From NCBI RefSeq assembly GCF_024449025.1, contig NZ_JAHLKM010000003.1, positions 1 to 64,000 of the forward strand: a stretch of 64,000 nt of DNA. The letters are read 5' to 3'. This DNA comes from Natronomonas aquatica (GTDB taxonomy: Archaea; Halobacteriota; Halobacteria; Halobacteriales; Haloarculaceae). Below, in pieces: positions 1 to 64,000 of this stretch (its first letter is position 1; each line of letters starts with the position of its first letter). The notes beneath the pieces were generated by a model that worked only from the letters and a program-made list of their open reading frames with translations, was not told the origin of the DNA and did no database searches. A program made the translations under genes and the position numbers.

Positions 1-60
1 TTTCCACCGTTGCTGAACCGAATATCTGGAACTATCTCTGCCCGTAATTCCCGGTAAAAA

Positions 61-426
61 CTAACGCACGACCGTATGAAAGCAGACGACGGTCCGGGCG
101 TCGCTCGACTCCCACTCGGCGAGTTGTCCGCTGATCGTCTCGGCGAGCGACGCGACGTCGTCGGATGGGGACACCTCGACGACGGCGAGTTCGCGCGGCT
201 GGGTGCCGACGCCCTCGCTCCAGCGGCGCGATTTGTCCGCCGCGGTCTCCTCGAAGGAGACGGCCAACACGTTCTCCTCGGCCGGCTCGGCGACCGTCAG
301 CAGGTCGAGACAGACGCCGACGTCGTGGTCGTGGAGGTGTGGAAGCAACACCAGCGTGTTCGAAGGCTTCGAAACAGCCCGCGAGATGCTCTCTCGCCCC
401 GGCTTCGCTCGCGGTTCGGCGCTCAT
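61..426 (-). CDS. possibly truncated haloarchaeal DUF7504-like protein
   Basis: A 121-residue protein starting MSAEPRAKPG. The stretch ENVLAVSFEETAADKSRRW followed by RTVVCFH near the C-terminus resembles the first half of haloarchaeal RecA-fold proteins I recall as DUF7504, which are usually near 200 residues. Those continue for roughly 60-90 residues after the VVCF strand, whereas this one stops at TVVR-TAG. The start is supported by a TATA box (446-455) about 25 bases upstream. It may be a truncated family member; the downstream part lies outside the window. Function unknown; regulatory roles are often guessed for the family. Confidence 0.6.
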   Translation of the reverse strand: MSAEPRAKPGRESISRAVSKPSNTLVLLPHLHDHDVGVCLDLLTVAEPAEENVLAVSFEETAADKSRRWSEGVGTQPRELAVVEVSPSDDVASLAETISGQLAEWESSDARTVVCFHTVVR

Positions 427-445
427 GGGCGCGATTACGAACCCT

Positions 446-455
446 CTATAAAAAA
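446..455 (-). promoter_or_regulatory. TATA box for the gene at 61-426
   Basis: On the minus strand the run TTTTTTATAG is centred about 25 bases upstream of the ATG at 426, the spacing expected for a leaderless archaeal transcript. Confidence 0.55.
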
Positions 456-525
456 GTTGTTGATGTCTCGCACATCGATACCGACTGTTTCACCGAACGA
501 ACGTATCGACGGCTCGGCTTCCTGC

Positions 526-1431
526 TCAGCGATCCGAGACGAAGGCGACGATCTCCTCGCCGACGGCGTCGGGTCGCTCCTGGTGCATGAAGTGGCCTGC
601 GCCGGGTACGCGAACGACCCGACACTCCCCGACGATCTCGTCGGCGTGTTCGAACAGTTCCGGGGAGATACAGCCGTCCCGTTCCCCGGAGATCACGAGC
701 GTTGGCGTTTCGATCGGCGGTACGTCCGCCAGCGTGGGTCGATCTTCCCCGACTCGCGGAAGCGGCGGGCGCATCGTATCCCGGTAGTACTGGAGGGCGT
801 TCTCGACGGTCCCTTCGGCGCGGAACGTCTCCTTGACGTCGTTGATCCGGGCCTCGGGGTAGTCCCACCCGGGACTCCACAGCCCCCACAAAAAGTCGAT
901 GAACGCGAAGTTCCGCCACCGGAGCGCCCGCTCGGGGACGTCGGGCAACTGGAAGAACCACATGTACCAGCTCCGGAGCGCCTGTCGGGGATACTCGTAC
1001 AACAGCGCGTCGAACCCCGGCGGGACCGCAAGCGTGACGAGCTTCGAGAAGGCGTCGGGATCGATCCACTCGGCCGCATAGGCGGCGGCTGCCCCCCAGT
1101 CGTGGCCGACGAGGACGGCGTCGTCGGTGCCGAACTCCTCACCGAGCGCGGCGGCGAGTTCGACCGCGTCCTTCCCTAGCGCTCGCCCGGAGTAATCCCC
1201 GTCCGGCGCGGGATCTGTCGGTGCGTACCCACGCATGAAGGGGGCGACGGCAGTGAAGCCCGCCTCGGCGAGCCGCCAGCGGATCGGGTCCATCGAGCCG
1301 GCGTTGTCGGGGAAGCCGTGGAGACACAGCGCCAGCCGGTCGCCGTCGCCGGAGCAAAGACACTCGAAGGTCAGCCCGTTCGCCTCGACTCGCCGCCGTC
1401 GGAGCCGGGGGCCGGCGGTTTCGCTTCCCAT
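526..1431 (-). CDS. alpha/beta hydrolase (epoxide hydrolase-like)
   Basis: A 301-residue alpha/beta-fold hydrolase. LALCLHGFPDN holds the HG-x-P oxyanion-hole motif, and GHDWGAA is a nucleophile elbow with Asp as nucleophile, the form found in epoxide hydrolases and haloalkane dehalogenases; VPGAGHFMHQERP near the end supplies the catalytic His. The Asp nucleophile and HGFP make a soluble epoxide hydrolase-type enzyme the best guess, but the substrate is unknown. The open frame extends 43 codons further upstream, into the divergent gene at 1530; I chose the ATG at 1431 because homology-like sequence begins just after it. Probably cytoplasmic; no signal peptide. Confidence 0.88.
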   Translation of the reverse strand: MGSETAGPRLRRRRVEANGLTFECLCSGDGDRLALCLHGFPDNAGSMDPIRWRLAEAGFTAVAPFMRGYAPTDPAPDGDYSGRALGKDAVELAAALGEEFGTDDAVLVGHDWGAAAAYAAEWIDPDAFSKLVTLAVPPGFDALLYEYPRQALRSWYMWFFQLPDVPERALRWRNFAFIDFLWGLWSPGWDYPEARINDVKETFRAEGTVENALQYYRDTMRPPLPRVGEDRPTLADVPPIETPTLVISGERDGCISPELFEHADEIVGECRVVRVPGAGHFMHQERPDAVGEEIVAFVSDR

Positions 1432-1529
1432 ATCGGTTGGTCGATCCCGGCCGCTATTAGGGCTTTTCGCCCGGATCGACCGGGGTTCCGACGACAACCC
1501 ATATGCCGGTCGACCTCCCACGGACACAT

Positions 1530-1841
1530 ATGAGCGTGATCGCACTCCTGTCCGTCGCACCGGTGATCGAAGACAGCATGGCGAGCGAGGTCGCCGCCGC
1601 CGTCGAGGCCCTCGAGGCGTTCGACGTCGACTACGAGACGAACCCGATGGGGACGGTCATCGAGGCCGACGACATCGACACGCTGCTTTCGGCGGTCGGC
1701 GCGGCCCACAAGGCCGTCGACGGCGATCGGGTCAGCACGTTCCTGAAAATCGACGACAAGCGGGCCAGCGACACCCGCGCCCGCGAGAAAGTAGAGGCGG
1801 TCGAACGGGAGCTGGGACGGGAGGCACGAAGCGGGAAATAG
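1530..1841 (+). CDS. MTH1187-family thiamine-binding-type protein
   Basis: A 103-residue ferredoxin-like-fold protein of the MTH1187/YkoF-related family (formerly DUF77). The pattern VIALLSVAPVIEDSMASEV, then FDVDYETNPMGTVIEAD, is characteristic. Family members bind thiamine-like ligands, but the physiological role is uncertain. An upstream in-frame ATG at 1503 would add nine residues; it lies in CCATATGCC, which fits a TATA element 27 bases before the ATG at 1530, so the shorter form is preferred. Divergent from the hydrolase at 526-1431. Confidence 0.85.
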   Translation: MSVIALLSVAPVIEDSMASEVAAAVEALEAFDVDYETNPMGTVIEADDIDTLLSAVGAAHKAVDGDRVSTFLKIDDKRASDTRAREKVEAVERELGREARSGK

Positions 1842-1893
1842 CCCCCAGCGAGGCAAGGAAAAGGCATATCCCCGGGCACCCGTATCTTCGGGC

Positions 1894-2475
1894 ATGAGCA
1901 CGCCTCCCGGCGAATATTACACGGACGAACGATGGAACAACTGGTTGGACAGGCTCCGCGAAGAGGAGCTTGACCCCGAAAGCGACGACTCCGCGCGGCT
2001 GTTTTTCAATCTGCTCGACGACGCGACGATCGCGATCGCGAAGATCATCGCCGACTACGGCGACGGCGAGTTCGAGGACGCCGACGCCGCCGCCGCGGAA
2101 CTAGATCGGGTCCGGGAGATCGTCCTCTCGGAGGCCGACATCGACGACGAGGAGAAGCTCACGCTCGTCGACGGGATCCAGACCTCGCTCGTCTGTGCGC
2201 TGTACACCGCCGAGGAGTACATCGTCGGCGGTCCCGCCGAGGGCTCCGTCGAGGAACACCTCCGGGCCGCCGCCGCGGCCGAAGCCGAGGAGGACGATCT
2301 CGACACCGCCCTCGCCCACTGCGTGCAAGCCGGGACGCTCGTCGTCGACGGCGAGGAGCTGCCGATGGAGATCGCCGAGGAGATCGAATACGGGCTCGTG
2401 GCCGACTGGGTCAACGGGCTCGATTCGCTGGGGCGTGCCCTCGCCGACCCCGAGGTCGTCGAGGCGGACGAATAG
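1894..2475 (+). CDS. DUF2150 family protein
   Basis: A 193-residue, strongly acidic, mostly helical soluble protein that I recognise as the archaeal DUF2150 family (start MSTPPGEYYTDERWNNWLDR, then a Glu/Asp-rich helical body ending GRALADPEVVEADE). Function unknown. No membrane segment or enzyme motif is visible. The ATG at 1894 has a CATATC element 25-30 bases upstream, consistent with leaderless initiation. It is the last gene before the surface-protein pair, with its own promoter. Confidence 0.8.
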   Translation: MSTPPGEYYTDERWNNWLDRLREEELDPESDDSARLFFNLLDDATIAIAKIIADYGDGEFEDADAAAAELDRVREIVLSEADIDDEEKLTLVDGIQTSLVCALYTAEEYIVGGPAEGSVEEHLRAAAAAEAEEDDLDTALAHCVQAGTLVVDGEELPMEIAEEIEYGLVADWVNGLDSLGRALADPEVVEADE

Positions 2476-2483
2476 GGCGTACG

Positions 2484-2491
2484 TTTTTATT
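2484..2491 (+). promoter_or_regulatory. TATA-like box for the pilin-like gene at 2513
   Basis: TTTTTATT lies just past the DUF2150 stop codon and about 25 bases before the ATG at 2513. The T run could also terminate the upstream transcript. Confidence 0.45.
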
Positions 2492-2512
2492 CGCGAGTTC
2501 CGTTATCCGAGT

Positions 2513-3706
2513 ATGGATTTCGGTGTCGACGAGCGAGCACAGTCCGTCCTCGTCGGCGCGATTTTGCTTTTCGCCATCCTGATCACCGCGTTCTCGACGT
2601 ATCAGGCGTTCGTCGTCCCCAACCAGAACGCCGAAGTGGAGTTCAACCACAACCAGCGCGTCCAAAACGACATGGTCGGGGTTCGGAACGAACTGCTCTC
2701 GACGTACACCACCGGACAGGACGGCTACGCAGAAATAGAACTCGGCACGCAGTTCCCGCCGCGGCTCCTCGCAATAAACCCCCCTCCACCCAGCGGCACG
2801 TTTCAGACCGACCAGCCCCGCCCGATCGTCGTCGAGACACAGAGCGGAACCGACATCACCGACGACGTCCTCCCCGGCGGGATAACCGAGTCCCGCATCG
2901 TCAGTTACGACCCCACCTACTCGGAGTACAACAGCGCCGGTGTCCTCCGGTACGAGAACTCGGTGGCGTATCACGACTTCGGCGACAGCTCCGTCCAGCT
3001 GACGGGCCAGCGGCTGATCCAGGGCAACACGATACAGATCGTCCCCGTCCCGACCGAGTTCGACGAGAGCGGCAGCCGGGCCGTCGCCATCGAGCCCCAG
3101 GCGGGGCTGACCGACAGAACCACACGCGAGGATATCGTCGTCACGCTGCCGACCGAACTCTCCGAATCGGAGTGGGAAGAGATCCTCAGCGGCGAACTCG
3201 ATCCCGCGGATATTTCGGTCACCGAGGGCGCACAGGGCCGGAATTTGACGCTTACGCTCGACGACGAATGGGCGATCGACGCCGGCCCGGTCGGACTCGG
3301 CTCGACGCCCGGGTCGCCGCGCAGCGGAGGTGTCAACGAGATCAACCCTGCCGCCCCGGGCAACATACGGCTCGAGAGCGAAACCGTAAGCGGCTCGACC
3401 GCGACGCTGACGTTCAACAACACCGCCGGGACGAACAACTTTACCCGGGGGCGGATCAACTTCTACGACAGTCCGGGACAGAACCAGCCGACCGAGGCGA
3501 CCGTCCGGGTCGCGGGCGAGCCGGACTCGGCGACGCTTCTCATCGGCGGGCAGTACGAGGAGTTCGACCCGGACCTTTCGATCGAGGGGGAAACGACGAC
3601 CGACGTGGAGATGGAGTTCGACCGAAACCCGAGTAATAACGGCTGGTTCGTCGTGACCTTCCAACTCGAGACGGGCGAGTCAGCGGTGTACTTCGTCGGG
3701 CTGTAA
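2513..3706 (+). CDS. pilin-like haloarchaeal surface protein
   Basis: A 397-residue protein with a type IV pilin-like N-terminus: a short basic/acidic leader (MDFGVDERA) followed by QSVLVGAILLFAILITAF, a hydrophobic helix of about 20 residues preceded by the RAQS junction expected for prepilin peptidase. The remainder (residues 35-397) is an acidic extracellular beta-rich domain with Asn/Thr/Ser-rich sequon-like sites and no C-terminal anchor. I do not recognise a named family beyond pilin-like. The next gene starts 9 bases after its stop and has the same type of N-terminus, so the two are probably co-transcribed and act together at the cell surface. Confidence 0.75.
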   Translation: MDFGVDERAQSVLVGAILLFAILITAFSTYQAFVVPNQNAEVEFNHNQRVQNDMVGVRNELLSTYTTGQDGYAEIELGTQFPPRLLAINPPPPSGTFQTDQPRPIVVETQSGTDITDDVLPGGITESRIVSYDPTYSEYNSAGVLRYENSVAYHDFGDSSVQLTGQRLIQGNTIQIVPVPTEFDESGSRAVAIEPQAGLTDRTTREDIVVTLPTELSESEWEEILSGELDPADISVTEGAQGRNLTLTLDDEWAIDAGPVGLGSTPGSPRSGGVNEINPAAPGNIRLESETVSGSTATLTFNNTAGTNNFTRGRINFYDSPGQNQPTEATVRVAGEPDSATLLIGGQYEEFDPDLSIEGETTTDVEMEFDRNPSNNGWFVVTFQLETGESAVYFVGL

Positions 3707-3715
3707 CATCTATCC

Positions 3716-5740
3716 ATGTCGATACTCCACCGGCTCGGTTTCGATCGGTGTCCGACCCCCTTCCCGACGACAGCGTCGGAGCGCGGACAGTCCGAAACCG
3801 TCGGCGTGCTCATGCTGACCGGTATCGTCATCGTACTGGCGTTGACGGTCGGCGTCGCGATGACCCTGAACGTCACGAGCCAGACGGAGACGGCCCCACA
3901 GATCGACCTCGAGGGGAGCGCGACCAAAGACACCGTAACGCTCGAACACGCCGGCGGATCGAGACTCGAGGTCGCCGACCTGGAGGTCGTCTTGCGGGGC
4001 GACTCGACAGAGCGCTACGACCTCGCGTCGTTCACACAGCGCAGCGGCACAAACACCACCTGGTTCGAAGCGGGCGACAGCTGGCAGCGCGACCACGGCC
4101 TTTCGGGGGATACCGTCGAGGTGTTACTGGTAGATACGGCCTCGAATACGATCGCCGGACGGACGACTCTGGAACTGACGGCGACGGGACCGTTCTTCGA
4201 AGTCGAGATCACCGACACGAACAGCCCGGTCGAACAGGGGGAGTCCCTCGAGGTCGACGTCGCCGTCGAGAACACCGGTATCGATACCGGAACACAGGAC
4301 GTCGAGTTCACGTTCGACGGCGCCGTCGAAGGGACGGAGTCGGTCACTCTCTCTCCGGGCAATACCGCCAGCAGGACGTTCACCTACGACACTTCAGGTG
4401 ACCCCCCCGACACGTACACGATCGGCGCCTCGACCGACAACCGGACCGCCGAGGAGACGGTCATCGTCACCGAAAAACAGGCGAACATCACGGTCACCGC
4501 CGTCGAGGGGCTATCCGACGGGACCACCAACGACACCTACCAGTCGAGCGTCACCGTCACCGAATCCGCGAACATCGAGACGGACGGGCTCGGGGTGGAG
4601 CTGATAGTCGAAGAACGGGACAGCAAGGCGACCGTCTTCCAGGAGACGAAGACGCCCGGTGAGATCAGCGGCGAGAGTCTCACGGTCGATTTCGACGTCG
4701 GACAGCTGGACGCGAACAGCTACAACTACTTCACGACCGCCGCGGCGGACAACGCCGTCACTGACGGCGAGAGCGGAGAGTTCGTGGTCGGAGAGCCTCC
4801 CTTCTTCAACGTCACGATCGACGGTACAAACTCGCCGGTCAACTCCGGCAGTACGGTCAGCGTCGACGCGACGATCGAAAACACCGAGGGTATCGAGGGC
4901 ACTCAGACGGTCCGACTGGATATCGACGGAGCGACCGAGGACTCACAGAGCGTGACGCTCGCCGGCAGCGCGAACCAGACGATAACGCTCGAGTGGACCA
5001 CTCCGAACAACGCCCACAACGACTCGCCGTACACCGCGACGGTGAGCAGCGACGACGATTCGGACGCCACACAGATCACGGTCGAGTCCGGTGGCGGATC
5101 CACGCCGCCGACGGTCACGACCCAAGATGCAACCGAGATCGGCGGCTCTTCGGCGACGCTGAACGGGGAACTGACCGACACGGGAACTGCGAACAACGTC
5201 GACGTGTACTTCGAGTACCGCGAAGTCGGAGTCGGGGGAGCGTGGACATCGACTACGCCGGAGAGCTTGAGTGCACCCGGGACCTTCAGCGCGACCATCT
5301 CTGGTCTCAGTAGCGGCACCAATTACGAGTTCCGCGCCGTCGCCGAGACGAACAACGCTGGGAGTGATACCGGTAGCACGCTGACGTTCACGACGGCGGA
5401 TCCGGACCCACCGGAGTTCACCTCGATAGACGTCACGTCGGCTGGTTCGGGTAATGACAACGACCAACTCACCTTCGAGTATACCACGACAAACGATGCG
5501 ACTGGTGTGACACTGTTCGCCGAAACGAGCAGGGGGACAGAACTAGTCAACGATCCGAACGCGCTGACGGATACGACTGGGACGACGTACACGTTCGACG
5601 CTGTCAATATGAACGCCCGGGATATCAACATCGAAATGACTGTCGAGAACGCTGACGGGGAGTCTCGGACCTGCAGCGGGACGATCACGACACAGGGAGG
5701 AACGTTGACAGAAACCCAGATGACGTGTGTTGTTAACTGA
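3716..5740 (+). CDS. large pilin-like protein with CARDB and FN3-like domains
   Basis: A 674-residue secreted protein. Residues 22-50 hold an archaeal pilin N-terminal segment: ERG, then QSETVGVLMLTGIVIVLA, matching prepilin peptidase processing. Two CARDB-like cell-adhesion domains (about 160-255 and 360-458) share the opening FF-V-I-TNSPV and the VTL-G closing strand. A related unit lies at 256-358, an FN3-like domain at about 460-560 (TVTTQDATEIGGSSATLNG), and a last beta domain at 563-674 with two Cys near the end. Far larger than typical pilins (100-180 residues), so it is more likely a tip adhesin or minor pilin than a fibre subunit. No pilin-assembly ATPase or membrane gene is in the window. 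Confidence 0.8.
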   Translation: MSILHRLGFDRCPTPFPTTASERGQSETVGVLMLTGIVIVLALTVGVAMTLNVTSQTETAPQIDLEGSATKDTVTLEHAGGSRLEVADLEVVLRGDSTERYDLASFTQRSGTNTTWFEAGDSWQRDHGLSGDTVEVLLVDTASNTIAGRTTLELTATGPFFEVEITDTNSPVEQGESLEVDVAVENTGIDTGTQDVEFTFDGAVEGTESVTLSPGNTASRTFTYDTSGDPPDTYTIGASTDNRTAEETVIVTEKQANITVTAVEGLSDGTTNDTYQSSVTVTESANIETDGLGVELIVEERDSKATVFQETKTPGEISGESLTVDFDVGQLDANSYNYFTTAAADNAVTDGESGEFVVGEPPFFNVTIDGTNSPVNSGSTVSVDATIENTEGIEGTQTVRLDIDGATEDSQSVTLAGSANQTITLEWTTPNNAHNDSPYTATVSSDDDSDATQITVESGGGSTPPTVTTQDATEIGGSSATLNGELTDTGTANNVDVYFEYREVGVGGAWTSTTPESLSAPGTFSATISGLSSGTNYEFRAVAETNNAGSDTGSTLTFTTADPDPPEFTSIDVTSAGSGNDNDQLTFEYTTTNDATGVTLFAETSRGTELVNDPNALTDTTGTTYTFDAVNMNARDINIEMTVENADGESRTCSGTITTQGGTLTETQMTCVVN

Positions 5741-5788
5741 CGATACCAGGTATCTCAGATCCCACTTTTCAACGCCTTCCGGGTAGTA

Positions 5789-6304
5789 TCACGATTCCAC
5801 GATCCTGTCGAGATTTGTGAGGATCTTCGCATACACATCCGGCGCACAGTACCACCCAGCATCCAACATCGCATCGATAGTCCCCCGCGCCGTCTCGGAG
5901 TCGATCACGCCCTGTTTCGCCAGTAATAACACGAGAAACGCCGTCCCTCGCGTTTCGATTCCCTCCGTCGCGGCTACGTCGCGCCCGTAGGTTTCGTCCA
6001 TGACGGCGACGGTATCCCGCCTTTTTGCACATGAAAGAACCGACACGTCCGCCTCGCTGAGACGGTTGTTTTCCAGCAGGCGCTTATATGTGTTTGTCTC
6101 CTCAACGGTAACGACTTGAAACACTTCGTCATCGACGAGTCGTTCGATCCGACGGGCGTCTGGATACCCTTCCTCGATGCCCGTCCTGACGACTTCGATA
6201 TAAACCGGTTCAGGGATCAGGCGCGGCCCGTCCAGATCTTTTAAAAACACCAGCCGCTCGGCTTTCGCGAGGTAGATCAGCGGCGTCGCGTCGAAGACCC
6301 ACAT
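5789..6304 (-). CDS. PIN-domain toxin-like nuclease (DUF3368 type)
   Basis: A 171-residue PIN-fold protein. MWVFDATPLIYLAKAERL gives the first acidic residue, RLSEADVSVLSCA the central acidic motif (EADxxVL), and AVMDETYGRDVA the third acidic strand, the arrangement of DUF3368 PIN nucleases. Toxins of this type cleave RNA. Its ATG directly follows the stop codon of the antitoxin gene (TGA at 6305-6307, then ATG at 6304 reading leftward), so the two are translationally linked. The UPF0175-type antitoxin and palindromic operator support a VapBC-like toxin-antitoxin role. Confidence 0.82.
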   Translation of the reverse strand: MWVFDATPLIYLAKAERLVFLKDLDGPRLIPEPVYIEVVRTGIEEGYPDARRIERLVDDEVFQVVTVEETNTYKRLLENNRLSEADVSVLSCAKRRDTVAVMDETYGRDVAATEGIETRGTAFLVLLLAKQGVIDSETARGTIDAMLDAGWYCAPDVYAKILTNLDRIVES

Positions 6305-6595
6305 TCACAGCGCCTCTAAGTCGTCCTCGAGGTGGTCGCCGTCGACCCACGTAATATCACGCTCTTTCGCCAGTTGTGCGAAATCCCACACCGACATCCC
6401 GGCGCGTTCGGCCGCCTTGCTGACAGTCACGTCGCCGGCAGCCAGCGATTCGAGCGCACGCTCGCGTCGCCACTCCTCGAGGCCCTCCGAGAGGAGTTTC
6501 CGGACGGCGGTACTCCGGTCGAGCTTTTCGGCTTCGAGATACGTTTCGAGTTCGGTTTCGAGTTTGTCGGGCACCCGAGCAGAGATCGTCCCCAT
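6305..6595 (-). CDS. antitoxin with RHH domain and UPF0175-like C-terminus
   Basis: A 96-residue protein. The N-terminal half (MGTISARVPDKLETELETYL, then LDRSTAVRKLLSEGL) is a ribbon-helix-helix DNA-binding domain; the C-terminal half (LAAGDVTVSKAAERAGMSVWDFAQLAKERDI) is the HTH-like segment of UPF0175 proteins, typical partners of DUF3368 PIN toxins. The open frame runs 66 codons further upstream, but the ATG at 6595 is chosen since the RHH begins immediately and the upstream part overlaps the operator. It should bind the PIN protein and autorepress through the site at 6603-6631. Confidence 0.82.
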   Translation of the reverse strand: MGTISARVPDKLETELETYLEAEKLDRSTAVRKLLSEGLEEWRRERALESLAAGDVTVSKAAERAGMSVWDFAQLAKERDITWVDGDHLEDDLEAL

Positions 6596-6602
6596 AATGT
6601 TT

Positions 6603-6631
6603 ACAAAGTATTCTTTGTATACAAATACTTC
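6603..6631 (-). promoter_or_regulatory. overlapping palindromic operator/promoter of the TA pair
   Basis: Directly upstream of the antitoxin ATG lie TACAAAG (6603-6609), CTTTGTA (6614-6620) and TACAAA (6621-6626). The first two form an inverted repeat with a 4-base spacer; 6615-6626 is a perfect 12-bp palindrome; AAGTATT (6607-6613) and AATACTT (6625-6631) make a third, outer inverted repeat. The A/T-rich core also serves as the likely TATA region. The layout suits cooperative binding of RHH dimers. Confidence 0.7.
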
Positions 6632-6789
6632 GGTATCGTTACCGGGATCGTCGCCCGGATTCGGGCGGATGTCGCGGATCGAGATCGAATGTCGAACCGA
6701 TTTGGTCTGGGGTTCCTCGGACCACGTGAGAAACGAACCGACTCTGTCACTGCTATATACGTCATCTGTCGAATCTACCATCGACAAAA

Positions 6790-6797
6790 ACATATAC
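6790..6797 (+). promoter_or_regulatory. TATA box for HMG-CoA synthase
   Basis: ACATATAC is centred about 26 bases before the ATG at 6820, the spacing of a leaderless archaeal promoter. Confidence 0.6.
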
Positions 6798-6819
6798 TCC
6801 CTTCGCGACCTTTCCGACC

Positions 6820-8157
6820 ATGACAGGCGTCGGCATCGACGGCATCGAGATTCATACGGGCAAACTCAGACTCGATCTCGCTGAGACGTTCGCCCCCGAG
6901 ATGGGTGACGCCCCCGAAAAGTACACCAAGGGGCTCGGACTGCACGCCAGTTCCTTCCCGGACACCTACGAGGACATCGTCACGATGGGCGCCAACGCGG
7001 CCCACCGGCTGATGAAGCGAAAGGGGCTCGAACCCGACGATATCGGCCGGATCGATGTCGCGACCGAGTCGGCGTTCGATCACTCCAAGCCGGTCTCGAC
7101 GTACATCGGCGGCTGTCTCGAGCAGGTCTTCGACGGCGATCTGCACCACGCCAACAAGGGCGAACGGAAGTTCGCCTGCGTGGCGGGTACCCAGAGCATC
7201 GACGACGCGTACAACTGGATCAAGGCCGGACGCAACCGTGGCCGGGCGGCGCTCGTCGTCGCGACCGACACGGCGCTGTACGCCCGCGACGACCCCGGCG
7301 AGGCGACCCAGGGCGCCGGTGCGGTGGCGATGCTGATCGACGAGGACCCGGATCTCGTCGAACTCTCGACCGAACAGGGATACGGTTCGGCCGACGAGAC
7401 CGACTTCCTGAAGCCTCAACAGCAGTTCCCCAGCGTCGACGGCAAGCGCTCGGTGAACGTCTATCTCGCCCGGATGCGCGAGGCGCTCGTCGACTACGAG
7501 CAGGTCGGCGGGAAGATCCACGCCGAGGACTTCCGGCTCGGACCCTTCCACACGCCGTTCCCGGGGATGGTTCGGAAGGCGGGCGTCCTCGCGTACAGAC
7601 ACATCACCCGCGATACGGACATCGAGGACGAACTCGCCGAGGAGATCGGCCGCCAGCCCCGTTCCGAGGCGTTCGAGGACGACGAGGCCTACATGGAGGC
7701 GCTCTCTGAGTACACCGACGCGCTGAAGGACACCGAACGGTACCGGGAGTGGTACGAGCGGACGATCGATCCGACGCTGGATCTCTCCAGACGCGTCGGC
7801 AACTGGTACACCGGATCGGTCCACGTCGCCCGCGTCTCCGGGCTGAAATCGCTCGCGGAGGCCGGCGAGGACGCCGTCGGCAAGCGGCTGCTCGTCGGCT
7901 CCTACGGCTCGGGGGCCCAGGCCGAGATCCACGTCGAGACGGTCCAGGAGAACTGGCTCGAGGAGATCGACGCGCTGAACATCGACGAACAGCTCGCGTC
8001 CCGCTACGAACTATCCTTCGAGGAGTACGAGGACGTCCACGACGCCCACAACTACGACGAGGAGTCCGCCGTCGAGGAGTTCACGACACCCGACGCCGAG
8101 TTCGCCTTCGACGGCTGGGGTCGGATGGGCGAGCGGAAGTACCGGTTCGTGGAGTAG
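6820..8157 (+). CDS. hmgB: hydroxymethylglutaryl-CoA synthase
   Basis: A 445-residue enzyme condensing acetyl-CoA with acetoacetyl-CoA to HMG-CoA, the first committed step of the mevalonate route to archaeal lipids and carotenoids. Visible features are ATESAFDHSKP with the active-site Glu, KFACVAGTQSIDDA with the acyl-accepting Cys, FHTPFPGMVRKA with the catalytic His, and NWYTGSVHVARVSGL, all typical of this thiolase-superfamily enzyme. Length matches eukaryote-like haloarchaeal synthases. Cytoplasmic. It stands alone; other mevalonate genes in the window (idi, mvaD) are in separate units. Confidence 0.95.
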   Translation: MTGVGIDGIEIHTGKLRLDLAETFAPEMGDAPEKYTKGLGLHASSFPDTYEDIVTMGANAAHRLMKRKGLEPDDIGRIDVATESAFDHSKPVSTYIGGCLEQVFDGDLHHANKGERKFACVAGTQSIDDAYNWIKAGRNRGRAALVVATDTALYARDDPGEATQGAGAVAMLIDEDPDLVELSTEQGYGSADETDFLKPQQQFPSVDGKRSVNVYLARMREALVDYEQVGGKIHAEDFRLGPFHTPFPGMVRKAGVLAYRHITRDTDIEDELAEEIGRQPRSEAFEDDEAYMEALSEYTDALKDTERYREWYERTIDPTLDLSRRVGNWYTGSVHVARVSGLKSLAEAGEDAVGKRLLVGSYGSGAQAEIHVETVQENWLEEIDALNIDEQLASRYELSFEEYEDVHDAHNYDEESAVEEFTTPDAEFAFDGWGRMGERKYRFVE

Positions 8158-8349
8158 CGAGGCTGAGCGAACGCGAAGCCTCGAGGATAACGAGCGGCGA
8201 ACAGCGTGAGCCGTGAGGTAGCGAGGACGACCGCAGGGAGTCCTCGAAAACCTCGAGCGGGGAGCGGGGGCGACCCGCGAGAGAGCGAGGCTGAGCGAAC
8301 GCGAAGCCTCGGAACCGACGAACGGCGAAGGAATGAACCGCGAGAAACC
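8158..8349. repeat. three 64-bp units, each with paired stem-loops
   Basis: Between the HMG-CoA synthase stop and the rhodopsin remnant, seven-base stems recur at exactly 64-bp spacing: CGAGGCT/AGCCTCG (8158-8183), CGAGGAC/GTCCTCG (8222-8246), CGAGGCT/AGCCTCG (8286-8311). Units 1 and 3 share 28 identical bases (8156-8183 and 8284-8311). A second GC-rich inverted repeat sits in the rest of each unit (for example GCGGG/CCCGC in unit 2). No open frame is convincing here. It may act in transcription termination or be a degenerate haloarchaeal intergenic repeat. Confidence 0.7.
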
Positions 8350-8376
8350 GCAGAACGTTCCCTCCGCGGTTCCCCG

Positions 8377-8960
8377 TCAGTCGTCGACTGCCGGCGTCCG
8401 GTCCGTGGTGTTCATCATCGCGCCCGTCTCCGTGCCCGCCAGCGAGACGCCGAACTCCGAGCGGAGTGTGGCGCTCGCATCGAGGGCGATCAAGCCGAAC
8501 CCGACCTCCGTCACCAGATCGAGGTACGTGATGAGCGCGATGTCGATCGTCGGTATCAGCAGGTTCAGTCCCGGCGGCCCGAGTATCCAGATCAACGGAT
8601 AGATCGACCAAAGCACCGCCGTCAGGTTCCGGAGTCGCACGTACAGTTTCTCGATGCAGTCCGTCTCTCGATGCGGTCCGTCTTTCCCCTGACACGGCGC
8701 GCCATCGGTCCGTAGAGGTAACACAGGAGTCCGACGAACGCGACCGGACCGATCCCGAACAGCGCGAAGCGCTCGATCCCGGCCAACAGCCACAGAAACA
8801 GCACGATGAGCGGCGTCGTGGGGATCCGGTCGATGTACCGGGGAATGAACACCGTCCGCTCCCCGACGGTGTACCCTCAGATTCCAAACGACACGATCCC
8901 GCAGACGACGGCCCCGAAGACCGCCGTTATCGCGCCCACGAAAGCGAACACCGAAACGGC
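8377..8960 (-). pseudogene. decayed sensory rhodopsin II-type gene
   Basis: Helices B-G of a haloarchaeal sensory rhodopsin II are recognisable across two reading frames. Helix B (about 8950-8880) is followed by an in-frame TGA (8877-8879), then GERTVFIPRYIDR-IPTTPLIV (helix C), a junction LLAG-IERFALFG where helix D (about 28 residues) is missing, helix E to GPMARRVRGKTD, a frameshift, then EKLYVRLRNLTAVLWSIYPL (helix F) and YLDLVTEVGFGLIALDA (helix G). Helix A and the start are absent; carA abuts. The retinal Lys of LVTKVGFG is Glu (codon 8506-8508). No transducer (htr) gene is adjacent. Comparison is from memory of the Natronomonas pharaonis protein. Confidence 0.88.
8649..8682. repeat. 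17-bp tandem duplication inside the rhodopsin remnant
   Basis: Two 17-base copies (8649-8665 and 8666-8682) of TCTCGATGC(A/G)GTCCGTC differ at one base. Removing one copy joins the helix E frame (GPMARRVRGKTD) to the helix F frame (CIEKLYVRLRN) and restores 13 residues between GPM and LYVRL, the same number as in Natronomonas sensory rhodopsin II. Confidence 0.85.
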
Positions 8961-8997
8961 CGGAAATCCGGCTCGATGGCGGAAAAATCCGCAACTC

Positions 8998-10056
8998 TCA
9001 GTGCTCGGCCGACGGCGGATCGGCCAGCGCGAGCACGTCGTCGAAGAACCCGAGCGTGTCGTGGGGGCCGGGGTTGGCCTCCGGGTGATACTGTCGGGTG
9101 ATGATCTCCAGTTCGTCGCTCTCGAGGCCCTCGGGGGTGTCGTCGTTGACGTTGATCTGGGTGACCTCGAGGTCGCCCGGCTCGGCGACCGTGTACCCGT
9201 GGTTCTGGGTCGTCATGACGACCTTGTTCGAGCGCAGATCCCGGACCGGCTGGTTGACGCCGCGGTGGCCGAACTCCATCTTCTCGGTCTCGCCGCCGAG
9301 GGCGTTGGCGATGACCTGCTGGCCGAGACAGATCCCCGCCAACGGCGTGTCGCCGACGTACTCCTCGACGAGCGCCGCCGCGGCCTCGAAGTTCTCGGGA
9401 TCGCCGGGGCCGTTCGAGATGAAAAGCACGTCCGGATCGACCGCCTCGACGTCCGCGACGGTCGCGTCGTAGGGGACCACCTCGACGGTCGCGTCCCGCT
9501 CGACGAGCGAACTGGCGATCGAGCCCTTCGCGCCGCAGTCGATCAGCGCGACCGTCGGCCCGTCGCCGTCGGGGTTGTAGGTGACCGACTCCTCGATCGA
9601 GACCCGCGAGCCGATGTCGGTGTGGTCGCTCATCGCCTTGCAGGCGTCGAGTTCGACCTCGGCGTCGGCGGCGGTCGCGTCGGGGCCGGCGGCGATGCCG
9701 CACTTCATCGCGCCCTGCTCTCGAATCGAAGTCACGAGATCGCGGGTGTCGAGTTCGTCGACGGCGGGGACGCCCTCGTTTTCGAGCCACTCGGCGACGT
9801 CCTCGGTCAGATCCCGGGCGACGACGCCCCGTGGGTGGACGCGGTCGGACTCGAAGCGCTCCTCCCGCACGCCGTAGTTGCCGATCAGCGGGTACGAGAA
9901 GGTGAGAATCTGCTCCTCGTAGCTGGGGTCGGTGAGCGATTCCTCGTAGCCGGTGTAGGCCGTGGTGAACACCAGCTCGCCGCGAGTGCGACCGGGGGCG
10001 CGGGCGCGGGCCTCGACGACCCGCCCGTCCTCCAGCGCCACGTAGGCGTCCGTCAT
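8998..10056 (-). CDS. carA: carbamoyl-phosphate synthase small subunit
   Basis: A 352-residue glutamine amidotransferase subunit that supplies ammonia to CarB for carbamoyl phosphate (pyrimidine and arginine synthesis). The N-terminal CPSase domain (FTTAYTGYEESLTDPSYEEQ, IGNYGV) is followed by a class I amidotransferase domain from about residue 165: FISNGPGDPE, LAGICLGQQVIA with the nucleophilic Cys, and RQYHPEANPGP with the catalytic His-Glu. Complete and of usual length. carB is not in the window. Its stop codon is about 40 bases from the rhodopsin remnant; it is divergent from idi. Confidence 0.96.
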   Translation of the reverse strand: MTDAYVALEDGRVVEARARAPGRTRGELVFTTAYTGYEESLTDPSYEEQILTFSYPLIGNYGVREERFESDRVHPRGVVARDLTEDVAEWLENEGVPAVDELDTRDLVTSIREQGAMKCGIAAGPDATAADAEVELDACKAMSDHTDIGSRVSIEESVTYNPDGDGPTVALIDCGAKGSIASSLVERDATVEVVPYDATVADVEAVDPDVLFISNGPGDPENFEAAAALVEEYVGDTPLAGICLGQQVIANALGGETEKMEFGHRGVNQPVRDLRSNKVVMTTQNHGYTVAEPGDLEVTQINVNDDTPEGLESDELEIITRQYHPEANPGPHDTLGFFDDVLALADPPSAEH

Positions 10057-10227
10057 TACCGGATTCGTACGCTACAGCCGCAATTAACCCTTGTGTTCCG
10101 GGATCGTCCGCCCGCCGTCCCCGCCTCCTCGACCGTGTACCGGCACAGCGTCCCTTCCCGCCGACCGGTCGGCTATCGCCCCTCTCGAGTCGAAGGGACC
10201 TTAACCGAGTCACCCGTTCGCTCGGCT

Positions 10228-10821
10228 ATGAGCACGGACGACATCGATCCCGGTGGGTCGGGATCGGAGGCCCCTGAGGACCACGAGAACGCCGAACAGG
10301 ACGTCGTCGCCGTCGACGCCGACGACACGCCGACAGGAACGGTAAATAGACTCGAGGCCCACACCGGCGACGGGATCAGACACCGCGCGTTCACCGCGCT
10401 CGTCTTCGACGGCGACGGGAACGTTCTCCTGGCGCAGCGGGCCCCGGACAAGCGGCTGTGGGATACCTACTGGGACGGGACCGTCGCGTCCCACCCCACG
10501 GAGGGCCAGACCCAGCTGGCGGCGACCGAAGAACGCTTCGAGGAGGAACTCGGGATCACGCCCGGGCAGTACGACGACCTCCGGGTGACCGACAAGTTCG
10601 AGTACAAACGCTACTACCTCGATCAGGGCCTCGAGTGGGAAGTCTGTTCGGTGCTGCAGTGTACCCTCGAAGACCGCACGCTCGTCCCCGACGAGACGGA
10701 GGTCGCGGGCCTGATGTGGGTCCCCTACCGGCGACTCTACGAACACCCCAAGTGGTACCGGCAACTCCGGCTCTGTCCGTGGTTCGAGATCGCGATGCGC
10801 CGCGACTTCGCCGACGATTGA
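10228..10821 (+). CDS. idi: isopentenyl-diphosphate delta-isomerase, type 1
   Basis: A 197-residue Nudix-fold enzyme interconverting IPP and DMAPP. After an acidic N-terminal tail (about 25 residues) come RHRAFTALVFDGDGNVLLAQRA, WDTYWDGTVASHP and a Nudix box TEERFEEELGI, with WEVCSVLQC and ETEVAGLMWVPYRRL further on; RHRAFT (His), SHP (His) and the Glu residues are the metal ligands of type 1 enzymes. The ATG at 10228 has CTTAACC about 26 bases upstream. A T run (GTTTTTA) follows the stop and may terminate transcription. Works downstream of the mevalonate enzymes found elsewhere in the window. Confidence 0.93.
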   Translation: MSTDDIDPGGSGSEAPEDHENAEQDVVAVDADDTPTGTVNRLEAHTGDGIRHRAFTALVFDGDGNVLLAQRAPDKRLWDTYWDGTVASHPTEGQTQLAATEERFEEELGITPGQYDDLRVTDKFEYKRYYLDQGLEWEVCSVLQCTLEDRTLVPDETEVAGLMWVPYRRLYEHPKWYRQLRLCPWFEIAMRRDFADD

Positions 10822-10916
10822 ATAGGGGTCCGTTTTTAAGTGTCCGTATGGCGGGTCGGTCGTATTCGAGGGGGCCGCCGGACAACGACGCGAGCGTCGA
10901 GGCTTCCGACAGTCGT

Positions 10917-10990
10917 TTCGACCCACAATATAATACGAATAATATATCAAATTCGGCTTGTATATGACTGTTTGTTTTATTGTACCGGAT
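10917..10990. other. AT-rich intergenic island
   Basis: About 70 bases unusually rich in A and T (several TATA-like words such as AATATAATAC and AATAATATATC) in otherwise GC-rich DNA, between idi and the small HTH gene. Promoter elements are likely; no gene is seen here. Confidence 0.5.
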
Positions 10991-11029
10991 AAAGACTTAC
11001 GTACGATTCGGTAGTATACGAACACAGCC

Positions 11030-11242
11030 ATGATAGACGATCCGGACGTTCGGGAGGCTGTCTCGCTGTACGTCCGTGGCGCGGCCTCGGAGGCCGAAGC
11101 CGCGGAACTCGCGGGGATCCCGCGGTCCCAGCTCCGGTATTACGCCCGTACCTGCGGCGTCGTCGCGCCCCCCGGGCCCGGATCCGGATCCGAATCCGGC
11201 TCCCGAGACGAGGATTCCGACCCCCCGTCGTCCGGGAACTGA
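11030..11242 (+). CDS. small HTH-like protein
   Basis: A 70-residue protein. Residues 1-45 (VREAVSLYVRGAASEAEAAELAGIPRSQLRYYARTCG) look like a homeodomain-type helix-turn-helix similar to resolvase or MerR-like helices; residues 46-70 are a Gly/Ser/Glu/Asp-rich low-complexity tail. It probably binds DNA as a small regulator, but target and effector are unknown. The AT-rich island upstream supplies promoter sequence. Confidence 0.6.
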   Translation: MIDDPDVREAVSLYVRGAASEAEAAELAGIPRSQLRYYARTCGVVAPPGPGSGSESGSRDEDSDPPSSGN

Positions 11243-11250
11243 CCGCCCGG

Positions 11251-12516
11251 TCAATCGAGCAACCGGGCGAGTTCCGCCGGGCTCTCGGCCTCGAAGCCCC
11301 GGACTGTCCCGACGATCGCCTCCCGTCGGTCGCGGTCATAGCGGTCGCCGGCGAGGGCGTGGAACTTCTCCGTTATGAGTCCCCACGACGCCGGCGCGGC
11401 CGGGTGTCCCTCGAACCGCTCCGTTGTCGCCTCGTAGACGCCGCCGTCGTACGTTTCGACGGCCACGCGGGCCGGAATCCTCCCGGCGTCGGTCCGATCG
11501 GACGCCCCGTCGGCGACCGACACCGACGTCGCCTCGGCGATCGGGGACAGATCCGCCCGATCGCCCCGGTAGATCGGGAGCGACCGATCGACCAGGGCGG
11601 CCGCGATCCGTTCGGCGTCGACCCCGGGTACCTCCCCGCCGACCGTCTCGACCGCAACCGACTCGACGTCGGCGGGGTCGAGCGCGATCTCGCTCGCGAG
11701 GTCGATCGCGGCCTCGATGGCCGGCTGTGCGTAGAGGCCCCCGTCGTACGGCAACGTCGCGGCGTCGCGGACGCGCTCACAGCCGGGGTCGAAGTCGAGC
11801 TCGAACGGTCCGAGGCGGTCGTGCCACCCGTTCGGGGCGGCGAACCCGTCCGGTCCGTGGACACCGCTCCCGGCGAGCGAGCACGCCTTTACCCCTGCGG
11901 CCGCCGCGTTGGCCGTCGCGACCGGTGTGAGGCCCCCGTCGCCGTCTTCGTTTTCGGTTCCGACCCCGAGCGTCACCCGACTCGCCGCGATCCCCACGGC
12001 GTCGGCCAGTTCCTTTTCTTCGAGTCCAGCAGCACGGCCCGCGCCGGCCGCGGCCGCGACCGCCGTGTGGGTGGCCGGGTGCAACCCGTCGAGCGGCGCG
12101 TGCCACGCCAGTTCCCCGCGGAGTTCGAGCGCGGCCGCGAGTCCGGCGATCGTCTCCTCGCCGGCCGTCCCGCGGGCCTCGGCCGCCGCCAGCGCCGCCG
12201 CGATCGAGCCCCCCATCGGCGCGGGCGTCGAGGACGGAAAGACCGGCCCGTTGCCGGCGGCGACCGCGGCGGCGTTGGCCATCGCGGCCCGGGAGGGGTC
12301 GGCAATCGACGGCGAGCCCCACACCCGACACGCGCCGCCGTTTCCGTCGGTCGCCAGTCCGTCACGGATCGCCGCCACCGGCCCGTCCCCGTGGGAGCCG
12401 AGTCCGACGGCGAGGCCATCGAGGAGCCGTCGCTTCGCAGCCTCGCGGACCTCCTCGGGGAGCCGATCGTAGGTCACCTCGGCCACGAACTCGGCGATCG
12501 TCTCCGTCGAAGTCAT
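11251..12516 (-). CDS. MmgE/PrpD family protein
   Basis: A 421-residue member of the MmgE/PrpD family (2-methylcitrate dehydratase, aconitate decarboxylase and relatives). Recognisable parts are the N-terminal EVREAAKRRLLDGLAVGLGS, CRVWGSP, ATHTAVAAAAGAGRA and KACSLAGSGVHGP. The dehydratases act without an iron-sulfur cluster. No other methylcitrate-cycle gene is adjacent, so the substrate cannot be assigned. The ATG at 12516 is used; the frame is open 15 codons further upstream from a weak start. Ala-rich, cytoplasmic. Confidence 0.85.
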   Translation of the reverse strand: MTSTETIAEFVAEVTYDRLPEEVREAAKRRLLDGLAVGLGSHGDGPVAAIRDGLATDGNGGACRVWGSPSIADPSRAAMANAAAVAAGNGPVFPSSTPAPMGGSIAAALAAAEARGTAGEETIAGLAAALELRGELAWHAPLDGLHPATHTAVAAAAGAGRAAGLEEKELADAVGIAASRVTLGVGTENEDGDGGLTPVATANAAAAGVKACSLAGSGVHGPDGFAAPNGWHDRLGPFELDFDPGCERVRDAATLPYDGGLYAQPAIEAAIDLASEIALDPADVESVAVETVGGEVPGVDAERIAAALVDRSLPIYRGDRADLSPIAEATSVSVADGASDRTDAGRIPARVAVETYDGGVYEATTERFEGHPAAPASWGLITEKFHALAGDRYDRDRREAIVGTVRGFEAESPAELARLLD

Positions 12517-12570
12517 ACCGTCGAGAGGGCTGGCGCATAAAAAAGCGTTCCGTGGCCGCACCGGGTGCGT

Positions 12571-12876
12571 TCAGGGTCGGGTCGTCGCCCACACCGCGAG
12601 CGCCCCGAGCAGGATCGCCGGTATCATCGGCAACACGAGGTACGTGTCCCAGAAGGACAGCCCCACCGCCGAGGGTGCGTGTGGATACACGTAGATGATC
12701 CCGGGCACCAGGAGGAAGGCGACGAAGATCGCGGCGACCAGCGTCCACCCACGCCAGTCGAAGTCCCGGTCGGCGGTCTCGGGGTGGCTCGCCCCCGAGC
12801 CTCCGGTGTCGCGTTCCGGCCGGGGCTCTCCGTCGTTTTCCCGATCCCCCGGCGTGTCCCGGTCGCCGTCGTTCAT
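12571..12876 (-). CDS. small two-helix membrane protein
   Basis: A 101-residue protein: an acidic, Asp/Gly/Glu-rich cytoplasmic segment (1-43), then transmembrane helices at about 45-65 (WTLVAAIFVAFLLVPGIIYV) and 75-97 (YLVLPMIPAILLGALAVWA). A haloarchaeal small membrane protein without recognisable family motif. It lies just upstream of the MmgE/PrpD gene on the same strand (54 bases apart), but no functional link can be shown. Confidence 0.65.
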   Translation of the reverse strand: MNDGDRDTPGDRENDGEPRPERDTGGSGASHPETADRDFDWRGWTLVAAIFVAFLLVPGIIYVYPHAPSAVGLSFWDTYLVLPMIPAILLGALAVWATTRP

Positions 12877-12913
12877 CGCCGCCCGCTGACCGCCGACGCT
12901 CGATCGACGCGCA

Positions 12914-13969
12914 TCACTCGTAGGTGCCGGCCTCGTACTCCTCGTCGGGGACCACGACGACCGACCCGAACCCCTCGCGGGATTCGAGCATCTCGTGGCC
13001 GCGGACGATCTCGCTCATCGGCAGCACGTCCCGGACGTGCGGCTCGAAGGTCCCGTCGAAGACCTTCGCCATCACCTCGTCCATCTCGCCGGGCGTCCCC
13101 ATCGTCGAGCCGAGGATGTCGAGTTGTTTCCAGAACACCTTCGGGATGTTCGTCTCCGGGGAGATCCCCGAGGTCGCCCCGCAGGTGACGACCGAGCCGC
13201 CGCGGGCGGCCGCGCTCAGGGAGTTGTCCCACGTCGCCTCGCCGACGTGATCGACGACGGCGTCGACGCCGCGGCCGTCGGTGAGTTCTTTGACCGCGTC
13301 GGCGAAGTCCTCCTCCTCGTAGTTGATGAGGTGGTCCGCCCCACACTCGCGGGCGAGTTCGAGTTTCTCCTCGCTTGAGGCCGTCGCGAAGACCTCACAC
13401 CCCTCGTTGGCGGCGATCTGGACGCAGGCGTGGCCGACGCCGCCGGAGGCGCCCAACACGAGGACGCTGTCGGACTGGTCGATCCCGACGCGGGTGGTGA
13501 GCATCCGCCAGGCGGTCTGGAAGACCAGCGGTGCGGAGGCGGCGGTGACGAAGTCAACGTCCTCGGGGAGTTCGATGAGGTTGTCCTCCGGGATCGCCGC
13601 GAGTTCGCTGTGGACGCCGCGGACGTGCTCGCCCATCATCCTGTAGTCGACACACAGCGACTGTTCGCCCTTCCGGCAGAACTCACACTGCCCACAGTAG
13701 AGCCCCGGATCGACGACGACGCGGTCGCCTTCCCCGAAACGGGTGACGCGCTCGCCGACTTCGCTGACGACGCCGGCCCCGTCGCTGCCGGGGATGTGGG
13801 GCAGTTCCTCGGGGCTCGGCATGCCCTTGCGGGTCCAGACGTCGAGGTGGTTCAGCCCGCCGGCCTTGATGTCGACGAGGACCTCCTCGGGGCCGACCTC
13901 GGGATCGTCGAACTCGTCGTACTGCAGTACGTCGGTCGAGCCATGTTCCTCGTAAAAGATGGCCTTCAT
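12914..13969 (-). CDS. zinc-binding dehydrogenase (MDR family)
   Basis: A 351-residue medium-chain dehydrogenase/reductase. CGQCEFCRKGEQSLC carries four Cys of the structural zinc site, and VLVLGASGGVGHACVQIA is the NAD(P)-binding Rossmann fold. The usual catalytic-zinc Cys (in GxCGTD) is replaced by GLNHLDVW, as in quinone oxidoreductase-like members, so the catalytic zinc may be absent. Substrate unknown. The frame extends 39 codons upstream into the divergent moaB-like gene, but MKAIFYEEHGS starting at 13969 is the normal N-terminus. Confidence 0.88.
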   Translation of the reverse strand: MKAIFYEEHGSTDVLQYDEFDDPEVGPEEVLVDIKAGGLNHLDVWTRKGMPSPEELPHIPGSDGAGVVSEVGERVTRFGEGDRVVVDPGLYCGQCEFCRKGEQSLCVDYRMMGEHVRGVHSELAAIPEDNLIELPEDVDFVTAASAPLVFQTAWRMLTTRVGIDQSDSVLVLGASGGVGHACVQIAANEGCEVFATASSEEKLELARECGADHLINYEEEDFADAVKELTDGRGVDAVVDHVGEATWDNSLSAAARGGSVVTCGATSGISPETNIPKVFWKQLDILGSTMGTPGEMDEVMAKVFDGTFEPHVRDVLPMSEIVRGHEMLESREGFGSVVVVPDEEYEAGTYE

Positions 13970-14060
13970 ACCCGTTCCTGTGTCCGGCGGGTGCAAAACA
14001 GTAGCGGAATCCCGGATTTCCTCCCACGGCTTTTTTCGATCCGGCGGTCCAGGGGGCTGT

Positions 14061-14735
14061 ATGAACGACGCAAGCGACGACTCCAACCGCGGTGACGGGG
14101 AAGACGGCGATCCCGATCACAATCACGGTCACGGTCACCACGGGAACGGACACGATCACGATCACGGCCACGACCATCACCGACACGACATCTCCGAACT
14201 CGACTTCGCGGTGTTGACCGTCTCCTCGAGTCGCGGGATCGACGAGGACGCGGCCGGCGACGCGATCATCGAACGCCTCGAGGCCGCCGGCCACGCCGTC
14301 GCGGTCAGGGAACTCGTCAACGACGACTACGACAGCGTTCAGGACACGATCGACCGGTTCGCGAACCGCGGGGACGTCGACTGTGTCGTCACGACCGGCG
14401 GAACCGGCGTCACGCCCGACGACGTGACCGTCGAGGCGGCCGAGCAACTGTTCGACAAGCGCCTCCCGGGCTTCGGGGAGCTGTTCCGGAGCCTCTCGCG
14501 GGAGGAGATCGGAACCAGGGTCGTCGGCACGCGCGCGACGGCCGGGATCGCCGACGGGACGCCCGTCTTCTGTCTCCCGGGCAGCGAGAACGCCGTCGAA
14601 CTCGGCACGGAATCGATCGTCCTCGAGGAGGCGCCGCATCTGGCCGGGCTTGCGCGGCGCGACGACGCGGAAACCGAAAACGGGGTCGAGGCGGAAAACG
14701 GGACGGAATCGGAGGGCGACGGAAACGGCGCGTGA
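14061..14735 (+). CDS. MoaB/MogA family molybdenum cofactor protein with His-rich N-terminus
   Basis: A 224-residue molybdopterin adenylyltransferase-type protein. The core (about 45-195) shows DFAVLTVSSSRG, DVDCVVTTGGTGVTPDDVT and DKRLPGFGELFR, the substrate-binding loops of MoaB/MogA. Residues 18-43 are a His/Asp/Gly tract with about a dozen His, and the C-terminus is an acidic tail, both absent from typical 170-residue homologues. The His tract may hold metal ions (inference). A T-rich box lies about 27 bases upstream. Divergent from the dehydrogenase. Confidence 0.88.
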   Translation: MNDASDDSNRGDGEDGDPDHNHGHGHHGNGHDHDHGHDHHRHDISELDFAVLTVSSSRGIDEDAAGDAIIERLEAAGHAVAVRELVNDDYDSVQDTIDRFANRGDVDCVVTTGGTGVTPDDVTVEAAEQLFDKRLPGFGELFRSLSREEIGTRVVGTRATAGIADGTPVFCLPGSENAVELGTESIVLEEAPHLAGLARRDDAETENGVEAENGTESEGDGNGA

Positions 14736-14757
14736 ACCGCCGCGTTCGAAAGCGGCC

Positions 14758-15072
14758 TCAGGGTAACGGACAGAGGCTCGCGGTCAAAAGCGCCCGCCCG
14801 TCGGTTTCGTTTCTCGCGCCGTGTTCGATACCCCGGGGATTGTGAACGACGGCCGGCGCGGCGACGGTCTCCTCGGTCCCGTCCTGTGTGACGATCACTT
14901 CACCCTCCAGCAGGTGAAAGACGTTCTCACAGTCGTCGTGGACGTGGGGATCGAAGGCCCCGCCGGGGCCGAGCGCGAACAGCTTTACGAGCACGTCATC
15001 CTCGACGACGAGTTCGGCGGTCTCGACCGAACCGGCCGCCGGAGAAAGGTCGGGAAGTTCGTTCAGCGACAT
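14758..15072 (-). CDS. cupin domain protein
   Basis: A 104-residue single-domain cupin. GGAFDPHVHDDCENVFHLLEGEV is cupin motif 1 with the metal ligands His, His and Glu, and VHNPRGIEHGARNETD is motif 2 with the last His. Such proteins bind a divalent metal; substrate unknown. Starts 32 bases beyond the end of the phosphoglycolate phosphatase gene on the same strand and may be co-transcribed with it. Confidence 0.85.
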   Translation of the reverse strand: MSLNELPDLSPAAGSVETAELVVEDDVLVKLFALGPGGAFDPHVHDDCENVFHLLEGEVIVTQDGTEETVAAPAVVHNPRGIEHGARNETDGRALLTASLCPLP

Positions 15073-15104
15073 ACCGGACGGTCGGGCGCCGGGCGGTTAA
15101 AACC

Positions 15105-15785
15105 TCACGCGCTCGGGTGGAGCCGTTCGAGCGCTTCCAGAAAGCCGTCGGCGAAGCTCCCGTCGGTCACGGTATCCGCCGCCGCCCTCGCGGCCCCGTC
15201 GGCGTTCGCGACCGCAAAGGAGCGGCCGGCGCGTTCGAACAGTTCGGCGTCGTTTTCGGAGTCGCCGACGGCGGCGAACTCGGAGGGCTCGTGTCCCAGC
15301 AGCCCGGCGACGGCCTCGAGCCCCCGGCTCTTGTCGACGGCGGGGGATTTGACGTGATAGGCGTACCCGGTATCGACCACGGCCAGCCCGTGGCGCTCGG
15401 CGATCTCGACGAGCGGTTCGAGGGGCTGGTCGCGAGAGACGGCTACCTCCGTCTCCCGCCAGCGGTTGACCGGATCGACCGCCCCCCAGCCGAGTTCGTG
15501 GCCCGCCTCGCGGTACTCGGCCGCCACGGCCGCCGCCCCCTCCGGATCGCCGTTGTACGCCACCTCGTCGGCCGCCTCGAGGAAGACGACGCCGCCGTTC
15601 TCCGCGATGACGGCGATCTCGATCCCGAGAAACTCACAGAGGGCGACCGGATACGGGAAGGCCTTCCCCGTCGCGATGACGACCGGCGCCTCCCAGGTTC
15701 GGATCGGATCGAGGACCCGGAGATCGATCGACTTGTCGGGGCGGGTGAGCGTGCCGTCGATGTCGGCCACGAGCGGCGGAACCAT
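15105..15785 (-). CDS. pgp: phosphoglycolate phosphatase, archaeal type
   Basis: A 226-residue HAD hydrolase that removes phosphate from 2-phosphoglycolate. ADIDGTLTRPDK holds the nucleophile and acid/base Asp; TGKAFPYPVAL is motif II; VKSPAVDKSRGLE carries the Lys; AAVGDSENDAELF is motif IV; a C2-type cap lies at about 80-155. These features match the archaeal TA0175-like family. The ATG at 15785 is preferred to an upstream in-frame start, since MVPPLVADIDGT is the typical beginning. Confidence 0.88.
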   Translation of the reverse strand: MVPPLVADIDGTLTRPDKSIDLRVLDPIRTWEAPVVIATGKAFPYPVALCEFLGIEIAVIAENGGVVFLEAADEVAYNGDPEGAAAVAAEYREAGHELGWGAVDPVNRWRETEVAVSRDQPLEPLVEIAERHGLAVVDTGYAYHVKSPAVDKSRGLEAVAGLLGHEPSEFAAVGDSENDAELFERAGRSFAVANADGAARAAADTVTDGSFADGFLEALERLHPSA

Positions 15786-15875
15786 GCTCCTGGTTGGCCC
15801 CCTCGACGTATCAAAGCCCCGTCCTGCCCCGGTTGCCGGGGATAGCTTTAGGCCGATCGGGACCGAACAGCCGGT

Positions 15876-16094
15876 ATGAGCGTCGCCGGGCTCTGTGAGC
15901 TCTGTGAATCCGAGTCCGTCGAGGACGGCTGTGACCGCTGTAGCCGGCTCGTCTGTGCCCACCACTACGACGAGCCGACGGGCCTCTGTACGCTGTGTCT
16001 CTCGGAGCTGGGTGACGGTGACAGTGGTGGTTCCGATCGGAACGACGGCCGCGAGAAGGGCTATCCCGATGGGGTCGACGAGTACCGGTTTTGA
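15876..16094 (+). CDS. small zinc-finger protein
   Basis: A 72-residue protein whose first 45 residues hold four CxxC-like pairs: CELC, CDRC with CSR, CAHHY and CTLC, resembling HIT/AN1 or B-box-like treble-clef fingers; the tail is acidic and Gly/Asp-rich. Such micro-proteins are common in haloarchaea and often regulatory, but the role of this one is unknown. It ends 9 bases before the convergent pyrF stop. Confidence 0.72.
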   Translation: MSVAGLCELCESESVEDGCDRCSRLVCAHHYDEPTGLCTLCLSELGDGDSGGSDRNDGREKGYPDGVDEYRF

Positions 16095-16103
16095 GCCCGG
16101 GAC

Positions 16104-16919
16104 TCACCGATGCTCGTTCAGCCGCCGCTTGAGCCGTTTGGCGGCGTCGCCGGCCGCCCGGAAGTACGCCGCCCCGTCGTCGGCACCCTCGCCGGCGAAG
16201 ATGATCCCGCGCGAGGAGTTGACGAGTCCGACGCCGTCGGCGAGGCCGTACTCGACGGCCGCCGCCGCGTCGCCGCCCTGGGCGCCGACGCCGGGGACGA
16301 GAAACGGCACGTCGACGAGATCCCTGACCGCTTCGAGTTCCTCTGGGGCGGTCGCGCCGACGACCAGCCCGACGTTGTCCCTCTCGTTCCACGCCGCACA
16401 GCGCTGGGCGACGTACTGATACAGCGGTTTGCCGTTGCCGACGTCGAGGTCCTGAAAATCCCTCCCGCCGCTGTTTGAGGTCCGACAGAGGACGAAGACG
16501 CCCTTCTCGCTCCGCGAGAGGAACGGCTCCAAGCTGTCCCGGCCCATGTAGGGGTTGACGGTGATCGCGTCGGCCCCGAGGCCGTCGTCGTCGAGCGCCG
16601 TCGCGTACTGTCGCGCCGTGTTGCCGATGTCGCCGCGTTTCGCATCGAGCAACACGGGTACGCCCTTCCCGTGTGCGTATACGATCGTCTCAGCGAGCGC
16701 CCGCCAGCCGTCGGGATCCTCATAGAAGGCGACGTTGGGCTTGTAGCAGGCGGCGTGTTCGTGGGTGGCGTCGATGATCCGGCGGTTGAACGCCCACCGC
16801 GGGAGGTCCGTGTCGAGAGCCGGAAACGACGGCAGGCGGTCGAGGTCGGGGTCGAGGCCGACCGAGACGACGCTGTCGGCCGCCTCGATGCGGGCGGCGA
16901 GGTCCTCGAAGAAGCTCAT
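16104..16919 (-). CDS. pyrF: orotidine 5'-phosphate decarboxylase
   Basis: A 271-residue enzyme making UMP from OMP, the last step of de novo pyrimidine synthesis. VSVGLDPDLDRLP at the start, KPNVAFYE, and the catalytic stretch VLLDAKRGDIGNTA (Lys and Asp pair) are clear, with VGATAPEEL and FLVPGVGAQGG forming the phosphate-binding end. The length fits the longer PyrF subtype. MSFFEDLAARIE at 16919 is the start, with a TATA box at 16942-16950. carA, another pyrimidine gene, is about 6 kb away. Confidence 0.95.
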   Translation of the reverse strand: MSFFEDLAARIEAADSVVSVGLDPDLDRLPSFPALDTDLPRWAFNRRIIDATHEHAACYKPNVAFYEDPDGWRALAETIVYAHGKGVPVLLDAKRGDIGNTARQYATALDDDGLGADAITVNPYMGRDSLEPFLSRSEKGVFVLCRTSNSGGRDFQDLDVGNGKPLYQYVAQRCAAWNERDNVGLVVGATAPEELEAVRDLVDVPFLVPGVGAQGGDAAAAVEYGLADGVGLVNSSRGIIFAGEGADDGAAYFRAAGDAAKRLKRRLNEHR

Positions 16920-16941
16920 GGGGATCCTCGGGCGGGCGCTG

Positions 16942-16950
16942 ACAAAAATA
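16942..16950 (-). promoter_or_regulatory. TATA box for pyrF
   Basis: Minus-strand TATTTTTGT centred about 27 bases upstream of the pyrF ATG at 16919. Confidence 0.6.
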
Positions 16951-16978
16951 CCGGGCGTTCGCCGCCGCCCGCCGGACC

Positions 16979-16986
16979 ATATATAT
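16979..16986 (+). promoter_or_regulatory. TATA box for the HAD hydrolase
   Basis: ATATATAT is centred 28 bases upstream of the GTG at 17011; this spacing fixes GTG as the likely start of a leaderless message. Divergent from the pyrF promoter. Confidence 0.65.
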
Positions 16987-17010
16987 TGGGGGCGAACCAA
17001 CCCCCGAACC

Positions 17011-17676
17011 GTGTCACGCGCCGTCGTGTTCGATCTCGACGACACGCTCGCGGTCACCGATCGGGACCGGAAGACGCTGCTTTCGGCCGCCGCCGACCGG
17101 GCCAGCGTCACGCTTTCGTTCGATCGGGCGGCGTACCGGAAAGCACACCGCGAACACAGCGGGACCCGAACCAGAGAGCCCGTCTTCGAGGCGCTCGTCG
17201 GCGAGGACGCCCCCGAGATGACGCGGGCCTACCGGGAGGCCGTCGGCGAGGCGCTACGGCCGGTCGCGGGCGCCGAGTCACTGCTTTGGACGCTCCGGAG
17301 GCGGTACCGGATCGGGTTGCTGACGGACGGCCCCGGCGAGACCCAGCGGGACAAACTCCGGCGGCTCGGCTGGCTCGATGCCTTCGATGCGACCGTCGTC
17401 ACCGGCCCGATCGGGGCGCCGAAACCCGATCGCCGGGCGTTCGAGGCGATCGCCGACGCGCTCGGCGTCTCACCCGAACGGGCGGTCTACGTGGGCAACG
17501 ATCCCGAACGGGACATCGCGGGCGCGGCGGCGGCCGGGTTCCGTCCGGTACAGGTCTGTTATGACGGCGGCCCCGACGCCCACCCCGAGGCCGTGGCGAG
17601 GGTCGATCGGGACGATCTCGCCTCCCTAGTCGGTCTGATCGAGGAACTCTTCGACGACGGCCCCGAGGACACCTGA
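17011..17676 (+). CDS. HAD family hydrolase
   Basis: A 221-residue HAD phosphatase-like protein. AVVFDLDDTLAVTD is motif I, GLLTDGPGETQ motif II, GAPKPDRRAFEAI motif III with Lys, and VYVGNDPERDIAGA motif IV; an alpha-helical cap occupies residues 20-85. Substrate unknown. It begins with GTG (SRAVVFDL), placed by the TATA box. Its last 51 bases overlap, in antisense, the end of the convergent gene at 17626-18027. Confidence 0.86.
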   Translation: MSRAVVFDLDDTLAVTDRDRKTLLSAAADRASVTLSFDRAAYRKAHREHSGTRTREPVFEALVGEDAPEMTRAYREAVGEALRPVAGAESLLWTLRRRYRIGLLTDGPGETQRDKLRRLGWLDAFDATVVTGPIGAPKPDRRAFEAIADALGVSPERAVYVGNDPERDIAGAAAAGFRPVQVCYDGGPDAHPEAVARVDRDDLASLVGLIEELFDDGPEDT

Positions 17677-18027
17677 GGCGGCCTTCACTTCGGCCCCGTT
17701 CTCGACGAAGACGATCGTCAGCGGCGGCTCGCTCGCCTTCGGTCGGACGCGGAGTCCGTCGGCCTCGGCGGCCTTCCGCGCCGTTTCGACGCCGACCTCG
17801 AACTTCACCCGGAGCCGGTCGGGGTGGACGTACGCCGAGGCGATCCGGTCGCCGCCTCTCCCCCCGACGTCGATCCCGTAGGCGAATGCGCCCTCGACGG
17901 TCGGTTCGACGTCGGCGTCGGCCTCGGTGACGGAGAGTTTCCCGAGCGTACCCCGCTCGTGGCCGTGGATCTCCGATGACAGAAGCTGGCCGATCTGCTT
18001 GCCGTCGGTGAGTTCGTCACGAACCAT
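17626..18027 (-). CDS. haloarchaeal conserved protein of unknown function
   Basis: A 133-residue acidic protein: MVRDELTDGKQIGQLLSSEI, then alternating strands (GAFAYGIDVGG, RIASAYVHPDRLRVKFEVG) and RPKASEPPLTIVFVENGAEVK near the end. No enzyme motif or membrane segment. I recognise the pattern from haloarchaeal genomes but not a function. Its ATG lies 11 bases inside the end of the DUF2240 gene, so the two are probably translated together. The 3' end overlaps the convergent HAD gene by 51 bases. Confidence 0.7.
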   Translation of the reverse strand: MVRDELTDGKQIGQLLSSEIHGHERGTLGKLSVTEADADVEPTVEGAFAYGIDVGGRGGDRIASAYVHPDRLRVKFEVGVETARKAAEADGLRVRPKASEPPLTIVFVENGAEVKAASGVLGAVVEEFLDQTD

Positions 18028-18475
18028 CGTCGTCCCCCAGTTTCGATCGCGCGGTGCGGGCCTGCTCTCGGACGTCGATCCCCTGTCGGTGGGCATAGAG
18101 GACCGCCGCCGCCTCGATCGTCACGCCGAGTTCTGACTGGAGGCCGTTGATCGCGGCGACGGCCGATTGCTTCTCATGGCCCGCCTCGGTCAGCGCATCG
18201 AGGACCCGCTCGAAGGTCGACCGCTCCCGGAGGATCGATTCGTCGGGGCGGAACCCTTCCGGAACCGTCGTCTCCTGTGGGTCGAACTGGGCGGTCACCT
18301 GCCCGTCGGAGCGCCGGATCAGCCCCTCGCTTGCGGCCACGTCGACGAGCCGTTTGGCCTGATCCGGCGAGAACCAATCGCGGTCCAAAGAGAGCGCGAC
18401 CACGAAGGCGCTTTCGCCCATCTCGCGCCCCCCCGCCTCCCGGAACGGGGCCGCGATCGCCGTCCGGAGACTCAT
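18017..18475 (-). CDS. DUF2240 family protein
   Basis: A 152-residue archaeal DUF2240 protein: MSLRTAIAAPFREAGG, ESAFVVALSLDRDWFSPDQA, and RRSDGQVTAQFDP are hallmark stretches; it looks like a winged-helix domain followed by a helical region (ERVLDALTEAGHEKQSAVAAIN). Function unknown; DNA or RNA binding is plausible. The ATG at 18475 is chosen because family members begin MSLR. It overlaps the next gene downstream (17626-18027) by 11 bases, indicating an operon. Confidence 0.82.
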   Translation of the reverse strand: MSLRTAIAAPFREAGGREMGESAFVVALSLDRDWFSPDQAKRLVDVAASEGLIRRSDGQVTAQFDPQETTVPEGFRPDESILRERSTFERVLDALTEAGHEKQSAVAAINGLQSELGVTIEAAAVLYAHRQGIDVREQARTARSKLGDDDGS

Positions 18476-18605
18476 ACCAGCGGTCTGCACTCCCGGGAGG
18501 AAATAGCCGTCGATCACCGATCGGTCCCCGGGAAGCTATCGCCGTCAGCCCGCCGGCCCGACCCAGGACGCAAACACCAAGACGGTTCAGTCCTTTGTGC
18601 CGCTC

Positions 18606-19130
18606 ATGGGCACAGACATCGTCGCGCAGTTCACCGACTCCGCGATGGAGACGGTCGATAGCTGCACCCGAACCGATCCCGACGGGTTCGAGGAGACGCT
18701 CGCCGAACTCGTTGCCGAACCCGCCGTCGGCGCGCCGTTACCGTCCGAATCGGTGTCCCTCGAGGATACCGTCGTCGACACCGACCCCTCCGTCGAGGAA
18801 CTCTCCGCCGCCGAGACGGGCGTCACACAGGCCGGGACGGCCATCGCGGACTACGGGACGGTCACCGTCGAGTCACGACCCGGCGGCGACGAACTCGTCA
18901 GTCTCTATCCCCCGCGCCACATCGTGATCCTCGAGGCCGACGATATCGTCCCCGACGCGACGGCGGCCTTCGATCGCTTCGAGACGCAGGTCCGGGAGGC
19001 CCGCGAAAACGGAACCGCGGGCGCCACCCGCGTACTCGAGACGGGCGCCAGCGCGACCGGCGATATGGGCGGTCTCGTTTCCGGTGTCCACGGGCCGACC
19101 GAGGTCCACATCGTGGTGATCGAGGCATGA
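18606..19130 (+). CDS. lutC: LUD domain protein (LutC-like)
   Basis: A 174-residue LUD-domain protein like LutC (YkgG), part of the lactate-oxidation system. VSLEDTVVDTDPSVEELSAAETGVTQAGTA gives the typical G-T-x-A turn, ending GLVSGVHGPTEVHIVVIE. An in-frame GTG at 18597 would add three residues; the ATG at 18606 is used. Its stop overlaps the start of the LutB-LutA fusion by four bases (ATGA), so the pair is an operon converting L-lactate to pyruvate, probably peripheral to the membrane. Confidence 0.87.
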   Translation: MGTDIVAQFTDSAMETVDSCTRTDPDGFEETLAELVAEPAVGAPLPSESVSLEDTVVDTDPSVEELSAAETGVTQAGTAIADYGTVTVESRPGGDELVSLYPPRHIVILEADDIVPDATAAFDRFETQVREARENGTAGATRVLETGASATGDMGGLVSGVHGPTEVHIVVIEA

Positions 19131-21310
19131 GCCGGAGCGAGAAGGCCGACAAGATCCGCCGCGTGATGGAGACGGACGGCGAGAACGTCGCCGAGAGCGT
19201 CCGCGGCAAAAGCGACAAAACCGGGGCGGTGATCGATAGCTTCGAACCCTACGAACAGTACCGGGAGGAGGCCAGACGGATCAAAGAGGAGGCGATCGAG
19301 TCTCTCCCCGAGCGCATCGACGAGGTCACCGAGGCCGTCGAGGAAAACGGCGGCCAGGTCTATCTGGCCCAGGACGCCGAGGACGCGAACCAGTACATCG
19401 AGGGCGTCATGGCCGACCGCGGCGCCGACCACATCGCGAAGAGCAAGTCGATGACGACCGAGGAACTGGAGCTCAACGACCACCTCGAGGCGGCGGGCTA
19501 TAAGATCACCGAGACCGACCTCGGGGAGTTCATCATCCAGCAGGCCGACGAGACACCCTCCCATCTCGTCGGTCCGGCCATGCATCGCTCGCCGCCCGAC
19601 ATCGCCGAACTGTTCAACGAGATGTTCGACTTAGAGGAGCCGCTCTCGGCGGACCCACAGGAGCTGACGCAGTTCGCCCGCGAGCGCGTCGGCGACCGGA
19701 TCCGCGACGCCGACGTCGGCCTTACTGGCGCGAACTTCGTCGTCACCGAGACGGGGACCATCTGTCTGGTCACCAACGAGGGCAACGCCCGGAAGACGGC
19801 CGTCACGCCGCCGGCCCACATCGCCGTCGCCGGTATCGAGAAGCTCGTTCCGACGGTCTCGGATCTCCAGCCGTTCGTCGAGTTGATCGCCAAAACGGGG
19901 ACTGGACAGGACATCACCTCCTATATGTCGCTTCTGACGCCGCCCGTCGAGACCGATTCGGTCGACTTCGAGACCGACACCTACGGACCCGCCGAGGACC
20001 GATCCTTCCATCTCGTGTTGATCGACAACGGCCGGATGGCGATGCGCGAGGACGACGACCTCAGGGAGACGCTGTACTGCATCCGGTGTGGGGCCTGCTC
20101 GAACGCGTGTGCGAACTTCCAGTCGACCGGCGGCCACGCCTTCGGCGGCGAGACATACTCCGGCGGGATCGGGACCGGCTGGGAGGCCGGCGTCTACGGC
20201 CTCGATTCGGCGGCCGACATGAACGACCTCTGTACCGGCTGCTCGCAGTGTGTCCCCAAATGTCCGGTCAAGATCGACATCCCCTGGATCAACACGGTCG
20301 TCCGTGACCGACTGAACCACTCCCGGGAGCCCGAATCGATGGATTTCCTCGTCGACGGGCTGACACCCGACGAGGAACCCTCTGGGCTGGACATCCAAAA
20401 GCGGGTCTTCGGCAACATCGAGACGTTCGCGAAACTCGGCTCGATCGCGCCGACGCTCTCGAACGCCGCGATCGAGTCCGGGACCGTCCAGAAGCTCCTC
20501 GATCGGTTCGCCGGCATCGACAGCCGACGGGAACTGCCGACGCTCGCCGACGAAACGCTCGTCGAGTGGGCCGCCGGGCGGCCGAACCCCAACCCCGACG
20601 CCGACCGGGAGATCGTGCTGTATCCGGACCTGTATACGAACTACTTCAGCCCGGAGCGCGGCCGGGCCGCGGTCCGGGTACTGGAGGAACTCGGCGTCTC
20701 CGTCCGGATCCCGTCGGTCCCCGAGAGCGGGCGGGCGCCCCTCTCACAGGGGATGATCGACACCGCCGACGGGAAAGCCAGCGCGGTGTATGCGGCGCTG
20801 TCGGAACACATCGACGCGGGCCGAGACATCGTCGTTATCGAGCCTTCTGACCTGGCGATGTTCCAAAACGAGTACGAGCGGCTGTTGCCCGCCGAGTCGG
20901 CCGACCGCATCGCCGACGTCAGCTACGAACTCTTCGAGTACCTCTATGGCCTGCTGGAGAACGGCGCCGAGGTGGACGCGCTTCCGACCGTCGACGGCGA
21001 GGCACTCACCTACCACAGCCACTGCCAGCAACGGACCCTCGAACTGGATCCCTACACCACGGAAGTGCTCTCGCGGGCCGGCTACGAGGTCACCGAGACC
21101 GACGTCGAGTGCTGCGGGATGGCCGGGAGCTTCGGGTACAAATCCGAGTACTACGAACTCAGCATGGAGGTCGCCTCGCGGCTCGACGACCAGCTCCCCG
21201 AGACGGGCCCCGTCGTCGCCAGCGGGACCTCCTGTGGCGAGCAGATCGCGGCGCTGACCGACGACGAGACGCCGCATCCGATCACGCTCTTGGATCCCGA
21301 CGCCCGATAG
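19127..21310 (+). CDS. LutB-LutA fusion: LUD, 4Fe-4S and CCG domains
   Basis: A 727-residue protein combining two Lut subunits. Residues 60-300 are a LUD domain (GANFVVTETGTICLVTNEGN). Residues 320-400 hold two 4Fe-4S clusters: CIRCGACSNACANF and CTGCSQCVPKCPVKID. From about residue 480 to the end is a LutA-type CCG region with TYHSHCQQRTL, VECCGMAGSFG and SGTSCGEQIA. Together they are the iron-sulfur parts of the lactate dehydrogenase complex LutABC; the electron acceptor is likely quinone. In Bacillus, LutA and LutB are separate, so this is a fusion. Translationally coupled to lutC. Confidence 0.9.
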   Translation: MSRSEKADKIRRVMETDGENVAESVRGKSDKTGAVIDSFEPYEQYREEARRIKEEAIESLPERIDEVTEAVEENGGQVYLAQDAEDANQYIEGVMADRGADHIAKSKSMTTEELELNDHLEAAGYKITETDLGEFIIQQADETPSHLVGPAMHRSPPDIAELFNEMFDLEEPLSADPQELTQFARERVGDRIRDADVGLTGANFVVTETGTICLVTNEGNARKTAVTPPAHIAVAGIEKLVPTVSDLQPFVELIAKTGTGQDITSYMSLLTPPVETDSVDFETDTYGPAEDRSFHLVLIDNGRMAMREDDDLRETLYCIRCGACSNACANFQSTGGHAFGGETYSGGIGTGWEAGVYGLDSAADMNDLCTGCSQCVPKCPVKIDIPWINTVVRDRLNHSREPESMDFLVDGLTPDEEPSGLDIQKRVFGNIETFAKLGSIAPTLSNAAIESGTVQKLLDRFAGIDSRRELPTLADETLVEWAAGRPNPNPDADREIVLYPDLYTNYFSPERGRAAVRVLEELGVSVRIPSVPESGRAPLSQGMIDTADGKASAVYAALSEHIDAGRDIVVIEPSDLAMFQNEYERLLPAESADRIADVSYELFEYLYGLLENGAEVDALPTVDGEALTYHSHCQQRTLELDPYTTEVLSRAGYEVTETDVECCGMAGSFGYKSEYYELSMEVASRLDDQLPETGPVVASGTSCGEQIAALTDDETPHPITLLDPDAR

Positions 21311-21335
21311 ACGCGTTCGGTGTCGGCCTTCGGTT

Positions 21336-21378
21336 CGGATCGAAACGGATCGAAACGGAACAGAACGGAACGGAACGG
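21336..21378. repeat. short tandem repeat after the lut genes
   Basis: A run of related decamer and pentamer units (GGATCGAAAC twice, then GGAAC repeated) fills most of the 70 bases between the lut stop and the convergent SDR stop. Probably slippage-derived spacer; a termination role cannot be judged. Confidence 0.6.
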
Positions 21379-21383
21379 CGCGG

Positions 21384-22205
21384 TCAGCGGGCCTTGCTTC
21401 CCCACCCGAAGGCGGACCAGCCGCCGTCGGCGGTGAGGATCTCGCCGGTCGTGTAGTGGCCGCCCTCGACGAGAAACAGCGCGACGGTCTGCATCTCCTC
21501 GAGCGTGGCGAAACGACCCATCGGGGTCCGGTTCGCGACGTGTGTCTCGTCGTAGCCGTAGTAGGGCCAATCGTCCCGGTCGAGTTCCGTCCCGCGGTCG
21601 TCGCTTTCCTTCGTCTGGTCGGTAAGCTCCGTCTCGACGTAGCCGGGGGCCATCGCGTTGACACAGATATCGTGATCGGCGAGTTCGACGGCCAGACACT
21701 GCGTGAGCGTGTTGACGCCGGCCTTCGAGGCGTTGTACGGGGACCGCCCCTGCACGCCGACGGAGCCGAACATGCTGGAGATGTTGAGTATCTGGCCGCC
21801 GGTTCCCTGCTCGATCATCCGCCGGGCGGCCGCCTGTGCGCCGTAGAAGACGCCCGAGAGGTTGACGTCGATGACGTGTTGCCAGTCCTCGGGGTCCAAC
21901 TCGACGATCGGGTCGACGACCGAGACACCGGCGTTGTTGACCATGATGTCGATCGAGCCGTACGTTTCGACGGCCCGGTCGACGAGGTGGCTCGCGTCGT
22001 CGGGATCGGAGATGTCCGCCTCGACAGCCGTCGCGGTCCCGCCCGCCTCGGTGATCTCCGTCGCGGTCGTTTCGGCGCGTTCGAGCGCGCGCGAGTTGGT
22101 GATGACGTTCGCCCCTTCCTCGGCGAACCCTTTCGCGATCGCGGCCCCGATACCGCTGCTGGAGCCGGTTACGACTGCGGTCTCGTCTGCCAATCGTCCG
22201 GACAT
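21384..22205 (-). CDS. short-chain dehydrogenase/reductase
   Basis: A 273-residue classical SDR. TAVVTGSSSGIGAAIAKGFA binds the cofactor, NNAGVS is conserved, and NISSMFG, YNASKAG give the catalytic Ser, Tyr and Lys. GGHYTTGEILTADGGW is the usual C-terminal end. The insertion after YVETEL (Asp-rich, TKESDDRGTELDRDDW) is longer than in standard glucose dehydrogenase-like SDRs. Substrate unknown. Near the pterin dehydratase gene on the same strand. Confidence 0.88.
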   Translation of the reverse strand: MSGRLADETAVVTGSSSGIGAAIAKGFAEEGANVITNSRALERAETTATEITEAGGTATAVEADISDPDDASHLVDRAVETYGSIDIMVNNAGVSVVDPIVELDPEDWQHVIDVNLSGVFYGAQAAARRMIEQGTGGQILNISSMFGSVGVQGRSPYNASKAGVNTLTQCLAVELADHDICVNAMAPGYVETELTDQTKESDDRGTELDRDDWPYYGYDETHVANRTPMGRFATLEEMQTVALFLVEGGHYTTGEILTADGGWSAFGWGSKAR

Positions 22206-22277
22206 ACGTCCCGAAACGACCGGCCGGGATAAAACCGTTTTCGACGACCCGCGCGGGTCGGCGGTCCGAACCTCCCG

Positions 22278-22556
22278 TCAGTCGGCCAGTTCGTCGAACC
22301 GGGCGGCGAGATCGAGGTCGTTTTCGGTGATCCCGCCGGCGTCGTGGGTGGTCAGCCTGACCTCGACCTCCCGCCAGCCGACCGTCATCTCGGGGTGGTG
22401 GAACGCCTCCTCGGCGAGTCCGCCCGCGCCAGCAGCGAAGCCGACGCCCTCCAGATACGAGTCGAACTCGTAGGTGCGGACGATCTCCTCGCCCTCCCGT
22501 TCCCACTCGTCGGGCAGTCCGGCCTCGATCGCCTCCTCGGAGAGTACGTCGCTCAT
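22278..22556 (-). CDS. 4a-hydroxytetrahydrobiopterin dehydratase (PCD)
   Basis: A 92-residue pterin-4a-carbinolamine dehydratase-like protein. The family signature EAFHHPEMTVGWREVEVRL with two adjacent His, followed by THDAGGITENDLDLA, is complete. It recycles pterin cofactor in aromatic amino-acid hydroxylation; no hydroxylase gene is in the window, so in this organism it may serve another pterin route. Cytoplasmic. Confidence 0.9.
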   Translation of the reverse strand: MSDVLSEEAIEAGLPDEWEREGEEIVRTYEFDSYLEGVGFAAGAGGLAEEAFHHPEMTVGWREVEVRLTTHDAGGITENDLDLAARFDELAD

Positions 22557-22672
22557 ATTTTCGGGATAGGTCCGCGGACAGTTAACCTTTGACCGCGACC
22601 TGGCGCCGTGTCGCTCGAACCGCTCTCTTCGTCTCCCGTGGCGTTATATTCCACGCGGTCGATCCGACCGAC

Positions 22673-23731
22673 ATGTCCCCCCGCCGTTCGACCCTCTCCG
22701 ACCCGACCCGACGGCTCGTCCTGACAGCGACTGCGACGACGATCGCCGCCGCTGCCGCCGGTTGTGGCGCCCTTGGCGGCTCCGACTACACCCTCCGGAG
22801 CCGACCGGAGGAGGGCGCCGACCCGACGGAACTGTTCGGCTGGGATCCGAACCCACGAGGGTTCCATTACCGGTGGCCGGAGGGGTACCTCGATACGCTG
22901 GCCGAAGAACTGTACACGAACGGCCGCGTCGAGTCTGTCGAGTTCCCGCTTGTCGAGGAGCGACCGACGGGCGAGGACGGCTACGCGCCGGTGTACGTCC
23001 GCCGCGACGGCGGCTTCGATCGGATCGCGGTCAGCCCGGAGCCGGTCACCCTCGATCGGCCGGTCGTGTGGATGGAGCCGCTGGAATCGCTCCCCGACGG
23101 CGTCGACCCCGCGACCGATCCCGAAGACCCACGTCAGGTCCCGACCGACGGGCTCTCAGCGTTCGACGCGGCGCTTCTGGAGGAGGCGACCAGCGAGGCA
23201 GTCGGATCGGTGGTCGCCGACCGCGATCACGCGGCGCTGGGCGCGACGGAACGCGGCGTCGTCCTCTTCGAACCGTTGGACCCGGCCGAAAGCGACCTGC
23301 TCTCGGAGCCGCCCTTCGAGTACGTCCGCATCGAACCGGAAGGCCACGGGGCCCCCGAGGAACTCGTCCTCCGGCTCCACGCGACCACGGAGTCTGTCAC
23401 GACGACCCGGTACGTCCACGAACTGCGACCGACCGCGGAATCGGAGTCGGAGTTCGTCTCTCACGTCCGTTCGGAACACGTCGCCGTCGAGTACGGCGAC
23501 ACCGTCCCCGAGGCGGTCGCGGAGATCCTCTCAGAGTCGGCCGACGCCGCGGATGGCCCCGCGACGTACCGCGAGGGGGAGCCGCTGTCGGACGCCTTCG
23601 AGCGCCTCCTTGAGGACCTCGAGCTGGCGGACGCGTCGCTTCCGGACGGACGGGAGGTCGCGAGCTGGCTCCGTTTTTATCGGTATCGCGGGCGGTACTA
23701 CGAGGCCCGTTTGATGATCAGCGATGTCTGA
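22673..23731 (+). CDS. Tat-type lipoprotein of unknown function
   Basis: A 352-residue predicted secreted lipoprotein. The N-terminus (TRRLVLTATATTIAAAAAGC) has a twin-arginine motif, a hydrophobic stretch and a lipobox with Cys near residue 30. The rest is an acidic, mixed alpha/beta extracellular domain (FHYRWPEGYLDTLAEELYT, then many Glu/Asp-rich stretches) with no recognised enzyme motif. The start at 22673 is preferred to an upstream frame, since it gives a normal signal peptide. Haloarchaeal hypothetical surface protein. Confidence 0.75.
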   Translation: MSPRRSTLSDPTRRLVLTATATTIAAAAAGCGALGGSDYTLRSRPEEGADPTELFGWDPNPRGFHYRWPEGYLDTLAEELYTNGRVESVEFPLVEERPTGEDGYAPVYVRRDGGFDRIAVSPEPVTLDRPVVWMEPLESLPDGVDPATDPEDPRQVPTDGLSAFDAALLEEATSEAVGSVVADRDHAALGATERGVVLFEPLDPAESDLLSEPPFEYVRIEPEGHGAPEELVLRLHATTESVTTTRYVHELRPTAESESEFVSHVRSEHVAVEYGDTVPEAVAEILSESADAADGPATYREGEPLSDAFERLLEDLELADASLPDGREVASWLRFYRYRGRYYEARLMISDV

Positions 23732-23784
23732 TTCAGAGCGTCGCAACGTCGTCGGTCGTCGCCGGACCGAGCCGAGCCGCGTCG

Positions 23785-24624
23785 TCAATCGTCCGCCGTC
23801 GACGGTGCCGCCGGCGGAGCCGCCTCGAGGCCCCGAACCTGCCAGACCGCCGCGAAAGTTAGCCCGAACGCCACGAACAGGATCCCCAGAACGAGAAGCT
23901 GTCCCCTGTCGCCGAAGGCCCGTCTGGCGACGACGAGCTGTCCGACCATCAGGACCGCCGCCAGTCCGCCGGTGGCGGCGACGGCACGGAGCCCGAGTTC
24001 GCGTCCCCACAGCGCGACGATCGTCAGGGCAGCGAACATCGCGAAGCCGAGTCCGTAATAGATGAACTGGACGACCTCGCCGAACGTAAAGAGCAACCGG
24101 GGCGTAAGAACGACCACGACCGGGAAGAACAAAAGCGCGAGCGTGCCGGCCCGTCTGACGTGGCCCGGCGAGACCGACGACGTTTCGCCGTAGCTCCAGA
24201 CGGTCGCGGCAACGAGCAGCCCGAGGATGAGCGACGCAAGCCCGAAGTGAAGCGTCAATACGAGCACCGAATACCCGAAGACGAACTCGTTGACGAGGAC
24301 GGTAAACGCTCCGAAGACGATCTGCAGCGGCGTCAAAAGCATGGCGGCGAGCGTCGCGACGCGCACACGGCGGCGGGCGCCAGCCCGCCAGACCGTGACC
24401 GTCGAACCGACGATCAGAAATCCGGTCACCATCGCGATCAGCCGGTGGAACCACTCGACGAACGACATGAAGTTCGCCGGGAACAGGCCGAAGACGGCGC
24501 CGTCACACAGCGGCCACCGTGCTTCGCAGGTCAGCCCCGCGCCGGCAGTCGCGGTTAGTACGCCCATGAGAGCGGTAAGTGCCGTCGCGACCGTGGTCGC
24601 AAGCAGCAGCCGACGGACATCCAT
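23785..24624 (-). CDS. ctaA: heme A synthase
   Basis: A 279-residue polytopic membrane protein with about eight helices. AGAGLTCEARWPLCDG has the paired Cys of the outer loop, VEWFHRLIAMVTG the helix-2 His, and VLTLHFGLASL the helix-4 His; these bind heme in CtaA, which oxidises heme O to heme A for terminal oxidases. The second half contains no His in helices 6 and 8, where bacterial CtaA has its second pair. A TATA box (24648-24655) lies 27 bases upstream of the ATG. No oxidase subunit is adjacent. Confidence 0.88.
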   Translation of the reverse strand: MDVRRLLLATTVATALTALMGVLTATAGAGLTCEARWPLCDGAVFGLFPANFMSFVEWFHRLIAMVTGFLIVGSTVTVWRAGARRRVRVATLAAMLLTPLQIVFGAFTVLVNEFVFGYSVLVLTLHFGLASLILGLLVAATVWSYGETSSVSPGHVRRAGTLALLFFPVVVVLTPRLLFTFGEVVQFIYYGLGFAMFAALTIVALWGRELGLRAVAATGGLAAVLMVGQLVVARRAFGDRGQLLVLGILFVAFGLTFAAVWQVRGLEAAPPAAPSTADD

Positions 24625-24647
24625 GAATCGAACTCGGACCGGGATCG

Positions 24648-24655
24648 ATATATAT
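24648..24655 (-). promoter_or_regulatory. TATA box for ctaA
   Basis: ATATATAT centred 27-28 bases upstream of the ctaA ATG at 24624 in the spacer shared with the divergent malic enzyme gene. Confidence 0.6.
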
Positions 24656-24710
24656 GACTCGGAACGGGAACCGGAGCGGCACGTGGATACCTTTTTGAAT
24701 CTACTGGACG

Positions 24711-24716
24711 GGAGGT
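24711..24716 (+). promoter_or_regulatory. Shine-Dalgarno-like site of the malic enzyme gene
   Basis: GGAGGT ends four bases before the ATG at 24721. Most genes in this window lack such a site, so this message probably has a 5' leader and fixes the start codon. Confidence 0.65.
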
Positions 24717-24720
24717 CACT

Positions 24721-26982
24721 ATGGGAATCGACGAGGATTCACTGGAGTATCACCGGATCGATCCGCCGGGGAAGATCGAGATATCGACGACGAAGCCCAC
24801 GAACACCCAGCGTGACCTCTCGTTGGCGTACTCGCCGGGCGTGGCGGCGCCCTGCAGCGCCATCGACGAGAACCCCGAGGATGCCTACACGTACACGGCG
24901 AAGGGGAACATGGTGGGAGTGGTCTCGAACGGGTCGGCCGTGTTGGGGCTCGGCGACATCGGTGCCCAGGCCTCGAAACCCGTCATGGAGGGGAAAGGGG
25001 TGCTGTTCAAACGTTTCGCCGACATCGACGTCTTCGACATCGAACTCGACCAGGAGGACCCCGAGGCGATCGTCGACTCGGTCAGCGCGATGGAGCCAAC
25101 GTTCGGCGGGATCAACTTAGAGGACATCAAGGCGCCCGAGTGTTTCGAGATCGAGTCGCGGCTCCGCGAGGAGATGGACGTGCCGGTGTTTCACGACGAC
25201 CAACACGGGACGGCGATCATCTCGGGGGCGGCGCTTTTGAACGCCGTCGAGATCGCCGGCAAGTCCCTCTCGGACATCGAGGTCGTCTTTTCCGGTGCCG
25301 GTGCCTCGGCCATCTCGACGGGGCGGTTCTACGTCTCGCTTGGTGTCGATCCCGACAACATCACGATGTGTGATTCCACCGGGATCATCACCGAATCCCG
25401 CGCCGAATCGGGCGATATCAACGAGTTCAAAGAGGAGTTCGCCACCGAGGGCCCGGGCGGGACGCTCGCGGACGCCATGGAGGGGGCGGACGTGCTGGTG
25501 GGACTGTCGGCGGGCGGGATCGTCGACGAGGAGATGGTCCGGGGGATGGCGGCCGATCCGATCGTCTTCGCGATGGCGAACCCGGATCCCGAGATCGGCT
25601 ACGAGCAGGCGAAGGCGGCCCGCGACGACACGGTGATCATGGCGACGGGCCGGTCGGACTACCCGAACCAGGTCAACAACGTCCTCGGGTTCCCCTTCAT
25701 TTTCCGGGGTGCGCTGGACGTCCGGGCCACGGAGATCAACGAGGCGATGAAGATCGCCGCCGCCGAGGCGCTTGCGGAACTCGCAAAACAGGACGTCCCC
25801 GACGCGGTCGTGAAGGCCTACGGCGACCAGCCGTTGCAGTTCGGCCCCGAGTACATCATCCCGAAACCGCTCGATCCGCGGGTCCTCTTCGAACTCGCGC
25901 CGGCGGTCGCCGAGGCGGCTATCGAAAGCGGCTGTGCCCGGACGGAGATCGATCTGGAGGCGTACGCCGAAAAGCTCGAAGCCCGGCTCGGGAAATCGCG
26001 GGAGATGATGCGAGTGGTGTTGAACAAGGCGAAAAGCGACCCCAAGCGGCTGGTACTCGCGGAGGGCGACGACGAGAAGATGATCCGTGCCGCCTACCAG
26101 CTCGTCGATCAGGGCATCGCGGAACCCGTCCTCGTCGGGGATCGCGAGGAGGTCTGGGCGCACATCGAGAGCCTCGGGCTGGATTTCGACCCCGAGATCG
26201 TCGACCCCGAGGAGGGCAACCTCGAGCCCTACGCCGAGCGGCTCTACGAGCTTCGACGGCGCAAGGGCGTCACCCGGCGGGAAGCCGAGGAACTCATCGA
26301 GGACGGCAACTACCTGGGGAGCGTGATGGTCGAGATGGGCGACGCCGACGCCATGCTCACCGGTCTGATGCACCACTACCCCTCGGCGCTGCGGCCGCCG
26401 CTGCAGGTCGTCGGCACCGATCCCGAATCCGAGTACGCCGCGGGGGTGTACATGCTGACGTTCAAAAACCGGGTGATCTTCATCGCCGACGCGACGGTCA
26501 ACCAAAACCCCGACGAGGACGTCCTCACCGAGGTGACAAAGCAGACGGCCGACCTCGCCCGCCGGTTCAACGTCGAGCCCCGGGCGGCTTTGCTCTCGTA
26601 TTCGGATTTCGGCAGCGTCGACAACGAGAAAACCCGGATGCCGCGCGAGGCGGCCCGCCGGCTCCGGGAGGATTCGGCCATCGACTTCCCGGTCGACGGC
26701 GAGATGCAGGCCGACACCGCCGTCGTCGAGGACATCCTCGGTGGGACCTACGGGTTCTCCGAGCTCGACGGTCCGGCGAACGTGTTGGTGTTCCCCAACC
26801 TGGAGGCGGGCAACATCGCGTACAAACTGCTCCAGCGGCTCGGCGGCGCCGAGGCGATCGGGCCGATGCTCGTCGGCATGGACAAACCCGTCCACGTGCT
26901 ACAGCGCGGCGACGAGGTCAAAGACATCGTCAACCTCGCCGGCGTCGCCGTCGTCGACGCACAGACGCAGGCGGACGATTGA
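24721..26982 (+). CDS. maeB: NADP-dependent malic enzyme, MaeB type
   Basis: A 753-residue two-domain protein. Residues 1-425 form the malic enzyme ([53 protein letters not shown], the NAD(P)-binding fold), which decarboxylates malate to pyruvate. Residues 430-753 are a phosphotransacetylase-like domain ([47 protein letters not shown]); in MaeB proteins this part binds acetyl-CoA and is regulatory, without transferase activity. Normal length. It supplies pyruvate and NADPH. Confidence 0.95.
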
Positions 26983-27040
26983 TCGGTCGTATCGCGTACG
27001 GCTGATCGTCCGCGTTCGATTCTGAGGCGCCCGACGGCGC

Positions 27041-28564
27041 TCACATGAAATCGGACAGCCCCGCCTGTCCGTCATCTCCATCGTCTCCCTCGTCCCCGTT
27101 GTCCCCCTTCTCGTCGCTTTCGTCGGCCGTCGCTTCGTCTCCACGGTCGGCCCCCTCCCCGCGTTCGTCGGTCCCTTCGTCTGTCGTTCCGGCCCCGGTG
27201 CCGAACTCGGCGAGCGTGCCCGCCCCGCCGTTTTCCCCGGCGTCGTCGGAATCGCCGTCTCCGGCCGATTCGGGATCGGACGGTTCGGCCGGTGCGAACG
27301 CCCCGCCGGAGTGTTCGATGGCCGCCTCCTCCCGCCGTTCGGCCGCCTCGGCGACGATCCCTTCGACCTTGTTGGTCGTCTTTCCGGACCCTGTAATAAA
27401 CGAGACGTGTTCGGCCTCCAGATCGTAGCGGGTGACCATCCGCACCGTCAACTCGCGGTTGCGACAGTGGTGTGTCATCGCGGCGAGATACGGCATGATC
27501 TCCCGGCGGGCCGTCGCCGTCGAGACGCCCGCCCGTTCGGCGATCCGTTCGGCGATGTAATCCCGCGTCGAGTCCCGCGCGGAACGGTACGGCGCGCCAC
27601 CGTACCGCGTCCACCCGCCCCGATCGGTTCGGCGGACGGCGGCGACCCCGGCGGCGACGTTGTCGGTCGCGTACCGCCAGTAGGTGTAGTTCTGTGTCGC
27701 GCGCACCCGCCCGAGCCACACGTCGGCGTTCGCCAGGTGTTCGTAGGCGTCGGCCAACTCGTCGTCAGCGTAGACCTTCGGGACCTTGTCCTCGATCCAC
27801 TGCAGGAGATCGTCGGGCGTCTCGTCGGTGCTGTATGCGGTCGAAAGCGCCTCTTCGGCCGATTCCTCCTTGAGGACCGCATCGAGAAACTCGAAGATGT
27901 CGGCCGTCCGATCGCGTTCGCCCTCGCTGCCCTCGGCGGCGACGCGGCCGTCCTGTACCCGCGACTGGAGATCCTTGATGGCGCCCCGGAGGTCGCCGCG
28001 GTTGGCCTCGGCGATCCGTTTTAAGACGTCCTCCTCGAAGGCGACGCCCTCCTGTCGACAGATGTCCCTGAGCACCGGCACGACCGACCGCGCCGAGACG
28101 TCGCGGAACTCGATCTCCTGACAGGCGCTCCGGAGCCCGCGAGACATCCCGTAGTAGTCGTTGGCGATGAGGACGATCGGCTGGGTCGCGTCCTTCACCA
28201 GCCGGGTCATCGCCGCCGCCCCGCCCCGGTCTTTGTGCTGATGGAGGCTGTCGGCCTCGTCGAGGACGATCAACTGTCGACCCCCCTCGAGCGTCGAGTT
28301 CGCCGCGGCCCGCCCCGCGAACCGCTCGATCTCGTCTCTGGTGCGCGCATCGGAGGCGTTCATCTCGAACACCGGCCAGCCCATGTCGGCGGCGAGCGCG
28401 TGGGCCGCGGAGGTCTTGCCGACGCCCGGCGAGCCGTGGACGACGACCGCCTCCCCGTGGTCGTCCCAGGTCTCGGCCCACTCCTTCAGGGCGTCGCGGG
28501 CCTTGTCGTTGCCGCGGACCTCCGAGAGCGTCGACGGCCGATACTTTTCGGTCCAGTCTGCCAT
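27041..28564 (-). CDS. rfcL: replication factor C large subunit
   Basis: A 507-residue clamp-loader subunit. MADWTEKYRPSTLSEVRGN is the family opening; VVHGSPGVGKTSAAH is Walker A; LIVLDEADSLHQ is Walker B; the AAA+ module runs to about residue 210. The last 100 residues are an Asp/Glu/Gly-rich acidic linker ending in QAGLSDFM, a PCNA-interaction (PIP)-like peptide. The start is set at 28564; the open frame continues 51 codons upstream into larC's promoter region. It loads PCNA onto DNA together with the small subunit, which is not in the window. Confidence 0.95.
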   Translation of the reverse strand: MADWTEKYRPSTLSEVRGNDKARDALKEWAETWDDHGEAVVVHGSPGVGKTSAAHALAADMGWPVFEMNASDARTRDEIERFAGRAAANSTLEGGRQLIVLDEADSLHQHKDRGGAAAMTRLVKDATQPIVLIANDYYGMSRGLRSACQEIEFRDVSARSVVPVLRDICRQEGVAFEEDVLKRIAEANRGDLRGAIKDLQSRVQDGRVAAEGSEGERDRTADIFEFLDAVLKEESAEEALSTAYSTDETPDDLLQWIEDKVPKVYADDELADAYEHLANADVWLGRVRATQNYTYWRYATDNVAAGVAAVRRTDRGGWTRYGGAPYRSARDSTRDYIAERIAERAGVSTATARREIMPYLAAMTHHCRNRELTVRMVTRYDLEAEHVSFITGSGKTTNKVEGIVAEAAERREEAAIEHSGGAFAPAEPSDPESAGDGDSDDAGENGGAGTLAEFGTGAGTTDEGTDERGEGADRGDEATADESDEKGDNGDEGDDGDDGQAGLSDFM

Positions 28565-28715
28565 TACCGGGGGAAGGGGCGAGCCGAGTTTAGTGGTTGC
28601 GGACGGGACGTCCCGGCGTCGCCGGTCGTCCCCTGTTCGCCCGCCCTGCCCGTCCGACCGTCCCTGTCCGCCTCCGACCGCGCCCTTTTTCGCGGCGGCG
28701 ACCCGAACGGTCGGC

Positions 28716-30083
28716 ATGCGAACGCTCGCCTTCGACGGCCGGACCGGCGCCAGCGGCGATATGATCCTCGCCGCGCTCGTCGCCGCCGGCGCCGATTCCG
28801 ACGTTCTCGCCCCCGTCGAGGACGCCCTCGACGTCGAGTACCGGATCGGTGAGACGACGAGAAAGGGGATCGAAGCGACGACGGTCGACGTGTTGTTGGC
28901 CGGAGACGACGGGACCGGCAGCGACGGCCACAGCCACGATCACAGCCACGAGCACGACGAGGAGGACCATACGCACGAACATGGGGACGAACCCGCCCAC
29001 GATCACAGCCACACCCACAACCACAGCCACACCCACGACGGCGACCGGGAGCACGCCGAGGGAGGCGGCCCGAACCGGACCTACGCCGAGTGCCGCGAGA
29101 TCGTCGCCGGGATGGATCTCCCGGCTTCGGTCGAATCCGACGCGACCGCCATCTTCCGGTTGCTCGGGGAGGCCGAGGCCCGCGTCCACGGAACCGACCT
29201 CGAGGAGACCCACTTCCACGAGGTCGGGGCCGACGATGCGATCGCCGATATCGTCGGCGCGGCGCTGCTACTCGAGGATCTCGACGTCGATCGGGTCATG
29301 ACGACGCCGGTCGCCGCCGGCGGCGGCGAGGTCTCGATGAGCCACGGGATCTATCCGGTTCCGGCGCCGGCGGTCTCGTACATCGTGGCGGCGGCGTCGT
29401 GGTCCCTTACCGGCGGGCCGATCGAGACAGAGCTTCTGACGCCTACCGGCGCGGCGATACTCGCCCACGTCGCCGACGGCGTCGACTCGTTGCCGCCGCT
29501 GTCGGTGGCGTCGGTCGGCTACGGGGCCGGAGACAAGTTCTTCGAGGACCGCCCGAACGTGCTCAAAGCGACCGTCGGCGAGGCCGCCGGACGTCTCCTC
29601 GGGGACGACATCCGGATGCTCGAGACCAACGTCGACGACGCGACCCCGGAGACGCTCGGGGCGCTTCAGGAACGGCTCGCCGACGCCGGCGCACGCGACG
29701 TGACGGTCCTCCCGGCGACGATGAAGAAATCCCGCCCCGGCCACCTGATAAAGGTCGTCGTCAAACCCGAAGACGTCGACGCTGTCGCGAGGTTGCTCGC
29801 GGCCGAGACGGGGACGCTCGGGGTCCGGGAGACGGCGACCCGGCATCGCTGGATCGCGGATCGCTCCTTCGGGACGGTCGAACTCGCCGTCGACGGCGAC
29901 ACCTACGAGGTGGCGGTCAAGACCGCGGCCGACGACGCGGGCGAGGTCTACGACGTCAGCGCCGAGTACGACGACGCTCTGGCGGTCGCCGAGCGGACGG
30001 GGCTGCCGGTCAGGGACGTCCTGCGGCGGGCCGAGACAGCCTATCGGGAGCGGAACCACGACCGGAAGTCCGACCGGGAGTGA
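28716..30083 (+). CDS. larC: LarC nickel insertion protein with His-rich insert
   Basis: A 455-residue LarC homologue, which inserts nickel into the pincer cofactor of lactate racemase LarA. MRTLAFDGRTGASGDMILAAL, EETHFHEVGADDAIADIVG, SHGIYPVPAPAV, and DDIRMLETNVDDATPETLG are the conserved blocks. Residues 70-115 are a His/Asp/Glu-rich insert (many H-x-H units) that likely stores metal. It is a single frame, unlike the frameshifted LarC1/LarC2 of Lactobacillus. larA, larB and larE are not in the window. Nickel may be passed to another enzyme. Confidence 0.9.
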   Translation: MRTLAFDGRTGASGDMILAALVAAGADSDVLAPVEDALDVEYRIGETTRKGIEATTVDVLLAGDDGTGSDGHSHDHSHEHDEEDHTHEHGDEPAHDHSHTHNHSHTHDGDREHAEGGGPNRTYAECREIVAGMDLPASVESDATAIFRLLGEAEARVHGTDLEETHFHEVGADDAIADIVGAALLLEDLDVDRVMTTPVAAGGGEVSMSHGIYPVPAPAVSYIVAAASWSLTGGPIETELLTPTGAAILAHVADGVDSLPPLSVASVGYGAGDKFFEDRPNVLKATVGEAAGRLLGDDIRMLETNVDDATPETLGALQERLADAGARDVTVLPATMKKSRPGHLIKVVVKPEDVDAVARLLAAETGTLGVRETATRHRWIADRSFGTVELAVDGDTYEVAVKTAADDAGEVYDVSAEYDDALAVAERTGLPVRDVLRRAETAYRERNHDRKSDRE

Positions 30084-30122
30084 TCGGAACGGGCCGCATC
30101 CCCCGGCCTTCTGTATCTAATA

Positions 30123-30440
30123 TCACTCGCCGTCCCAACTGAGGACGTACTCGAAGCCGAAAGCGTCGGCTCGTCGCCCGGTTCGCCCACGACGACGATT
30201 TCGAGGTTTCGATAGTTCGACGCGAAAAGCGTCTCGACGCCCTCGTCGATCACGTCGGCATCGCGGTATGCCGGGACGATCGCCGCGATCCGGGCGCACT
30301 CGAGGAGACGCGCGTCGTGATCGCGCCCGCCGTAGACATCCCGGACGAGCATGACGCCGCTGAGCGTCACGAGAAACGAAAAGACGATGCCGGTCGGGGC
30401 CGCCTCGCTGCTCTGTAACCGCCGTACACCACCCCGTGGC
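30123..30440 (-). pseudogene. remnant of a family 2 glycosyltransferase
   Basis: One frame gives TGIVFSFLVTLSGVMLVRDVY (a membrane helix) and RIAAIVPAYRDADVIDEGVE, then FASNYRNLEIVVVGEPGDEP, the start of a GT2 nucleotide-sugar binding domain. The rest of the domain, including the DxD and QxxRW regions, is missing. A different frame then reads FGFEYVLSWDGE to a stop at 30123-30125, which looks like the original C-terminus, so an internal deletion with frameshift is likely. No clear ATG is present. It lies between larC and a divergent DUF3179 gene. Confidence 0.6.
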
Positions 30441-30471
30441 GCTTTTGTTCGCCCTCCCGTCACGTCCCCGT

Positions 30472-31581
30472 ATGAAACGCCGGCGGTTCCTCGGGCTGAC
30501 GGCGGCCGCCGTGTCGAGCGCCGGCTGTGTCGTCGGGTACCGAAACGACGGCGGGGAAAACGAGGCGGCCGCCGATCCCCTTTCGGACGTGGATCTGCCG
30601 GTCCCGTCCGGCGAGATGGAGACCCCGCTCCCGCAGGACGGGATCCCCGCGATCGTCGAGCCGGCGTTCGCTCCCGACTGGAGCGGGCTCGATCCCGAGG
30701 GAATCGAGGACCCGACGCTGCCGGACGAAACGGCCGTCGTCGGCGTCGAACGCGACGGCGCAGCCCGGGCGTATCCCCTCCGGGTCCTCGATTGGCACGA
30801 GGTCGTCAACGACCACTTCGGGGGGCCGATCGCGGTGACCTACTGTGTGCTGTGCGGAAGCAGCGTCGTCATCGAGCGTGTCGTCGCCGGCGACCCGACG
30901 ATCTTCGGCGTCTCGGGGCGGCTCTGGCGGAAGAACCTCGTGTTGTACGACGCGGCGACCGAGAGCCTCTGGAGTCAGATATACGCGACCGCGATCCGGG
31001 GGCCACAGACCGGCTCGCGGCTCGATACCGTCCGCTCGACGCTGTCGTCGTGGGGAGAGTGGCGGCGGACACACCCGGATACGGCGGTGTTGCTCCCGCC
31101 ACCCCGTTCGGAGGTCATCGGCGGCGGCCGGGGACGGTTCCCCTACTTCAGATCGAAGTACAGCTACCGGGATGAACTGCAGCTCGTCGGGTTCGATCCG
31201 GACGGGGAACCGAGCGTGCGAACGATGGTCGTCGGCGTCTCCGACGGGACGGTGACGCGGGCCTATCCGTTCGATATCGTCAGTGAGCGTGACGTCCTCA
31301 TGGACACGGTCGGCGAGCGTCCCGTCGTGGTCGCGGTCACACCCGACGGGACGCTCGTTGCCTACGATCGGCGCCTCGAGGGCCGCGAGCGCGCGGCAAC
31401 CCCCGCCGGCGAACGGTATTTCGAACTGGCCGGCTCGCGGTTCGAACGCTCGACGGGCGTGGCGGTCGACGGCCCTCACGCGGGGACCCGCCTCGAACGG
31501 GCCAACGAGTACCCGCCGATGTTCTGGCGCGGGTGGTCGAACTTCCGCCCCGACACGACGGTGTACGGGTACGGAGAGTGA
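30472..31581 (+). CDS. DUF3179 domain Tat lipoprotein
   Basis: A 369-residue exported protein. MKRRRFLGLTAAAVSSAGC has a twin-arginine motif and a lipobox Cys at 19. The body is DUF3179: VVGVERDGAARAYPLRVLDWHEVVND, then AVTYCVLCGSSVVIER with CxxC, FGVSGRLWRKNLVLYD, and TVTRAYPFDIV. The CxxC with nearby His suggests metal or redox chemistry at the cell surface, but function is unknown. The ATG at 30472 is used instead of an upstream GTG since the signal peptide begins there. Tandem repeats overlap its stop codon. Confidence 0.88.
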   Translation: MKRRRFLGLTAAAVSSAGCVVGYRNDGGENEAAADPLSDVDLPVPSGEMETPLPQDGIPAIVEPAFAPDWSGLDPEGIEDPTLPDETAVVGVERDGAARAYPLRVLDWHEVVNDHFGGPIAVTYCVLCGSSVVIERVVAGDPTIFGVSGRLWRKNLVLYDAATESLWSQIYATAIRGPQTGSRLDTVRSTLSSWGEWRRTHPDTAVLLPPPRSEVIGGGRGRFPYFRSKYSYRDELQLVGFDPDGEPSVRTMVVGVSDGTVTRAYPFDIVSERDVLMDTVGERPVVVAVTPDGTLVAYDRRLEGRERAATPAGERYFELAGSRFERSTGVAVDGPHAGTRLERANEYPPMFWRGWSNFRPDTTVYGYGE

Positions 31582-31626
31582 TACTGATACGGGGAGTGAT
31601 ACTGATACGGGGAGTGATACTGACAC
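31577..31626. repeat. 18-bp tandem repeat over the DUF3179 stop codon
   Basis: The unit AGTGATACTGATACGGGG occurs twice in full (31577-31594, 31595-31612) and again in part (31613-31626). The stop codon of the DUF3179 gene lies in the first copy. The units are lower in G+C than the surroundings. Confidence 0.8.
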
Positions 31627-31648
31627 CGCTACTGGAACTGATCGGAGA

Positions 31649-32386
31649 TCACTCCACCGAAAGCGACGTTTCGCCCCGATAGACGTACCGCATCTCGAGG
31701 CCGCGGTCGTCCTCGGGCGGGTCGGCCGGAAGCGATCGGAGTTCACCGGGGCCGGGCCGGGCCGTCAGCCCGATCGCGGCGGCGTCGACGACGGCCTCGA
31801 TCGGGATCGGATGGCCGGCCGTCGCCTCGGCGACCGACTGGACCGTCGGCGGCGCGTCCCGGTCGAACTCCGCCAGCGTACGCATCCGCTCGGCGTAGCC
31901 ACCGGCGACGTCGGGGGGATCCCCCATCGGCTCGCCGGCGAAGGCCAGATAGCAGACTTCGGGATGGGCCTCGACGAACACCGGTCGGGCCTCGTCGATC
32001 GCGTCGAGGAACTCGTCGACTGCGGCCGTCCGGGTCGCAGACTCGAAGGACCTCCGGGAAAGCTCGCGGCCGGTTTTCCGTTCGTGGACCCGGGCAGCCG
32101 TCCGGTAGCGTTGCTTTCTGGCGGCCTCACGGACCGGCGCCGGAACGATCGCGTCGCTTCGCTCGCCCAGCAGTTTTCGGGCGGCCCGCTCGTTCGGCCG
32201 GGGGGCCGTCGTCGATCCGAGCCCGACCGGCACGTCGACGGCGATCCGGGCGGCCGTCTCCTCGTAGCGCGTCCACAGCTCGCCGACGCCGTCGAGGACC
32301 GCCGTGTGCTCGTAGCCCTCGGCCGTGTAGGCGACCGCGAGCCAGACGCCATCCCGAGCGACGGCGCCGACGTAGTAATCGCTCAC
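31649..32386 (-). CDS. DUF429 family protein
   Basis: A 245-residue DUF429 protein, a family with an RNase H-like fold. MSDYYVGAVARDGVWLAVAY is the first strand pair with its Asp, ARIAVDVPVGL gives another acidic strand, and VFVEAHPEVCYLAFAGEPMG is the signature mid-region. Nuclease activity is predicted for the family but not shown here. Single gene, same direction as the antiporter downstream. Confidence 0.82.
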   Translation of the reverse strand: MSDYYVGAVARDGVWLAVAYTAEGYEHTAVLDGVGELWTRYEETAARIAVDVPVGLGSTTAPRPNERAARKLLGERSDAIVPAPVREAARKQRYRTAARVHERKTGRELSRRSFESATRTAAVDEFLDAIDEARPVFVEAHPEVCYLAFAGEPMGDPPDVAGGYAERMRTLAEFDRDAPPTVQSVAEATAGHPIPIEAVVDAAAIGLTARPGPGELRSLPADPPEDDRGLEMRYVYRGETSLSVE

Positions 32387-32462
32387 GGCTACGATCTACC
32401 GCGCCGGCTACGTATGTGTGTCGCCGGCGTCCGACGGGCGGCTAACGTGTGGCTGACGGCCA

Positions 32463-34319
32463 CTACTCGTGAGGATGGAACCGTTCGACCGCCCGTCCGA
32501 CGGCCGTACTGTCACCGATAAAGGTGACGCGGTCGCCGTACTCGAGGACGTCGTCGGCGTCCGGGACCCGGGTTTCGCCGTTGCGTCCGATGACGGCGAC
32601 GATAGCGCCGTCCGGGATGTCCTCGTTGAGTTCGCGGATGCTCCGGCCGACGAGGTGCTCCGCGGTCACCCCGGTCTCTTGGACGTCGTGGCCGTCACCG
32701 AGTTCGTTCATCCAGTGAGCGAGGGCCGGCCGTTCGATCTCGTCGTCGAGGGCGGCCGCGGTCGCCGTCGGTGAGTCGACGGCGGTCACGCCGATGCTTT
32801 CGAACGCCTCGATGTTGTCCGGTTCGTTCACCCGCGAGTACACCGGCCCGATGTCGAACGTGGTGTTGGCGAGCTGGCACGCCAGCAGGTTGATGTCGTC
32901 GTCTCTGGTCGCCGCGACGAACCACTTCGCGTCCTCGATCCCAGCCCGACGCAGCGTCTCCGTATCGCCGCCGTTGCCCTCGTAGACAGTGAGTCCCTCC
33001 GTGCGCGCGCGTTCGATCTGAACGTCGTCGTTCTCGACGACGACGACGTACTCGCCTCTGTTCTCCAGTCGTTTGGCGAGCGTCCGGCCGACCCGACCGC
33101 CGCCGATGATTATTGTACGCATTGGTGATACTCCGAGAAAGTCCCCGATCTGTCGGGCGAGCCCGGCCTCGATCGCGACCGTCGCGAAGATGACGGCGAA
33201 CACCGTCCCGACCAGAAGCTGTCCGGCTTCGATGTTGCCCGCCAACTCGAGTTCGATCGCGAAAAGCGTCGCCACGCTGGCGGGGATGATCCCCCTGGGG
33301 CCGACGCCGGCGATGAACAGCCGTTCGGGCCACGTAAAGCGCTCGACGCCCACGGTCGCGATAACCGCTCCCAGCGGCCGGAACACGAGCATGACTGCGA
33401 GCACGATCGCCACTACGCCGGCCCCGAGCCCGACGATCGCTTCGATGTCGATCAGGGCCGCAAGCGAGATGAACACGAACGAGAGAACGATGAGCGTCGT
33501 GTTCTGTGTGAACTGCTCGATCTCCTCTCTGTTGTCGAGATCGAGGTTCCCGAGTGCGATCCCGCTGGTCGCGGCGGCCGCGATACCGGCCTCGGCCGCG
33601 ACGACCTCGGCGGCCGCGAAGGCTCCGACCGCCGCCGCCAAGACGAGGAACTGAGAGGCCTGTACGTCACGTTGGGGGACGAGATCGCTGTTCAGGAGGT
33701 AGTATATCACGACGGTCGCGAGCACGCCGGCCGCCACCCCGACGCCGAGCCGCCGTAAAAACGAGAGGACGGTCGTGGGGACGCCCAGATCGTCGAGCAA
33801 AAGCGTCTCGAAGATGACCACGGCAACGATCGCGGCGGTCACGTCGTTGACGATGCCCTCGGTCTCCAGGGCGGTGGCGACGTGGTCCCTGACCCGGACG
33901 ACTTCGAGGATCGGCGTGATGACGGTCGGTCCGGTCGCGACGAGCAACGCCCCGATGAGGAGCGCGACCTCCCAGTCGGCCCCCTCGAAGAGCCGGACCG
34001 CCGCGGTCGTCCCCAGGAACATGACGGCGGCGCTGATCGTCACCAGCCGGAACGACACCGTTGAGGCCCCCCGGATCCGTTCGATCCGGAGCGCGAAGGC
34101 GCCCTCGAAGACGATGATCGCCACGCTGAGCCCGACGATGGTCTCGAGGCCGCTCCCGAACGTCTCCAGCGTGATGAGCCCGATCCCTTCCGGCCCCAGC
34201 GCGACGCCGACGAGGAGATAGAACACGACGCTCGGGATCTTCAGCCGGTGGGCGAGCAGCTGTATGGCGAGTCCCGAAACCAGGACGGCCGCGATGACTG
34301 GTAATAGGCTGGCGGACAC
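32463..34319 (-). CDS. cation/proton antiporter (CPA family) with TrkA domains
   Basis: A 618-residue membrane protein: about 12 helices over residues 1-395 (SVVFYLLVGVALGPEGIG, GALLVATGPTVITPIL, GPRGIIPASVATLFAI) form a Na+/H+ exchanger-like core. From about 400 a TrkA-N domain follows, IIIGGGRVGRTLAKRL with the NAD-binding Gly motif, and the last 75 residues are a TrkA-C-like domain (GRSIRELNEDIPDGAIVAVIGR). Such RCK-type parts gate transport in response to nucleotides. The start is the GTG at 34319 (SASLLPVIAAV); a longer frame exists but lacks sense. Confidence 0.9.
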   Translation of the reverse strand: MSASLLPVIAAVLVSGLAIQLLAHRLKIPSVVFYLLVGVALGPEGIGLITLETFGSGLETIVGLSVAIIVFEGAFALRIERIRGASTVSFRLVTISAAVMFLGTTAAVRLFEGADWEVALLIGALLVATGPTVITPILEVVRVRDHVATALETEGIVNDVTAAIVAVVIFETLLLDDLGVPTTVLSFLRRLGVGVAAGVLATVVIYYLLNSDLVPQRDVQASQFLVLAAAVGAFAAAEVVAAEAGIAAAATSGIALGNLDLDNREEIEQFTQNTTLIVLSFVFISLAALIDIEAIVGLGAGVVAIVLAVMLVFRPLGAVIATVGVERFTWPERLFIAGVGPRGIIPASVATLFAIELELAGNIEAGQLLVGTVFAVIFATVAIEAGLARQIGDFLGVSPMRTIIIGGGRVGRTLAKRLENRGEYVVVVENDDVQIERARTEGLTVYEGNGGDTETLRRAGIEDAKWFVAATRDDDINLLACQLANTTFDIGPVYSRVNEPDNIEAFESIGVTAVDSPTATAAALDDEIERPALAHWMNELGDGHDVQETGVTAEHLVGRSIRELNEDIPDGAIVAVIGRNGETRVPDADDVLEYGDRVTFIGDSTAVGRAVERFHPHE

Positions 34320-34398
34320 GTATGATCCGATTACAGGTTCGAAGGTAGTTATGTGCTTGTGTATCCGACCCGAGTTGACCGACGCGCACCCGGTCTGT

Positions 34399-35370
34399 TC
34401 AAAACAGCGCGTCGCTTTCCTCGAGAACCGTCGCCGGGCCACCGACCCCCCAGACGCGAGTGTCGATCCCCAGATCCGCGATCTCGCTTTCGACCCGGTC
34501 GACGTGATCGACTGTGGTGTTTATGTACACCGACGCGCCGGTGTCCGTCGAGAAGTAGACCGGAACGTCGTCCTCCCGTAGCGTCCGGACGGTCTCGAAC
34601 ACTTCGAGCGTCTCGGGTTGCCAGTAGACCCACCCCGAGGGACCGGTCATCGTCGTCGCGGCCAGCGACAGCGAGTCGTGTTCGGCGAGTTCGAAGGCAC
34701 GATCGAAGTCTTCCTCCCGGAGCGCGTTCCGCATCGTCGCGATCTGTTCGTGGATGTGTGCCATCCGGGCCCCGAACATGTGGCTGTCGGCGGCCTCCTC
34801 GTGGGCTTGGGCGGTGTGTTTGAACGCCGGGATCTCGGCGGCGACGATCCGGAGATCGTCCTCGAGGCCGGTCTCGATCCGCTCGGAGCGACAGTCGGCG
34901 TCGTCGAGCCCCGTTCGGAGATGCGAGAAAGCGCCGGTGACCGCGCGGGCCGCCGACGCGGAGCCCCGGCGGGCGATGGTCGATAGCTCCGGCCGGTCCA
35001 ACTCGAGGCCGGCGGCCGTCGCGAGCGCGACGGCGGCGGCGGCAAAGCCCGACGCCGAGGAGCCGAATCCGATGTTCGTCGGGAAGTCGTTGACCGACTC
35101 GAAACGGACCCGGTGGTCGATACCGGCGCGTTCCCGGACGTGATCGACGACGCCTTCGAGCCGTTCGGCACCGCGGTCGTCAACCCGTTCGCCGTCGACG
35201 ACGTACTCGTCGGCCGACCGATCGGGGTCGAACTCGGCGGTGGTCCTCGTGTGGCTCGGCGCGGTACAGACCGAGATCGAGTCGTGATATGGGAGCCGCA
35301 GTTCCTCGTTTCGCATCCCGTGGTACTTGACGAGCCCCTGGATCGGGTGGGCCTTGGCGGTCGCTTTCAT
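34399..35370 (-). CDS. mvaD: phosphomevalonate decarboxylase
   Basis: A 323-residue GHMP-fold enzyme. MKATAKAHPIQGLVKYHG at the start, FPTNIGFGSSASGFAAAAVALA with the ATP loop, and SRRGSASAARAV-type sequence near residue 130 identify the mevalonate decarboxylase family. Haloarchaeal members act on mevalonate 5-phosphate (known for Haloferax), giving isopentenyl phosphate. It lies upstream of the antiporter on the same strand, 79 bases apart. Works between HMG-CoA synthase (6820) and Idi (10228) of this window. Confidence 0.9.
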   Translation of the reverse strand: MKATAKAHPIQGLVKYHGMRNEELRLPYHDSISVCTAPSHTRTTAEFDPDRSADEYVVDGERVDDRGAERLEGVVDHVRERAGIDHRVRFESVNDFPTNIGFGSSASGFAAAAVALATAAGLELDRPELSTIARRGSASAARAVTGAFSHLRTGLDDADCRSERIETGLEDDLRIVAAEIPAFKHTAQAHEEAADSHMFGARMAHIHEQIATMRNALREEDFDRAFELAEHDSLSLAATTMTGPSGWVYWQPETLEVFETVRTLREDDVPVYFSTDTGASVYINTTVDHVDRVESEIADLGIDTRVWGVGGPATVLEESDALF

Positions 35371-35433
35371 ACAGATCCCTGCGAGGGACGCGTCTTTGAC
35401 CTTTCGTTAGTCTCCCGCCGTGTGGGTGCGCTT

Positions 35434-36615
35434 TCATGATGCGTCGTCGACCGGACCCGGAGAAAGCTTCCCGATCGTCTCGTGAATCCCGATGACGAGT
35501 GCCGGAACCACGATCATGAATACGTGCTCTTCGATCGGGATCCCGACCAGGTCGTAGCCGGTTCGCATCGGGATCTCGAAGACGCCCACCTCCAGCGTGT
35601 ACCAGTCCCACAGGTACGCGATCGGATACAGCGCGGCGATCGTCCGGGCCGCGCTCCGAAACGCCCCGGCGTAGCGGAGCAATACGAGTGCGATCGTCCC
35701 GAAGAGAAACTCCGTGAGGAGGTACGTGTACGGCCCGAAGACGGTGATATCCGGGAGCGACGATCCGGCCAGCGGTCGAAACCAGACCGCGACGAACAGA
35801 ACGGCGAGAAAGACGTAGGCCCCCCGGATCAAAAGCATAGTCGAGAGCGTCGACGGCGCCCGTACGGCCACGAGGGCGACCGCGCCGAAAGCGAGGGCCC
35901 CCACCGATGTGAACGGCGGGAACAGCCCGCTGACTGTTCCCCAGAGAACGCCGATGAGACCTACAAACAGGAGATAGCGCGCCAGGGCTCGCCCGAGATC
36001 GGGGCCCAAAAGCACCGATACGGTCCGTTTGTCGATCGAGCGATCGTACTCGTAGTCCTGTTCGTCGTCGACGATCTTCACTCCGGCGAGCGTCACGAGA
36101 AAGACGAGCGCGAACCCGAGTATCGTCGCTGTCACGACAGTCGTCTGGACGTAGAACCCGCCGAGGATCGCGAGAGCGATCCCGGTCGGGTATCCGAGCG
36201 TCGTGGTGAGCGGGTTCGTATCGAGCTGTGGTGCGTGCAGGTAGCCGATGAACCACGTCGGGAGCGTGACGAGCGCCGCGCCGGGGCCGACGGCGAAACC
36301 GAGCGCAGCGGTACACGAAGCGAACCCGACACCGGCGACGACGAGCGCGAGACGACAGCCCCGGGCCGTCATCGGGTGGTCGTCGTCCTCGCCGCGTCGG
36401 TAGAAATCGACGTAGCCGTCCTTGACGTGCGCCGTGTACACCGCGAAGAAAATCGCGGCCGTGTGGATCGCTCCGATTTCGATCGAGAACTCCCCGGCGA
36501 CGGCCGCGCCGAACCACGTCGCGGCGAGCGGCGGTAGCATGAACACCGGATGGACCTGTGAGAGCAGGGCTCGGAGATCCCTCCGTAATCCGCTTCCGTG
36601 CCGGGCGAGCGCCAT
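35434..36615 (-). CDS. UbiA prenyltransferase-lycopene cyclase domain fusion
   Basis: A 393-residue membrane protein. Residues 1-270 are a UbiA-type prenyltransferase with two Asp-rich sites, KDGYVDFY and VDDEQDYEYD, separated by several helices. Residues 275-393 look like a lycopene-cyclase domain: ITVFGPYTYLLTEFLFG, YLWDWYTLEVGVFEIPMRTG and GIPIEEHVFMIVVPAL, the WDWY and PIEEH motifs of CrtYc/CrtYd-type cyclases. Only one cyclase-like unit is seen, whereas active bacterial enzymes need two. Carotenoid or quinone metabolism is likely; exact activity unknown. The ATG at 36615 is used; a GTG at 36630 is possible. Confidence 0.85.
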   Translation of the reverse strand: MALARHGSGLRRDLRALLSQVHPVFMLPPLAATWFGAAVAGEFSIEIGAIHTAAIFFAVYTAHVKDGYVDFYRRGEDDDHPMTARGCRLALVVAGVGFASCTAALGFAVGPGAALVTLPTWFIGYLHAPQLDTNPLTTTLGYPTGIALAILGGFYVQTTVVTATILGFALVFLVTLAGVKIVDDEQDYEYDRSIDKRTVSVLLGPDLGRALARYLLFVGLIGVLWGTVSGLFPPFTSVGALAFGAVALVAVRAPSTLSTMLLIRGAYVFLAVLFVAVWFRPLAGSSLPDITVFGPYTYLLTEFLFGTIALVLLRYAGAFRSAARTIAALYPIAYLWDWYTLEVGVFEIPMRTGYDLVGIPIEEHVFMIVVPALVIGIHETIGKLSPGPVDDAS

Positions 36616-36628
36616 GTGTAAACATGGC
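36611..36628. repeat. inverted repeat at the UbiA fusion start
   Basis: GCCATGT-gtaa-ACATGGC is a seven-base perfect inverted repeat with a 4-base spacer that covers the candidate start codon of the UbiA fusion. It could form an RNA stem-loop or operator, or be chance. Confidence 0.55.
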
Positions 36629-36652
36629 ACTTGGAAGGATTAACGGTGTCGC

Positions 36653-37912
36653 CTACGGCCACGTACCGCCTTCCTCGTAGGCGTCGAGGACGCGCTGGAT
36701 CGCGACGACGTAGGCGGCGGTCCGGAAGTTCGGCAGATCGTGTTCCTCGTAACACTCGACGAGGCCGTCGAACGCCTCCACGATGTGCCGTTCGAGTTCC
36801 TCGTTGACGCGCTCTTCGGTCCAGTAGAAGCGCTGGCGGTTCTGTACCCACTCGAAGTACGAGACCGTGACGCCCCCGGCGTTGGCGAGGATATCGGGGA
36901 AGACGTGCACGTCCCGGTCGGTCAGGACGTCGTCGGCCTTCGGCGTCAGCGGGCCGTTGGCCGCCTCGACGACGATGTCGGCCCCGACCTCGTGGGCGAG
37001 ATCCTCGTCGATCGCGTTCTCGAGGGCGGCCGGAACGAGGAGATCGACGTCCAGGGTCAGAAGCTCATCGTTGGTCAGTTCCTCGGCCGCGTCGTCGTAT
37101 CCCGCCACGGAGCCGGTCTCGTTTTTGAACGCCTTGACGGCGCCGGGATCGAGGCCCGAGGGGTCGTAGATCGCCCCCGAGGAGTCCGAGACCGCGACGA
37201 CGTTCGCGCCGAGTTCCGCATCCAGCAGGCGGGCGGCGATGCTGCCGGCGTTGCCGTACCCCTGGACGGCGACGGAGGCGCCCGGGAGGTCCTTGCCGAA
37301 GTAATCGAACGCCTCTCGAGCGGTGATCATCGTCGACCGTCCCGTCGCCTCGACGCGCCCCAGCGACCCCCCGGATTCGATCGCCTTCCCGGTGACGACG
37401 CCCGGTTCGGTGGTGTTTTCGAGCGTCTCGTAGGTGTCTTTGATCCAGTTCATCTCCTGTTGGCCGGTGTTGACGTCCGGTGCGGGGATGTCCCGGTCCT
37501 CGCCGATGAGGGGTCGCAGTTCGGTCCCAAAGGCCCGCGTGATCCGTTCGAGTTCCGAATCCGAGTACCCGGCGGGATCGATGACGATGCCGCCCTTTCC
37601 GCCGCCGTAGGGGATATCGACGACGGCGCATTTATAAACCATCCACCCCGACAGCGCTTTCACCTCGTCGCGGGTGACGCCGGGATGATACCGGATCCCG
37701 CCTTTATACGGGCCGCGGTCGCCGTTGAACTGCGAGCGGTAGGCCCGGAAGACGCCGACCGAGTCGTCATCGAGTTCGACCGAAAGGTTCGTTTCCAGAA
37801 CGCGTTCGGGGTTCTTGAGCCGTTCGAGTACGTCCGCGCCGACGTCGATGTGTTCGGCGGCGTCGTCTATCTGCTCCTGGAGGCTCTCGAATGGGTTCGC
37901 GTCCTCTGACAT
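36653..37912 (-). CDS. gdh: glutamate dehydrogenase
   Basis: A 419-residue Glu/Leu/Phe/Val dehydrogenase. [21 protein letters not shown] and [23 protein letters not shown] hold the substrate and catalytic Lys; IPAPDVNTG is conserved; [17 protein letters not shown] binds the nucleotide; [21 protein letters not shown] is the C-terminal block. It links glutamate with 2-oxoglutarate and ammonia. [14 protein letters not shown] at 37912 is the start; the frame is open further upstream without meaning. NAD or NADP preference cannot be read with certainty. Confidence 0.95.
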
Positions 37913-37934
37913 ACTTCCACTATCGAACAGCCGT

Positions 37935-37942
37935 TGTTTAAC
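37935..37942 (-). promoter_or_regulatory. TATA-like box for glutamate dehydrogenase
   Basis: Minus-strand GTTAAACA lies about 27 bases upstream of the ATG at 37912, as expected for a leaderless transcript. The match to TATA is weak. Confidence 0.4.
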
Positions 37943-37983
37943 TCTTACAACTTGATTCGTACGTTTAAATGTCCGAAACCCGT

Positions 37984-38844
37984 TCACACGTCGTCGGCCG
38001 CAGCGCGGTGACGCTCTACGATGTCTTCCGCACGCGCGATCAGCGGCGCGTCGATCATCTCGCCGTCGACCCGGAAGACACCCCGCCCGCTCGCGTCGGC
38101 CTCCTCGGCGGCCGAAAGGACCGTCCGCGCCCACTCGATCTCCTCGGGTTCGGGTGTGAACGCCCCGTTGATGACGCCGACCTGTGCGGGATGGATCGCG
38201 ATCTTGCCGTCGTACCCGAGCCGTCTCGCGAACGCGGTTTCCTCCCTGAGCCGGTCGGTCGCCTCGATATCGGTCACGAGCGTGTCGATCGCGTCGACGC
38301 CGGCGGCCCCCGCCGCCAGGACGACGTGCTGGCGGGCGTGGGAGACTTCGATCCCCTCCTCGGTCCGCGTCGCGCCGACGTCCGCAGCGAGGTCCTCGGC
38401 GCCGAAGAGGACCGCCCCGACGGGATCGGCTCCCGCGATCGCCTCGGCGTTCAGGATCCCCTGTGCGGACTCACAGATCGCGAGGACGGGCAGATCGTAC
38501 CCGTGCCCGTGTCCCTCGATGGCCTCCGAGAGCTCATAGACGTCCCCCGCGGACTCGGCTTTCGGAAGCATCACCGAATCGATCCGGGGCGATCCGGCCG
38601 CGATCCCCTCGATATCGTCGATCGCCGCCTCGCGGTCCGGGTTGACCCTGACACAGACCTCACAGTCGGGGTCGAACGACGGGTCGGTCAACACGCCGTT
38701 GACGGCCTCGCGGGCCGCCGCCTTCCGCTCCGGGGCGACGGCGTCCTCGAGGTCGAACACGACCGTATCGGCCCCCGTGGCCGGGGCTTTACGCATCAAC
38801 TCCGGCTCGTCGCCGGGCGAAAAGAGCACGCTTCGTCGGGCCAT
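37984..38844 (-). CDS. HpcH/HpaI aldolase, CitE-like lyase
   Basis: A 286-residue TIM-barrel C-C lyase of the CitE family. [34 protein letters not shown] (metal-binding Asp/Glu), CVRVNP and [32 protein letters not shown] are diagnostic. Homologues cleave citramalyl-CoA, malyl-CoA or related thioesters; no citrate lyase alpha or gamma gene is present, so a CoA-ester lyase is favoured. The ATG at 38844 is chosen. Confidence 0.9.
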
Positions 38845-38870
38845 GCCGGCGTGTACGTCGCCGCCCCTTG

Positions 38871-39398
38871 TCAACTCTCCTGCCCGTAAGTGACGGTCGG
38901 GGGCGGTTCGGCCGCCGGGAACCGCGCTTCGATCGTCCCCGAAACGCGCTCGAGTGGCGAGGGATCCGGCCGTCCGAAGGCGTCCTCGATGCTCCAGGCG
39001 AACCCGACCGTCCAGTCGGCCCCGACGAGGAAGACGGCCCGTTTCGGCGCCCCGTAGTGGCCCTCCCACTCGTCGTATTCGACCCCATAGTAACCCGCCG
39101 CGCTCCCGGCGTCGCCGAGAAACGCCATCGGGAGGTCGTACCGGTCGGCGTAGGCCGACGCCGCGTAGATGCTGTCCATCGTGAGCACCCACACCCGGAG
39201 ACCGGGAACGTCGTGCCAGCCGGCCGCCCCGACCGCCCGGAGTTCGGCGGTGGCCGTCGGGAGGAAGGTCGTCGGGACGAACCAGAGCAACACGGCCTCG
39301 CCCTCCCCGATCGGACGGAAGAGTTCGTATACCGCCGGTGTCCCGTCCTCGACGCCCGGGAGCGCGAAATCGGGGGCGGTCTGTCCCTCCTGTATCAT
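38871..39398 (-). CDS. peroxiredoxin-like protein lacking the catalytic Cys
   Basis: A 175-residue AhpC/TSA-type thioredoxin-fold protein starting MIQEGQTAPDFALPGVEDG. The place of the active site PxxxTxxC reads FVPTTFLPTATAELRAV: the Thr is Leu and the peroxidatic Cys is Ala. The whole protein contains no Cys. The fold otherwise looks intact (RVWVLTMDSIYAASAYADRY, FLGDAGSAAGYYGVEYDEW, KRAVFLVGADWTVGFAW). It cannot be a peroxidase by the usual mechanism. Its end is 26 bases from the CitE-like gene on the same strand. Confidence 0.85.
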   Translation of the reverse strand: MIQEGQTAPDFALPGVEDGTPAVYELFRPIGEGEAVLLWFVPTTFLPTATAELRAVGAAGWHDVPGLRVWVLTMDSIYAASAYADRYDLPMAFLGDAGSAAGYYGVEYDEWEGHYGAPKRAVFLVGADWTVGFAWSIEDAFGRPDPSPLERVSGTIEARFPAAEPPPTVTYGQES

Positions 39399-39497
39399 AC
39401 GCCGTTTCGGGCCGCCGTCGGGAAGGCTCTGGCGGACGTGCGGCTCGCTACCGTGGGTCGGCGAAAGGTTATGTACGCGATCGGCAGTAGGTACCCT

Positions 39498-40004
39498 ATG
39501 TACGGCGCGGCAATCGACGTCGGAGTCGGTCTCACCACACAGTACGGGCTCTTGGCGTTGCTGATCGTCTTCGCCCTCGAGGGTGCGCTCGTCGGAAAAC
39601 TGATCCCCACCCGGACGCTCTTCGTGGCGACCGTGCTCGCGCTCGGCAGCGACACCGTCGGGATCGTCTCGGTCGTCCTCGTCGCCGTCGCCGGGGCGAC
39701 GCTCGGGCAGATCGCGCTTTTCGTGTCCGTCCGTCGGACCGAACTCACGCTCGAGTCGCTCCCCGGGAGCAGCCGGGCGGACGCCCCGGGCCGCGCCGAT
39801 CTGTGGTTCGACCGCTGGGGGGTCCCCGCGGTCGCCTTCTCGAACGCGTTGCCGGTCACCCGCGGATCGCTCACCGTGCCGGCCGCAATAACCGGCACCG
39901 ACACGCTCCGGTTTTCGGCCTCCTCGGTCGTCGGGACGTCGGTGTACTCCGTCGGACTCGTCGGGATCGCGGTCGGGATCGATGCGGCCGTCGGGCTCTC
40001 CTGA
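39498..40004 (+). CDS. small DedA/VTT-like membrane protein
   Basis: A 168-residue membrane protein with about four helices. ALEGALVGKLIPTRTLFVATVLALG and RWGVPAVAFSNALPVTRGSLTVPAA resemble the E-G-x-G/P and F-x-R-x-x-P-x-x-R regions of the DedA (VTT) family, in shortened form. DedA proteins take part in lipid transport or membrane homeostasis. I chose the ATG at 39498 rather than one at 39471: the latter lies in AAAGGTTATGTAC, which suits a promoter box about 27 bases before 39498. Confidence 0.65.
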   Translation: MYGAAIDVGVGLTTQYGLLALLIVFALEGALVGKLIPTRTLFVATVLALGSDTVGIVSVVLVAVAGATLGQIALFVSVRRTELTLESLPGSSRADAPGRADLWFDRWGVPAVAFSNALPVTRGSLTVPAAITGTDTLRFSASSVVGTSVYSVGLVGIAVGIDAAVGLS

Positions 40005-40010
40005 CCCCGA

Positions 40011-40871
40011 TCAGCCCGAAAGCGCCGCCTCGAGACGATCGACGTACTCTTCGTTGCCGACGAAAAGCGGCGTCCGCTCGTGGAGCGATTCCGGGACAGA
40101 CTCGAGCAACGATCGCTCGCCGTCCGAGGAGCCACCGCCCGCCGTCTCGACGATGTGGGCGATCGGATGGCCCTCGAACAGCAGCCGGAGTTTGCCCTCG
40201 GGGCGGTCCTCGAGGCCCGGATACCCGAAGATCCCGCCGTAGGTGAGCACCTGATTTACGTCCCCGATCATCGCGCCGCCGTACCGGAGCTTGAGCTCCT
40301 CGGCGACGGTTTCGACGTAGCCGGCGAACTCCCCGGACCACTGGGGGACGCGGCCGCCGAACCCGTAGACGGTCGGCGCCCCGGGAAGCGTTAGATCCGT
40401 CTCGACGGTCCGTCTCGTTCCGTCGTCCCCGATGACCGACTCGGTGACAGTGCCCTCGCGGGCGGTGACCATCGTCGTGATCGGGCCATAGAGGACGAAC
40501 CCCGAGGCGACCAGATCGCGGCCGGCCGCCGGCAGCGGCTCCTCGTAGACGCCGACGAGCGTCCCCATCGTGTTGTTCGATCTGAGGTTCGAGGAGCCGT
40601 CGAGCGGGTCGCAGGCGACGTGATACTCGCCCTCGGCCTCGGCCTCGATGACGGATTCGCGTTCCTCGCTGGCGTAGCCGCCGACTCGTTTAATCTCGAG
40701 CAGGCGTTCCTCGAGCAGTTCGTCGGCGTAGACGTCGGCCGCGAGCTGTCGATCCCCGGTGGGGTTGTCGGTCGATTCGTAGACGCGTCGGCCGGCGAGA
40801 CCGTCCCGGACGTCGGGAGCGCTCGCGGCGACGGCCTTGAAGACGGCCTCGACGGTGTCGGAGGCGGTCAT
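40011..40871 (-). CDS. fbp: fructose-1,6-bisphosphatase, class I
   Basis: A 286-residue gluconeogenic phosphatase. GGYASEERESVIEA has the metal Glu; VACDPLDGSSNLRSNNTMGTLVGVY contains the DPLDGS metal-site motif; VYGFGGRVPQWSG and RYGGAMIGDVNQVLTYGGIFGYP form the sugar-phosphate site. Slightly shorter than bacterial FBPase I. The aldolase gene ends exactly where this gene begins (TAG 40872-40874, ATG 40871), so the two form an operon turning triose phosphates into fructose 6-phosphate. Confidence 0.93.
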   Translation of the reverse strand: MTASDTVEAVFKAVAASAPDVRDGLAGRRVYESTDNPTGDRQLAADVYADELLEERLLEIKRVGGYASEERESVIEAEAEGEYHVACDPLDGSSNLRSNNTMGTLVGVYEEPLPAAGRDLVASGFVLYGPITTMVTAREGTVTESVIGDDGTRRTVETDLTLPGAPTVYGFGGRVPQWSGEFAGYVETVAEELKLRYGGAMIGDVNQVLTYGGIFGYPGLEDRPEGKLRLLFEGHPIAHIVETAGGGSSDGERSLLESVPESLHERTPLFVGNEEYVDRLEAALSG

Positions 40872-41666
40872 CTATTCGGCGGCCGCGAGCGCTTCCTCGA
40901 CGCTCGCTTCCTCGAAGATGACCTGCTCGAGGGCGTCGAGGATCCGTTCGGGGTTCTCCCGTTGCCAGACGTTCCGGCCGACAGCCAGCCCCTTCCCGCC
41001 GGCGTCGATGGTCTGTTTGACGCTCTCGAGGAACGCCCGGTCGCTCCGCTTGGAGCCGCCGGACATGACGACCTTGGTCTTGCCGGCCATCCGGACGGCG
41101 TCTTCCATCGCCGACCGACTGCCCGGGTGTTTGACCTTCGCGACGTCGGCACCGAGTTCCAGCGCCTGCCGGGCGGCGTAGGCGATCGTCGAGGGCTTGG
41201 TGTCGTTTTTCAGCCCCTGGCCGCGCGGGTACGACCACATCACGACCGGCAGCCCGTGTTCGCGGGCGGCCTCCTGGGCCGTTCGGAACTCCTCGGCCAT
41301 CTCGATCTCGTGGTTCGAGCCGCCGTACAGCGTAAAGCCGACCGAGGAGGCGCCGAGTTCGGCGGCGTACTCGACCGAGCAGTTGACCGCCGAGTCCGGC
41401 TCGCCCATCCAGAGGTTCGAGGTGCCGTTGAGCTTCGCGAGCAGGTCGACGTCGCCCTCGTAGCTCGGGTAGTAGGCCTCGGCGATCCCCTTCTGGACGG
41501 CGACCGACGTCACGGCGGGGTGGGTCGCCGCCTCGAAGGTCCGTTCCGGATCGGCGCTTTCGGGGACGTCCTCGAAGTCGACGGGGCCGTGTTCGAGCCC
41601 GTGATCGTACGCGAGGATGAGCAGTTTCCCGTCCCGACACAGCGGCGTGTCGTCGATCGGTATCAT
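40872..41666 (-). CDS. fructose-bisphosphate aldolase, archaeal class I
   Basis: A 264-residue DhnA-type aldolase. LLILAYDHGLEHGPVDF, VMWSYPRGQGLK, LGADVAKVKHPGS with the Schiff-base Lys and KVVMSGGSKRSDRAFLESV, GGKGLAVGRNVWQ phosphate site are typical. It condenses DHAP and GAP to fructose 1,6-bisphosphate, or works in aromatic amino-acid precursor synthesis (the related 2-amino-3,7-dideoxy-heptulosonate synthase). The directly following fbp gene favours the glycolytic role. Confidence 0.9.
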   Translation of the reverse strand: MIPIDDTPLCRDGKLLILAYDHGLEHGPVDFEDVPESADPERTFEAATHPAVTSVAVQKGIAEAYYPSYEGDVDLLAKLNGTSNLWMGEPDSAVNCSVEYAAELGASSVGFTLYGGSNHEIEMAEEFRTAQEAAREHGLPVVMWSYPRGQGLKNDTKPSTIAYAARQALELGADVAKVKHPGSRSAMEDAVRMAGKTKVVMSGGSKRSDRAFLESVKQTIDAGGKGLAVGRNVWQRENPERILDALEQVIFEEASVEEALAAAE

Positions 41667-41759
41667 GGGCGTACGTCCGACGAGACGGACAAAGAAGATT
41701 CTGGTCCGCCGGGACGACGGTGTTCGGTCCGGTCCGGGATCGGGCGCCGCCTCCGGTCC

Positions 41760-41999
41760 CTAGAGGGTGTACTCGTCGCCGTCGTCGCCGCGTGCCGCCG
41801 GGTCCTTTTGATCCTCGGTCATCTGTGTAAAGAGGTTCTGATCGGGCTCGTCGGTCGTTTCGGCGGGCGCGTACGCCGAGACACCCATCGAGAGGAGTTC
41901 CTCGACGGCCTGCTCGCGGTTGAGGAACTCCCCCTGTTCTACCAGCCGGGCGATCTCGCTGTCGATGCGGTCCGGGAGCGAGACTTCTATTTCGGGCAT
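41760..41999 (-). CDS. ribbon-helix-helix domain protein
   Basis: A 79-residue haloarchaeal protein. MPEIEVSLPDRIDSEIARLVEQGEFLNREQAVEELLSMG is a ribbon-helix-helix (CopG-like) DNA-binding domain; the last 35 residues are an acidic, disordered tail. No toxin gene is adjacent, so it is probably a stand-alone regulator. A similar family is called DUF7120 in haloarchaeal annotations, as I recall. Confidence 0.75.
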   Translation of the reverse strand: MPEIEVSLPDRIDSEIARLVEQGEFLNREQAVEELLSMGVSAYAPAETTDEPDQNLFTQMTEDQKDPAARGDDGDEYTL

Positions 42000-42103
42000 G
42001 GGTGGGGGTTTGCGGCTCTCTGTTGTAAGCCCTGTGTTGACAGCAAACCGATTTCCGGCCGATCTCGGCCGTTATCCCCCGGCCGATGGGAACGACGGGG
42101 GCC

Positions 42104-42113
42104 GATATATAAA
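42104..42113 (+). promoter_or_regulatory. TATA box for the small zinc-ribbon gene at 42134
   Basis: GATATATAAA is centred about 26 bases before the GTG at 42134, supporting expression of this otherwise easily missed gene and its non-ATG start. Confidence 0.6.
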
Positions 42114-42133
42114 CGCGGGCCGTCTCTCCGTCT

Positions 42134-42280
42134 GTGAGCCGCGACGGTGTCGACCGACGGTTCGTCCGTCCGGCGTGTCACGGGAGCGTTCCCGCCGATC
42201 CGCCGATCCGGCGGGCGCTCGTCCGCCACGGCTGTGTCCTGTGTGGCACGACGGTCACGACGGACGCATTCACGGTGTAG
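42134..42280 (+). CDS. tiny zinc-ribbon-like protein with a lost cysteine
   Basis: A 48-residue frame beginning GTG: SRDGVDRRFVRPACHGSV, then RHGCVLCGTTVTTDAF. It matches the layout of small haloarchaeal zinc ribbons such as the one at 43505 (FVCPVC and GCPVC): second CxxC present, but the first reads VRPAC, so one Cys is Arg. A TATA box (42104-42113) at the right distance supports it. Possibly a degenerate paralogue. Short, so the call is moderate. Confidence 0.6.
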   Translation: MSRDGVDRRFVRPACHGSVPADPPIRRALVRHGCVLCGTTVTTDAFTV

Positions 42281-42286
42281 GGACGC

Positions 42287-42934
42287 CTACACGTCGAGGA
42301 TAGCGTCCAGAAGCTTCGATTGGGCGGCCGCGAGATGCTCCGAGAACGTCGCCGTCGTGATACCGAGCGCCTCGGCCACCTCCCCAGCGTTGGCCGCCTT
42401 CGGATGCTCGAAGTAGCCCATCCGGTGGGCGGTCTCGAGTACCTCCCGCTGGCGGTCGGTCAGCCGCCCCCGATCGACGAAGATCAGGTTCGACTCCTGT
42501 CGGTCGTGTTCGCTCCGGAGGAGCCGCCGGACGTCGACTTCGGGGTATCGGTCCTTGAGCGTCGCGATCACCCCCCGGAGGGTTTCCATGTCGTCGGCGT
42601 GAAAGACGAGATACAGGCTGCCGTCGCGGGTGTGCAGATCGACGATCGGACAGTCGAACGCCTCGATCGATTCACAGGGACACCCGCGGCCCCGCTTGCG
42701 GTCGAACCGGTACATCGACTTCGAGCCGTAATCGAACACCTTCGTCAGTTCGCGGCTCGCGGTCGGCGCCCCGTCGCTGTCGATCATGAACTCCTCGACG
42801 ATGCGGTCCGCCCCGTCCGCGGTCGTGCTCCTGACGATCGAGTACGACGGCGACCCCGCGGAGACGGCCCCCTCGACGACCGGGCAGGTACCGTCGGCGT
42901 CGACGCGGATCTCGGCGCGGATCCCGGAGCCCAT
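42287..42934 (-). CDS. HTH regulator of the bacterio-opsin activator type
   Basis: A 215-residue regulator. The C-terminal 55 residues (GRLTDRQREVLETAHRMGYFEHPKAANAGEVAEALGI, TATFSEHLAAAQSKLLDAIL) are an HTH-10 domain like that of Bat and related haloarchaeal activators. The N-terminal sensor-like part (1-155) includes a KRGRGCPCESIEAFDC segment with three Cys that might bind metal or sense redox, and an RRLLRSEHDRQESNLIFVDRG linker. Target unknown. Convergent with the zinc-ribbon gene at 42134. Confidence 0.82.
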   Translation of the reverse strand: MGSGIRAEIRVDADGTCPVVEGAVSAGSPSYSIVRSTTADGADRIVEEFMIDSDGAPTASRELTKVFDYGSKSMYRFDRKRGRGCPCESIEAFDCPIVDLHTRDGSLYLVFHADDMETLRGVIATLKDRYPEVDVRRLLRSEHDRQESNLIFVDRGRLTDRQREVLETAHRMGYFEHPKAANAGEVAEALGITTATFSEHLAAAQSKLLDAILDV

Positions 42935-43053
42935 CGGATCTGGTTACGGCTCCGGCAACCTAAGTCTGTTTCCTCGCACCCCGGTGGATATATAAACTAC
43001 CACTATTGTGAGGGCCGGACTACCCAACTGTTCATGCCGTAGTAGCATATAGA

Positions 43054-43428
43054 ATGTCAGCACAACTCCGTCCGAAGGGCGACGAACCGGCCGGCGTCGA
43101 TCGGGAGAGGGGGTCGGTCGATACCGAAGCCGTCCTCACCGCCCTCGAGGATCCCGACTGTCGGGCGCTGCTCGAGGCGACCGCGGAGGAACCGTTGACC
43201 GCCGGTGAACTCACCGACCGCTGTGAGATCCCCCGATCGACGACCTACCGGAAGGTCGAACGGCTCGCCGAGGCCGGGTTGCTCGAAGAGCGGGTCCGGA
43301 TCAGCGCGGACGGCAAACACGCAAGCGAGTACCGCCGGACCTTCGAGGACGTCACCGTCTCGCTGTCGGAGGCCGACGGGATAACCGTCGGGCTCTCCGG
43401 GGCTGCCGACCCCGAAGCGGCCGATTGA
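43054..43428 (+). CDS. winged-helix transcriptional regulator (ArsR-like)
   Basis: A 124-residue regulator. Residues 24-80 form a winged helix: VLTALEDPDCRALLEATAEEPLTAGELTDRCEIPRSTTYRKVERLAEAGLLEE, with RISADGKHASEYRRTFEDV as the wing. No metal-binding Cys pair. A haloarchaeal ArsR-like repressor with unknown target. Divergent from the HTH-10 gene; the 119-base spacer contains their promoters (GATATATAAAC near 42992). Confidence 0.82.
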   Translation: MSAQLRPKGDEPAGVDRERGSVDTEAVLTALEDPDCRALLEATAEEPLTAGELTDRCEIPRSTTYRKVERLAEAGLLEERVRISADGKHASEYRRTFEDVTVSLSEADGITVGLSGAADPEAAD

Positions 43429-43504
43429 CCGTGCCGTCCGATACCGGCGTACATAAATCCCCGTCCGTCGAACCGCCCGCCCGACCTTCCGCCAACCTCA
43501 ACCA

Positions 43505-43642
43505 ATGAGCACATATCGCTTCGTCTGTCCGGTGTGTGAACAGGAAATCGAGGTCAACACCTCGATGCGGGAGGCGATACTCGAAAGCGGCTGTCCGGTC
43601 TGTACGGCAGGCGTCGACGCCGCACACTTCGAACCCGCCTAA
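43505..43642 (+). CDS. tiny zinc-ribbon protein
   Basis: A 45-residue protein: MSTYRFVCPVCEQEIEV, MREAILESGCPVC, ending DAAHFEPA. The two CPxC knuckles form a zinc ribbon; haloarchaea have many such micro-proteins (DUF7560-like, from memory). Function unknown, perhaps nucleic-acid or protein binding. Its stop codon overlaps the stop of the convergent gene at 43639-44097 by three bases. Confidence 0.8.
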   Translation: MSTYRFVCPVCEQEIEVNTSMREAILESGCPVCTAGVDAAHFEPA

Positions 43643-44097
43643 GTTCCGTCATCTCGGGCGATCGTGACTTCTCGTCCGGTAATCGACGTGGGCGAAAGCC
43701 TGTAGAGCCCGATGTCCAGATCCTCCCTGTCCTCCGGCCAGACCTCGAAGAGCGGCCGTCTGGCCTCGCCGTACTGTTGGATCTCTTCGACGGCCAGTTC
43801 GTCGGGATCCATCCGGGTGAGCGTCCCGGTCGCGACGACGCTCCGGTAGGTGTCGGTCTCGTCGTCGACGACGACGAACCGGACGTTCGGCTCCGAGGCG
43901 AGGAACTGCCGCTTTTCGCTCTCGGGAGTCGAGACGAGACGCAGATAGAAGTGCCGTCCCGTACCGTCGTATCCGTACGAGACCGGGATCGCGTACGGTT
44001 CGTCCCCCCGGGCGAGCGATAACACGCCGGTCTCGTGGGCGCCGAGGAACGCGTCTTTTTTTTCGGCCGACATCTCCGCGCGGCGGTCGGTTGCCAT
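43639..44097 (-). CDS. pyridoxamine 5'-phosphate oxidase family protein
   Basis: A 152-residue split-barrel flavin-binding protein. GVLSLARGDEPYAIPVSYGYDGTGRHFYLRLV is the FMN-binding start, and RFVVVDDETDTYRSVVATGTLTRM the dimer strand; similar haloarchaeal proteins are common. It probably binds FMN or F420-like cofactor; substrate unknown. The ATG at 44097 is used, with a TATA box at 44123-44128 at proper distance. Confidence 0.85.
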   Translation of the reverse strand: MATDRRAEMSAEKKDAFLGAHETGVLSLARGDEPYAIPVSYGYDGTGRHFYLRLVSTPESEKRQFLASEPNVRFVVVDDETDTYRSVVATGTLTRMDPDELAVEEIQQYGEARRPLFEVWPEDREDLDIGLYRLSPTSITGREVTIARDDGT

Positions 44098-44122
44098 AGA
44101 CGGAAAAACGACCCCACGCACC

Positions 44123-44128
44123 TATATT
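44123..44128 (-). promoter_or_regulatory. TATA box for the gene at 43639-44097
   Basis: Minus-strand AATATA lies 26-31 bases upstream of the ATG at 44097. Confidence 0.55.
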
Positions 44129-44301
44129 GCTTGGTTTGTCGGATCGACTGTACAGGGCGTGGGGCCAAGCAGTCCCGGCCAGGAACCGGCCGACGGAGAA
44201 CTCGACGACGAACGAGGCCGGTCGTGCCAGGGGTCGATCGCCGGTCCCAGCCGAAGGGATTCGGCGAAGGTACTTTGGGTGGATTCGCCGTGGTTTCCGG
44301 T

Positions 44302-44607
44302 ATGGTCGAACGGACGGAACGACGGCGGATCGAGGACGGTGATCGGGCCCCCAACGGCCGCGAGTGGGAGCTGTTCGTTCGCAGCGACGGGTCGGACCCG
44401 ATGCGACACGTCGGCAGCGTCCGGGCCGCCGACGCCGAGGGCGCCTACGAGCTCGCGACGCGGCTGTTCGCGTGGCACGCCGAGGACGTCTGGGTCTGTC
44501 CGAGCGCGGCCGTGACCCGGTATACGACTCACGACCTCGCCGAGGACGCACCGACGGTCGAACCGTCGACCGACTCCGAGGAGCCCCGGAACCGGGAGTG
44601 GTCCTGA
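44302..44607 (+). CDS. PaaB-like protein, radical-SAM partner (Htur_1727 family)
   Basis: A 101-residue protein. REWELFVRSDGSDPMRHVGSVRAADAEGAYELA, then HAEDVWVCPSAAVTRY follows the pattern of PaaB (phenylacetyl-CoA epoxidase subunit B), but the neighbour is a radical-SAM/SPASM enzyme one base downstream. Haloarchaeal versions are known as Htur_1727-family rSAM-partnered proteins and have been proposed as RiPP substrates or carriers. It is acidic, with one Cys (WVCPS). No other paa gene is present. Function unknown. Confidence 0.82.
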   Translation: MVERTERRRIEDGDRAPNGREWELFVRSDGSDPMRHVGSVRAADAEGAYELATRLFAWHAEDVWVCPSAAVTRYTTHDLAEDAPTVEPSTDSEEPRNREWS

Positions 44608-44608
44608 C

Positions 44609-45811
44609 GTGATCTCGGTGAGTACGCTTCTGTGTGATCACGCCGCCGACGGCAACCGGCTCCGGTACGACGTCGACATCGGCGCCGACAACCCCGTCTC
44701 CGACCGGAAACAGCGGCGCCCGGTTGTGGTCTGGAACACGACGAACCGGTGTAACCTGAAGTGTGTCCACTGTTATGCCGGCGCACAGTCGGAGCCGAAG
44801 GCTGCCGAGTTGACGACGGCGGAGGGCAAACGCCTGCTCGACGATCTGGCCGACTACGGCGCGCCCGTCGTGCTGTTTTCGGGGGGCGAGCCGATGGTTC
44901 GGGAGGATCTGGCCGAGCTCGTCGCCTACGCCGCCGAGGCCGGGATCCGGCCGGTGCTGTCGACGAACGGGACGCTTCTGACGACCGAGCGGGCCCGCGA
45001 ACTCAAGGAAGCCGGCCTGGCCTACGCCGGCGTCTCCGTCGACGGCCTCGCCGAGCGCAACGACGAGTTCCGCGGCGTCGACGGTGCCTTTCGGGCCGCC
45101 GTCGAGGGGATCGAGACCTGCCTCGACGTCGGGCTGAAGACGGGGCTGCGCTATACGGTCACCCGACAGAACGTCGAGGACCTGGACGGCGTCGTCGATC
45201 TGTTGACCGACGTCGGCCTCGATCGGTTCTGCTTCTATCACCTCTCGTATAGCGGCCGGGGCGAGACGCTCGATTCGGTCGATCTCGACGCCGACGAGCG
45301 TCGGGACGTCGTGAAACGGATCTGCGATCGGACGGTCCGATCCCACCGCGAAGGCGAGGAAATCGAGACGCTACTCGTCGGCAACTACGCCGACGCGGCC
45401 TACATCGTCGAGTACGCCCGCCGGGAGTTCGACGAGGCGGCCGCCCGCCGGGTGTATGCTCGCCTCGCGCGCAACGGCGGCGATCCGACCGGCGAGCGCG
45501 TTGCCGCCGTCGACTGTCTCGGGAACGTCCACCCGACGCAGTTCTGGCGGACCTACAGCCTCGGGAACGTCCGGGACCGGCCGTTCGGCGACATCTGGGA
45601 GGACGAGTCGAACCCCCTGCTTCGGGCGGTCCGGAACCGACCCGAAAACCTGACCGGCAAGTGCGCCGACTGCCGGTACCGGGAGATCTGTCACGGCGGC
45701 TCCCGGCTCCGGGCGCTGGCGGCCGACAACGGCCTGTTCGGTCCCGATCCGCAGTGTTACCTCGACGCCGACGAACGGCGGGGCGCCCGCCCGACGGCCG
45801 ATGCCGACTGA
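44609..45811 (+). CDS. radical SAM/SPASM domain protein
   Basis: A 400-residue radical SAM enzyme. TTNRCNLKCVHCYAGA gives the CxxxCxxC cluster motif, VLFSGGEPMVREDL the SAM-binding GGE, and residues 310-385 a SPASM-like domain with Cys at CLGNVHPTQFW and CADCRYREICHGGSRLRA, ending PQCYLDADE, which bind auxiliary 4Fe-4S clusters. Such enzymes modify peptides or proteins; heme-related AhbD/NirJ enzymes are the closest in look. It starts with GTG one base after the stop of the PaaB-like partner, so the two are coupled. Confidence 0.92.
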   Translation: MISVSTLLCDHAADGNRLRYDVDIGADNPVSDRKQRRPVVVWNTTNRCNLKCVHCYAGAQSEPKAAELTTAEGKRLLDDLADYGAPVVLFSGGEPMVREDLAELVAYAAEAGIRPVLSTNGTLLTTERARELKEAGLAYAGVSVDGLAERNDEFRGVDGAFRAAVEGIETCLDVGLKTGLRYTVTRQNVEDLDGVVDLLTDVGLDRFCFYHLSYSGRGETLDSVDLDADERRDVVKRICDRTVRSHREGEEIETLLVGNYADAAYIVEYARREFDEAAARRVYARLARNGGDPTGERVAAVDCLGNVHPTQFWRTYSLGNVRDRPFGDIWEDESNPLLRAVRNRPENLTGKCADCRYREICHGGSRLRALAADNGLFGPDPQCYLDADERRGARPTADAD

Positions 45812-45967
45812 TCGGGAGAGCGGGATTCGGCCGTCCGGCCGTCGACGTCCGGCCGGCGGGCGGTGCGTCGGGCGTCGTTTTTTCTCGAGCGGCGCGGGGG
45901 CACCCGAGCGAAGCGCCCCGCGGGCGATCCCGAAACGGTTTGACGCCGCCGGGCGTACCCCAGCGTG

Positions 45968-47005
45968 ATGTCCAGAATTGGAATCGTCGGCGCCGGCGCG
46001 GCGGCCGCGGCGGCGACGTTCGTTCTCGATACGACGCGCCCGAACGCCGAAATCACCGTCCTCGAGAAGTCAGGCGGGCTCTGTGGGCGGGCGGCGACCC
46101 GCCGCCACGGGGAGCTCACCTACGATTACGGAGCCAACTACGTCAAATCCGACGACGAGCGCGTCGTCGAACTCCTCACCGAGACGCTCGACGACGAGGG
46201 GCTCGTCGACGCCGACGGGCCGATATATACCTTCGACGAGTCGGGGACGGTCTCGCCGGGACGGGACGCGGACGAACACAAATGGAGCTACCGGAGCGGG
46301 CTCACACAGATCGCGAAACGGCTGTTCGGCCGGACCGACGCGGCGATCCACCGGCGGACGAAAGTCGAAACGGTCCGCCGGGACGACGGGACATGGACGC
46401 TCCTCGATACCGACGGCGGGTCGTGGGGCCCCTTCGACGTCCTCGTTTTGAACCCGCCGGCACCACAGACGGCCGCGCTGCTCGGGGCCGCCGAGTGGGA
46501 CTCCCCGCGCCGGGAAAAACTCCGGGCGGCCGTCGCCGAGGTCCCCTACCGGAGCGTCTGGACGGCGGTGTTGCACTACCCCTTCGGAATCGATCGCCCC
46601 TACTACGGGCTCGTCAACACCGACAAGGAACACGCCGTGGGGTGGATCTCCCGCGAGGAGTGCAAGGCGGGACACGTCCCCGACGGCGAGACGCTTCTGG
46701 TCGTACAGGCCGGTGGGGAGTGGTCGGAGGAACACTACGACGACGATCCGGCCGACAACGTTGCGACGCTGGCCGAACACGCCGCCGCGATAGTCGGCGA
46801 CGACCGTCTCGCGGAGCCGACCTGGACCGATCATCAGGGGTGGCGGTACGCCCTGCCGGAGGGGAGCGTCCGGAAGGGACCGCTCGATTCGGCCGAGTCG
46901 GCGGGGCTGTACTGCCTCGGCGACTGGATCCCCGGCGAAGGGCGGCTCCACGCGGCGCTTGCCAACGGGCTCGACGTCGGCGAGCGGCTCGCGTACTCGC
47001 TGTAG
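45968..47005 (+). CDS. FAD-dependent amine oxidase-like oxidoreductase
   Basis: A 345-residue flavoprotein of the renalase/amine-oxidase type. RIGIVGAGAAAAAATFVLD is the FAD-binding Rossmann motif; ITVLEKSGGLCGRAATRR the second ADP-binding element; YDYGANYVKSDD follows; GLYCLGDWIPGEGRLHAALANGLDVGERLA is the C-terminal FAD site. Substrate unknown. The ATG at 45968 follows an in-frame GTG three bases earlier. Lies downstream of the radical SAM gene by 156 bases. Confidence 0.88.
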   Translation: MSRIGIVGAGAAAAAATFVLDTTRPNAEITVLEKSGGLCGRAATRRHGELTYDYGANYVKSDDERVVELLTETLDDEGLVDADGPIYTFDESGTVSPGRDADEHKWSYRSGLTQIAKRLFGRTDAAIHRRTKVETVRRDDGTWTLLDTDGGSWGPFDVLVLNPPAPQTAALLGAAEWDSPRREKLRAAVAEVPYRSVWTAVLHYPFGIDRPYYGLVNTDKEHAVGWISREECKAGHVPDGETLLVVQAGGEWSEEHYDDDPADNVATLAEHAAAIVGDDRLAEPTWTDHQGWRYALPEGSVRKGPLDSAESAGLYCLGDWIPGEGRLHAALANGLDVGERLAYSL

Positions 47006-47358
47006 CCGCCGTGGCGGCCGTCCGCGTCGCTTCGGGCGTGGGTCCCGGCCGGATACCGGGGGAGTGCGGTTTTCAAGACCGAGGCGGTTCCCCCGGCACG
47101 TACGAGCCTATCGCCGGATCTCGACGGTCGAACGGCGCTCGGGACGGTGGGCGTGTTGACCGACAACGTCGGCGACTCCGACGCCCGCCACTGGACCGAG
47201 ATCGAATGTGAGGCGTGGCGAAACGTCGTCGGGACGACCTTCTGCCGCACGGAACTGTGTTCGAGGCGGGCGGCTCGCCGAAACGTGACCCACGTGGCCG
47301 ATCCGTCGGGCGGGAGCGACAACGGAAGACCGACGACCCTCGGACCCGTAGTGTGGGT
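47006..47358. other. 353-base stretch without a convincing gene
   Basis: Open frames run through this stretch in several phases but none has a family pattern or a promoter-supported start; Ser/Arg-rich translations indicate shadows. A GC-rich inverted repeat (CCCGG ... CCGGG near 47043-47062) may end the upstream transcript. Confidence 0.4.
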
Positions 47359-48012
47359 ATGGACGAGCGCTCCGGGACGTTCCGCGTCTACCGCGTCGTC
47401 GAGTCGGTCCCCCATCTCAACCTCCAGTCCGTCGGTTCGCCGAGACTCTACACTGTCTACCAGTCGGGATACGAGGATCCGATCCAGCGGTCGGTCGGGA
47501 CGCTCCGGACCGGGGATCGGATCGAGGCGACGATCGCCGGTGACCTGGAGGCGGAGGCGGAGCCGTGGCGACTAACGGCGCTCGGGCGTCTCGACGGCGT
47601 CGAAATGAGCTTTGCGGTCGACGCGACGCCGCCGGATGTTGCCCGTGACGGCTGGAGACCCGGAACGGCGGAGCCGATCTACGTCCCCCTGACCGACGGG
47701 GACGAACGGGTCGGGGTCTGCTGCCTCCAGCCCCGCGAACCGCTACCGAACGGCGCGTTCGTCCCGAACGTCGTGACCGGCCTGGTGCCGCTCGAGGATC
47801 ACTTCGAGTCGATCCCGAAAGTCGGAAAACCGGCCGCCGAGGCGCTTTTCATCGACCCCGACCCCCCGGACGCGTCGGCACACACGGAGCCGTACGGCGT
47901 CGTACTCCTCTTTACTCCGGCCGGGCGTGATCTGGCCGATCGGTTCCGCGAGACCTACGACTGCCCGCGGGGGGTCGACACCCGTCCCGCGTTCGATCCC
48001 TACGGGATCTGA
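47359..48012 (+). CDS. haloarchaeal protein of unknown function (DUF6663-like)
   Basis: A 217-residue soluble protein. SGTFRVYRVVESVPHLN, then SVGTLRTGDRIEATIAGD, then WRLTALGRLDGVEMSFAVDATP suggest a beta-rich N-terminal domain like a haloarchaeal family I recall as DUF6663; the second half contains GLVPLEDHFESIPKVGKPAAEALFIDP and YGVVLLFTPAGRDLADRFRE. No catalytic motif seen. The ATG at 47359 is preferred; the upstream part of the frame is low in sense. Confidence 0.7.
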   Translation: MDERSGTFRVYRVVESVPHLNLQSVGSPRLYTVYQSGYEDPIQRSVGTLRTGDRIEATIAGDLEAEAEPWRLTALGRLDGVEMSFAVDATPPDVARDGWRPGTAEPIYVPLTDGDERVGVCCLQPREPLPNGAFVPNVVTGLVPLEDHFESIPKVGKPAAEALFIDPDPPDASAHTEPYGVVLLFTPAGRDLADRFRETYDCPRGVDTRPAFDPYGI

Positions 48013-48046
48013 GGGAGGCGGCCGGGGCGTTCGGGACCCCCGGTCG

Positions 48047-48814
48047 TCACTGTGGGTCCGTCGGCCGCGAGCAGCGCAGACAGAGCGTGCTTTCGGCGAC
48101 CCAGTTGACGTCCGTCGAGCCACAGTCGGGACAGCGGTGGTGGTCGGTCGAGTACTCCGTGGTACCGCGGGGGGCGGCGAGAAACCCGCTTTCGGCAGCC
48201 TGTTGGAGGAGTCCCGCGAACCGCTGTCGTTTGTAGTTCGCCCTGGCGGCGAGAAACCGGCCGGGATCGGAGGGGTCCGAGCCGTGGAGGTCCTCCCACT
48301 CGACCGCTATCTCGCCGTTTGCGAGGCTGCGAGCGACCTGTTTTATCGGGGCCGCCGCGGCCTCGAAGAGCGGTGTCGTTCCCCAGTACTGCGGACTGCG
48401 GTCGTCCGCACCGGCCGTCTCGTAGGCGTCGGCCGCCTCGCGGTAGGCGGCTTCGTGGTCGTTCATGCGCCCGATCGCACGGAAATCGGCGACGAACTCG
48501 TCGAGGCAGGCGTGTTGGACCGCCGTATCGAAGCCCTCGGCGAGATCTCGCGAGACGGCGACGCCCTCGACGCCACGTCTCGTCGCCCGTGCGTCCGCTC
48601 CGGTGACTCGATAACAGATCCCGGCGATCGCGAGATACTGCAATCCGGCGCCGATCCACCCCTTCGGATCGGGGGCGAACGGCTCGATACCGGGGCGTGG
48701 ATCGGAGAGGACGCGCCAGGCGGCACGGGTGTATCGGTCGCCGGCACTCCGGTAGTCGCGGTCGGCGATCGCGGCGACTGCGTCGTCGCGGTGGCCGCCA
48801 TCCTGTGTGCTCAT
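48047..48814 (-). CDS. haloarchaeal helical-repeat protein with C-terminal zinc ribbon
   Basis: A 255-residue protein. The first 170 residues are helical with TPR-like AY/AD spacing (RDYRSAGDRYTRAAWRVL, HEAAYREAADAYETAG); the last 40 carry CPDCGSTDVNWVAESTLCLRCSRP, a four-Cys zinc ribbon. It may be a scaffold or regulator; function unknown. MSTQDGGHRDDAVAAIADRD at 48814 is taken as the start. Convergent with the gene at 47359. Confidence 0.75.
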   Translation of the reverse strand: MSTQDGGHRDDAVAAIADRDYRSAGDRYTRAAWRVLSDPRPGIEPFAPDPKGWIGAGLQYLAIAGICYRVTGADARATRRGVEGVAVSRDLAEGFDTAVQHACLDEFVADFRAIGRMNDHEAAYREAADAYETAGADDRSPQYWGTTPLFEAAAAPIKQVARSLANGEIAVEWEDLHGSDPSDPGRFLAARANYKRQRFAGLLQQAAESGFLAAPRGTTEYSTDHHRCPDCGSTDVNWVAESTLCLRCSRPTDPQ

Positions 48815-48925
48815 GGTTAGACGAGGGGCGGCGGCGATACAACGTTTGTCGAACCCGACGGACGTGCCGGAACCGAACGGGCCGGCTGGGAAAGACCGAT
48901 ACCGCTCGCGCCCCATGGGTATCGT

Positions 48926-49411
48926 ATGAGCCGCGATCGGACTCTCACGGAGGCCTCCGCCGACGAGATCGACGCGGAGTTCGAACTCGACGAGCGCGAG
49001 TCGACCCGGGAGCCGACAGGGGGATCGACCGACGGGCTCCGGGGCCGCGCCGCCGAGCGGGCCGGTCAACTCTTTTCACCGAAACACTTTCTCGCGGCGC
49101 TGCTCGTCACCGTCGGCGCGCTGTTTGCCGCGAGCACGTTCGTCCCGATCCCGGGGACCGGGCTCTTGGGTGTGTTCGGGGCTGCGTTCGCGTTCGGGCT
49201 CGTCGTCGAGGAGCGACGCTACGCGGAGGCCGCCCTCGCGGGCGGCGTCGTCACCGCCGCGAGTACGCTTTTGGACTTCGCCGTCGTCGCCTTTCTGGGC
49301 GGCTTCGGGCTCCCGATCGTTGCCCTCTCCGGCGTTCTCGGGGCCGTCGTCGGCGGTCTCGGGACCTACTTCGGCCGCGATCTCCGCGACGGGCTGACCA
49401 GAGACCTCTAG
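48926..49411 (+). CDS. small membrane protein with acidic N-terminus
   Basis: A 161-residue protein: acidic soluble region (1-50), then hydrophobic helices at about 55-75 (HFLAALLVTVGALFAASTFV), 80-98, 104-125 and 128-148 rich in Gly/Ala. The PIPGTGLLGVFGAAF turn and Gly-rich helices resemble DUF456-like proteins, but the match is weak. Function unknown. Its 3' end overlaps the convergent regulator by four bases. Confidence 0.7.
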   Translation: MSRDRTLTEASADEIDAEFELDERESTREPTGGSTDGLRGRAAERAGQLFSPKHFLAALLVTVGALFAASTFVPIPGTGLLGVFGAAFAFGLVVEERRYAEAALAGGVVTAASTLLDFAVVAFLGGFGLPIVALSGVLGAVVGGLGTYFGRDLRDGLTRDL

Positions 49412-50175
49412 GGCGAGGCGGACCCGGCGACGAGCACCCAGCGGTCGCCGTCGAGTTCGACGACGCCGTGTGCCGAAAGCCCCTCGAGGGCGTCCTCGAC
49501 GACGTCGGGCGGCGCGTCGAGCCGCCGTGCGAGTTCCTCCGCCGTCGCCGGCCCATCGGTCAGCCCCCGGAGGAGGTCGCTATAAAAACGGCCGTCGACG
49601 CCCTCGAAGTGGGCGCCGATCCGATCGAGCGTTTCGGTGAGCCGGCCCTGTACCCACCGCTGGGCCATCGAGAGTTCGTTCTCGAGGCGTTCGAGGCGTT
49701 CGAGGTCGGCCGCGAGCGCGGTGAGATCCGGCGGCTCTTCACCCTCCTGGTCTTCGCCGAAGAGGGTCTCTTCGTCGCCGCGCCCGGCGTCGTCCGGATC
49801 GCCGTTTCCCTCCGGGATCGAATCCGGATCACTCTCCCGGTCGCGGTCGACGTGCAGCGAGACGTGCCGCCAGGAGGTGATATCGAGGTTCGGCGAGGCC
49901 GAGTAGGCGCTTTTGGTTCCGAACTCGTACGGCGAGACGTTCACCTCCAGCCGGAGGTTCCGGGCGATCGAGAAGTACTTCCGGCGGCCGTCGTCGACGT
50001 GTGACTCGACCAACCCGGCGTCCTCGAGTTTCCGGAGGTGGTCGATGACCGCTTTCGGACTTACGCCGAGGTACTCGCTGATCTCGGTCACGTAACAGGG
50101 TTTCCGCGACAACAGCCGCAGGATCCGTCTGCGGTTTTCGTTCCCGAGGAGATCTAGGAGTGCCGCGGAATCCAT
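49408..50175 (-). CDS. ArsR/MarR-like regulator with second HTH
   Basis: A 255-residue regulator. LLDLLGNENRRRILRLLSRKPCYVTEISEYLGVSPKAVIDHLRKLEDAGLVESHV is an N-terminal winged helix; residues 105-195 are acidic and coiled-coil-like (TALAADLERLERLENELSMAQRWVQ); a C-terminal winged-helix-like domain follows (LTDGPATAEELARRLDAPPDVVEDALEGLSAHGVVEL). It shares its strand and a 104-base spacer with the DUF7096-like surface protein upstream. A similar pair recurs in haloarchaea as I recall, hinting that it controls the surface protein. Confidence 0.83.
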   Translation of the reverse strand: MDSAALLDLLGNENRRRILRLLSRKPCYVTEISEYLGVSPKAVIDHLRKLEDAGLVESHVDDGRRKYFSIARNLRLEVNVSPYEFGTKSAYSASPNLDITSWRHVSLHVDRDRESDPDSIPEGNGDPDDAGRGDEETLFGEDQEGEEPPDLTALAADLERLERLENELSMAQRWVQGRLTETLDRIGAHFEGVDGRFYSDLLRGLTDGPATAEELARRLDAPPDVVEDALEGLSAHGVVELDGDRWVLVAGSASP

Positions 50176-50279
50176 CGACTGGAAGTACGGTCCGGGAACG
50201 AAAAAGCGTAACGCGACGTGTCGCCACCGGTTTTGACTACCGGAACCGCTCTATTCGGGGTTGTAGCGGTTGTTTCTCA

Positions 50280-51200
50280 CTATCTGCCGTCCTCGTTGGT
50301 AGGCCCCTCCTGACCCCTGTCGGGCGGTTCGTTTTCCGGCGGTCCGGAGCCGTCGCCGTTCCCCCGATTGCCGCCGGGTGCCTCCGGATCGCCGTCGCCT
50401 TCGCCGCTGCCGTTTCCGGAACCACTGCCGTCGTTCCCGTCCCCGTTGTCGTTACCGTTGCCGCCCCCGGCCGCTCCGGGCGGCGATCCCTGGGAGTTCC
50501 CGGTGTCCGATCCGGTGCCATCACCGCCGCCCTCTGCCGGCGGTCCCGAGCCGTTCGGGGCTGATCCGTTGCCGGCCGCCGAGGGGGCCGAACCGGTATC
50601 CGCCGTCCGGTTCGCCCCGCGGCGGTCTCCCCCGGGGGTTCCGTCGGGGGGGCCACGGGCGGTGCCGTCGGGCGGCCCGGCGACGTCAGGAGTGAGCGCC
50701 TCGATGTCCGAGTCACGGAGTCCCCGGGCGTTCGATCGGATCGAACCGAGGGCTGCGGTATCGGCGCCCGTCTCCGCGGCGATGGCGGCCGTCTCGTTGG
50801 CCGCACGCTCCAGCTCCACGGAGCCGACGGAGACACGCGTCGCGACGGCGTGTGCCCGGACGTTCGCCTCCTCGTCGGGCGGTTCCGCCTCGATAGCCTC
50901 GTGCCGTGACTGCAGTTCCTGTTGGCGCTCCCCGAGTCGCTGGGTCCGCTGTTCGACGAGCGCCCGCCGCTCGTCCGGATCCTGCGTCCGGTTCAGCGCG
51001 GCGTCGAACATCCCGCCTTCGAGTTCGCCTTCGGCCTCCGCTTCGCTGGCCTGCATGAACGAGGACACTTCGGCCCCGAAGGAGGCGTTCGTTCCGTCCT
51101 CGGTCGTTCCCGTCTGGGCCGTCCCGACACCGGCGGCGAGCCCTCCGAGGAGGAGTGCGGCGAGAACGATCCAGACGGCACCGACCACGGTCCTTCTCAT
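50280..51200 (-). CDS. secreted DUF7096-like protein with Gly/Asn-rich tail
   Basis: A 306-residue exported protein. MRRTVVGAVWIVLAALLLGGLAAGVGTAQ is a Sec signal peptide. Residues 38-165 (FGAEVSSFMQASEAEAEGELEGGMFDAAL, helices with LVEQRTQRLGERQQELQSRHEAIEA) form a coiled-coil domain that I recall as DUF7096. Residues 170-306 are low complexity, with repeated G-N-G, D-G-N and P-P units, likely a flexible surface tail. No sorting signal is seen. A TATA box precedes it (51225-51233). Confidence 0.75.
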   Translation of the reverse strand: MRRTVVGAVWIVLAALLLGGLAAGVGTAQTGTTEDGTNASFGAEVSSFMQASEAEAEGELEGGMFDAALNRTQDPDERRALVEQRTQRLGERQQELQSRHEAIEAEPPDEEANVRAHAVATRVSVGSVELERAANETAAIAAETGADTAALGSIRSNARGLRDSDIEALTPDVAGPPDGTARGPPDGTPGGDRRGANRTADTGSAPSAAGNGSAPNGSGPPAEGGGDGTGSDTGNSQGSPPGAAGGGNGNDNGDGNDGSGSGNGSGEGDGDPEAPGGNRGNGDGSGPPENEPPDRGQEGPTNEDGR

Positions 51201-51224
51201 TAGAGTCCGATCGGGCGCGGCGAT

Positions 51225-51233
51225 TCATAAATA
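51225..51233 (-). promoter_or_regulatory. TATA box for the DUF7096-like gene
   Basis: Minus-strand TATTTATGA is centred about 28 bases upstream of the ATG at 51200. Confidence 0.6.
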
Positions 51234-51374
51234 CCTTACTCCGTTCTGGATCGTTTACCCGTCCGGTCTGCCGCCTGAACCGTCTGTAGAACGTTTATAA
51301 CCGCTTGCCGGTCGGTTTCGAGGGTCCGACATCCTCGTCGGAACGCGATACCGTCGCCGAGCCTTCGACAACGC

Positions 51375-51382
51375 TTATATAC
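51375..51382 (+). promoter_or_regulatory. TATA box for the gene at 51410
   Basis: TTATATAC lies 28-35 bases before the ATG at 51410. Confidence 0.55.
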
Positions 51383-51409
51383 GTAGTATGTTAACACACA
51401 TCTATCGGT

Positions 51410-51754
51410 ATGTTCGAACAGTTCTCAACCGGGTACTACCTCGGACGGCTCTACGTCGAGCCGTACGACGGCGACCACGCGGCGATACACCGGGCCCACC
51501 ACGAGCAGGTCAACGAAACGCTGTACGACTCCGAGGACAGTCCGCTCGTTATGAAGGTCGGATCGACCCACCTCGCGGTCGGCGGGGCGGAGGACGTCCC
51601 CGGCCGGACGCTCGCGCTCCCGGAGCGCGCGCTGTCGGCGGTCGGGGTCGACAACCCGCCCACACTGCAGGAAGTGTTTCTCGCGAAGGCCGACCGCGCC
51701 CGCCAGTTGCTCGAGTTCAGCGACGGCTCCGCCGACGGTTCCGCGGGCTTTTAG
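51410..51754 (+). CDS. DUF5802 family protein
   Basis: A 114-residue acidic haloarchaeal protein: MFEQFSTGYYLGRLYVEPYDGD, HEQVNETLYDSEDSPLVMKVGSTHLAVGGA, then LPERALSAVGVDNPPTLQEVFLAKADRARQLL. It corresponds to a family known as DUF5802, function unknown. Followed 24 bases later by the Vms1-like gene on the same strand. Confidence 0.82.
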   Translation: MFEQFSTGYYLGRLYVEPYDGDHAAIHRAHHEQVNETLYDSEDSPLVMKVGSTHLAVGGAEDVPGRTLALPERALSAVGVDNPPTLQEVFLAKADRARQLLEFSDGSADGSAGF

Positions 51755-51778
51755 ACGCCGGGTCCCGTCGATCCGGTG

Positions 51779-52660
51779 ATGCTCGACGACCTCCTCGGTC
51801 GCACCGAACTGAAAGAGCGGATCGAGGAACTCGAATCCGAACGGGACAGCCTCGAGGCGCGGCTCGAGGCCGAAAGCGAGCGCCGCGCCGACGCCGTCAG
51901 CGCGAAACAGACCGCCGAAGAGCGGATCAACCGTCTCGAGGACCGGATCGCCGATCTCGAGGGGCGGTTGGAGGGGGCCACAGACGACGTCTCCGGGGTC
52001 GGGTTCCGACGCGAGGAGACGCTCCGGGGCGAGCGCGTCGGGGCGGTCCTCGAACGGCTCCGGTCGTTCGAGGGCGCCCCGGAAAGCGTGCTGACAGCCT
52101 TCGTCGACGGATCGGTCCCCGAGGACCTCCGGACGCTTCTGGGGGATCGAACGCCCCTCGTCTCGCGTGCGGCCCCGTGTCTCGTCTGCTCCGACGACGC
52201 CGGGGCGCTTGCGGTCGCGCTCCGGCCGCCGGTCGCCCCCGAACCGTTCCGTGAGTGGGCGTCGACACCGACCGTCGATCGCTCGTGGTTCCGGCCGACT
52301 GGTCGCTTCGCACTCGCGTTGGTTCGCTCCGATACGTTCGCCGTCGGCGTCTACGAGGGCGACGAGCGCGTCGCCTTCGAGGGGTTTGAAAGCGACGTCA
52401 AAAGCGACCACTCGAAGGGCGGTTTCTCCCAGTCGCGGTTCGAGCGGATCCGCGACGAACAGATCGCCCACCACCTCGAGAAGTGCGAGGACGCCCTCGC
52501 CGGGCTCGGAACCGATCGGCTGTACGTCGTCGGCGACCGGCGGCTGATCGGGGAGTTCGACGCCGACGCCTCCTCCGCGGTCGACGCGACCGGGAAACCG
52601 GAGGCCGCGCTCAAGGATGCTTTCGCCGATTTCTGGTCGGTTCGCCTCTACGGGCTGTGA
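51779..52660 (+). CDS. Vms1/Ankzf1-type peptidyl-tRNA hydrolase (VLRF1)
   Basis: A 293-residue protein. Residues 8-70 are a coiled coil (ELKERIEELESERDSLEARL, then RINRLEDRIADLEGRLEG). The rest is an eRF1-like domain; HSKGGFSQSRFERIRDEQIAHH holds the G-G-x-S-Q loop with the catalytic Gln, and LYVVGDRRLIGEF follows. Vms1-type factors release nascent chains from stalled ribosomes by cutting peptidyl-tRNA. The ATG at 51779 is used; a GTG three bases earlier is possible. The coiled-coil start replaces the ZnF and VCP-binding parts of eukaryotic Vms1. Confidence 0.85.
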   Translation: MLDDLLGRTELKERIEELESERDSLEARLEAESERRADAVSAKQTAEERINRLEDRIADLEGRLEGATDDVSGVGFRREETLRGERVGAVLERLRSFEGAPESVLTAFVDGSVPEDLRTLLGDRTPLVSRAAPCLVCSDDAGALAVALRPPVAPEPFREWASTPTVDRSWFRPTGRFALALVRSDTFAVGVYEGDERVAFEGFESDVKSDHSKGGFSQSRFERIRDEQIAHHLEKCEDALAGLGTDRLYVVGDRRLIGEFDADASSAVDATGKPEAALKDAFADFWSVRLYGL

Positions 52661-52703
52661 GCGGCGCCGCGGCGTTTATTACTCGCCCCCGTTTCCGGAC
52701 GGT

Positions 52704-53717
52704 ATGGAGGTCGCGATCCTCGCACACGAGCAGTTCCCCGACCGAGCCAAGACCGCTGTCGGTGTCCTCCGGTACGGCGATCAGGACGTCGTCGCCGTTC
52801 TCGACCGCGAGACCGCAGGGACGACGGTCGGCGATCACCTGCCCGACCTCGAGGCGGCGGACGTCCCGATCGTCGAGGGTGTCGCCGACGCTCCGGCGTT
52901 CGACGCCCTCCTGATCGGAATCGCGCCGATCGGCGGCGGCTTCGAGGAGTCCTGGCGACCGGACGTCCGGGGCGCGATCGAGCGCGGCGCGGACGTGGTC
53001 TCGGGGCTGCACTACTTTCTCAACGACGACGCGGAGTTCGCCGAACTCGCCGACGAACACGGCGTCGCGTTGCGCGACGTCCGGGATCCGCCCGCCGATC
53101 TCACCGTCGCTTCCGGAACCGCCCGCGAACTCGACTGTGAGATCGTCCTGACGGTCGGCACCGACTGCTCGACGGGCAAGATGACGACGACGCTCGAACT
53201 CCTCGGGGCGGCCCGCGAGGCCGGCCTCGACGCCGGCTTCGTCCCGACCGGCCAGACGGGGATCATGATCGACGGCGGCGGGATCGCGATCGACCGGACG
53301 ATCAGCGACTTCGCCGCCGGCGCGACCGAGCGGATGCTCGAAGAGCGCGCTGACGAACGCGAGTATCTCTTCGTCGAGGGTCAGGGTTCGATCGTTCACC
53401 CGGCGTATTCGGCCGTCACGTGCGGCATCGTCCACGGTGCCCAGCCCGACCACCTCGTGCTCTGTCACGAGGCCGGGCGGGATCGGATCCACGGCTACGA
53501 GTCGTTCCCGATCCCGGAGCCGTCGGCGATCGCCGAACTGTGTCTCGATCTCGCCGACCACGTCGCACCGACCGCCCTGCTCGGTGGCGCGCTGAACACG
53601 TCGGGGCTGGCGCCCGGGGAAGCCGAGGACGCGATCGAGGCGTACGGCTCGAGGCTGGGTGCCCCCGCCGTCGATCCGATCCGAAACGGGACCGATCGCC
53701 TCATCGAGCAGCTATGA
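52704..53717 (+). CDS. dgcN: DUF1611 family protein, D-glutamate N-acetyltransferase type (DgcN)
   Basis: A 337-residue DUF1611 protein. VLTVGTDCSTGKMTTTLELL is a P-loop-like nucleotide motif; TGQTGIMIDGGGIAIDRTISDFAAG, EGQGSIVHPAYSAVT and LCHEAGRDRIHGYESFPIP are family blocks. In marine bacteria DgcN acetylates D-glutamate before the racemase DgcA acts. The following gene, overlapping by four bases, is the enolase-superfamily partner, which supports the assignment. Haloarchaeal versions have not all been tested. Confidence 0.82.
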   Translation: MEVAILAHEQFPDRAKTAVGVLRYGDQDVVAVLDRETAGTTVGDHLPDLEAADVPIVEGVADAPAFDALLIGIAPIGGGFEESWRPDVRGAIERGADVVSGLHYFLNDDAEFAELADEHGVALRDVRDPPADLTVASGTARELDCEIVLTVGTDCSTGKMTTTLELLGAAREAGLDAGFVPTGQTGIMIDGGGIAIDRTISDFAAGATERMLEERADEREYLFVEGQGSIVHPAYSAVTCGIVHGAQPDHLVLCHEAGRDRIHGYESFPIPEPSAIAELCLDLADHVAPTALLGGALNTSGLAPGEAEDAIEAYGSRLGAPAVDPIRNGTDRLIEQL

Positions 53718-54745
53718 GGACGCGCTTCGAGACCGTCTCGCTTCCACTCGACGTTCCGTTCGAGATCGCCCGCGGAACGACGGAGACCGCCGAAAACGTC
53801 GTCGTCGAAATCGAACACGGCGGTGAGACGGGCTACGGCGCGGCCGCACCAGCGCGCCGCTACGGCGAGACGGCGGCGACCGTCGAGGCGGTCCTCCCGG
53901 AACTGCTCGCCGAGGTCGAGGCCGTCGGCGACCCCCACGCCAGACGGACGATCGGAGCGCGGATGGCGACCGTCGCGCGGGCCAACCCGGCCGCGAAAGC
54001 CGCCGTCGATATCGCACTCTGGGACCTGGCCGGCAAGCTCCTCTCGGAGCCGGTCTATCGCTTGCTCGGCTGTTCGGCCGGCGGCAACGAGCCGCCGACC
54101 TCCTTTACGATCGGGCTCGACGAGACGGAAACGATGGTCGAACGCGCCCGCGAGGCCGTCGAATCCGGCTATCCGGTTTTGAAGCTCAAACTCGGTACCG
54201 ACCGTGACGTCGAAACCGTCTCGGCGGTCAGGGAAACCGCCCCCGATGCGACGATCCGGGTCGACGCCAACGAGGCCTGGGCGCCGAAGGAGGCCGTCGG
54301 AAAGTGCCACGAACTCGACGAGTACGACGTCGAGTTCGTCGAACAGCCGGTCGCGGCCGACGACCCGGACGGACTCGGGTACGTCTACGAGCGGTCGCCG
54401 CTGCCGATCGCCGCCGACGAGTCCTGTCGGACGGCCGCCGACGTTCCGGCGATCGCCGACCGCTGTGACATCGCGAACCTGAAGCTGATGAAGACCGGCG
54501 GCCTGACGCCAGCCGTCGAGTTGATCGACGCCGCCCGCGCTCACGGACTGGCGGTGATGTGTGGCTGTATGATCGAGACGAACGTCTCGATCGCTGCCGC
54601 GGCGAACCTGCTTCCGTTGCTCGATTATGCGGATCTCGATGGGTCGTTGCTGCTGGAATCCGACCCCTACACCGGCGTCCCGGTCTCGTCGGGGCGGTTC
54701 GATCTCCGGCGCGTCGACCGGGGTACCGGCGCCCGTCCCCCGTGA
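53714..54745 (+). CDS. dgcA: dipeptide epimerase / N-acetyl-D-glutamate racemase type (DgcA)
   Basis: A 343-residue enolase-superfamily enzyme. FEIARGTTETAENVVVEIEH opens the capping domain; LKLKLGTDRDVETV holds the KxK acid/base Lys; IRVDANEAW, VEFVEQPV and PIAADESCRTAADV carry the metal-binding Asp, Glu and Asp; NLKLMKTGGLTPA the second Lys. Annotated as L-Ala-D/L-Glu epimerase in most genomes; its coupling with DUF1611 suggests racemisation of N-acetyl-D-glutamate. The start ATG overlaps the dgcN stop (ATGA). Confidence 0.85.
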   Translation: MRTRFETVSLPLDVPFEIARGTTETAENVVVEIEHGGETGYGAAAPARRYGETAATVEAVLPELLAEVEAVGDPHARRTIGARMATVARANPAAKAAVDIALWDLAGKLLSEPVYRLLGCSAGGNEPPTSFTIGLDETETMVERAREAVESGYPVLKLKLGTDRDVETVSAVRETAPDATIRVDANEAWAPKEAVGKCHELDEYDVEFVEQPVAADDPDGLGYVYERSPLPIAADESCRTAADVPAIADRCDIANLKLMKTGGLTPAVELIDAARAHGLAVMCGCMIETNVSIAAAANLLPLLDYADLDGSLLLESDPYTGVPVSSGRFDLRRVDRGTGARPP

Positions 54746-54752
54746 GTGGCGC

Positions 54753-54938
54753 TCACTCCGGCGGCACGGCGAAAAGCGAGACGGCGACGAGGACGGCCGC
54801 GGCGAGGCCGCCGACACCGAGGCCCGCGACCGTCGACAGCGTCGACAGCCAGCCCGCAGCGACGCCGCCCGCGACCGATGCCGGCAGCGCGGCTAACAGC
54901 CCGTCGTATCGGGTCGGTGTCGGAACGGATTCCGGCAC
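54753..54938 (-). CDS. small two-helix membrane protein
   Basis: A 61-residue hydrophobic protein: YDGLLAALPASVAGGVAAGWLSTL and GLGVGGLAAAVLVAVSLFAV are two membrane helices joined by a short turn. Similar tiny haloarchaeal membrane proteins exist; function unknown. Convergent with dgcA, 7 bases from its stop. Could be a chance frame, though the paired hydrophobic helices favour a real gene. Confidence 0.55.
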   Translation of the reverse strand: MPESVPTPTRYDGLLAALPASVAGGVAAGWLSTLSTVAGLGVGGLAAAVLVAVSLFAVPPE

Positions 54939-55055
54939 GGATCGGTGTTCGCCCCGGGGTTAATTAAATCTAATTATCCAGTACCGTCGGGCCTCGCTAC
55001 GGGTCGATCGGCGAGCGCATTCGGGGCCGGAGTCCCTCGATCGGCGCGACGTGGG

Positions 55056-56864
55056 TTACTTCCCCCAGAAGGGGTCCCGTTTCCGGTGGTTGTCCAGGTA
55101 CATCCGCAGCGCCTCGAGTTCGTCGGCCGGGATCTCGTCGGCCAGTTCCTGCTCTAAGACTTTCGCGTGTTTCTCGGGGATCTCCGTCCACAGTTCGTCG
55201 CCCTCCTCGACCTGGCGGCCGACGGTCGGGCCGTCGATCGAGGCGGCCACCTCTTCGCCCGCCCGCGCCGAGTCGATGTCCTCGCCGGCGTCCTGTAGCG
55301 ATTTCAGCTCGCCGACCCGCTCGGGCTCGTTGCCCTCCCACTTGACGACCCGGGAGTTCCGCTTGAGGGTCCCTGAGAGTACCTCGACGCCGACGACCGC
55401 CGGGTTGGACTGCCGGAAGACGTGGTCCTCCAGGATCCGGAACCGGCAGGGTCGCTGGATCTTGTCGAGGATCTGCTCCTGTTGGGCCTCCTCGATGGCC
55501 TCGACGTGCGCTTCGTACTCCTCGACGAGCTGGTAGATGACGTCGTCGGCGAAGAGATCGACGTCCGTCTCCTCGATTTCGCGCTCGGCGTCCTCGAGGA
55601 CGTCGACGTTGAACGCCAACACGGCGGCGTGTTTCGGGTCCTCGGCCGTCGAGGCGACGGCGATATCGCGGGGGGCGATGTCGCCGACCTCCGCGCGGAC
55701 GATCGGGATTTCCGCCTCCTCGAGGGTTCCCGCGATGGCTTCGAGCGAACCGAGGGTGTCGGCCTTGACGACGACCCCCTGTTCTTCGGTGACGACCTCG
55801 ATGTCGGCCAGTTCCGCCCTGACCTCGGCGACGACCTCCTCGAGGTTGCGGTCACGGACGACGCGGACGGGCGCGCCCGCCATCGCGTCGTCGAGATCCG
55901 GCGCGGCGATCTTCACGCCCGCGGCGGCTCGGACCGCATCGACCTGCTCGAACTGCTTTTCGGTGCGGATCTCCGAGAGCGGCCGGGGCTGCAACAGCGC
56001 CCGGACGTCGGTGACGATCGGTTCGTTCTTGCCGCCGACGACGATCGTGTCGTCGGCCCGGATCGTCCCGTCGTAGAGGACGGTATCCAGCGTCGTGCCG
56101 AAGCCGCGTTCGTCTTTGACCTCCAGTACCGTCCCGACGCCGGGGCCGTCGACGTCGATCGACATCTCGGCTTTGAGGTATCGCTGGGAGAGCCCCATGA
56201 GCACCGTCAACAGGTCGGGGATCCCCTCGCCGGTCTCGGCGGAGACGGGGACGACACCGATGTTCTCCCTGAAGTTCTGGACCCGCCAGTACATGTCGGC
56301 CGAAAACCCCTCGTCGGAGAGCTGGCCGATGATCTCATAGAGCTGTTCGTTGAGCCGGGATTCGGCCCTGTCGCTCTGTTTTTCGAGTGTCTCCTGAACC
56401 GGGGTGTCGGGGTTGGGGTTCCAGCCGGGGACGGTATCGATCTTGTTCGCGGCGACGATGAAGGGCGTCTGGGTGCGCTTGAGGATGTCGATCGCCTCGT
56501 GGGTCTGCGGCTGGAAGCCGTCGTTGACGTCGACGACGAGGATCGCGATATCGGCCAGCGCCCCACCCCTGGACCGCAGCGTCGAAAACGAGTGGTGGCC
56601 GGGCGTGTCGATGAAAAGCAGGCCGGGGAGATCGAAGTCCGTCGGATCGACGAGCGAGCCGGCGATCTCCGAGATGGTCGAGAGCGGGACGGCCGTCGCC
56701 CCGATATGCTGGGTGATCGCGCCGGCCTCGCCGGCCGTCACCGCCGAGCCGCGTATCTCGTCCAGCAGGCTCGTCTTCCCGTGGTCGACGTGGCCGAGCA
56801 CGGCGACGATCGGTGTCCGTAACTCCGCGTCGTCCCCGGCGTCGGTGGTGTCGGATTCAGACAT
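55056..56864 (-). CDS. infB: translation initiation factor aIF5B
   Basis: A 602-residue GTPase promoting ribosomal subunit joining. [20 protein letters not shown] is G1, [13 protein letters not shown]2 region, [17 protein letters not shown]3, and [13 protein letters not shown]4 (NKxD). Domain II-IV follow, and the C-terminal region [26 protein letters not shown] is typical of archaeal/eukaryotic IF5B. Length about 600 matches the archaeal short form; no intein. [18 protein letters not shown] at 56864 is the start. It is divergent from the PRC-barrel/Nob1 genes. Confidence 0.97.
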
Positions 56865-57032
56865 AGAAGAGCCCCTTGGGTCTTTGTGGCCGCTGCGGTC
56901 ATATAACCGTTTCAATATCCCGTTGCCGTTGCGAGCCGTCGGCTTCTCGGCGTTCGGGTGCGATCCCGGGGACCCCTACTATGTTCGTCGCCGACCCGAA
57001 CGTTCTTACCGGATAAACGTCAACCGGGAGGT

Positions 57033-57272
57033 ATGCCAGATATACTCGCCGAGAACCTCTCGGAGAAGGAAGTGATGGGGTCGGACGGAGCCAACCTCGG
57101 AACTCTCTACAACATCACGATGGACCTCAAAACCGGCACACTGCAACATCTCCTTTTGGATCCCGGCCAGCGCGCGGGCGAACTCGAGTTCGACCGCGAC
57201 GAGCAGGGCAACTACCGCGTTCCGGTCAGCCGTGTCCAGGCGGTCAAGGATACGATCGTCGTCGATCGCTGA
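57033..57272 (+). CDS. PRC-barrel domain protein
   Basis: A 79-residue PRC-barrel. [44 protein letters not shown] is the first part of the fold, ending [18 protein letters not shown]. Such small archaeal PRC proteins may bind RNA or ribosome-related partners (as in RimM). It is followed 5 bases later by nob1, suggesting co-translation and a link to ribosome maturation or division (CdpB-like PRC proteins also exist). Confidence 0.88.
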
Positions 57273-57277
57273 GTTCG

Positions 57278-57733
57278 ATGCACGTCCTCGATTCATCGGC
57301 GTTTATCAACGAGTACACCACCAGCGAGTCGATCGCCACGATCCCGCTGGTGCGGGAGGAACTGGAGGACGAGGCCGGCTACCGGTTCGACGCCCTCGAA
57401 GGGTCGGGAATGCGGATCCACATCCCCGACCCCGAGACCGTCGACCGCATCGAGCGTGCCGCCCGCGAGACCGGCGACGAGGCGACGCTCTCGCGAACCG
57501 ACGTCCGCCTTCTGGCGACGGCGTTTGAACTCGATGCCACGCTCGTGACCGACGACTACGCGATGCAGAACGTCGCCGAGAAGCTCGATATCACCGTCGA
57601 CGTCATCGCCCAGGAAGGTATCGACGAGCGCCGCGAGTGGCGCTTTCAGTGTCAGGGCTGTGGCCGCACCTTCGAGGAGAACCACGAGCGCTGTGAGATC
57701 TGCGGGAGCGACCTCGAGCGGAAGCGCCCCTGA
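57278..57733 (+). CDS. nob1: rRNA maturation endonuclease Nob1
   Basis: A 151-residue PIN endonuclease for 16S rRNA 3'-end processing. MHVLDSSAFINEYTTSES has the first active-site Asp; RTDVRLLATAFELDATLVTDDYAMQNVA holds the others; the C-terminal zinc ribbon is CQGCGRTFEENHERCEICGSDLE. Complete and typical length for archaeal Nob1. Follows the PRC-barrel gene, and both are upstream of and divergent from aIF5B. Confidence 0.94.
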   Translation: MHVLDSSAFINEYTTSESIATIPLVREELEDEAGYRFDALEGSGMRIHIPDPETVDRIERAARETGDEATLSRTDVRLLATAFELDATLVTDDYAMQNVAEKLDITVDVIAQEGIDERREWRFQCQGCGRTFEENHERCEICGSDLERKRP

Positions 57734-57762
57734 ACGAAACCGAAAAGCTGTCCGGCCCGGTC

Positions 57763-57909
57763 TCAGCCGACCGCCTTTGGATCGATCTCCTCGAGCCCGA
57801 CCTCGACCAGCTGTTCGAGGACTTCCGCCTCGGTCAGCCCGTACTGTGTCGCCAGCTCCTCGATCCGACGCGTCATCTCTTCATCGCACTCGAGGCAGTA
57901 ACGGGCCAT
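57763..57909 (-). CDS. small CxxC/RHH-like protein next to nob1
   Basis: A 48-residue frame: MARYCLECDEEMTRRIEELA, then YGLTEAEVLEQLVEVGLEEIDP. The C-L-E-C pair and a following helix-rich segment suggest a RHH-like small regulator with a half zinc knuckle. I recall the same micro-protein beside nob1 in other haloarchaea. Convergent with nob1, 29 bases from its stop. Function unknown. Confidence 0.72.
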   Translation of the reverse strand: MARYCLECDEEMTRRIEELATQYGLTEAEVLEQLVEVGLEEIDPKAVG

Positions 57910-58012
57910 ACCGTGCAGTATGATACATGTTAGCATAAATTTATGTCAGACGGACGGCGGACGATCGCGCCGGACGGACAACCTTAATCGGATCCCGGGC
58001 ATACAACCGGTA

Positions 58013-58759
58013 ATGAGCCGATCCGCCACCGCGATTTCCCCGTGGTACGCCGTCGCCGCGATGACGGCCTTCGGCGCGGTTGCGCTCCTCGTCGGGGTCG
58101 TCTTCGGGGCGATCACCTACACGCTCGTCGGCGGGCCGCTTTCGATCGCCCCCGACGGAGCAGCGGGACAGGTACTCACCAACGTCGGGACCTACGCCGC
58201 GGTCGGCGCTATGGGGGTCGTGTATCTCTTCCGATACGACCTGCCGCTCTCGTACGTCCGATACCGGCGGCCGGACGTTCGGGACCTCGCGGCGGTCGTG
58301 GTGACGATCCTCGTCCTGTTGGCGCTCGCAGTCGCGATCCCGTGGGTCGTCGATCGGCTCGGGCTCCCGATCGTCGAACACAGCATCGCCGGGACCATCG
58401 AGGGCGACCCCTCGATCGCGCTGGCTTTCCTTCCGGTTTCGATCCTGGTTGTCGGTCCCGCCGAGGAGTTCATCTATCGGGGGATCGTCCAGACGCGTCT
58501 CCGGGAGCGCTTCGAGGCCGGATCGGCAGTCGGGATCGCCGCGGTCATCTTCGCGTCGGTACACTTCCTGGCGTACCTCGATCCCACGAACGTCCCCGGG
58601 ACGGTGGTGACGATCGCCTTCGTTTTGCTCCCGCTGGGTGCGGTTCTCGGGGCGGTCTACGAACGCACGGAGAACCTGATCGTCCCGGCACTCGCCCACG
58701 GCTTCTACAATGCGATCACGTTCGGGCTGACCTACGCCGAAGTCGTCGGGCTGTTCTGA
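58013..58759 (+). CDS. CPBP family intramembrane glutamic endopeptidase
   Basis: A 248-residue membrane protein with six to seven helices. The CPBP/Abi motifs are clear: VGPAEEFIYRGIVQTRLRE (EExxxR), FASVHFLAYLD (FxxxH) and HGFYNAITFG (HxxxN). Family members cleave membrane proteins such as prenylated substrates or bacteriocin-related factors. Target unknown. The ATG at 58013 follows GCATACAACC. Confidence 0.88.
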   Translation: MSRSATAISPWYAVAAMTAFGAVALLVGVVFGAITYTLVGGPLSIAPDGAAGQVLTNVGTYAAVGAMGVVYLFRYDLPLSYVRYRRPDVRDLAAVVVTILVLLALAVAIPWVVDRLGLPIVEHSIAGTIEGDPSIALAFLPVSILVVGPAEEFIYRGIVQTRLRERFEAGSAVGIAAVIFASVHFLAYLDPTNVPGTVVTIAFVLLPLGAVLGAVYERTENLIVPALAHGFYNAITFGLTYAEVVGLF

Positions 58760-58777
58760 GCGTCGTGCCGGCACACA

Positions 58778-60064
58778 CTATTCGACACGCCGGCTCGTCT
58801 TCCCTTCGACCGCCTCGGCTTCCTCGAACTCCCCGCCGCCGAGGAGCCCGCGTGCGGCCCGTTTGCCCCACTCGACGGCCGGCTGGGTGAACGTCTCGAT
58901 CCCCGAAAGCTCCCCGACGAGGATACACGCCGCCTCCAGCTCATAGAGGAGCTGGCCGACGCTTTCGGCGTCGATCCGGTCGATCTCGAGCCGGACGTTC
59001 GGCTGGTCGGCGGCAGCCAGCGAGGCCTCGGTCGCCTCGAATTCCGCATCGAGCAACCCGCCGAGCGTCTCCCCGCCCAGATACGACAGCTCGTCGACGT
59101 CGGTGTCGGGGATCGGAACGTCCTCGCGCTCCCGGGGACGAAGCAGCGTCACGAGTTTGTCCTTGCGGCCGGCCCGATACAGCTGTAGCTGGGAGTGCTG
59201 GTCGGTCGCCCCGAGCGCCCGGACCGGCGTCTGGCCCAGTCCGTCCTTGCCGAGGCTCTCGGCCCACAGTTGGGCGAACCACTCCGAGAGCGGCTCCAGC
59301 GCCTCGGCGTAGGGGACGAAGGCGTTCGTCGTCGCTCCCCGGTTCTCGAGGGCGTAGGCGACCGCGCCGTAGGCGTAGGCGGGCGTCTCGAAAAGCGACG
59401 GCGACAGCGACTGTCGTCCCTCGGCACCGCCTTCGAGTACCGCCTCGATGTCACAGCCCAGGGCGGCGGCGGGAACCAGCCCGACGGCGGACAGCGCCGA
59501 GAACCGTCCGGGGACGCCCTCGGGAACCGAACAGGTCGGCAGGTCGTGCCGATCGGCGAGGTCCCTGAGCGGCCCCGAGTCGCCGGTCGTAACCACCGTC
59601 CGTTCGGTCCACTCGACGCCGGCCTCGGTCATCGCTTCCCGGACGACGAGGAAATTCGAGAGCGTCTCGGCCGTCGTTCCCGACCGGGAGACGACGTTGA
59701 CGAGCGTCGACTCCAGGGGCAGTTCTTCGAGCAGCCGGGCCGTCTCGACCGGATCGACGTTGTCCAGCGTGTGGTGGCCGGCACAGCCGAGCGCTTCGGT
59801 GACCGTCTTCGCGCCGAGCGCCGACCCCCCGATGCCGACGGTCACCACCGCCTCGGGGTCGAACCCCTCGAGGGCCGTCCGGATCTCCGTCGGATCGGTC
59901 TCTTCCGGGAGTGCGAGGCTCGCGTAGCCGAACGTCCGGTCCTCGATCCCGGCCGCGATCCGTTCGTGTGCCCGTCCGACCCGGCGATCGAGCCGCTCCA
60001 GCGACGCCTCCGAGACGCCCGTGACCGCCACGGACGCGAGCGCGTTTCCGAAATCGACGTCCAT
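58778..60064 (-). CDS. pgi: glucose-6-phosphate isomerase
   Basis: A 428-residue PGI. TVGIGGSALGAKTVTEALG and VNVVSRSGTTAETLSNFLV are the sugar-phosphate binding sites; LGATDQHSQLQLYRAGRKDKL matches the PGI signature with His and Gln, and FTQPAVEWGKRAARGLL the C-terminal Lys region. Shorter than bacterial PGI (about 550), as usual in haloarchaea. It interconverts glucose 6-phosphate and fructose 6-phosphate, using product of the Fbp encoded at 40011. The frame is open 144 codons upstream, but MDVDFGNALASVAVTG is the start. Confidence 0.93.
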   Translation of the reverse strand: MDVDFGNALASVAVTGVSEASLERLDRRVGRAHERIAAGIEDRTFGYASLALPEETDPTEIRTALEGFDPEAVVTVGIGGSALGAKTVTEALGCAGHHTLDNVDPVETARLLEELPLESTLVNVVSRSGTTAETLSNFLVVREAMTEAGVEWTERTVVTTGDSGPLRDLADRHDLPTCSVPEGVPGRFSALSAVGLVPAAALGCDIEAVLEGGAEGRQSLSPSLFETPAYAYGAVAYALENRGATTNAFVPYAEALEPLSEWFAQLWAESLGKDGLGQTPVRALGATDQHSQLQLYRAGRKDKLVTLLRPREREDVPIPDTDVDELSYLGGETLGGLLDAEFEATEASLAAADQPNVRLEIDRIDAESVGQLLYELEAACILVGELSGIETFTQPAVEWGKRAARGLLGGGEFEEAEAVEGKTSRRVE

Positions 60065-60166
60065 GTTCGCCCTGCCGTCCCGGCTCCTAAAGGGCCTGCC
60101 GATGCGCTCGCCCGGGACCGTCGCGGGCCCGAAACGCCGAAAAGCGAGGGACGCCTTCGGAGGGAT

Positions 60167-60646
60167 ATGAGCCAAGGGGAAGACCGAAGACAGGACGGCC
60201 GGTTCCTCGTGACGCACGCCGAGACGGATTCGGCGGTGTTGAAGGACGTCGACCGCGGACAGGTACACACTCTCTCGGGGAACCCCGGCGTCGAGGCCGG
60301 CGATTTCCTCGAGGGGACGGTCGCCCCGGAGCCGCCGATGGAAGTGACCTACCGGCTCGTCGATGTGGAAATCCGCCGGAGTCTCTCCGTCGAGGAGAGC
60401 CCGGAACCGCCGACCCGACAGGAGCAGGAACTCGCCGCCGAACAGCCCGAAGGCGAACTGACGACCAGAGAGCGGGCCGGCAAGGGGGAGATCCACGTCC
60501 TGTCAGTCCCCGCGGAGCGAACCGAGGCCGCCGTCGAGGACGTGATGAACGACGAGGCGACGCTCGTGCGGGCCGCCCGTCTCGGGGTCGACCGCGTCGA
60601 GGTCCGTAGCGATCCGGGCGTCGTCAGCGTCCGCTATCTGCCCTGA
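60167..60646 (+). CDS. DUF5812 family protein
   Basis: A 159-residue acidic haloarchaeal protein: GRFLVTHAETDSAVLKDVDRGQVHTLSGNPGVEAGDFLEGTVAPEPP, then VDVEIRRSLSVEES and IHVLSVPAERTEAAVEDVM. It fits a family named DUF5812, unknown function. Its stop codon is one base away from the start of the RNA-ligase-like gene, so the two are co-transcribed. Confidence 0.8.
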   Translation: MSQGEDRRQDGRFLVTHAETDSAVLKDVDRGQVHTLSGNPGVEAGDFLEGTVAPEPPMEVTYRLVDVEIRRSLSVEESPEPPTRQEQELAAEQPEGELTTRERAGKGEIHVLSVPAERTEAAVEDVMNDEATLVRAARLGVDRVEVRSDPGVVSVRYLP

Positions 60647-60647
60647 A

Positions 60648-61493
60648 ATGAAAGAACGTCCCCCGCTCCCCCGGATCGAAGACGCACCTCAGGAGCTTCT
60701 GGAATCGGGTCACCTGTGGCTCACGGAGCTGATCGACGGCGCGACCCTCCGGATCCAGCTCCGCGAATCGGGGCTGCTCCGGTTCGGCGACTCCGAACGG
60801 GTCTACGACGATCCCGACGCGATCCCGCTTTCGTACCGTCGCGCCGTCCGGCACGTCCGCGAGCGGCTAGACCGGGATCGGCTTCGGCGTGCCGTCGATG
60901 ACGTCGAGTCGGTCGTCCTCTTCGGGGCGGCGACGCGCTATGGGACGATCGAATACGACTGGGATCGACTCCCCCCGTTTCTCGGAGTCGGCGTCTGGGC
61001 CGGCGACACCGGGCGGTTCCTGCCGCCGGACGCCACGGAGCGGACCTTCGACCGGCTCGGGCTCGATCCGATAAACGCCGTCGAACGGGAGCTCAACACC
61101 CGCGATTTCGATCCGGACTCGTACGTCGTTCCGGACTCCGCCTGGTACGACGGGCCCGCCAAGGGCGTCGTCGTCCGGAACAAGAAAGGTGGGCGGGCGA
61201 AGCTACTCGATCCCGAGTTCCACGAGATCGAGGGTCCGTCCCCCGTCGAGGCGTCGGCCGAGAAACTGGCCGAACGGTACGCCACCGACCGCCGCTTCGA
61301 GACGATCGCGACAGAACTCCGGGACCGGGGGGACGCGGTCACGTTCGAGGTGTTGCACGAACGTGCCCTCGAGGATATCGCCCGCGAGGAGTACGGCCGG
61401 CTGTTTCACGACGGGTCGTCGGTCGATCTCCCGGCGTTCCGGTCGGCCGTCGCCGAGCGGACCGGGGCGTTTCTGAGCCGTGTGGACGAGTAG
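60648..61493 (+). CDS. RNA ligase-fold protein lacking catalytic residues
   Basis: A 281-residue nucleotidyltransferase-fold protein. The opening HLWLTELIDGATLRIQLRES fits RNA ligase motif I (E-K-x-D-G), but residue 28 is Leu instead of the AMP-accepting Lys. Motif III reads VVLFGAATRYG with Ala where Glu is expected, and motif IV reads AKGVVVRNK with Lys (172) where Glu is expected. Motif V Lys is kept (RAKLLDP). The frame is intact and in the haloarchaeal RNA ligase-like family, so it is a likely pseudoenzyme or one with altered chemistry. Coupled to the DUF5812 gene. Confidence 0.82.
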   Translation: MKERPPLPRIEDAPQELLESGHLWLTELIDGATLRIQLRESGLLRFGDSERVYDDPDAIPLSYRRAVRHVRERLDRDRLRRAVDDVESVVLFGAATRYGTIEYDWDRLPPFLGVGVWAGDTGRFLPPDATERTFDRLGLDPINAVERELNTRDFDPDSYVVPDSAWYDGPAKGVVVRNKKGGRAKLLDPEFHEIEGPSPVEASAEKLAERYATDRRFETIATELRDRGDAVTFEVLHERALEDIAREEYGRLFHDGSSVDLPAFRSAVAERTGAFLSRVDE

Positions 61494-61691
61494 GCCGGAC
61501 GATCGACGAGTAGAAACCGTTTTCCGTCCGAACCGACGAGATACGTCCGGGAACCGCACGACCGCAAATCCGACTCGCCGGCCGATTGGCCGGCTTGGGA
61601 TTGCGGTAGTGTTGGCGCACGCGCTCGGGCGGCCGACCCGTCCGGCGTGAGTGCGCCGCCGGAACGCGGTCGATGCAGTTCCAATTCAATA

Positions 61692-62156
61692 ATGGCACGA
61701 ATGCACTCACGCCGTCGCGGGTCGTCCGGTTCGGACCGCCCCACGGCCGAGGAACCACCGGAGTGGAGCGAGGTAGACGAAGAAGCGATCGAATCGAGGG
61801 TCGTCGAACTGGCCGAGGAGGGGTACGACCCCAGCCAGATCGGCCGCAAACTCCGCGACGAGGGCGTCCAGGGTATCCCGGTCCCGAACGTCAAGCTGGC
61901 GACCGGAAAGAAAGTCACCGAGATCCTGGAGGAAAACGACGCGACCGACGACTTCCCCGAGGACCTCCGGAACCTGATGGAGCGGGCCATCAGGCTCCGC
62001 GATCACATGGAACGGAACCCCGGCGACGCCCAGAACAAGCGAGCCCTGCAGAACACCGAATCGAAGATCCGCCGGCTCGTCGACTACTACCGCGGCGACA
62101 GGCTCGACGCGGAGTTCACCTACGAGTACGACGAAGCCAAAGAGCTACTGGAATAA
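61692..62156 (+). CDS. rps15: 30S ribosomal protein uS15
   Basis: A 154-residue archaeal/eukaryotic-type uS15 with the extended N-terminus. MARMHSRRRGSSGSDRP opens; WSEVDEEAIESRVVELAEEGYDPSQIGRKLRDEGVQGIP is the archaeal domain; NLMERAIRLRDHMERNPGDAQNKRALQNTESKIRRLVDYYR the S15 core. First gene of an operon with the RecJ-like, Pcc1 and eS1 genes (spacing 1 base, then overlaps of 4 bases). Confidence 0.97.
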   Translation: MARMHSRRRGSSGSDRPTAEEPPEWSEVDEEAIESRVVELAEEGYDPSQIGRKLRDEGVQGIPVPNVKLATGKKVTEILEENDATDDFPEDLRNLMERAIRLRDHMERNPGDAQNKRALQNTESKIRRLVDYYRGDRLDAEFTYEYDEAKELLE

Positions 62157-62157
62157 G

Positions 62158-63231
62158 ATGGCAGCCGCCGGCCACCCGGAGGACGCGCCCGACCGCGCCG
62201 CCGCGACGCTCGCCGACGCCGAGTTCGTTCGGCTGGTCGCGACCGCCGACGGCGACGGTCTGGCAGCGGCGGGGCTGCTCGCCCGTGGGCTCGACGCGGT
62301 CGGCGTCCCCTACCAGGCCAGCCTCGCGGCCGTTCCCGAACCGCCGGCGACCGACGCCGATTGCACCGTCGCCGTCGGCCACGCGGCCGGCGACGTGACA
62401 CTCCGGGAAGCCCCCCTCGCTCTCGAGGCGGTCTCGATCCTCGAGACGCTGGCACCCGAGACGGTCGATCCCGAACTCGCGCTCGCCGGCGCCGTCTGTG
62501 CCGGGACGGAACCGTCCGGACGGCTCCTCGAGCGGGCCGACCTCGATCGACGCCCCGGCGTGGCGATCCCGACCGCCGACCCCGTCGCCGGTCTCTCGAG
62601 TTCGACGCTCGTTCATGCGGACTTTTCGGGCGATATCGAGGCGACCGAGGCGGCGCTTGCCGACCTCGACGATCCGGCGGGGCGTCCACTCGCCTCGTTC
62701 GTGGCGCTTTCGGCCGTCGAGGACGCGCCGCCGCGGGCCGCCGAGGCGATCGAGCGGGCGCTTCGGCCCTACGCGACAGAGCGGTTCGAAACGCTCGGTG
62801 GCTTCGCGGACGTCCTCGATTCGCTCGCCCGAACGCAGCCGGGTACCGGCCTGGCGCTGGCGCTCGGCGGCGACGCCGAACGGGCGGCCAGGGACGTCTG
62901 GCGCACCCACGGTCGGCAGGCTCACACGACGCTTCGGTCGGCCGATACCGGCCGATACGAGGGGCTCTACGTGGTCCGGATCGAGGACGCGACGCCGGCG
63001 CTGCTCGGGACCGTCGCCCGGCTCACCTTCCAGTATCGATCGCCGGAGCCGATCGCGCTCGCGGTGATCGATGGCGCGGCGGCCGCCGCCGGCGCGAGGG
63101 CGATCGAGGCCCCGCTGTCGGAGGCGGCCGCCGCTCTCGACGGACGGGCGAGCGTCCGCGAGGGGACAGGCACGGCGACCTTCGACGGTACGGCCGACGA
63201 TTTCACCGCGGCGTTCAGGAGGGCACTGTGA
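62158..63231 (+). CDS. RecJ-like DHH-family phosphoesterase, degenerate
   Basis: A 357-residue archaeal RecJ-like (DHH) protein. FVRLVATADGDGLAAAGLLARGL matches motif I (DxDG), but the DHH metal motif expected about 60 residues later is not seen: that region reads VAVGHAAGDVTLRE. The C-terminus (TGTATFDGTADDFTAAFRRAL) resembles DHHA1-like. It may be a Cdc45-like structural member, related to GINS-associated nuclease (GAN), or an inactive nuclease. It recurs between S15 and Pcc1 in haloarchaea. Confidence 0.8.
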   Translation: MAAAGHPEDAPDRAAATLADAEFVRLVATADGDGLAAAGLLARGLDAVGVPYQASLAAVPEPPATDADCTVAVGHAAGDVTLREAPLALEAVSILETLAPETVDPELALAGAVCAGTEPSGRLLERADLDRRPGVAIPTADPVAGLSSSTLVHADFSGDIEATEAALADLDDPAGRPLASFVALSAVEDAPPRAAEAIERALRPYATERFETLGGFADVLDSLARTQPGTGLALALGGDAERAARDVWRTHGRQAHTTLRSADTGRYEGLYVVRIEDATPALLGTVARLTFQYRSPEPIALAVIDGAAAAAGARAIEAPLSEAAAALDGRASVREGTGTATFDGTADDFTAAFRRAL

Positions 63232-63455
63232 CCGACCGCGCCACGATCCGGACGCGCCACGACCGCCCCGACGTGATCGCGGCCGCGCTGTCGCCCGACA
63301 ACACCGACGAAATGTCGACGCGCGTCGAGGACGGTGACGCGGTCGTAACGACGATCGAACGCGACACCGCCGGCGGCCTCCGGACGACGGCCGACGACTA
63401 CGTCGCGAACCTCACAGTCGCACAGCGAATAACCGACACGACAACACAACTATGA
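63228..63455 (+). CDS. pcc1: KEOPS complex subunit Pcc1
   Basis: A 75-residue protein with GTG start: TDRATIRTRHDRPDVIAAAL, STRVEDGDAVVTTIERD, then TTADDYVANLTVAQRI. The short alpha/beta fold is that of Pcc1, dimerisation subunit of KEOPS, which makes t6A in tRNA. The GTG overlaps the RecJ-like stop codon, and its own stop overlaps the eS1 start, each by four bases. Not visible unless non-ATG starts are allowed. Confidence 0.85.
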   Translation: MTDRATIRTRHDRPDVIAAALSPDNTDEMSTRVEDGDAVVTTIERDTAGGLRTTADDYVANLTVAQRITDTTTQL

Positions 63456-64000
63456 GCGAACGTTCAGTATCCAGACAGAAACAGGAGAAGCGATGGTACA
63501 CCGTGATGGCCCCCGAGATGTTCGACCGGGCCGAACTCGGTGAAACACCCGCCGACGAACCCGAACAGGTCTACGATCGTACGATCGAGACGACGCTCGG
63601 CGAACTGCAGAACGACCCCAGCGAGAACAACACGAAGCTGACCTTCCAGATCACGGACGTCGGCAGCGACACCGCCTACACCGACTTCATCAAACACGAA
63701 CTCACCCGTGACTACCTGCGCAGCCTCACCCGGCGCGGCACCTCGAAGGTCGACGCCTTCGTGACCGTCCTGACGACGGACGATTACCGCGTGCAGGTCC
63801 AGCCCGTCGCCTACACGACGAAGTCGGCGGACCACAGCCAGGAACGGGCAGTCCGGAAGACGATGGTCGAGATGGTCGAAGAGGCCGCCGCCGAGCGGAC
63901 CTTCGAGGGTCTCATCGACAGTATCGTCGAGGGGCGGCTCTCCTCGGCGATCTACAACGAGGCGAAGACGATCTACCCGCTTCGCCGCGTCGAGGTCCAG
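63452..64000 (+). CDS. rps1e: 30S ribosomal protein eS1 (S3Ae), partial
   Basis: The first 183 codons of eS1 (S3Ae), cut off by the window edge; the full protein is about 210-220 residues. MSERSVSRQKQEKRWYTVMAPEMFDRAELGETPAD, then GSDTAYTDFIKHELTRDYLRSLTRRGTSKVDAFVTVLTTDDYRVQVQPVA are well-conserved. Ends the visible uS15-RecJ-Pcc1-eS1 operon. Confidence 0.95.
   Translation, partial: MSERSVSRQKQEKRWYTVMAPEMFDRAELGETPADEPEQVYDRTIETTLGELQNDPSENNTKLTFQITDVGSDTAYTDFIKHELTRDYLRSLTRRGTSKVDAFVTVLTTDDYRVQVQPVAYTTKSADHSQERAVRKTMVEMVEEAAAERTFEGLIDSIVEGRLSSAIYNEAKTIYPLRRVEVQ

Follow-up and report, generated by a model that had tools for sequence, protein, structure and literature searches.

What remains of the sensory rhodopsin II (SRII) gene of Natronomonas aquatica, and what was lost along with it? 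The SRII-HtrII pair of Natronomonas pharaonis serves as a model for light reception in archaea, with the HtrII transducer consisting of two membrane helices, a HAMP domain and a signalling domain. This system has been reviewed (PMC3274258), the opsins of three Natronomonas species have been listed (PMC7232251), the sensory rhodopsin of N. pharaonis is NP_4834A (PMC4500146) and a sensory rhodopsin has been reported in N. moolapensis (PMC3623002). The window, i.e., the whole stretch of DNA that was analysed, comprises 64,000 nucleotides of a contig of 185,701 bases belonging to an N. aquatica assembly (3.21 Mb, 82 contigs, 99.4% complete). An earlier note, made from the letters of this stretch, had described a decaying SRII gene at 8377 to 8960. 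Our analyses indicate that a slightly shorter interval, 8377 to 8948, is very probably what is left of an htrII-sopII gene pair. The pair was likely broken recently and at this very locus, and no working photoreceptor is predicted from it. The lesions counted in this reading are two or more deletions together with a 17-bp tandem duplication and point changes.

Results

The remnant is located between two intact genes. Upstream is carA (8998 to 10056, minus strand), an open reading frame of 352 amino acids that we take to encode the small subunit of carbamoyl-phosphate synthase, and downstream is a convergent gene (6820 to 8157, plus strand) whose product is presumably hydroxymethylglutaryl-CoA synthase-like and which is here named hmgB. 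The N. pharaonis genome (G006) has carA, htrII (534 amino acids), sopII (239 amino acids) and convergent hmgB in this order, with both sensor genes being full length and the sopII product being 100% identical to N. pharaonis SRII. The order and strands of carA, remnant and hmgB in the window are those of this intact locus. All 20 genomes of the genus, including that of N. aquatica itself, contained a carA match (79 to 100% identity; three matches were partial), and hmgB was also present in 20 of 20. The two matches were 92 to 6,463 bases apart in 13 genomes, the gap being overstated for two of these (G012 and G016) with one partial match each. A fourteenth genome (G018) had a carA-hmgB distance of ∼1.8 kb with hmgB split across two contigs; in two genomes (G003 and G005) the genes were hundreds of kilobases apart on a single contig, and in four others they were on separate contigs. 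The carA match of G019 (L042; G019:C32:12800-13843) contained one internal TAG. A transducer gene was found directly upstream of sopII, on the same strand, in 12 of the 12 named genomes of an SRII scan and in N. pharaonis, and carA was not matched within up to 6 kb on either side of sopII in those 12 named genomes; the carA address is hence, as far as seen, a Natronomonas trait.

Translation of the minus strand of 8300 to 9100 in three frames detected SRII pieces in order, over two frames, between 8377 and 8948. Helices F and G (8377 to 8658) are encoded by 93 open codons up to the stop codon, in a frame that matched Pfam Bac_rhodopsin with an E value of 4.5e-16 and, among PDB entries, N. pharaonis SRII with 6e-34 as compared to just 2e-11 for bacteriorhodopsins. 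The helix C-E frame (8670 to 8876) matched N. pharaonis SRII with 8e-16 and the next kind of protein with 1e-4. This second match came in two stretches, residues 63 to 100 and 117 to 149, and hence bracketed a loss of helix D, which was placed by alignment at a junction between 8777 and 8778 and amounts to exactly 28 codons (N. pharaonis residues 93 to 120). On one side of this junction are the B-C loop and helix C (8778 to 8876, minus strand; translation and PDB match), in which the equivalents of Arg72 and Asp75 are kept, Arg replaces the invariant Trp76 (8826 to 8828) and Pro replaces Leu78 (8820 to 8822). On the other side are helix E and the start of the E-F loop (8684 to 8777, minus strand; PDB match). 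The frame is shifted between helices E and F by a 17-bp tandem duplication (8650 to 8683, minus strand), the copies of which, 8683 to 8667 and 8666 to 8650, differ by one mismatch; no other tandem 17-mers with at least 16 matches were detected in the 64 kb. Translation and nucleotide register put an in-frame TGA (8877 to 8879, minus strand) at the place of SRII residue 59, and a Glu codon (8506 to 8508) occupies the position of the retinal-binding Lys205. The earlier note had listed the TGA, a loss of about 28 residues over helix D, a frameshift, the Glu codon and the retained and altered helix C residues other than Leu78, and had likened the remaining motifs to Natronomonas SRII; all of these observations were reproduced by the translations and the Pfam and PDB searches. 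A short helix F-G peptide could still be produced from the open frame.

The segment preceding the TGA had been read in the note as helix B, an assignment which, in contrast to those of helices C, E, F and G, largely did not stand, as 8948 to ∼8910 is htrII. The end of SRII helix B is confined to some ten codons immediately ahead of the TGA (8880 to 8909, minus strand). The preceding ∼39 bp (8910 to 8948, minus strand) correspond to htrII codons 26 to ∼38, presumably the first membrane helix of the transducer. Thus, 39 of 50 nucleotides of 8948 to 8899 were identical to htrII from codon 26, as compared to 30 of 50 for the runner-up on both strands of a 19-kb stretch of N. pharaonis, and tblastn detected the stub with 60% identity over 20 amino acids (E value of 0.006). 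The best single breakpoint was at ∼8909, with near-equal fits between 8892 and 8913, and accounted for 80 of 117 positions versus 54 if all were htrII or 60 if all were sopII. Before the breakpoint, 32 of 42 positions agreed with htrII and 12 with sopII; after it, 48 of 75 agreed with sopII and 22 with htrII. As both registers are codon-true, the stub continues in frame into the last part of helix B.

Given the order of genes in N. pharaonis, a single deletion of ∼1.6 kb (1,637 bp in N. pharaonis coordinates) likely removed most of htrII together with helix A. The helix A and start codon reported missing by the note would have gone in the same deletion as nearly all of the transducer gene. The htrII and sopII sequences of N. 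pharaonis at the breakpoint are alike at 11 of 15 nucleotides, a level reached by 101 of 20,000 random htrII-by-sopII registers. The ends of the helix D deletion, tested for a short repeat in N. pharaonis DNA, agreed at 8 of 15 nucleotides, which was equalled or bettered by 3,808 of 20,000 random pairs; hence, a single slippage mechanism common to both deletions lacks support. Between the carA stop codon and the stub is a spacer of 49 bp (8949 to 8997, minus strand), the N. pharaonis equivalent of which is 209 bp and contains the htrII leader, start and first 25 codons, indicating that the leader and start were also lost. A small palindrome-like sequence, CCGGATTTCCGG, was spotted by eye in this spacer. 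With codons ∼26 to 38 being all that is left of htrII, the locus no longer encodes a complete HtrII transducer.

The best match of the remnant among retinal proteins was SRII, and in a tree of helices F and G it was placed inside an SRII clade with 96% ultrafast bootstrap, making it an SRII by descent. The nearest intact protein was P0018 (77 to 80% identity over helices F-G), and identity to the N. pharaonis protein over this segment was 71%. The age of the breakage was estimated from 126 codons aligned with N. pharaonis sopII, in which there were 21, 13 and 56 differences at first, second and third positions, corresponding to a pN/pS of 0.30 without error bars. For the same pair of genomes, carA and hmgB gave lower values of 0.19 and 0.17, respectively. 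When compared with four other intact SRIIs, N. pharaonis sopII had values of 0.48, 0.41, 0.35 and 0.49 and the remnant had values of 0.51, 0.49, 0.49 and 0.52, exceeding those of N. pharaonis in four of four pairs. The higher values, which carry no error bars, are at most a weak sign of relaxed selection and are not taken as proof of decay. The terminal branch of the remnant (0.066) was the 20th shortest of 69 in the helix F-G tree, which excludes helix C, the site of two of the three odd residues. As the pN/pS is near that of intact SRIIs and the branch is short, most of the changes in this short sequence appear to date from when the gene still worked, and breakage was probably recent.

Of the 20 genus genomes, one has an intact SRII of the N. 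pharaonis type and one has a remnant; no such gene was found in the other 18, several of which are incomplete. Searches of whole genomes with helices F-G detected opsins in 14 of 20, but outside N. aquatica and N. pharaonis (71%) no match in these genomes exceeded 44% identity; the opsins of G018, G019 and G007 had an SRII as best reference at just 27 to 41% identity. Within the family, 105 of 146 genomes matched P0018 at an E value of 1e-30 or better and, among the matches listed, identity above 50% was observed only for N. pharaonis (68%) and the remnant. Weak opsin matches of 34 to 43 bits (G007:C1:164391-165002 and 2284904-2285515; G006:C1:846682-847275 and 2563245-2563868) are possibly lysine-less opsin-related proteins, and two opsin pieces in neighbouring matches (profile positions 4 to 145 and 187 to 222) at G012:C3:60519-61099 perhaps represent another broken opsin. 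The patchiness of SRII would fit with the pair having come from another lineage, already broken, when the carA-hmgB stretch was exchanged. Haloarchaea exchange DNA freely, and N. aquatica and N. pharaonis were not sisters in a carA-plus-hmgB tree of 17 of the 20 genomes, in which several supports were modest. Vertical descent, however, agrees with the gene order and, given the short branch and low pN/pS, little time can have passed since breakage, so that an imported wreck is considered unlikely and breakage in place is preferred.

In a draft genome of 82 contigs, known here from its assembly alone, an intact pair might look broken because of errors made in sequencing or assembly. The lesions are, however, of at least five unlike kinds, including a loss of ∼1.6 kb with a clean in-frame junction, and the flanking carA and hmgB are intact. 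Furthermore, a cluster of helix F-G proteins with the same short frame, P0001 (87 amino acids, 100% identical; four member sequences clustered at 90% identity), was present on three shorter contigs of up to 7,860 bases, although these contigs may share a source sample. Errors are thus a highly improbable source of the lesions, which we regard as genuine changes in the N. aquatica gene pair. P0001, which is of the window's own kind, was one of six matches in a search of the protein collection for truncated SRIIs (P0001, P0002, P0087, P0088, P0089 and P0090). P0088 has 50 amino acids and 80% identity to P0019; P0087, P0089 and P0090 are closest to P0066 and P0070, which are 49 to 50% identical to N. 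pharaonis SRII.

Comparison with intact SRIIs was performed on 76 of 84 sequences, the 8 most distant being excluded and columns with fewer than 60 letters being left uncounted. The remnant breaks 2 of 21 invariant columns, Trp76 and Lys205, the lysine being invariant among those of the 76 aligned intact SRIIs that have a letter there; in a leave-one-out analysis, 74 of the intact SRIIs broke no invariant column and 2 broke one. At a 95% conservation level the remnant breaks 3 of 28 columns, but so few do not distinguish it, since five of the 76 intact SRIIs break 3 or 4. A working SRII has seven helices in one open frame, the helix G lysine and an adjacent HtrII gene; in the remnant, helices A and D are gone together with the greater part of helix B, the frame is interrupted by the TGA and the frame change, the lysine is replaced and ∼39 bp of htrII remain.

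The 93 open codons of helices F-G and the breakage of just 2 of 21 invariant columns across all the pieces might also be expected of a surviving retinal-free opsin, or of a short protein of helices F-G that has taken on a new role. Of the opsin homologs in the haloarchaeal family examined in PMC4915679, nearly 30% are lysine-less; these are, however, proposed there to be functional with their signalling residues kept, and the remnant differs from the lysine-less groups in keeping Trp178. Lysine-less opsin-related proteins have an open opsin frame, whereas that of the remnant is cut by the TGA and the frame change, and the transducer is missing, as are helices A and D. Survival in a new role is therefore highly improbable. 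Tandem duplications can revert, and the 17-bp duplication could be imagined as a phase-variable frame switch turning the gene reversibly off, but reversion would leave the TGA, two deletions, the htrII loss and the loss of the lysine codon, which reduces the probability of such a switch to almost nothing. The locus is, on the evidence of its lesions, a predicted pseudogene, presumably without expression or function.

The genome was searched for other opsins and transducers, as the earlier note had advised. Five Pfam Bac_rhodopsin matches were obtained: the sopII remnant, another opsin fragment, a sensory type accompanied by a transducer, and presumed bacteriorhodopsin and halorhodopsin types. 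None of these five is an intact SRII proper. Seven matches to HtrII were rejected as intact copies, the best two being 39% and 43% identical over parts of the protein. The sensory-type pair, on contig C67, consists of a transducer (510 amino acids) and a rhodopsin (241 amino acids), both open and overlapping by one base; the rhodopsin, a putative SRI, had as its best PDB match an entry named Rhodopsin, Chemotaxis protein. Archaellin genes gave six matches in the genome (such genes are present in 11 of 20 genus genomes) and a cheA-type gene gave one. The note's reading that phototaxis through this receptor appears to have been lost is supported. Given the open C67 pair, the archaellin genes and the cheA-type match, this need not mean a loss of all light sensing, and the cell probably retains light-guided movement by way of a different receptor. 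The opsin fragment other than the remnant (L037:6577-7101; G000:C4:6577-7101) has an open frame of 160 amino acids (6619 to 7101) matching roughly helices D-G, is closest to cruxrhodopsin-3 (E value of 9e-31) and keeps the retinal lysine; no helices A-C were seen upstream, and an intact bacteriorhodopsin-type gene is 3 kb away.

A further sopII remnant was detected in P0002, a protein of 139 amino acids from a Natronomonas metagenome-assembled genome. Residues 40 to 139 align with residues 140 to 239 of intact SRIIs, such as P0012, and the first ∼36 residues read like an out-of-frame carA 3′ end, the best match of this start being at the carA 3′ end in six of the six genus genomes tried (E values of 2e-10 to 4e-7); the sopII remnant is thus just behind the end of carA. 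Like the window remnant, P0002 represents a sopII piece behind carA; its frame contains neither htrII nor any of the sopII sequence that precedes residue 140. Unlike the window remnant, it keeps the retinal lysine and shows no duplication in the protein alignment; Trp178 and Phe208 are replaced. It belongs to another SRII clade (97% ultrafast bootstrap versus 96% for the clade of the window). These other lesions and the other clade indicate that P0002 is likely to be a separate loss. A search of viral contigs with P0002 gave 45 pattern matches and no relative.

A profile search for remnants downstream of carA in the 20 genomes (∼1.4 to 1.5 kb in each, 378 bases for G011, and a stretch ending inside htrII for G006) gave clear matches only in N. 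aquatica and, for a different opsin, in G005; weak matches in G014, G006 and G009 had E values of 2.6 or worse. The G005 match (L071:7377-10163) is an open sensory-type rhodopsin of 246 amino acids by carA, on the other strand, with 66% identity to that of C67. Its transducer frame has just 224 amino acids, with the main HtrII match starting at residue 345, and the pair adjoins a gene that by eye resembles a tyrosine recombinase.

Discussion

The history of the locus can be proposed as follows. A deletion of ∼1.64 kb, perhaps between short similar htrII and sopII sequences, would have taken all of htrII from codon ∼39 onwards as well as the first ∼48 codons of sopII, the htrII leader and start being removed by a further loss. 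With the transducer gone, the rest of sopII would have been free to decay, light-guided movement likely being kept via the other transducer-rhodopsin pair. The event is of an ordinary kind, a pseudogene, but is unusually legible: the steps of loss can still be read, and the transducer went together with the receptor. That a further wreck, likely of separate origin, is found at this position allows one to ask when and why Natronomonas lineages drop SRII. More speculatively, photosensor pairs may be gained and lost repeatedly in the carA-hmgB gap, SRII-HtrII having disappeared from it two or more times through deletions of different kinds, in one case with an in-frame fusion of transducer helix and receptor left as a fossil, and another sensory-rhodopsin type being found beside carA in G005; lineages would then swap a blue-light-escape sensor for another light sensor. 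This is a tentative suggestion that we hold to be possible but doubtful.

No comparable remnant was reported in the literature covered, in part, on sensory rhodopsin loss or pseudogenes in haloarchaea and Natronomonas. N. pharaonis has been described as having lost bacteriorhodopsin, and Haloquadratum walsbyi sensory rhodopsin, in a species-specific manner (PMC4500146). Both these cases and the one in the window are opsin gene losses in haloarchaea, but the former are given as plain absences, whereas the wreck in the window is still readable. The remnant resembles the lysine-less opsin-related proteins of PMC4915679 in that the retinal lysine is replaced; those are treated there as functional, whereas the remnant is cut and without helices A and D. 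The closest known system is the htrII-sopII locus of N. pharaonis, with carA before it and convergent hmgB behind it in the same order and on the same strands as in the window, but with both genes at full length, where N. aquatica has an htrII stub and a broken sopII.
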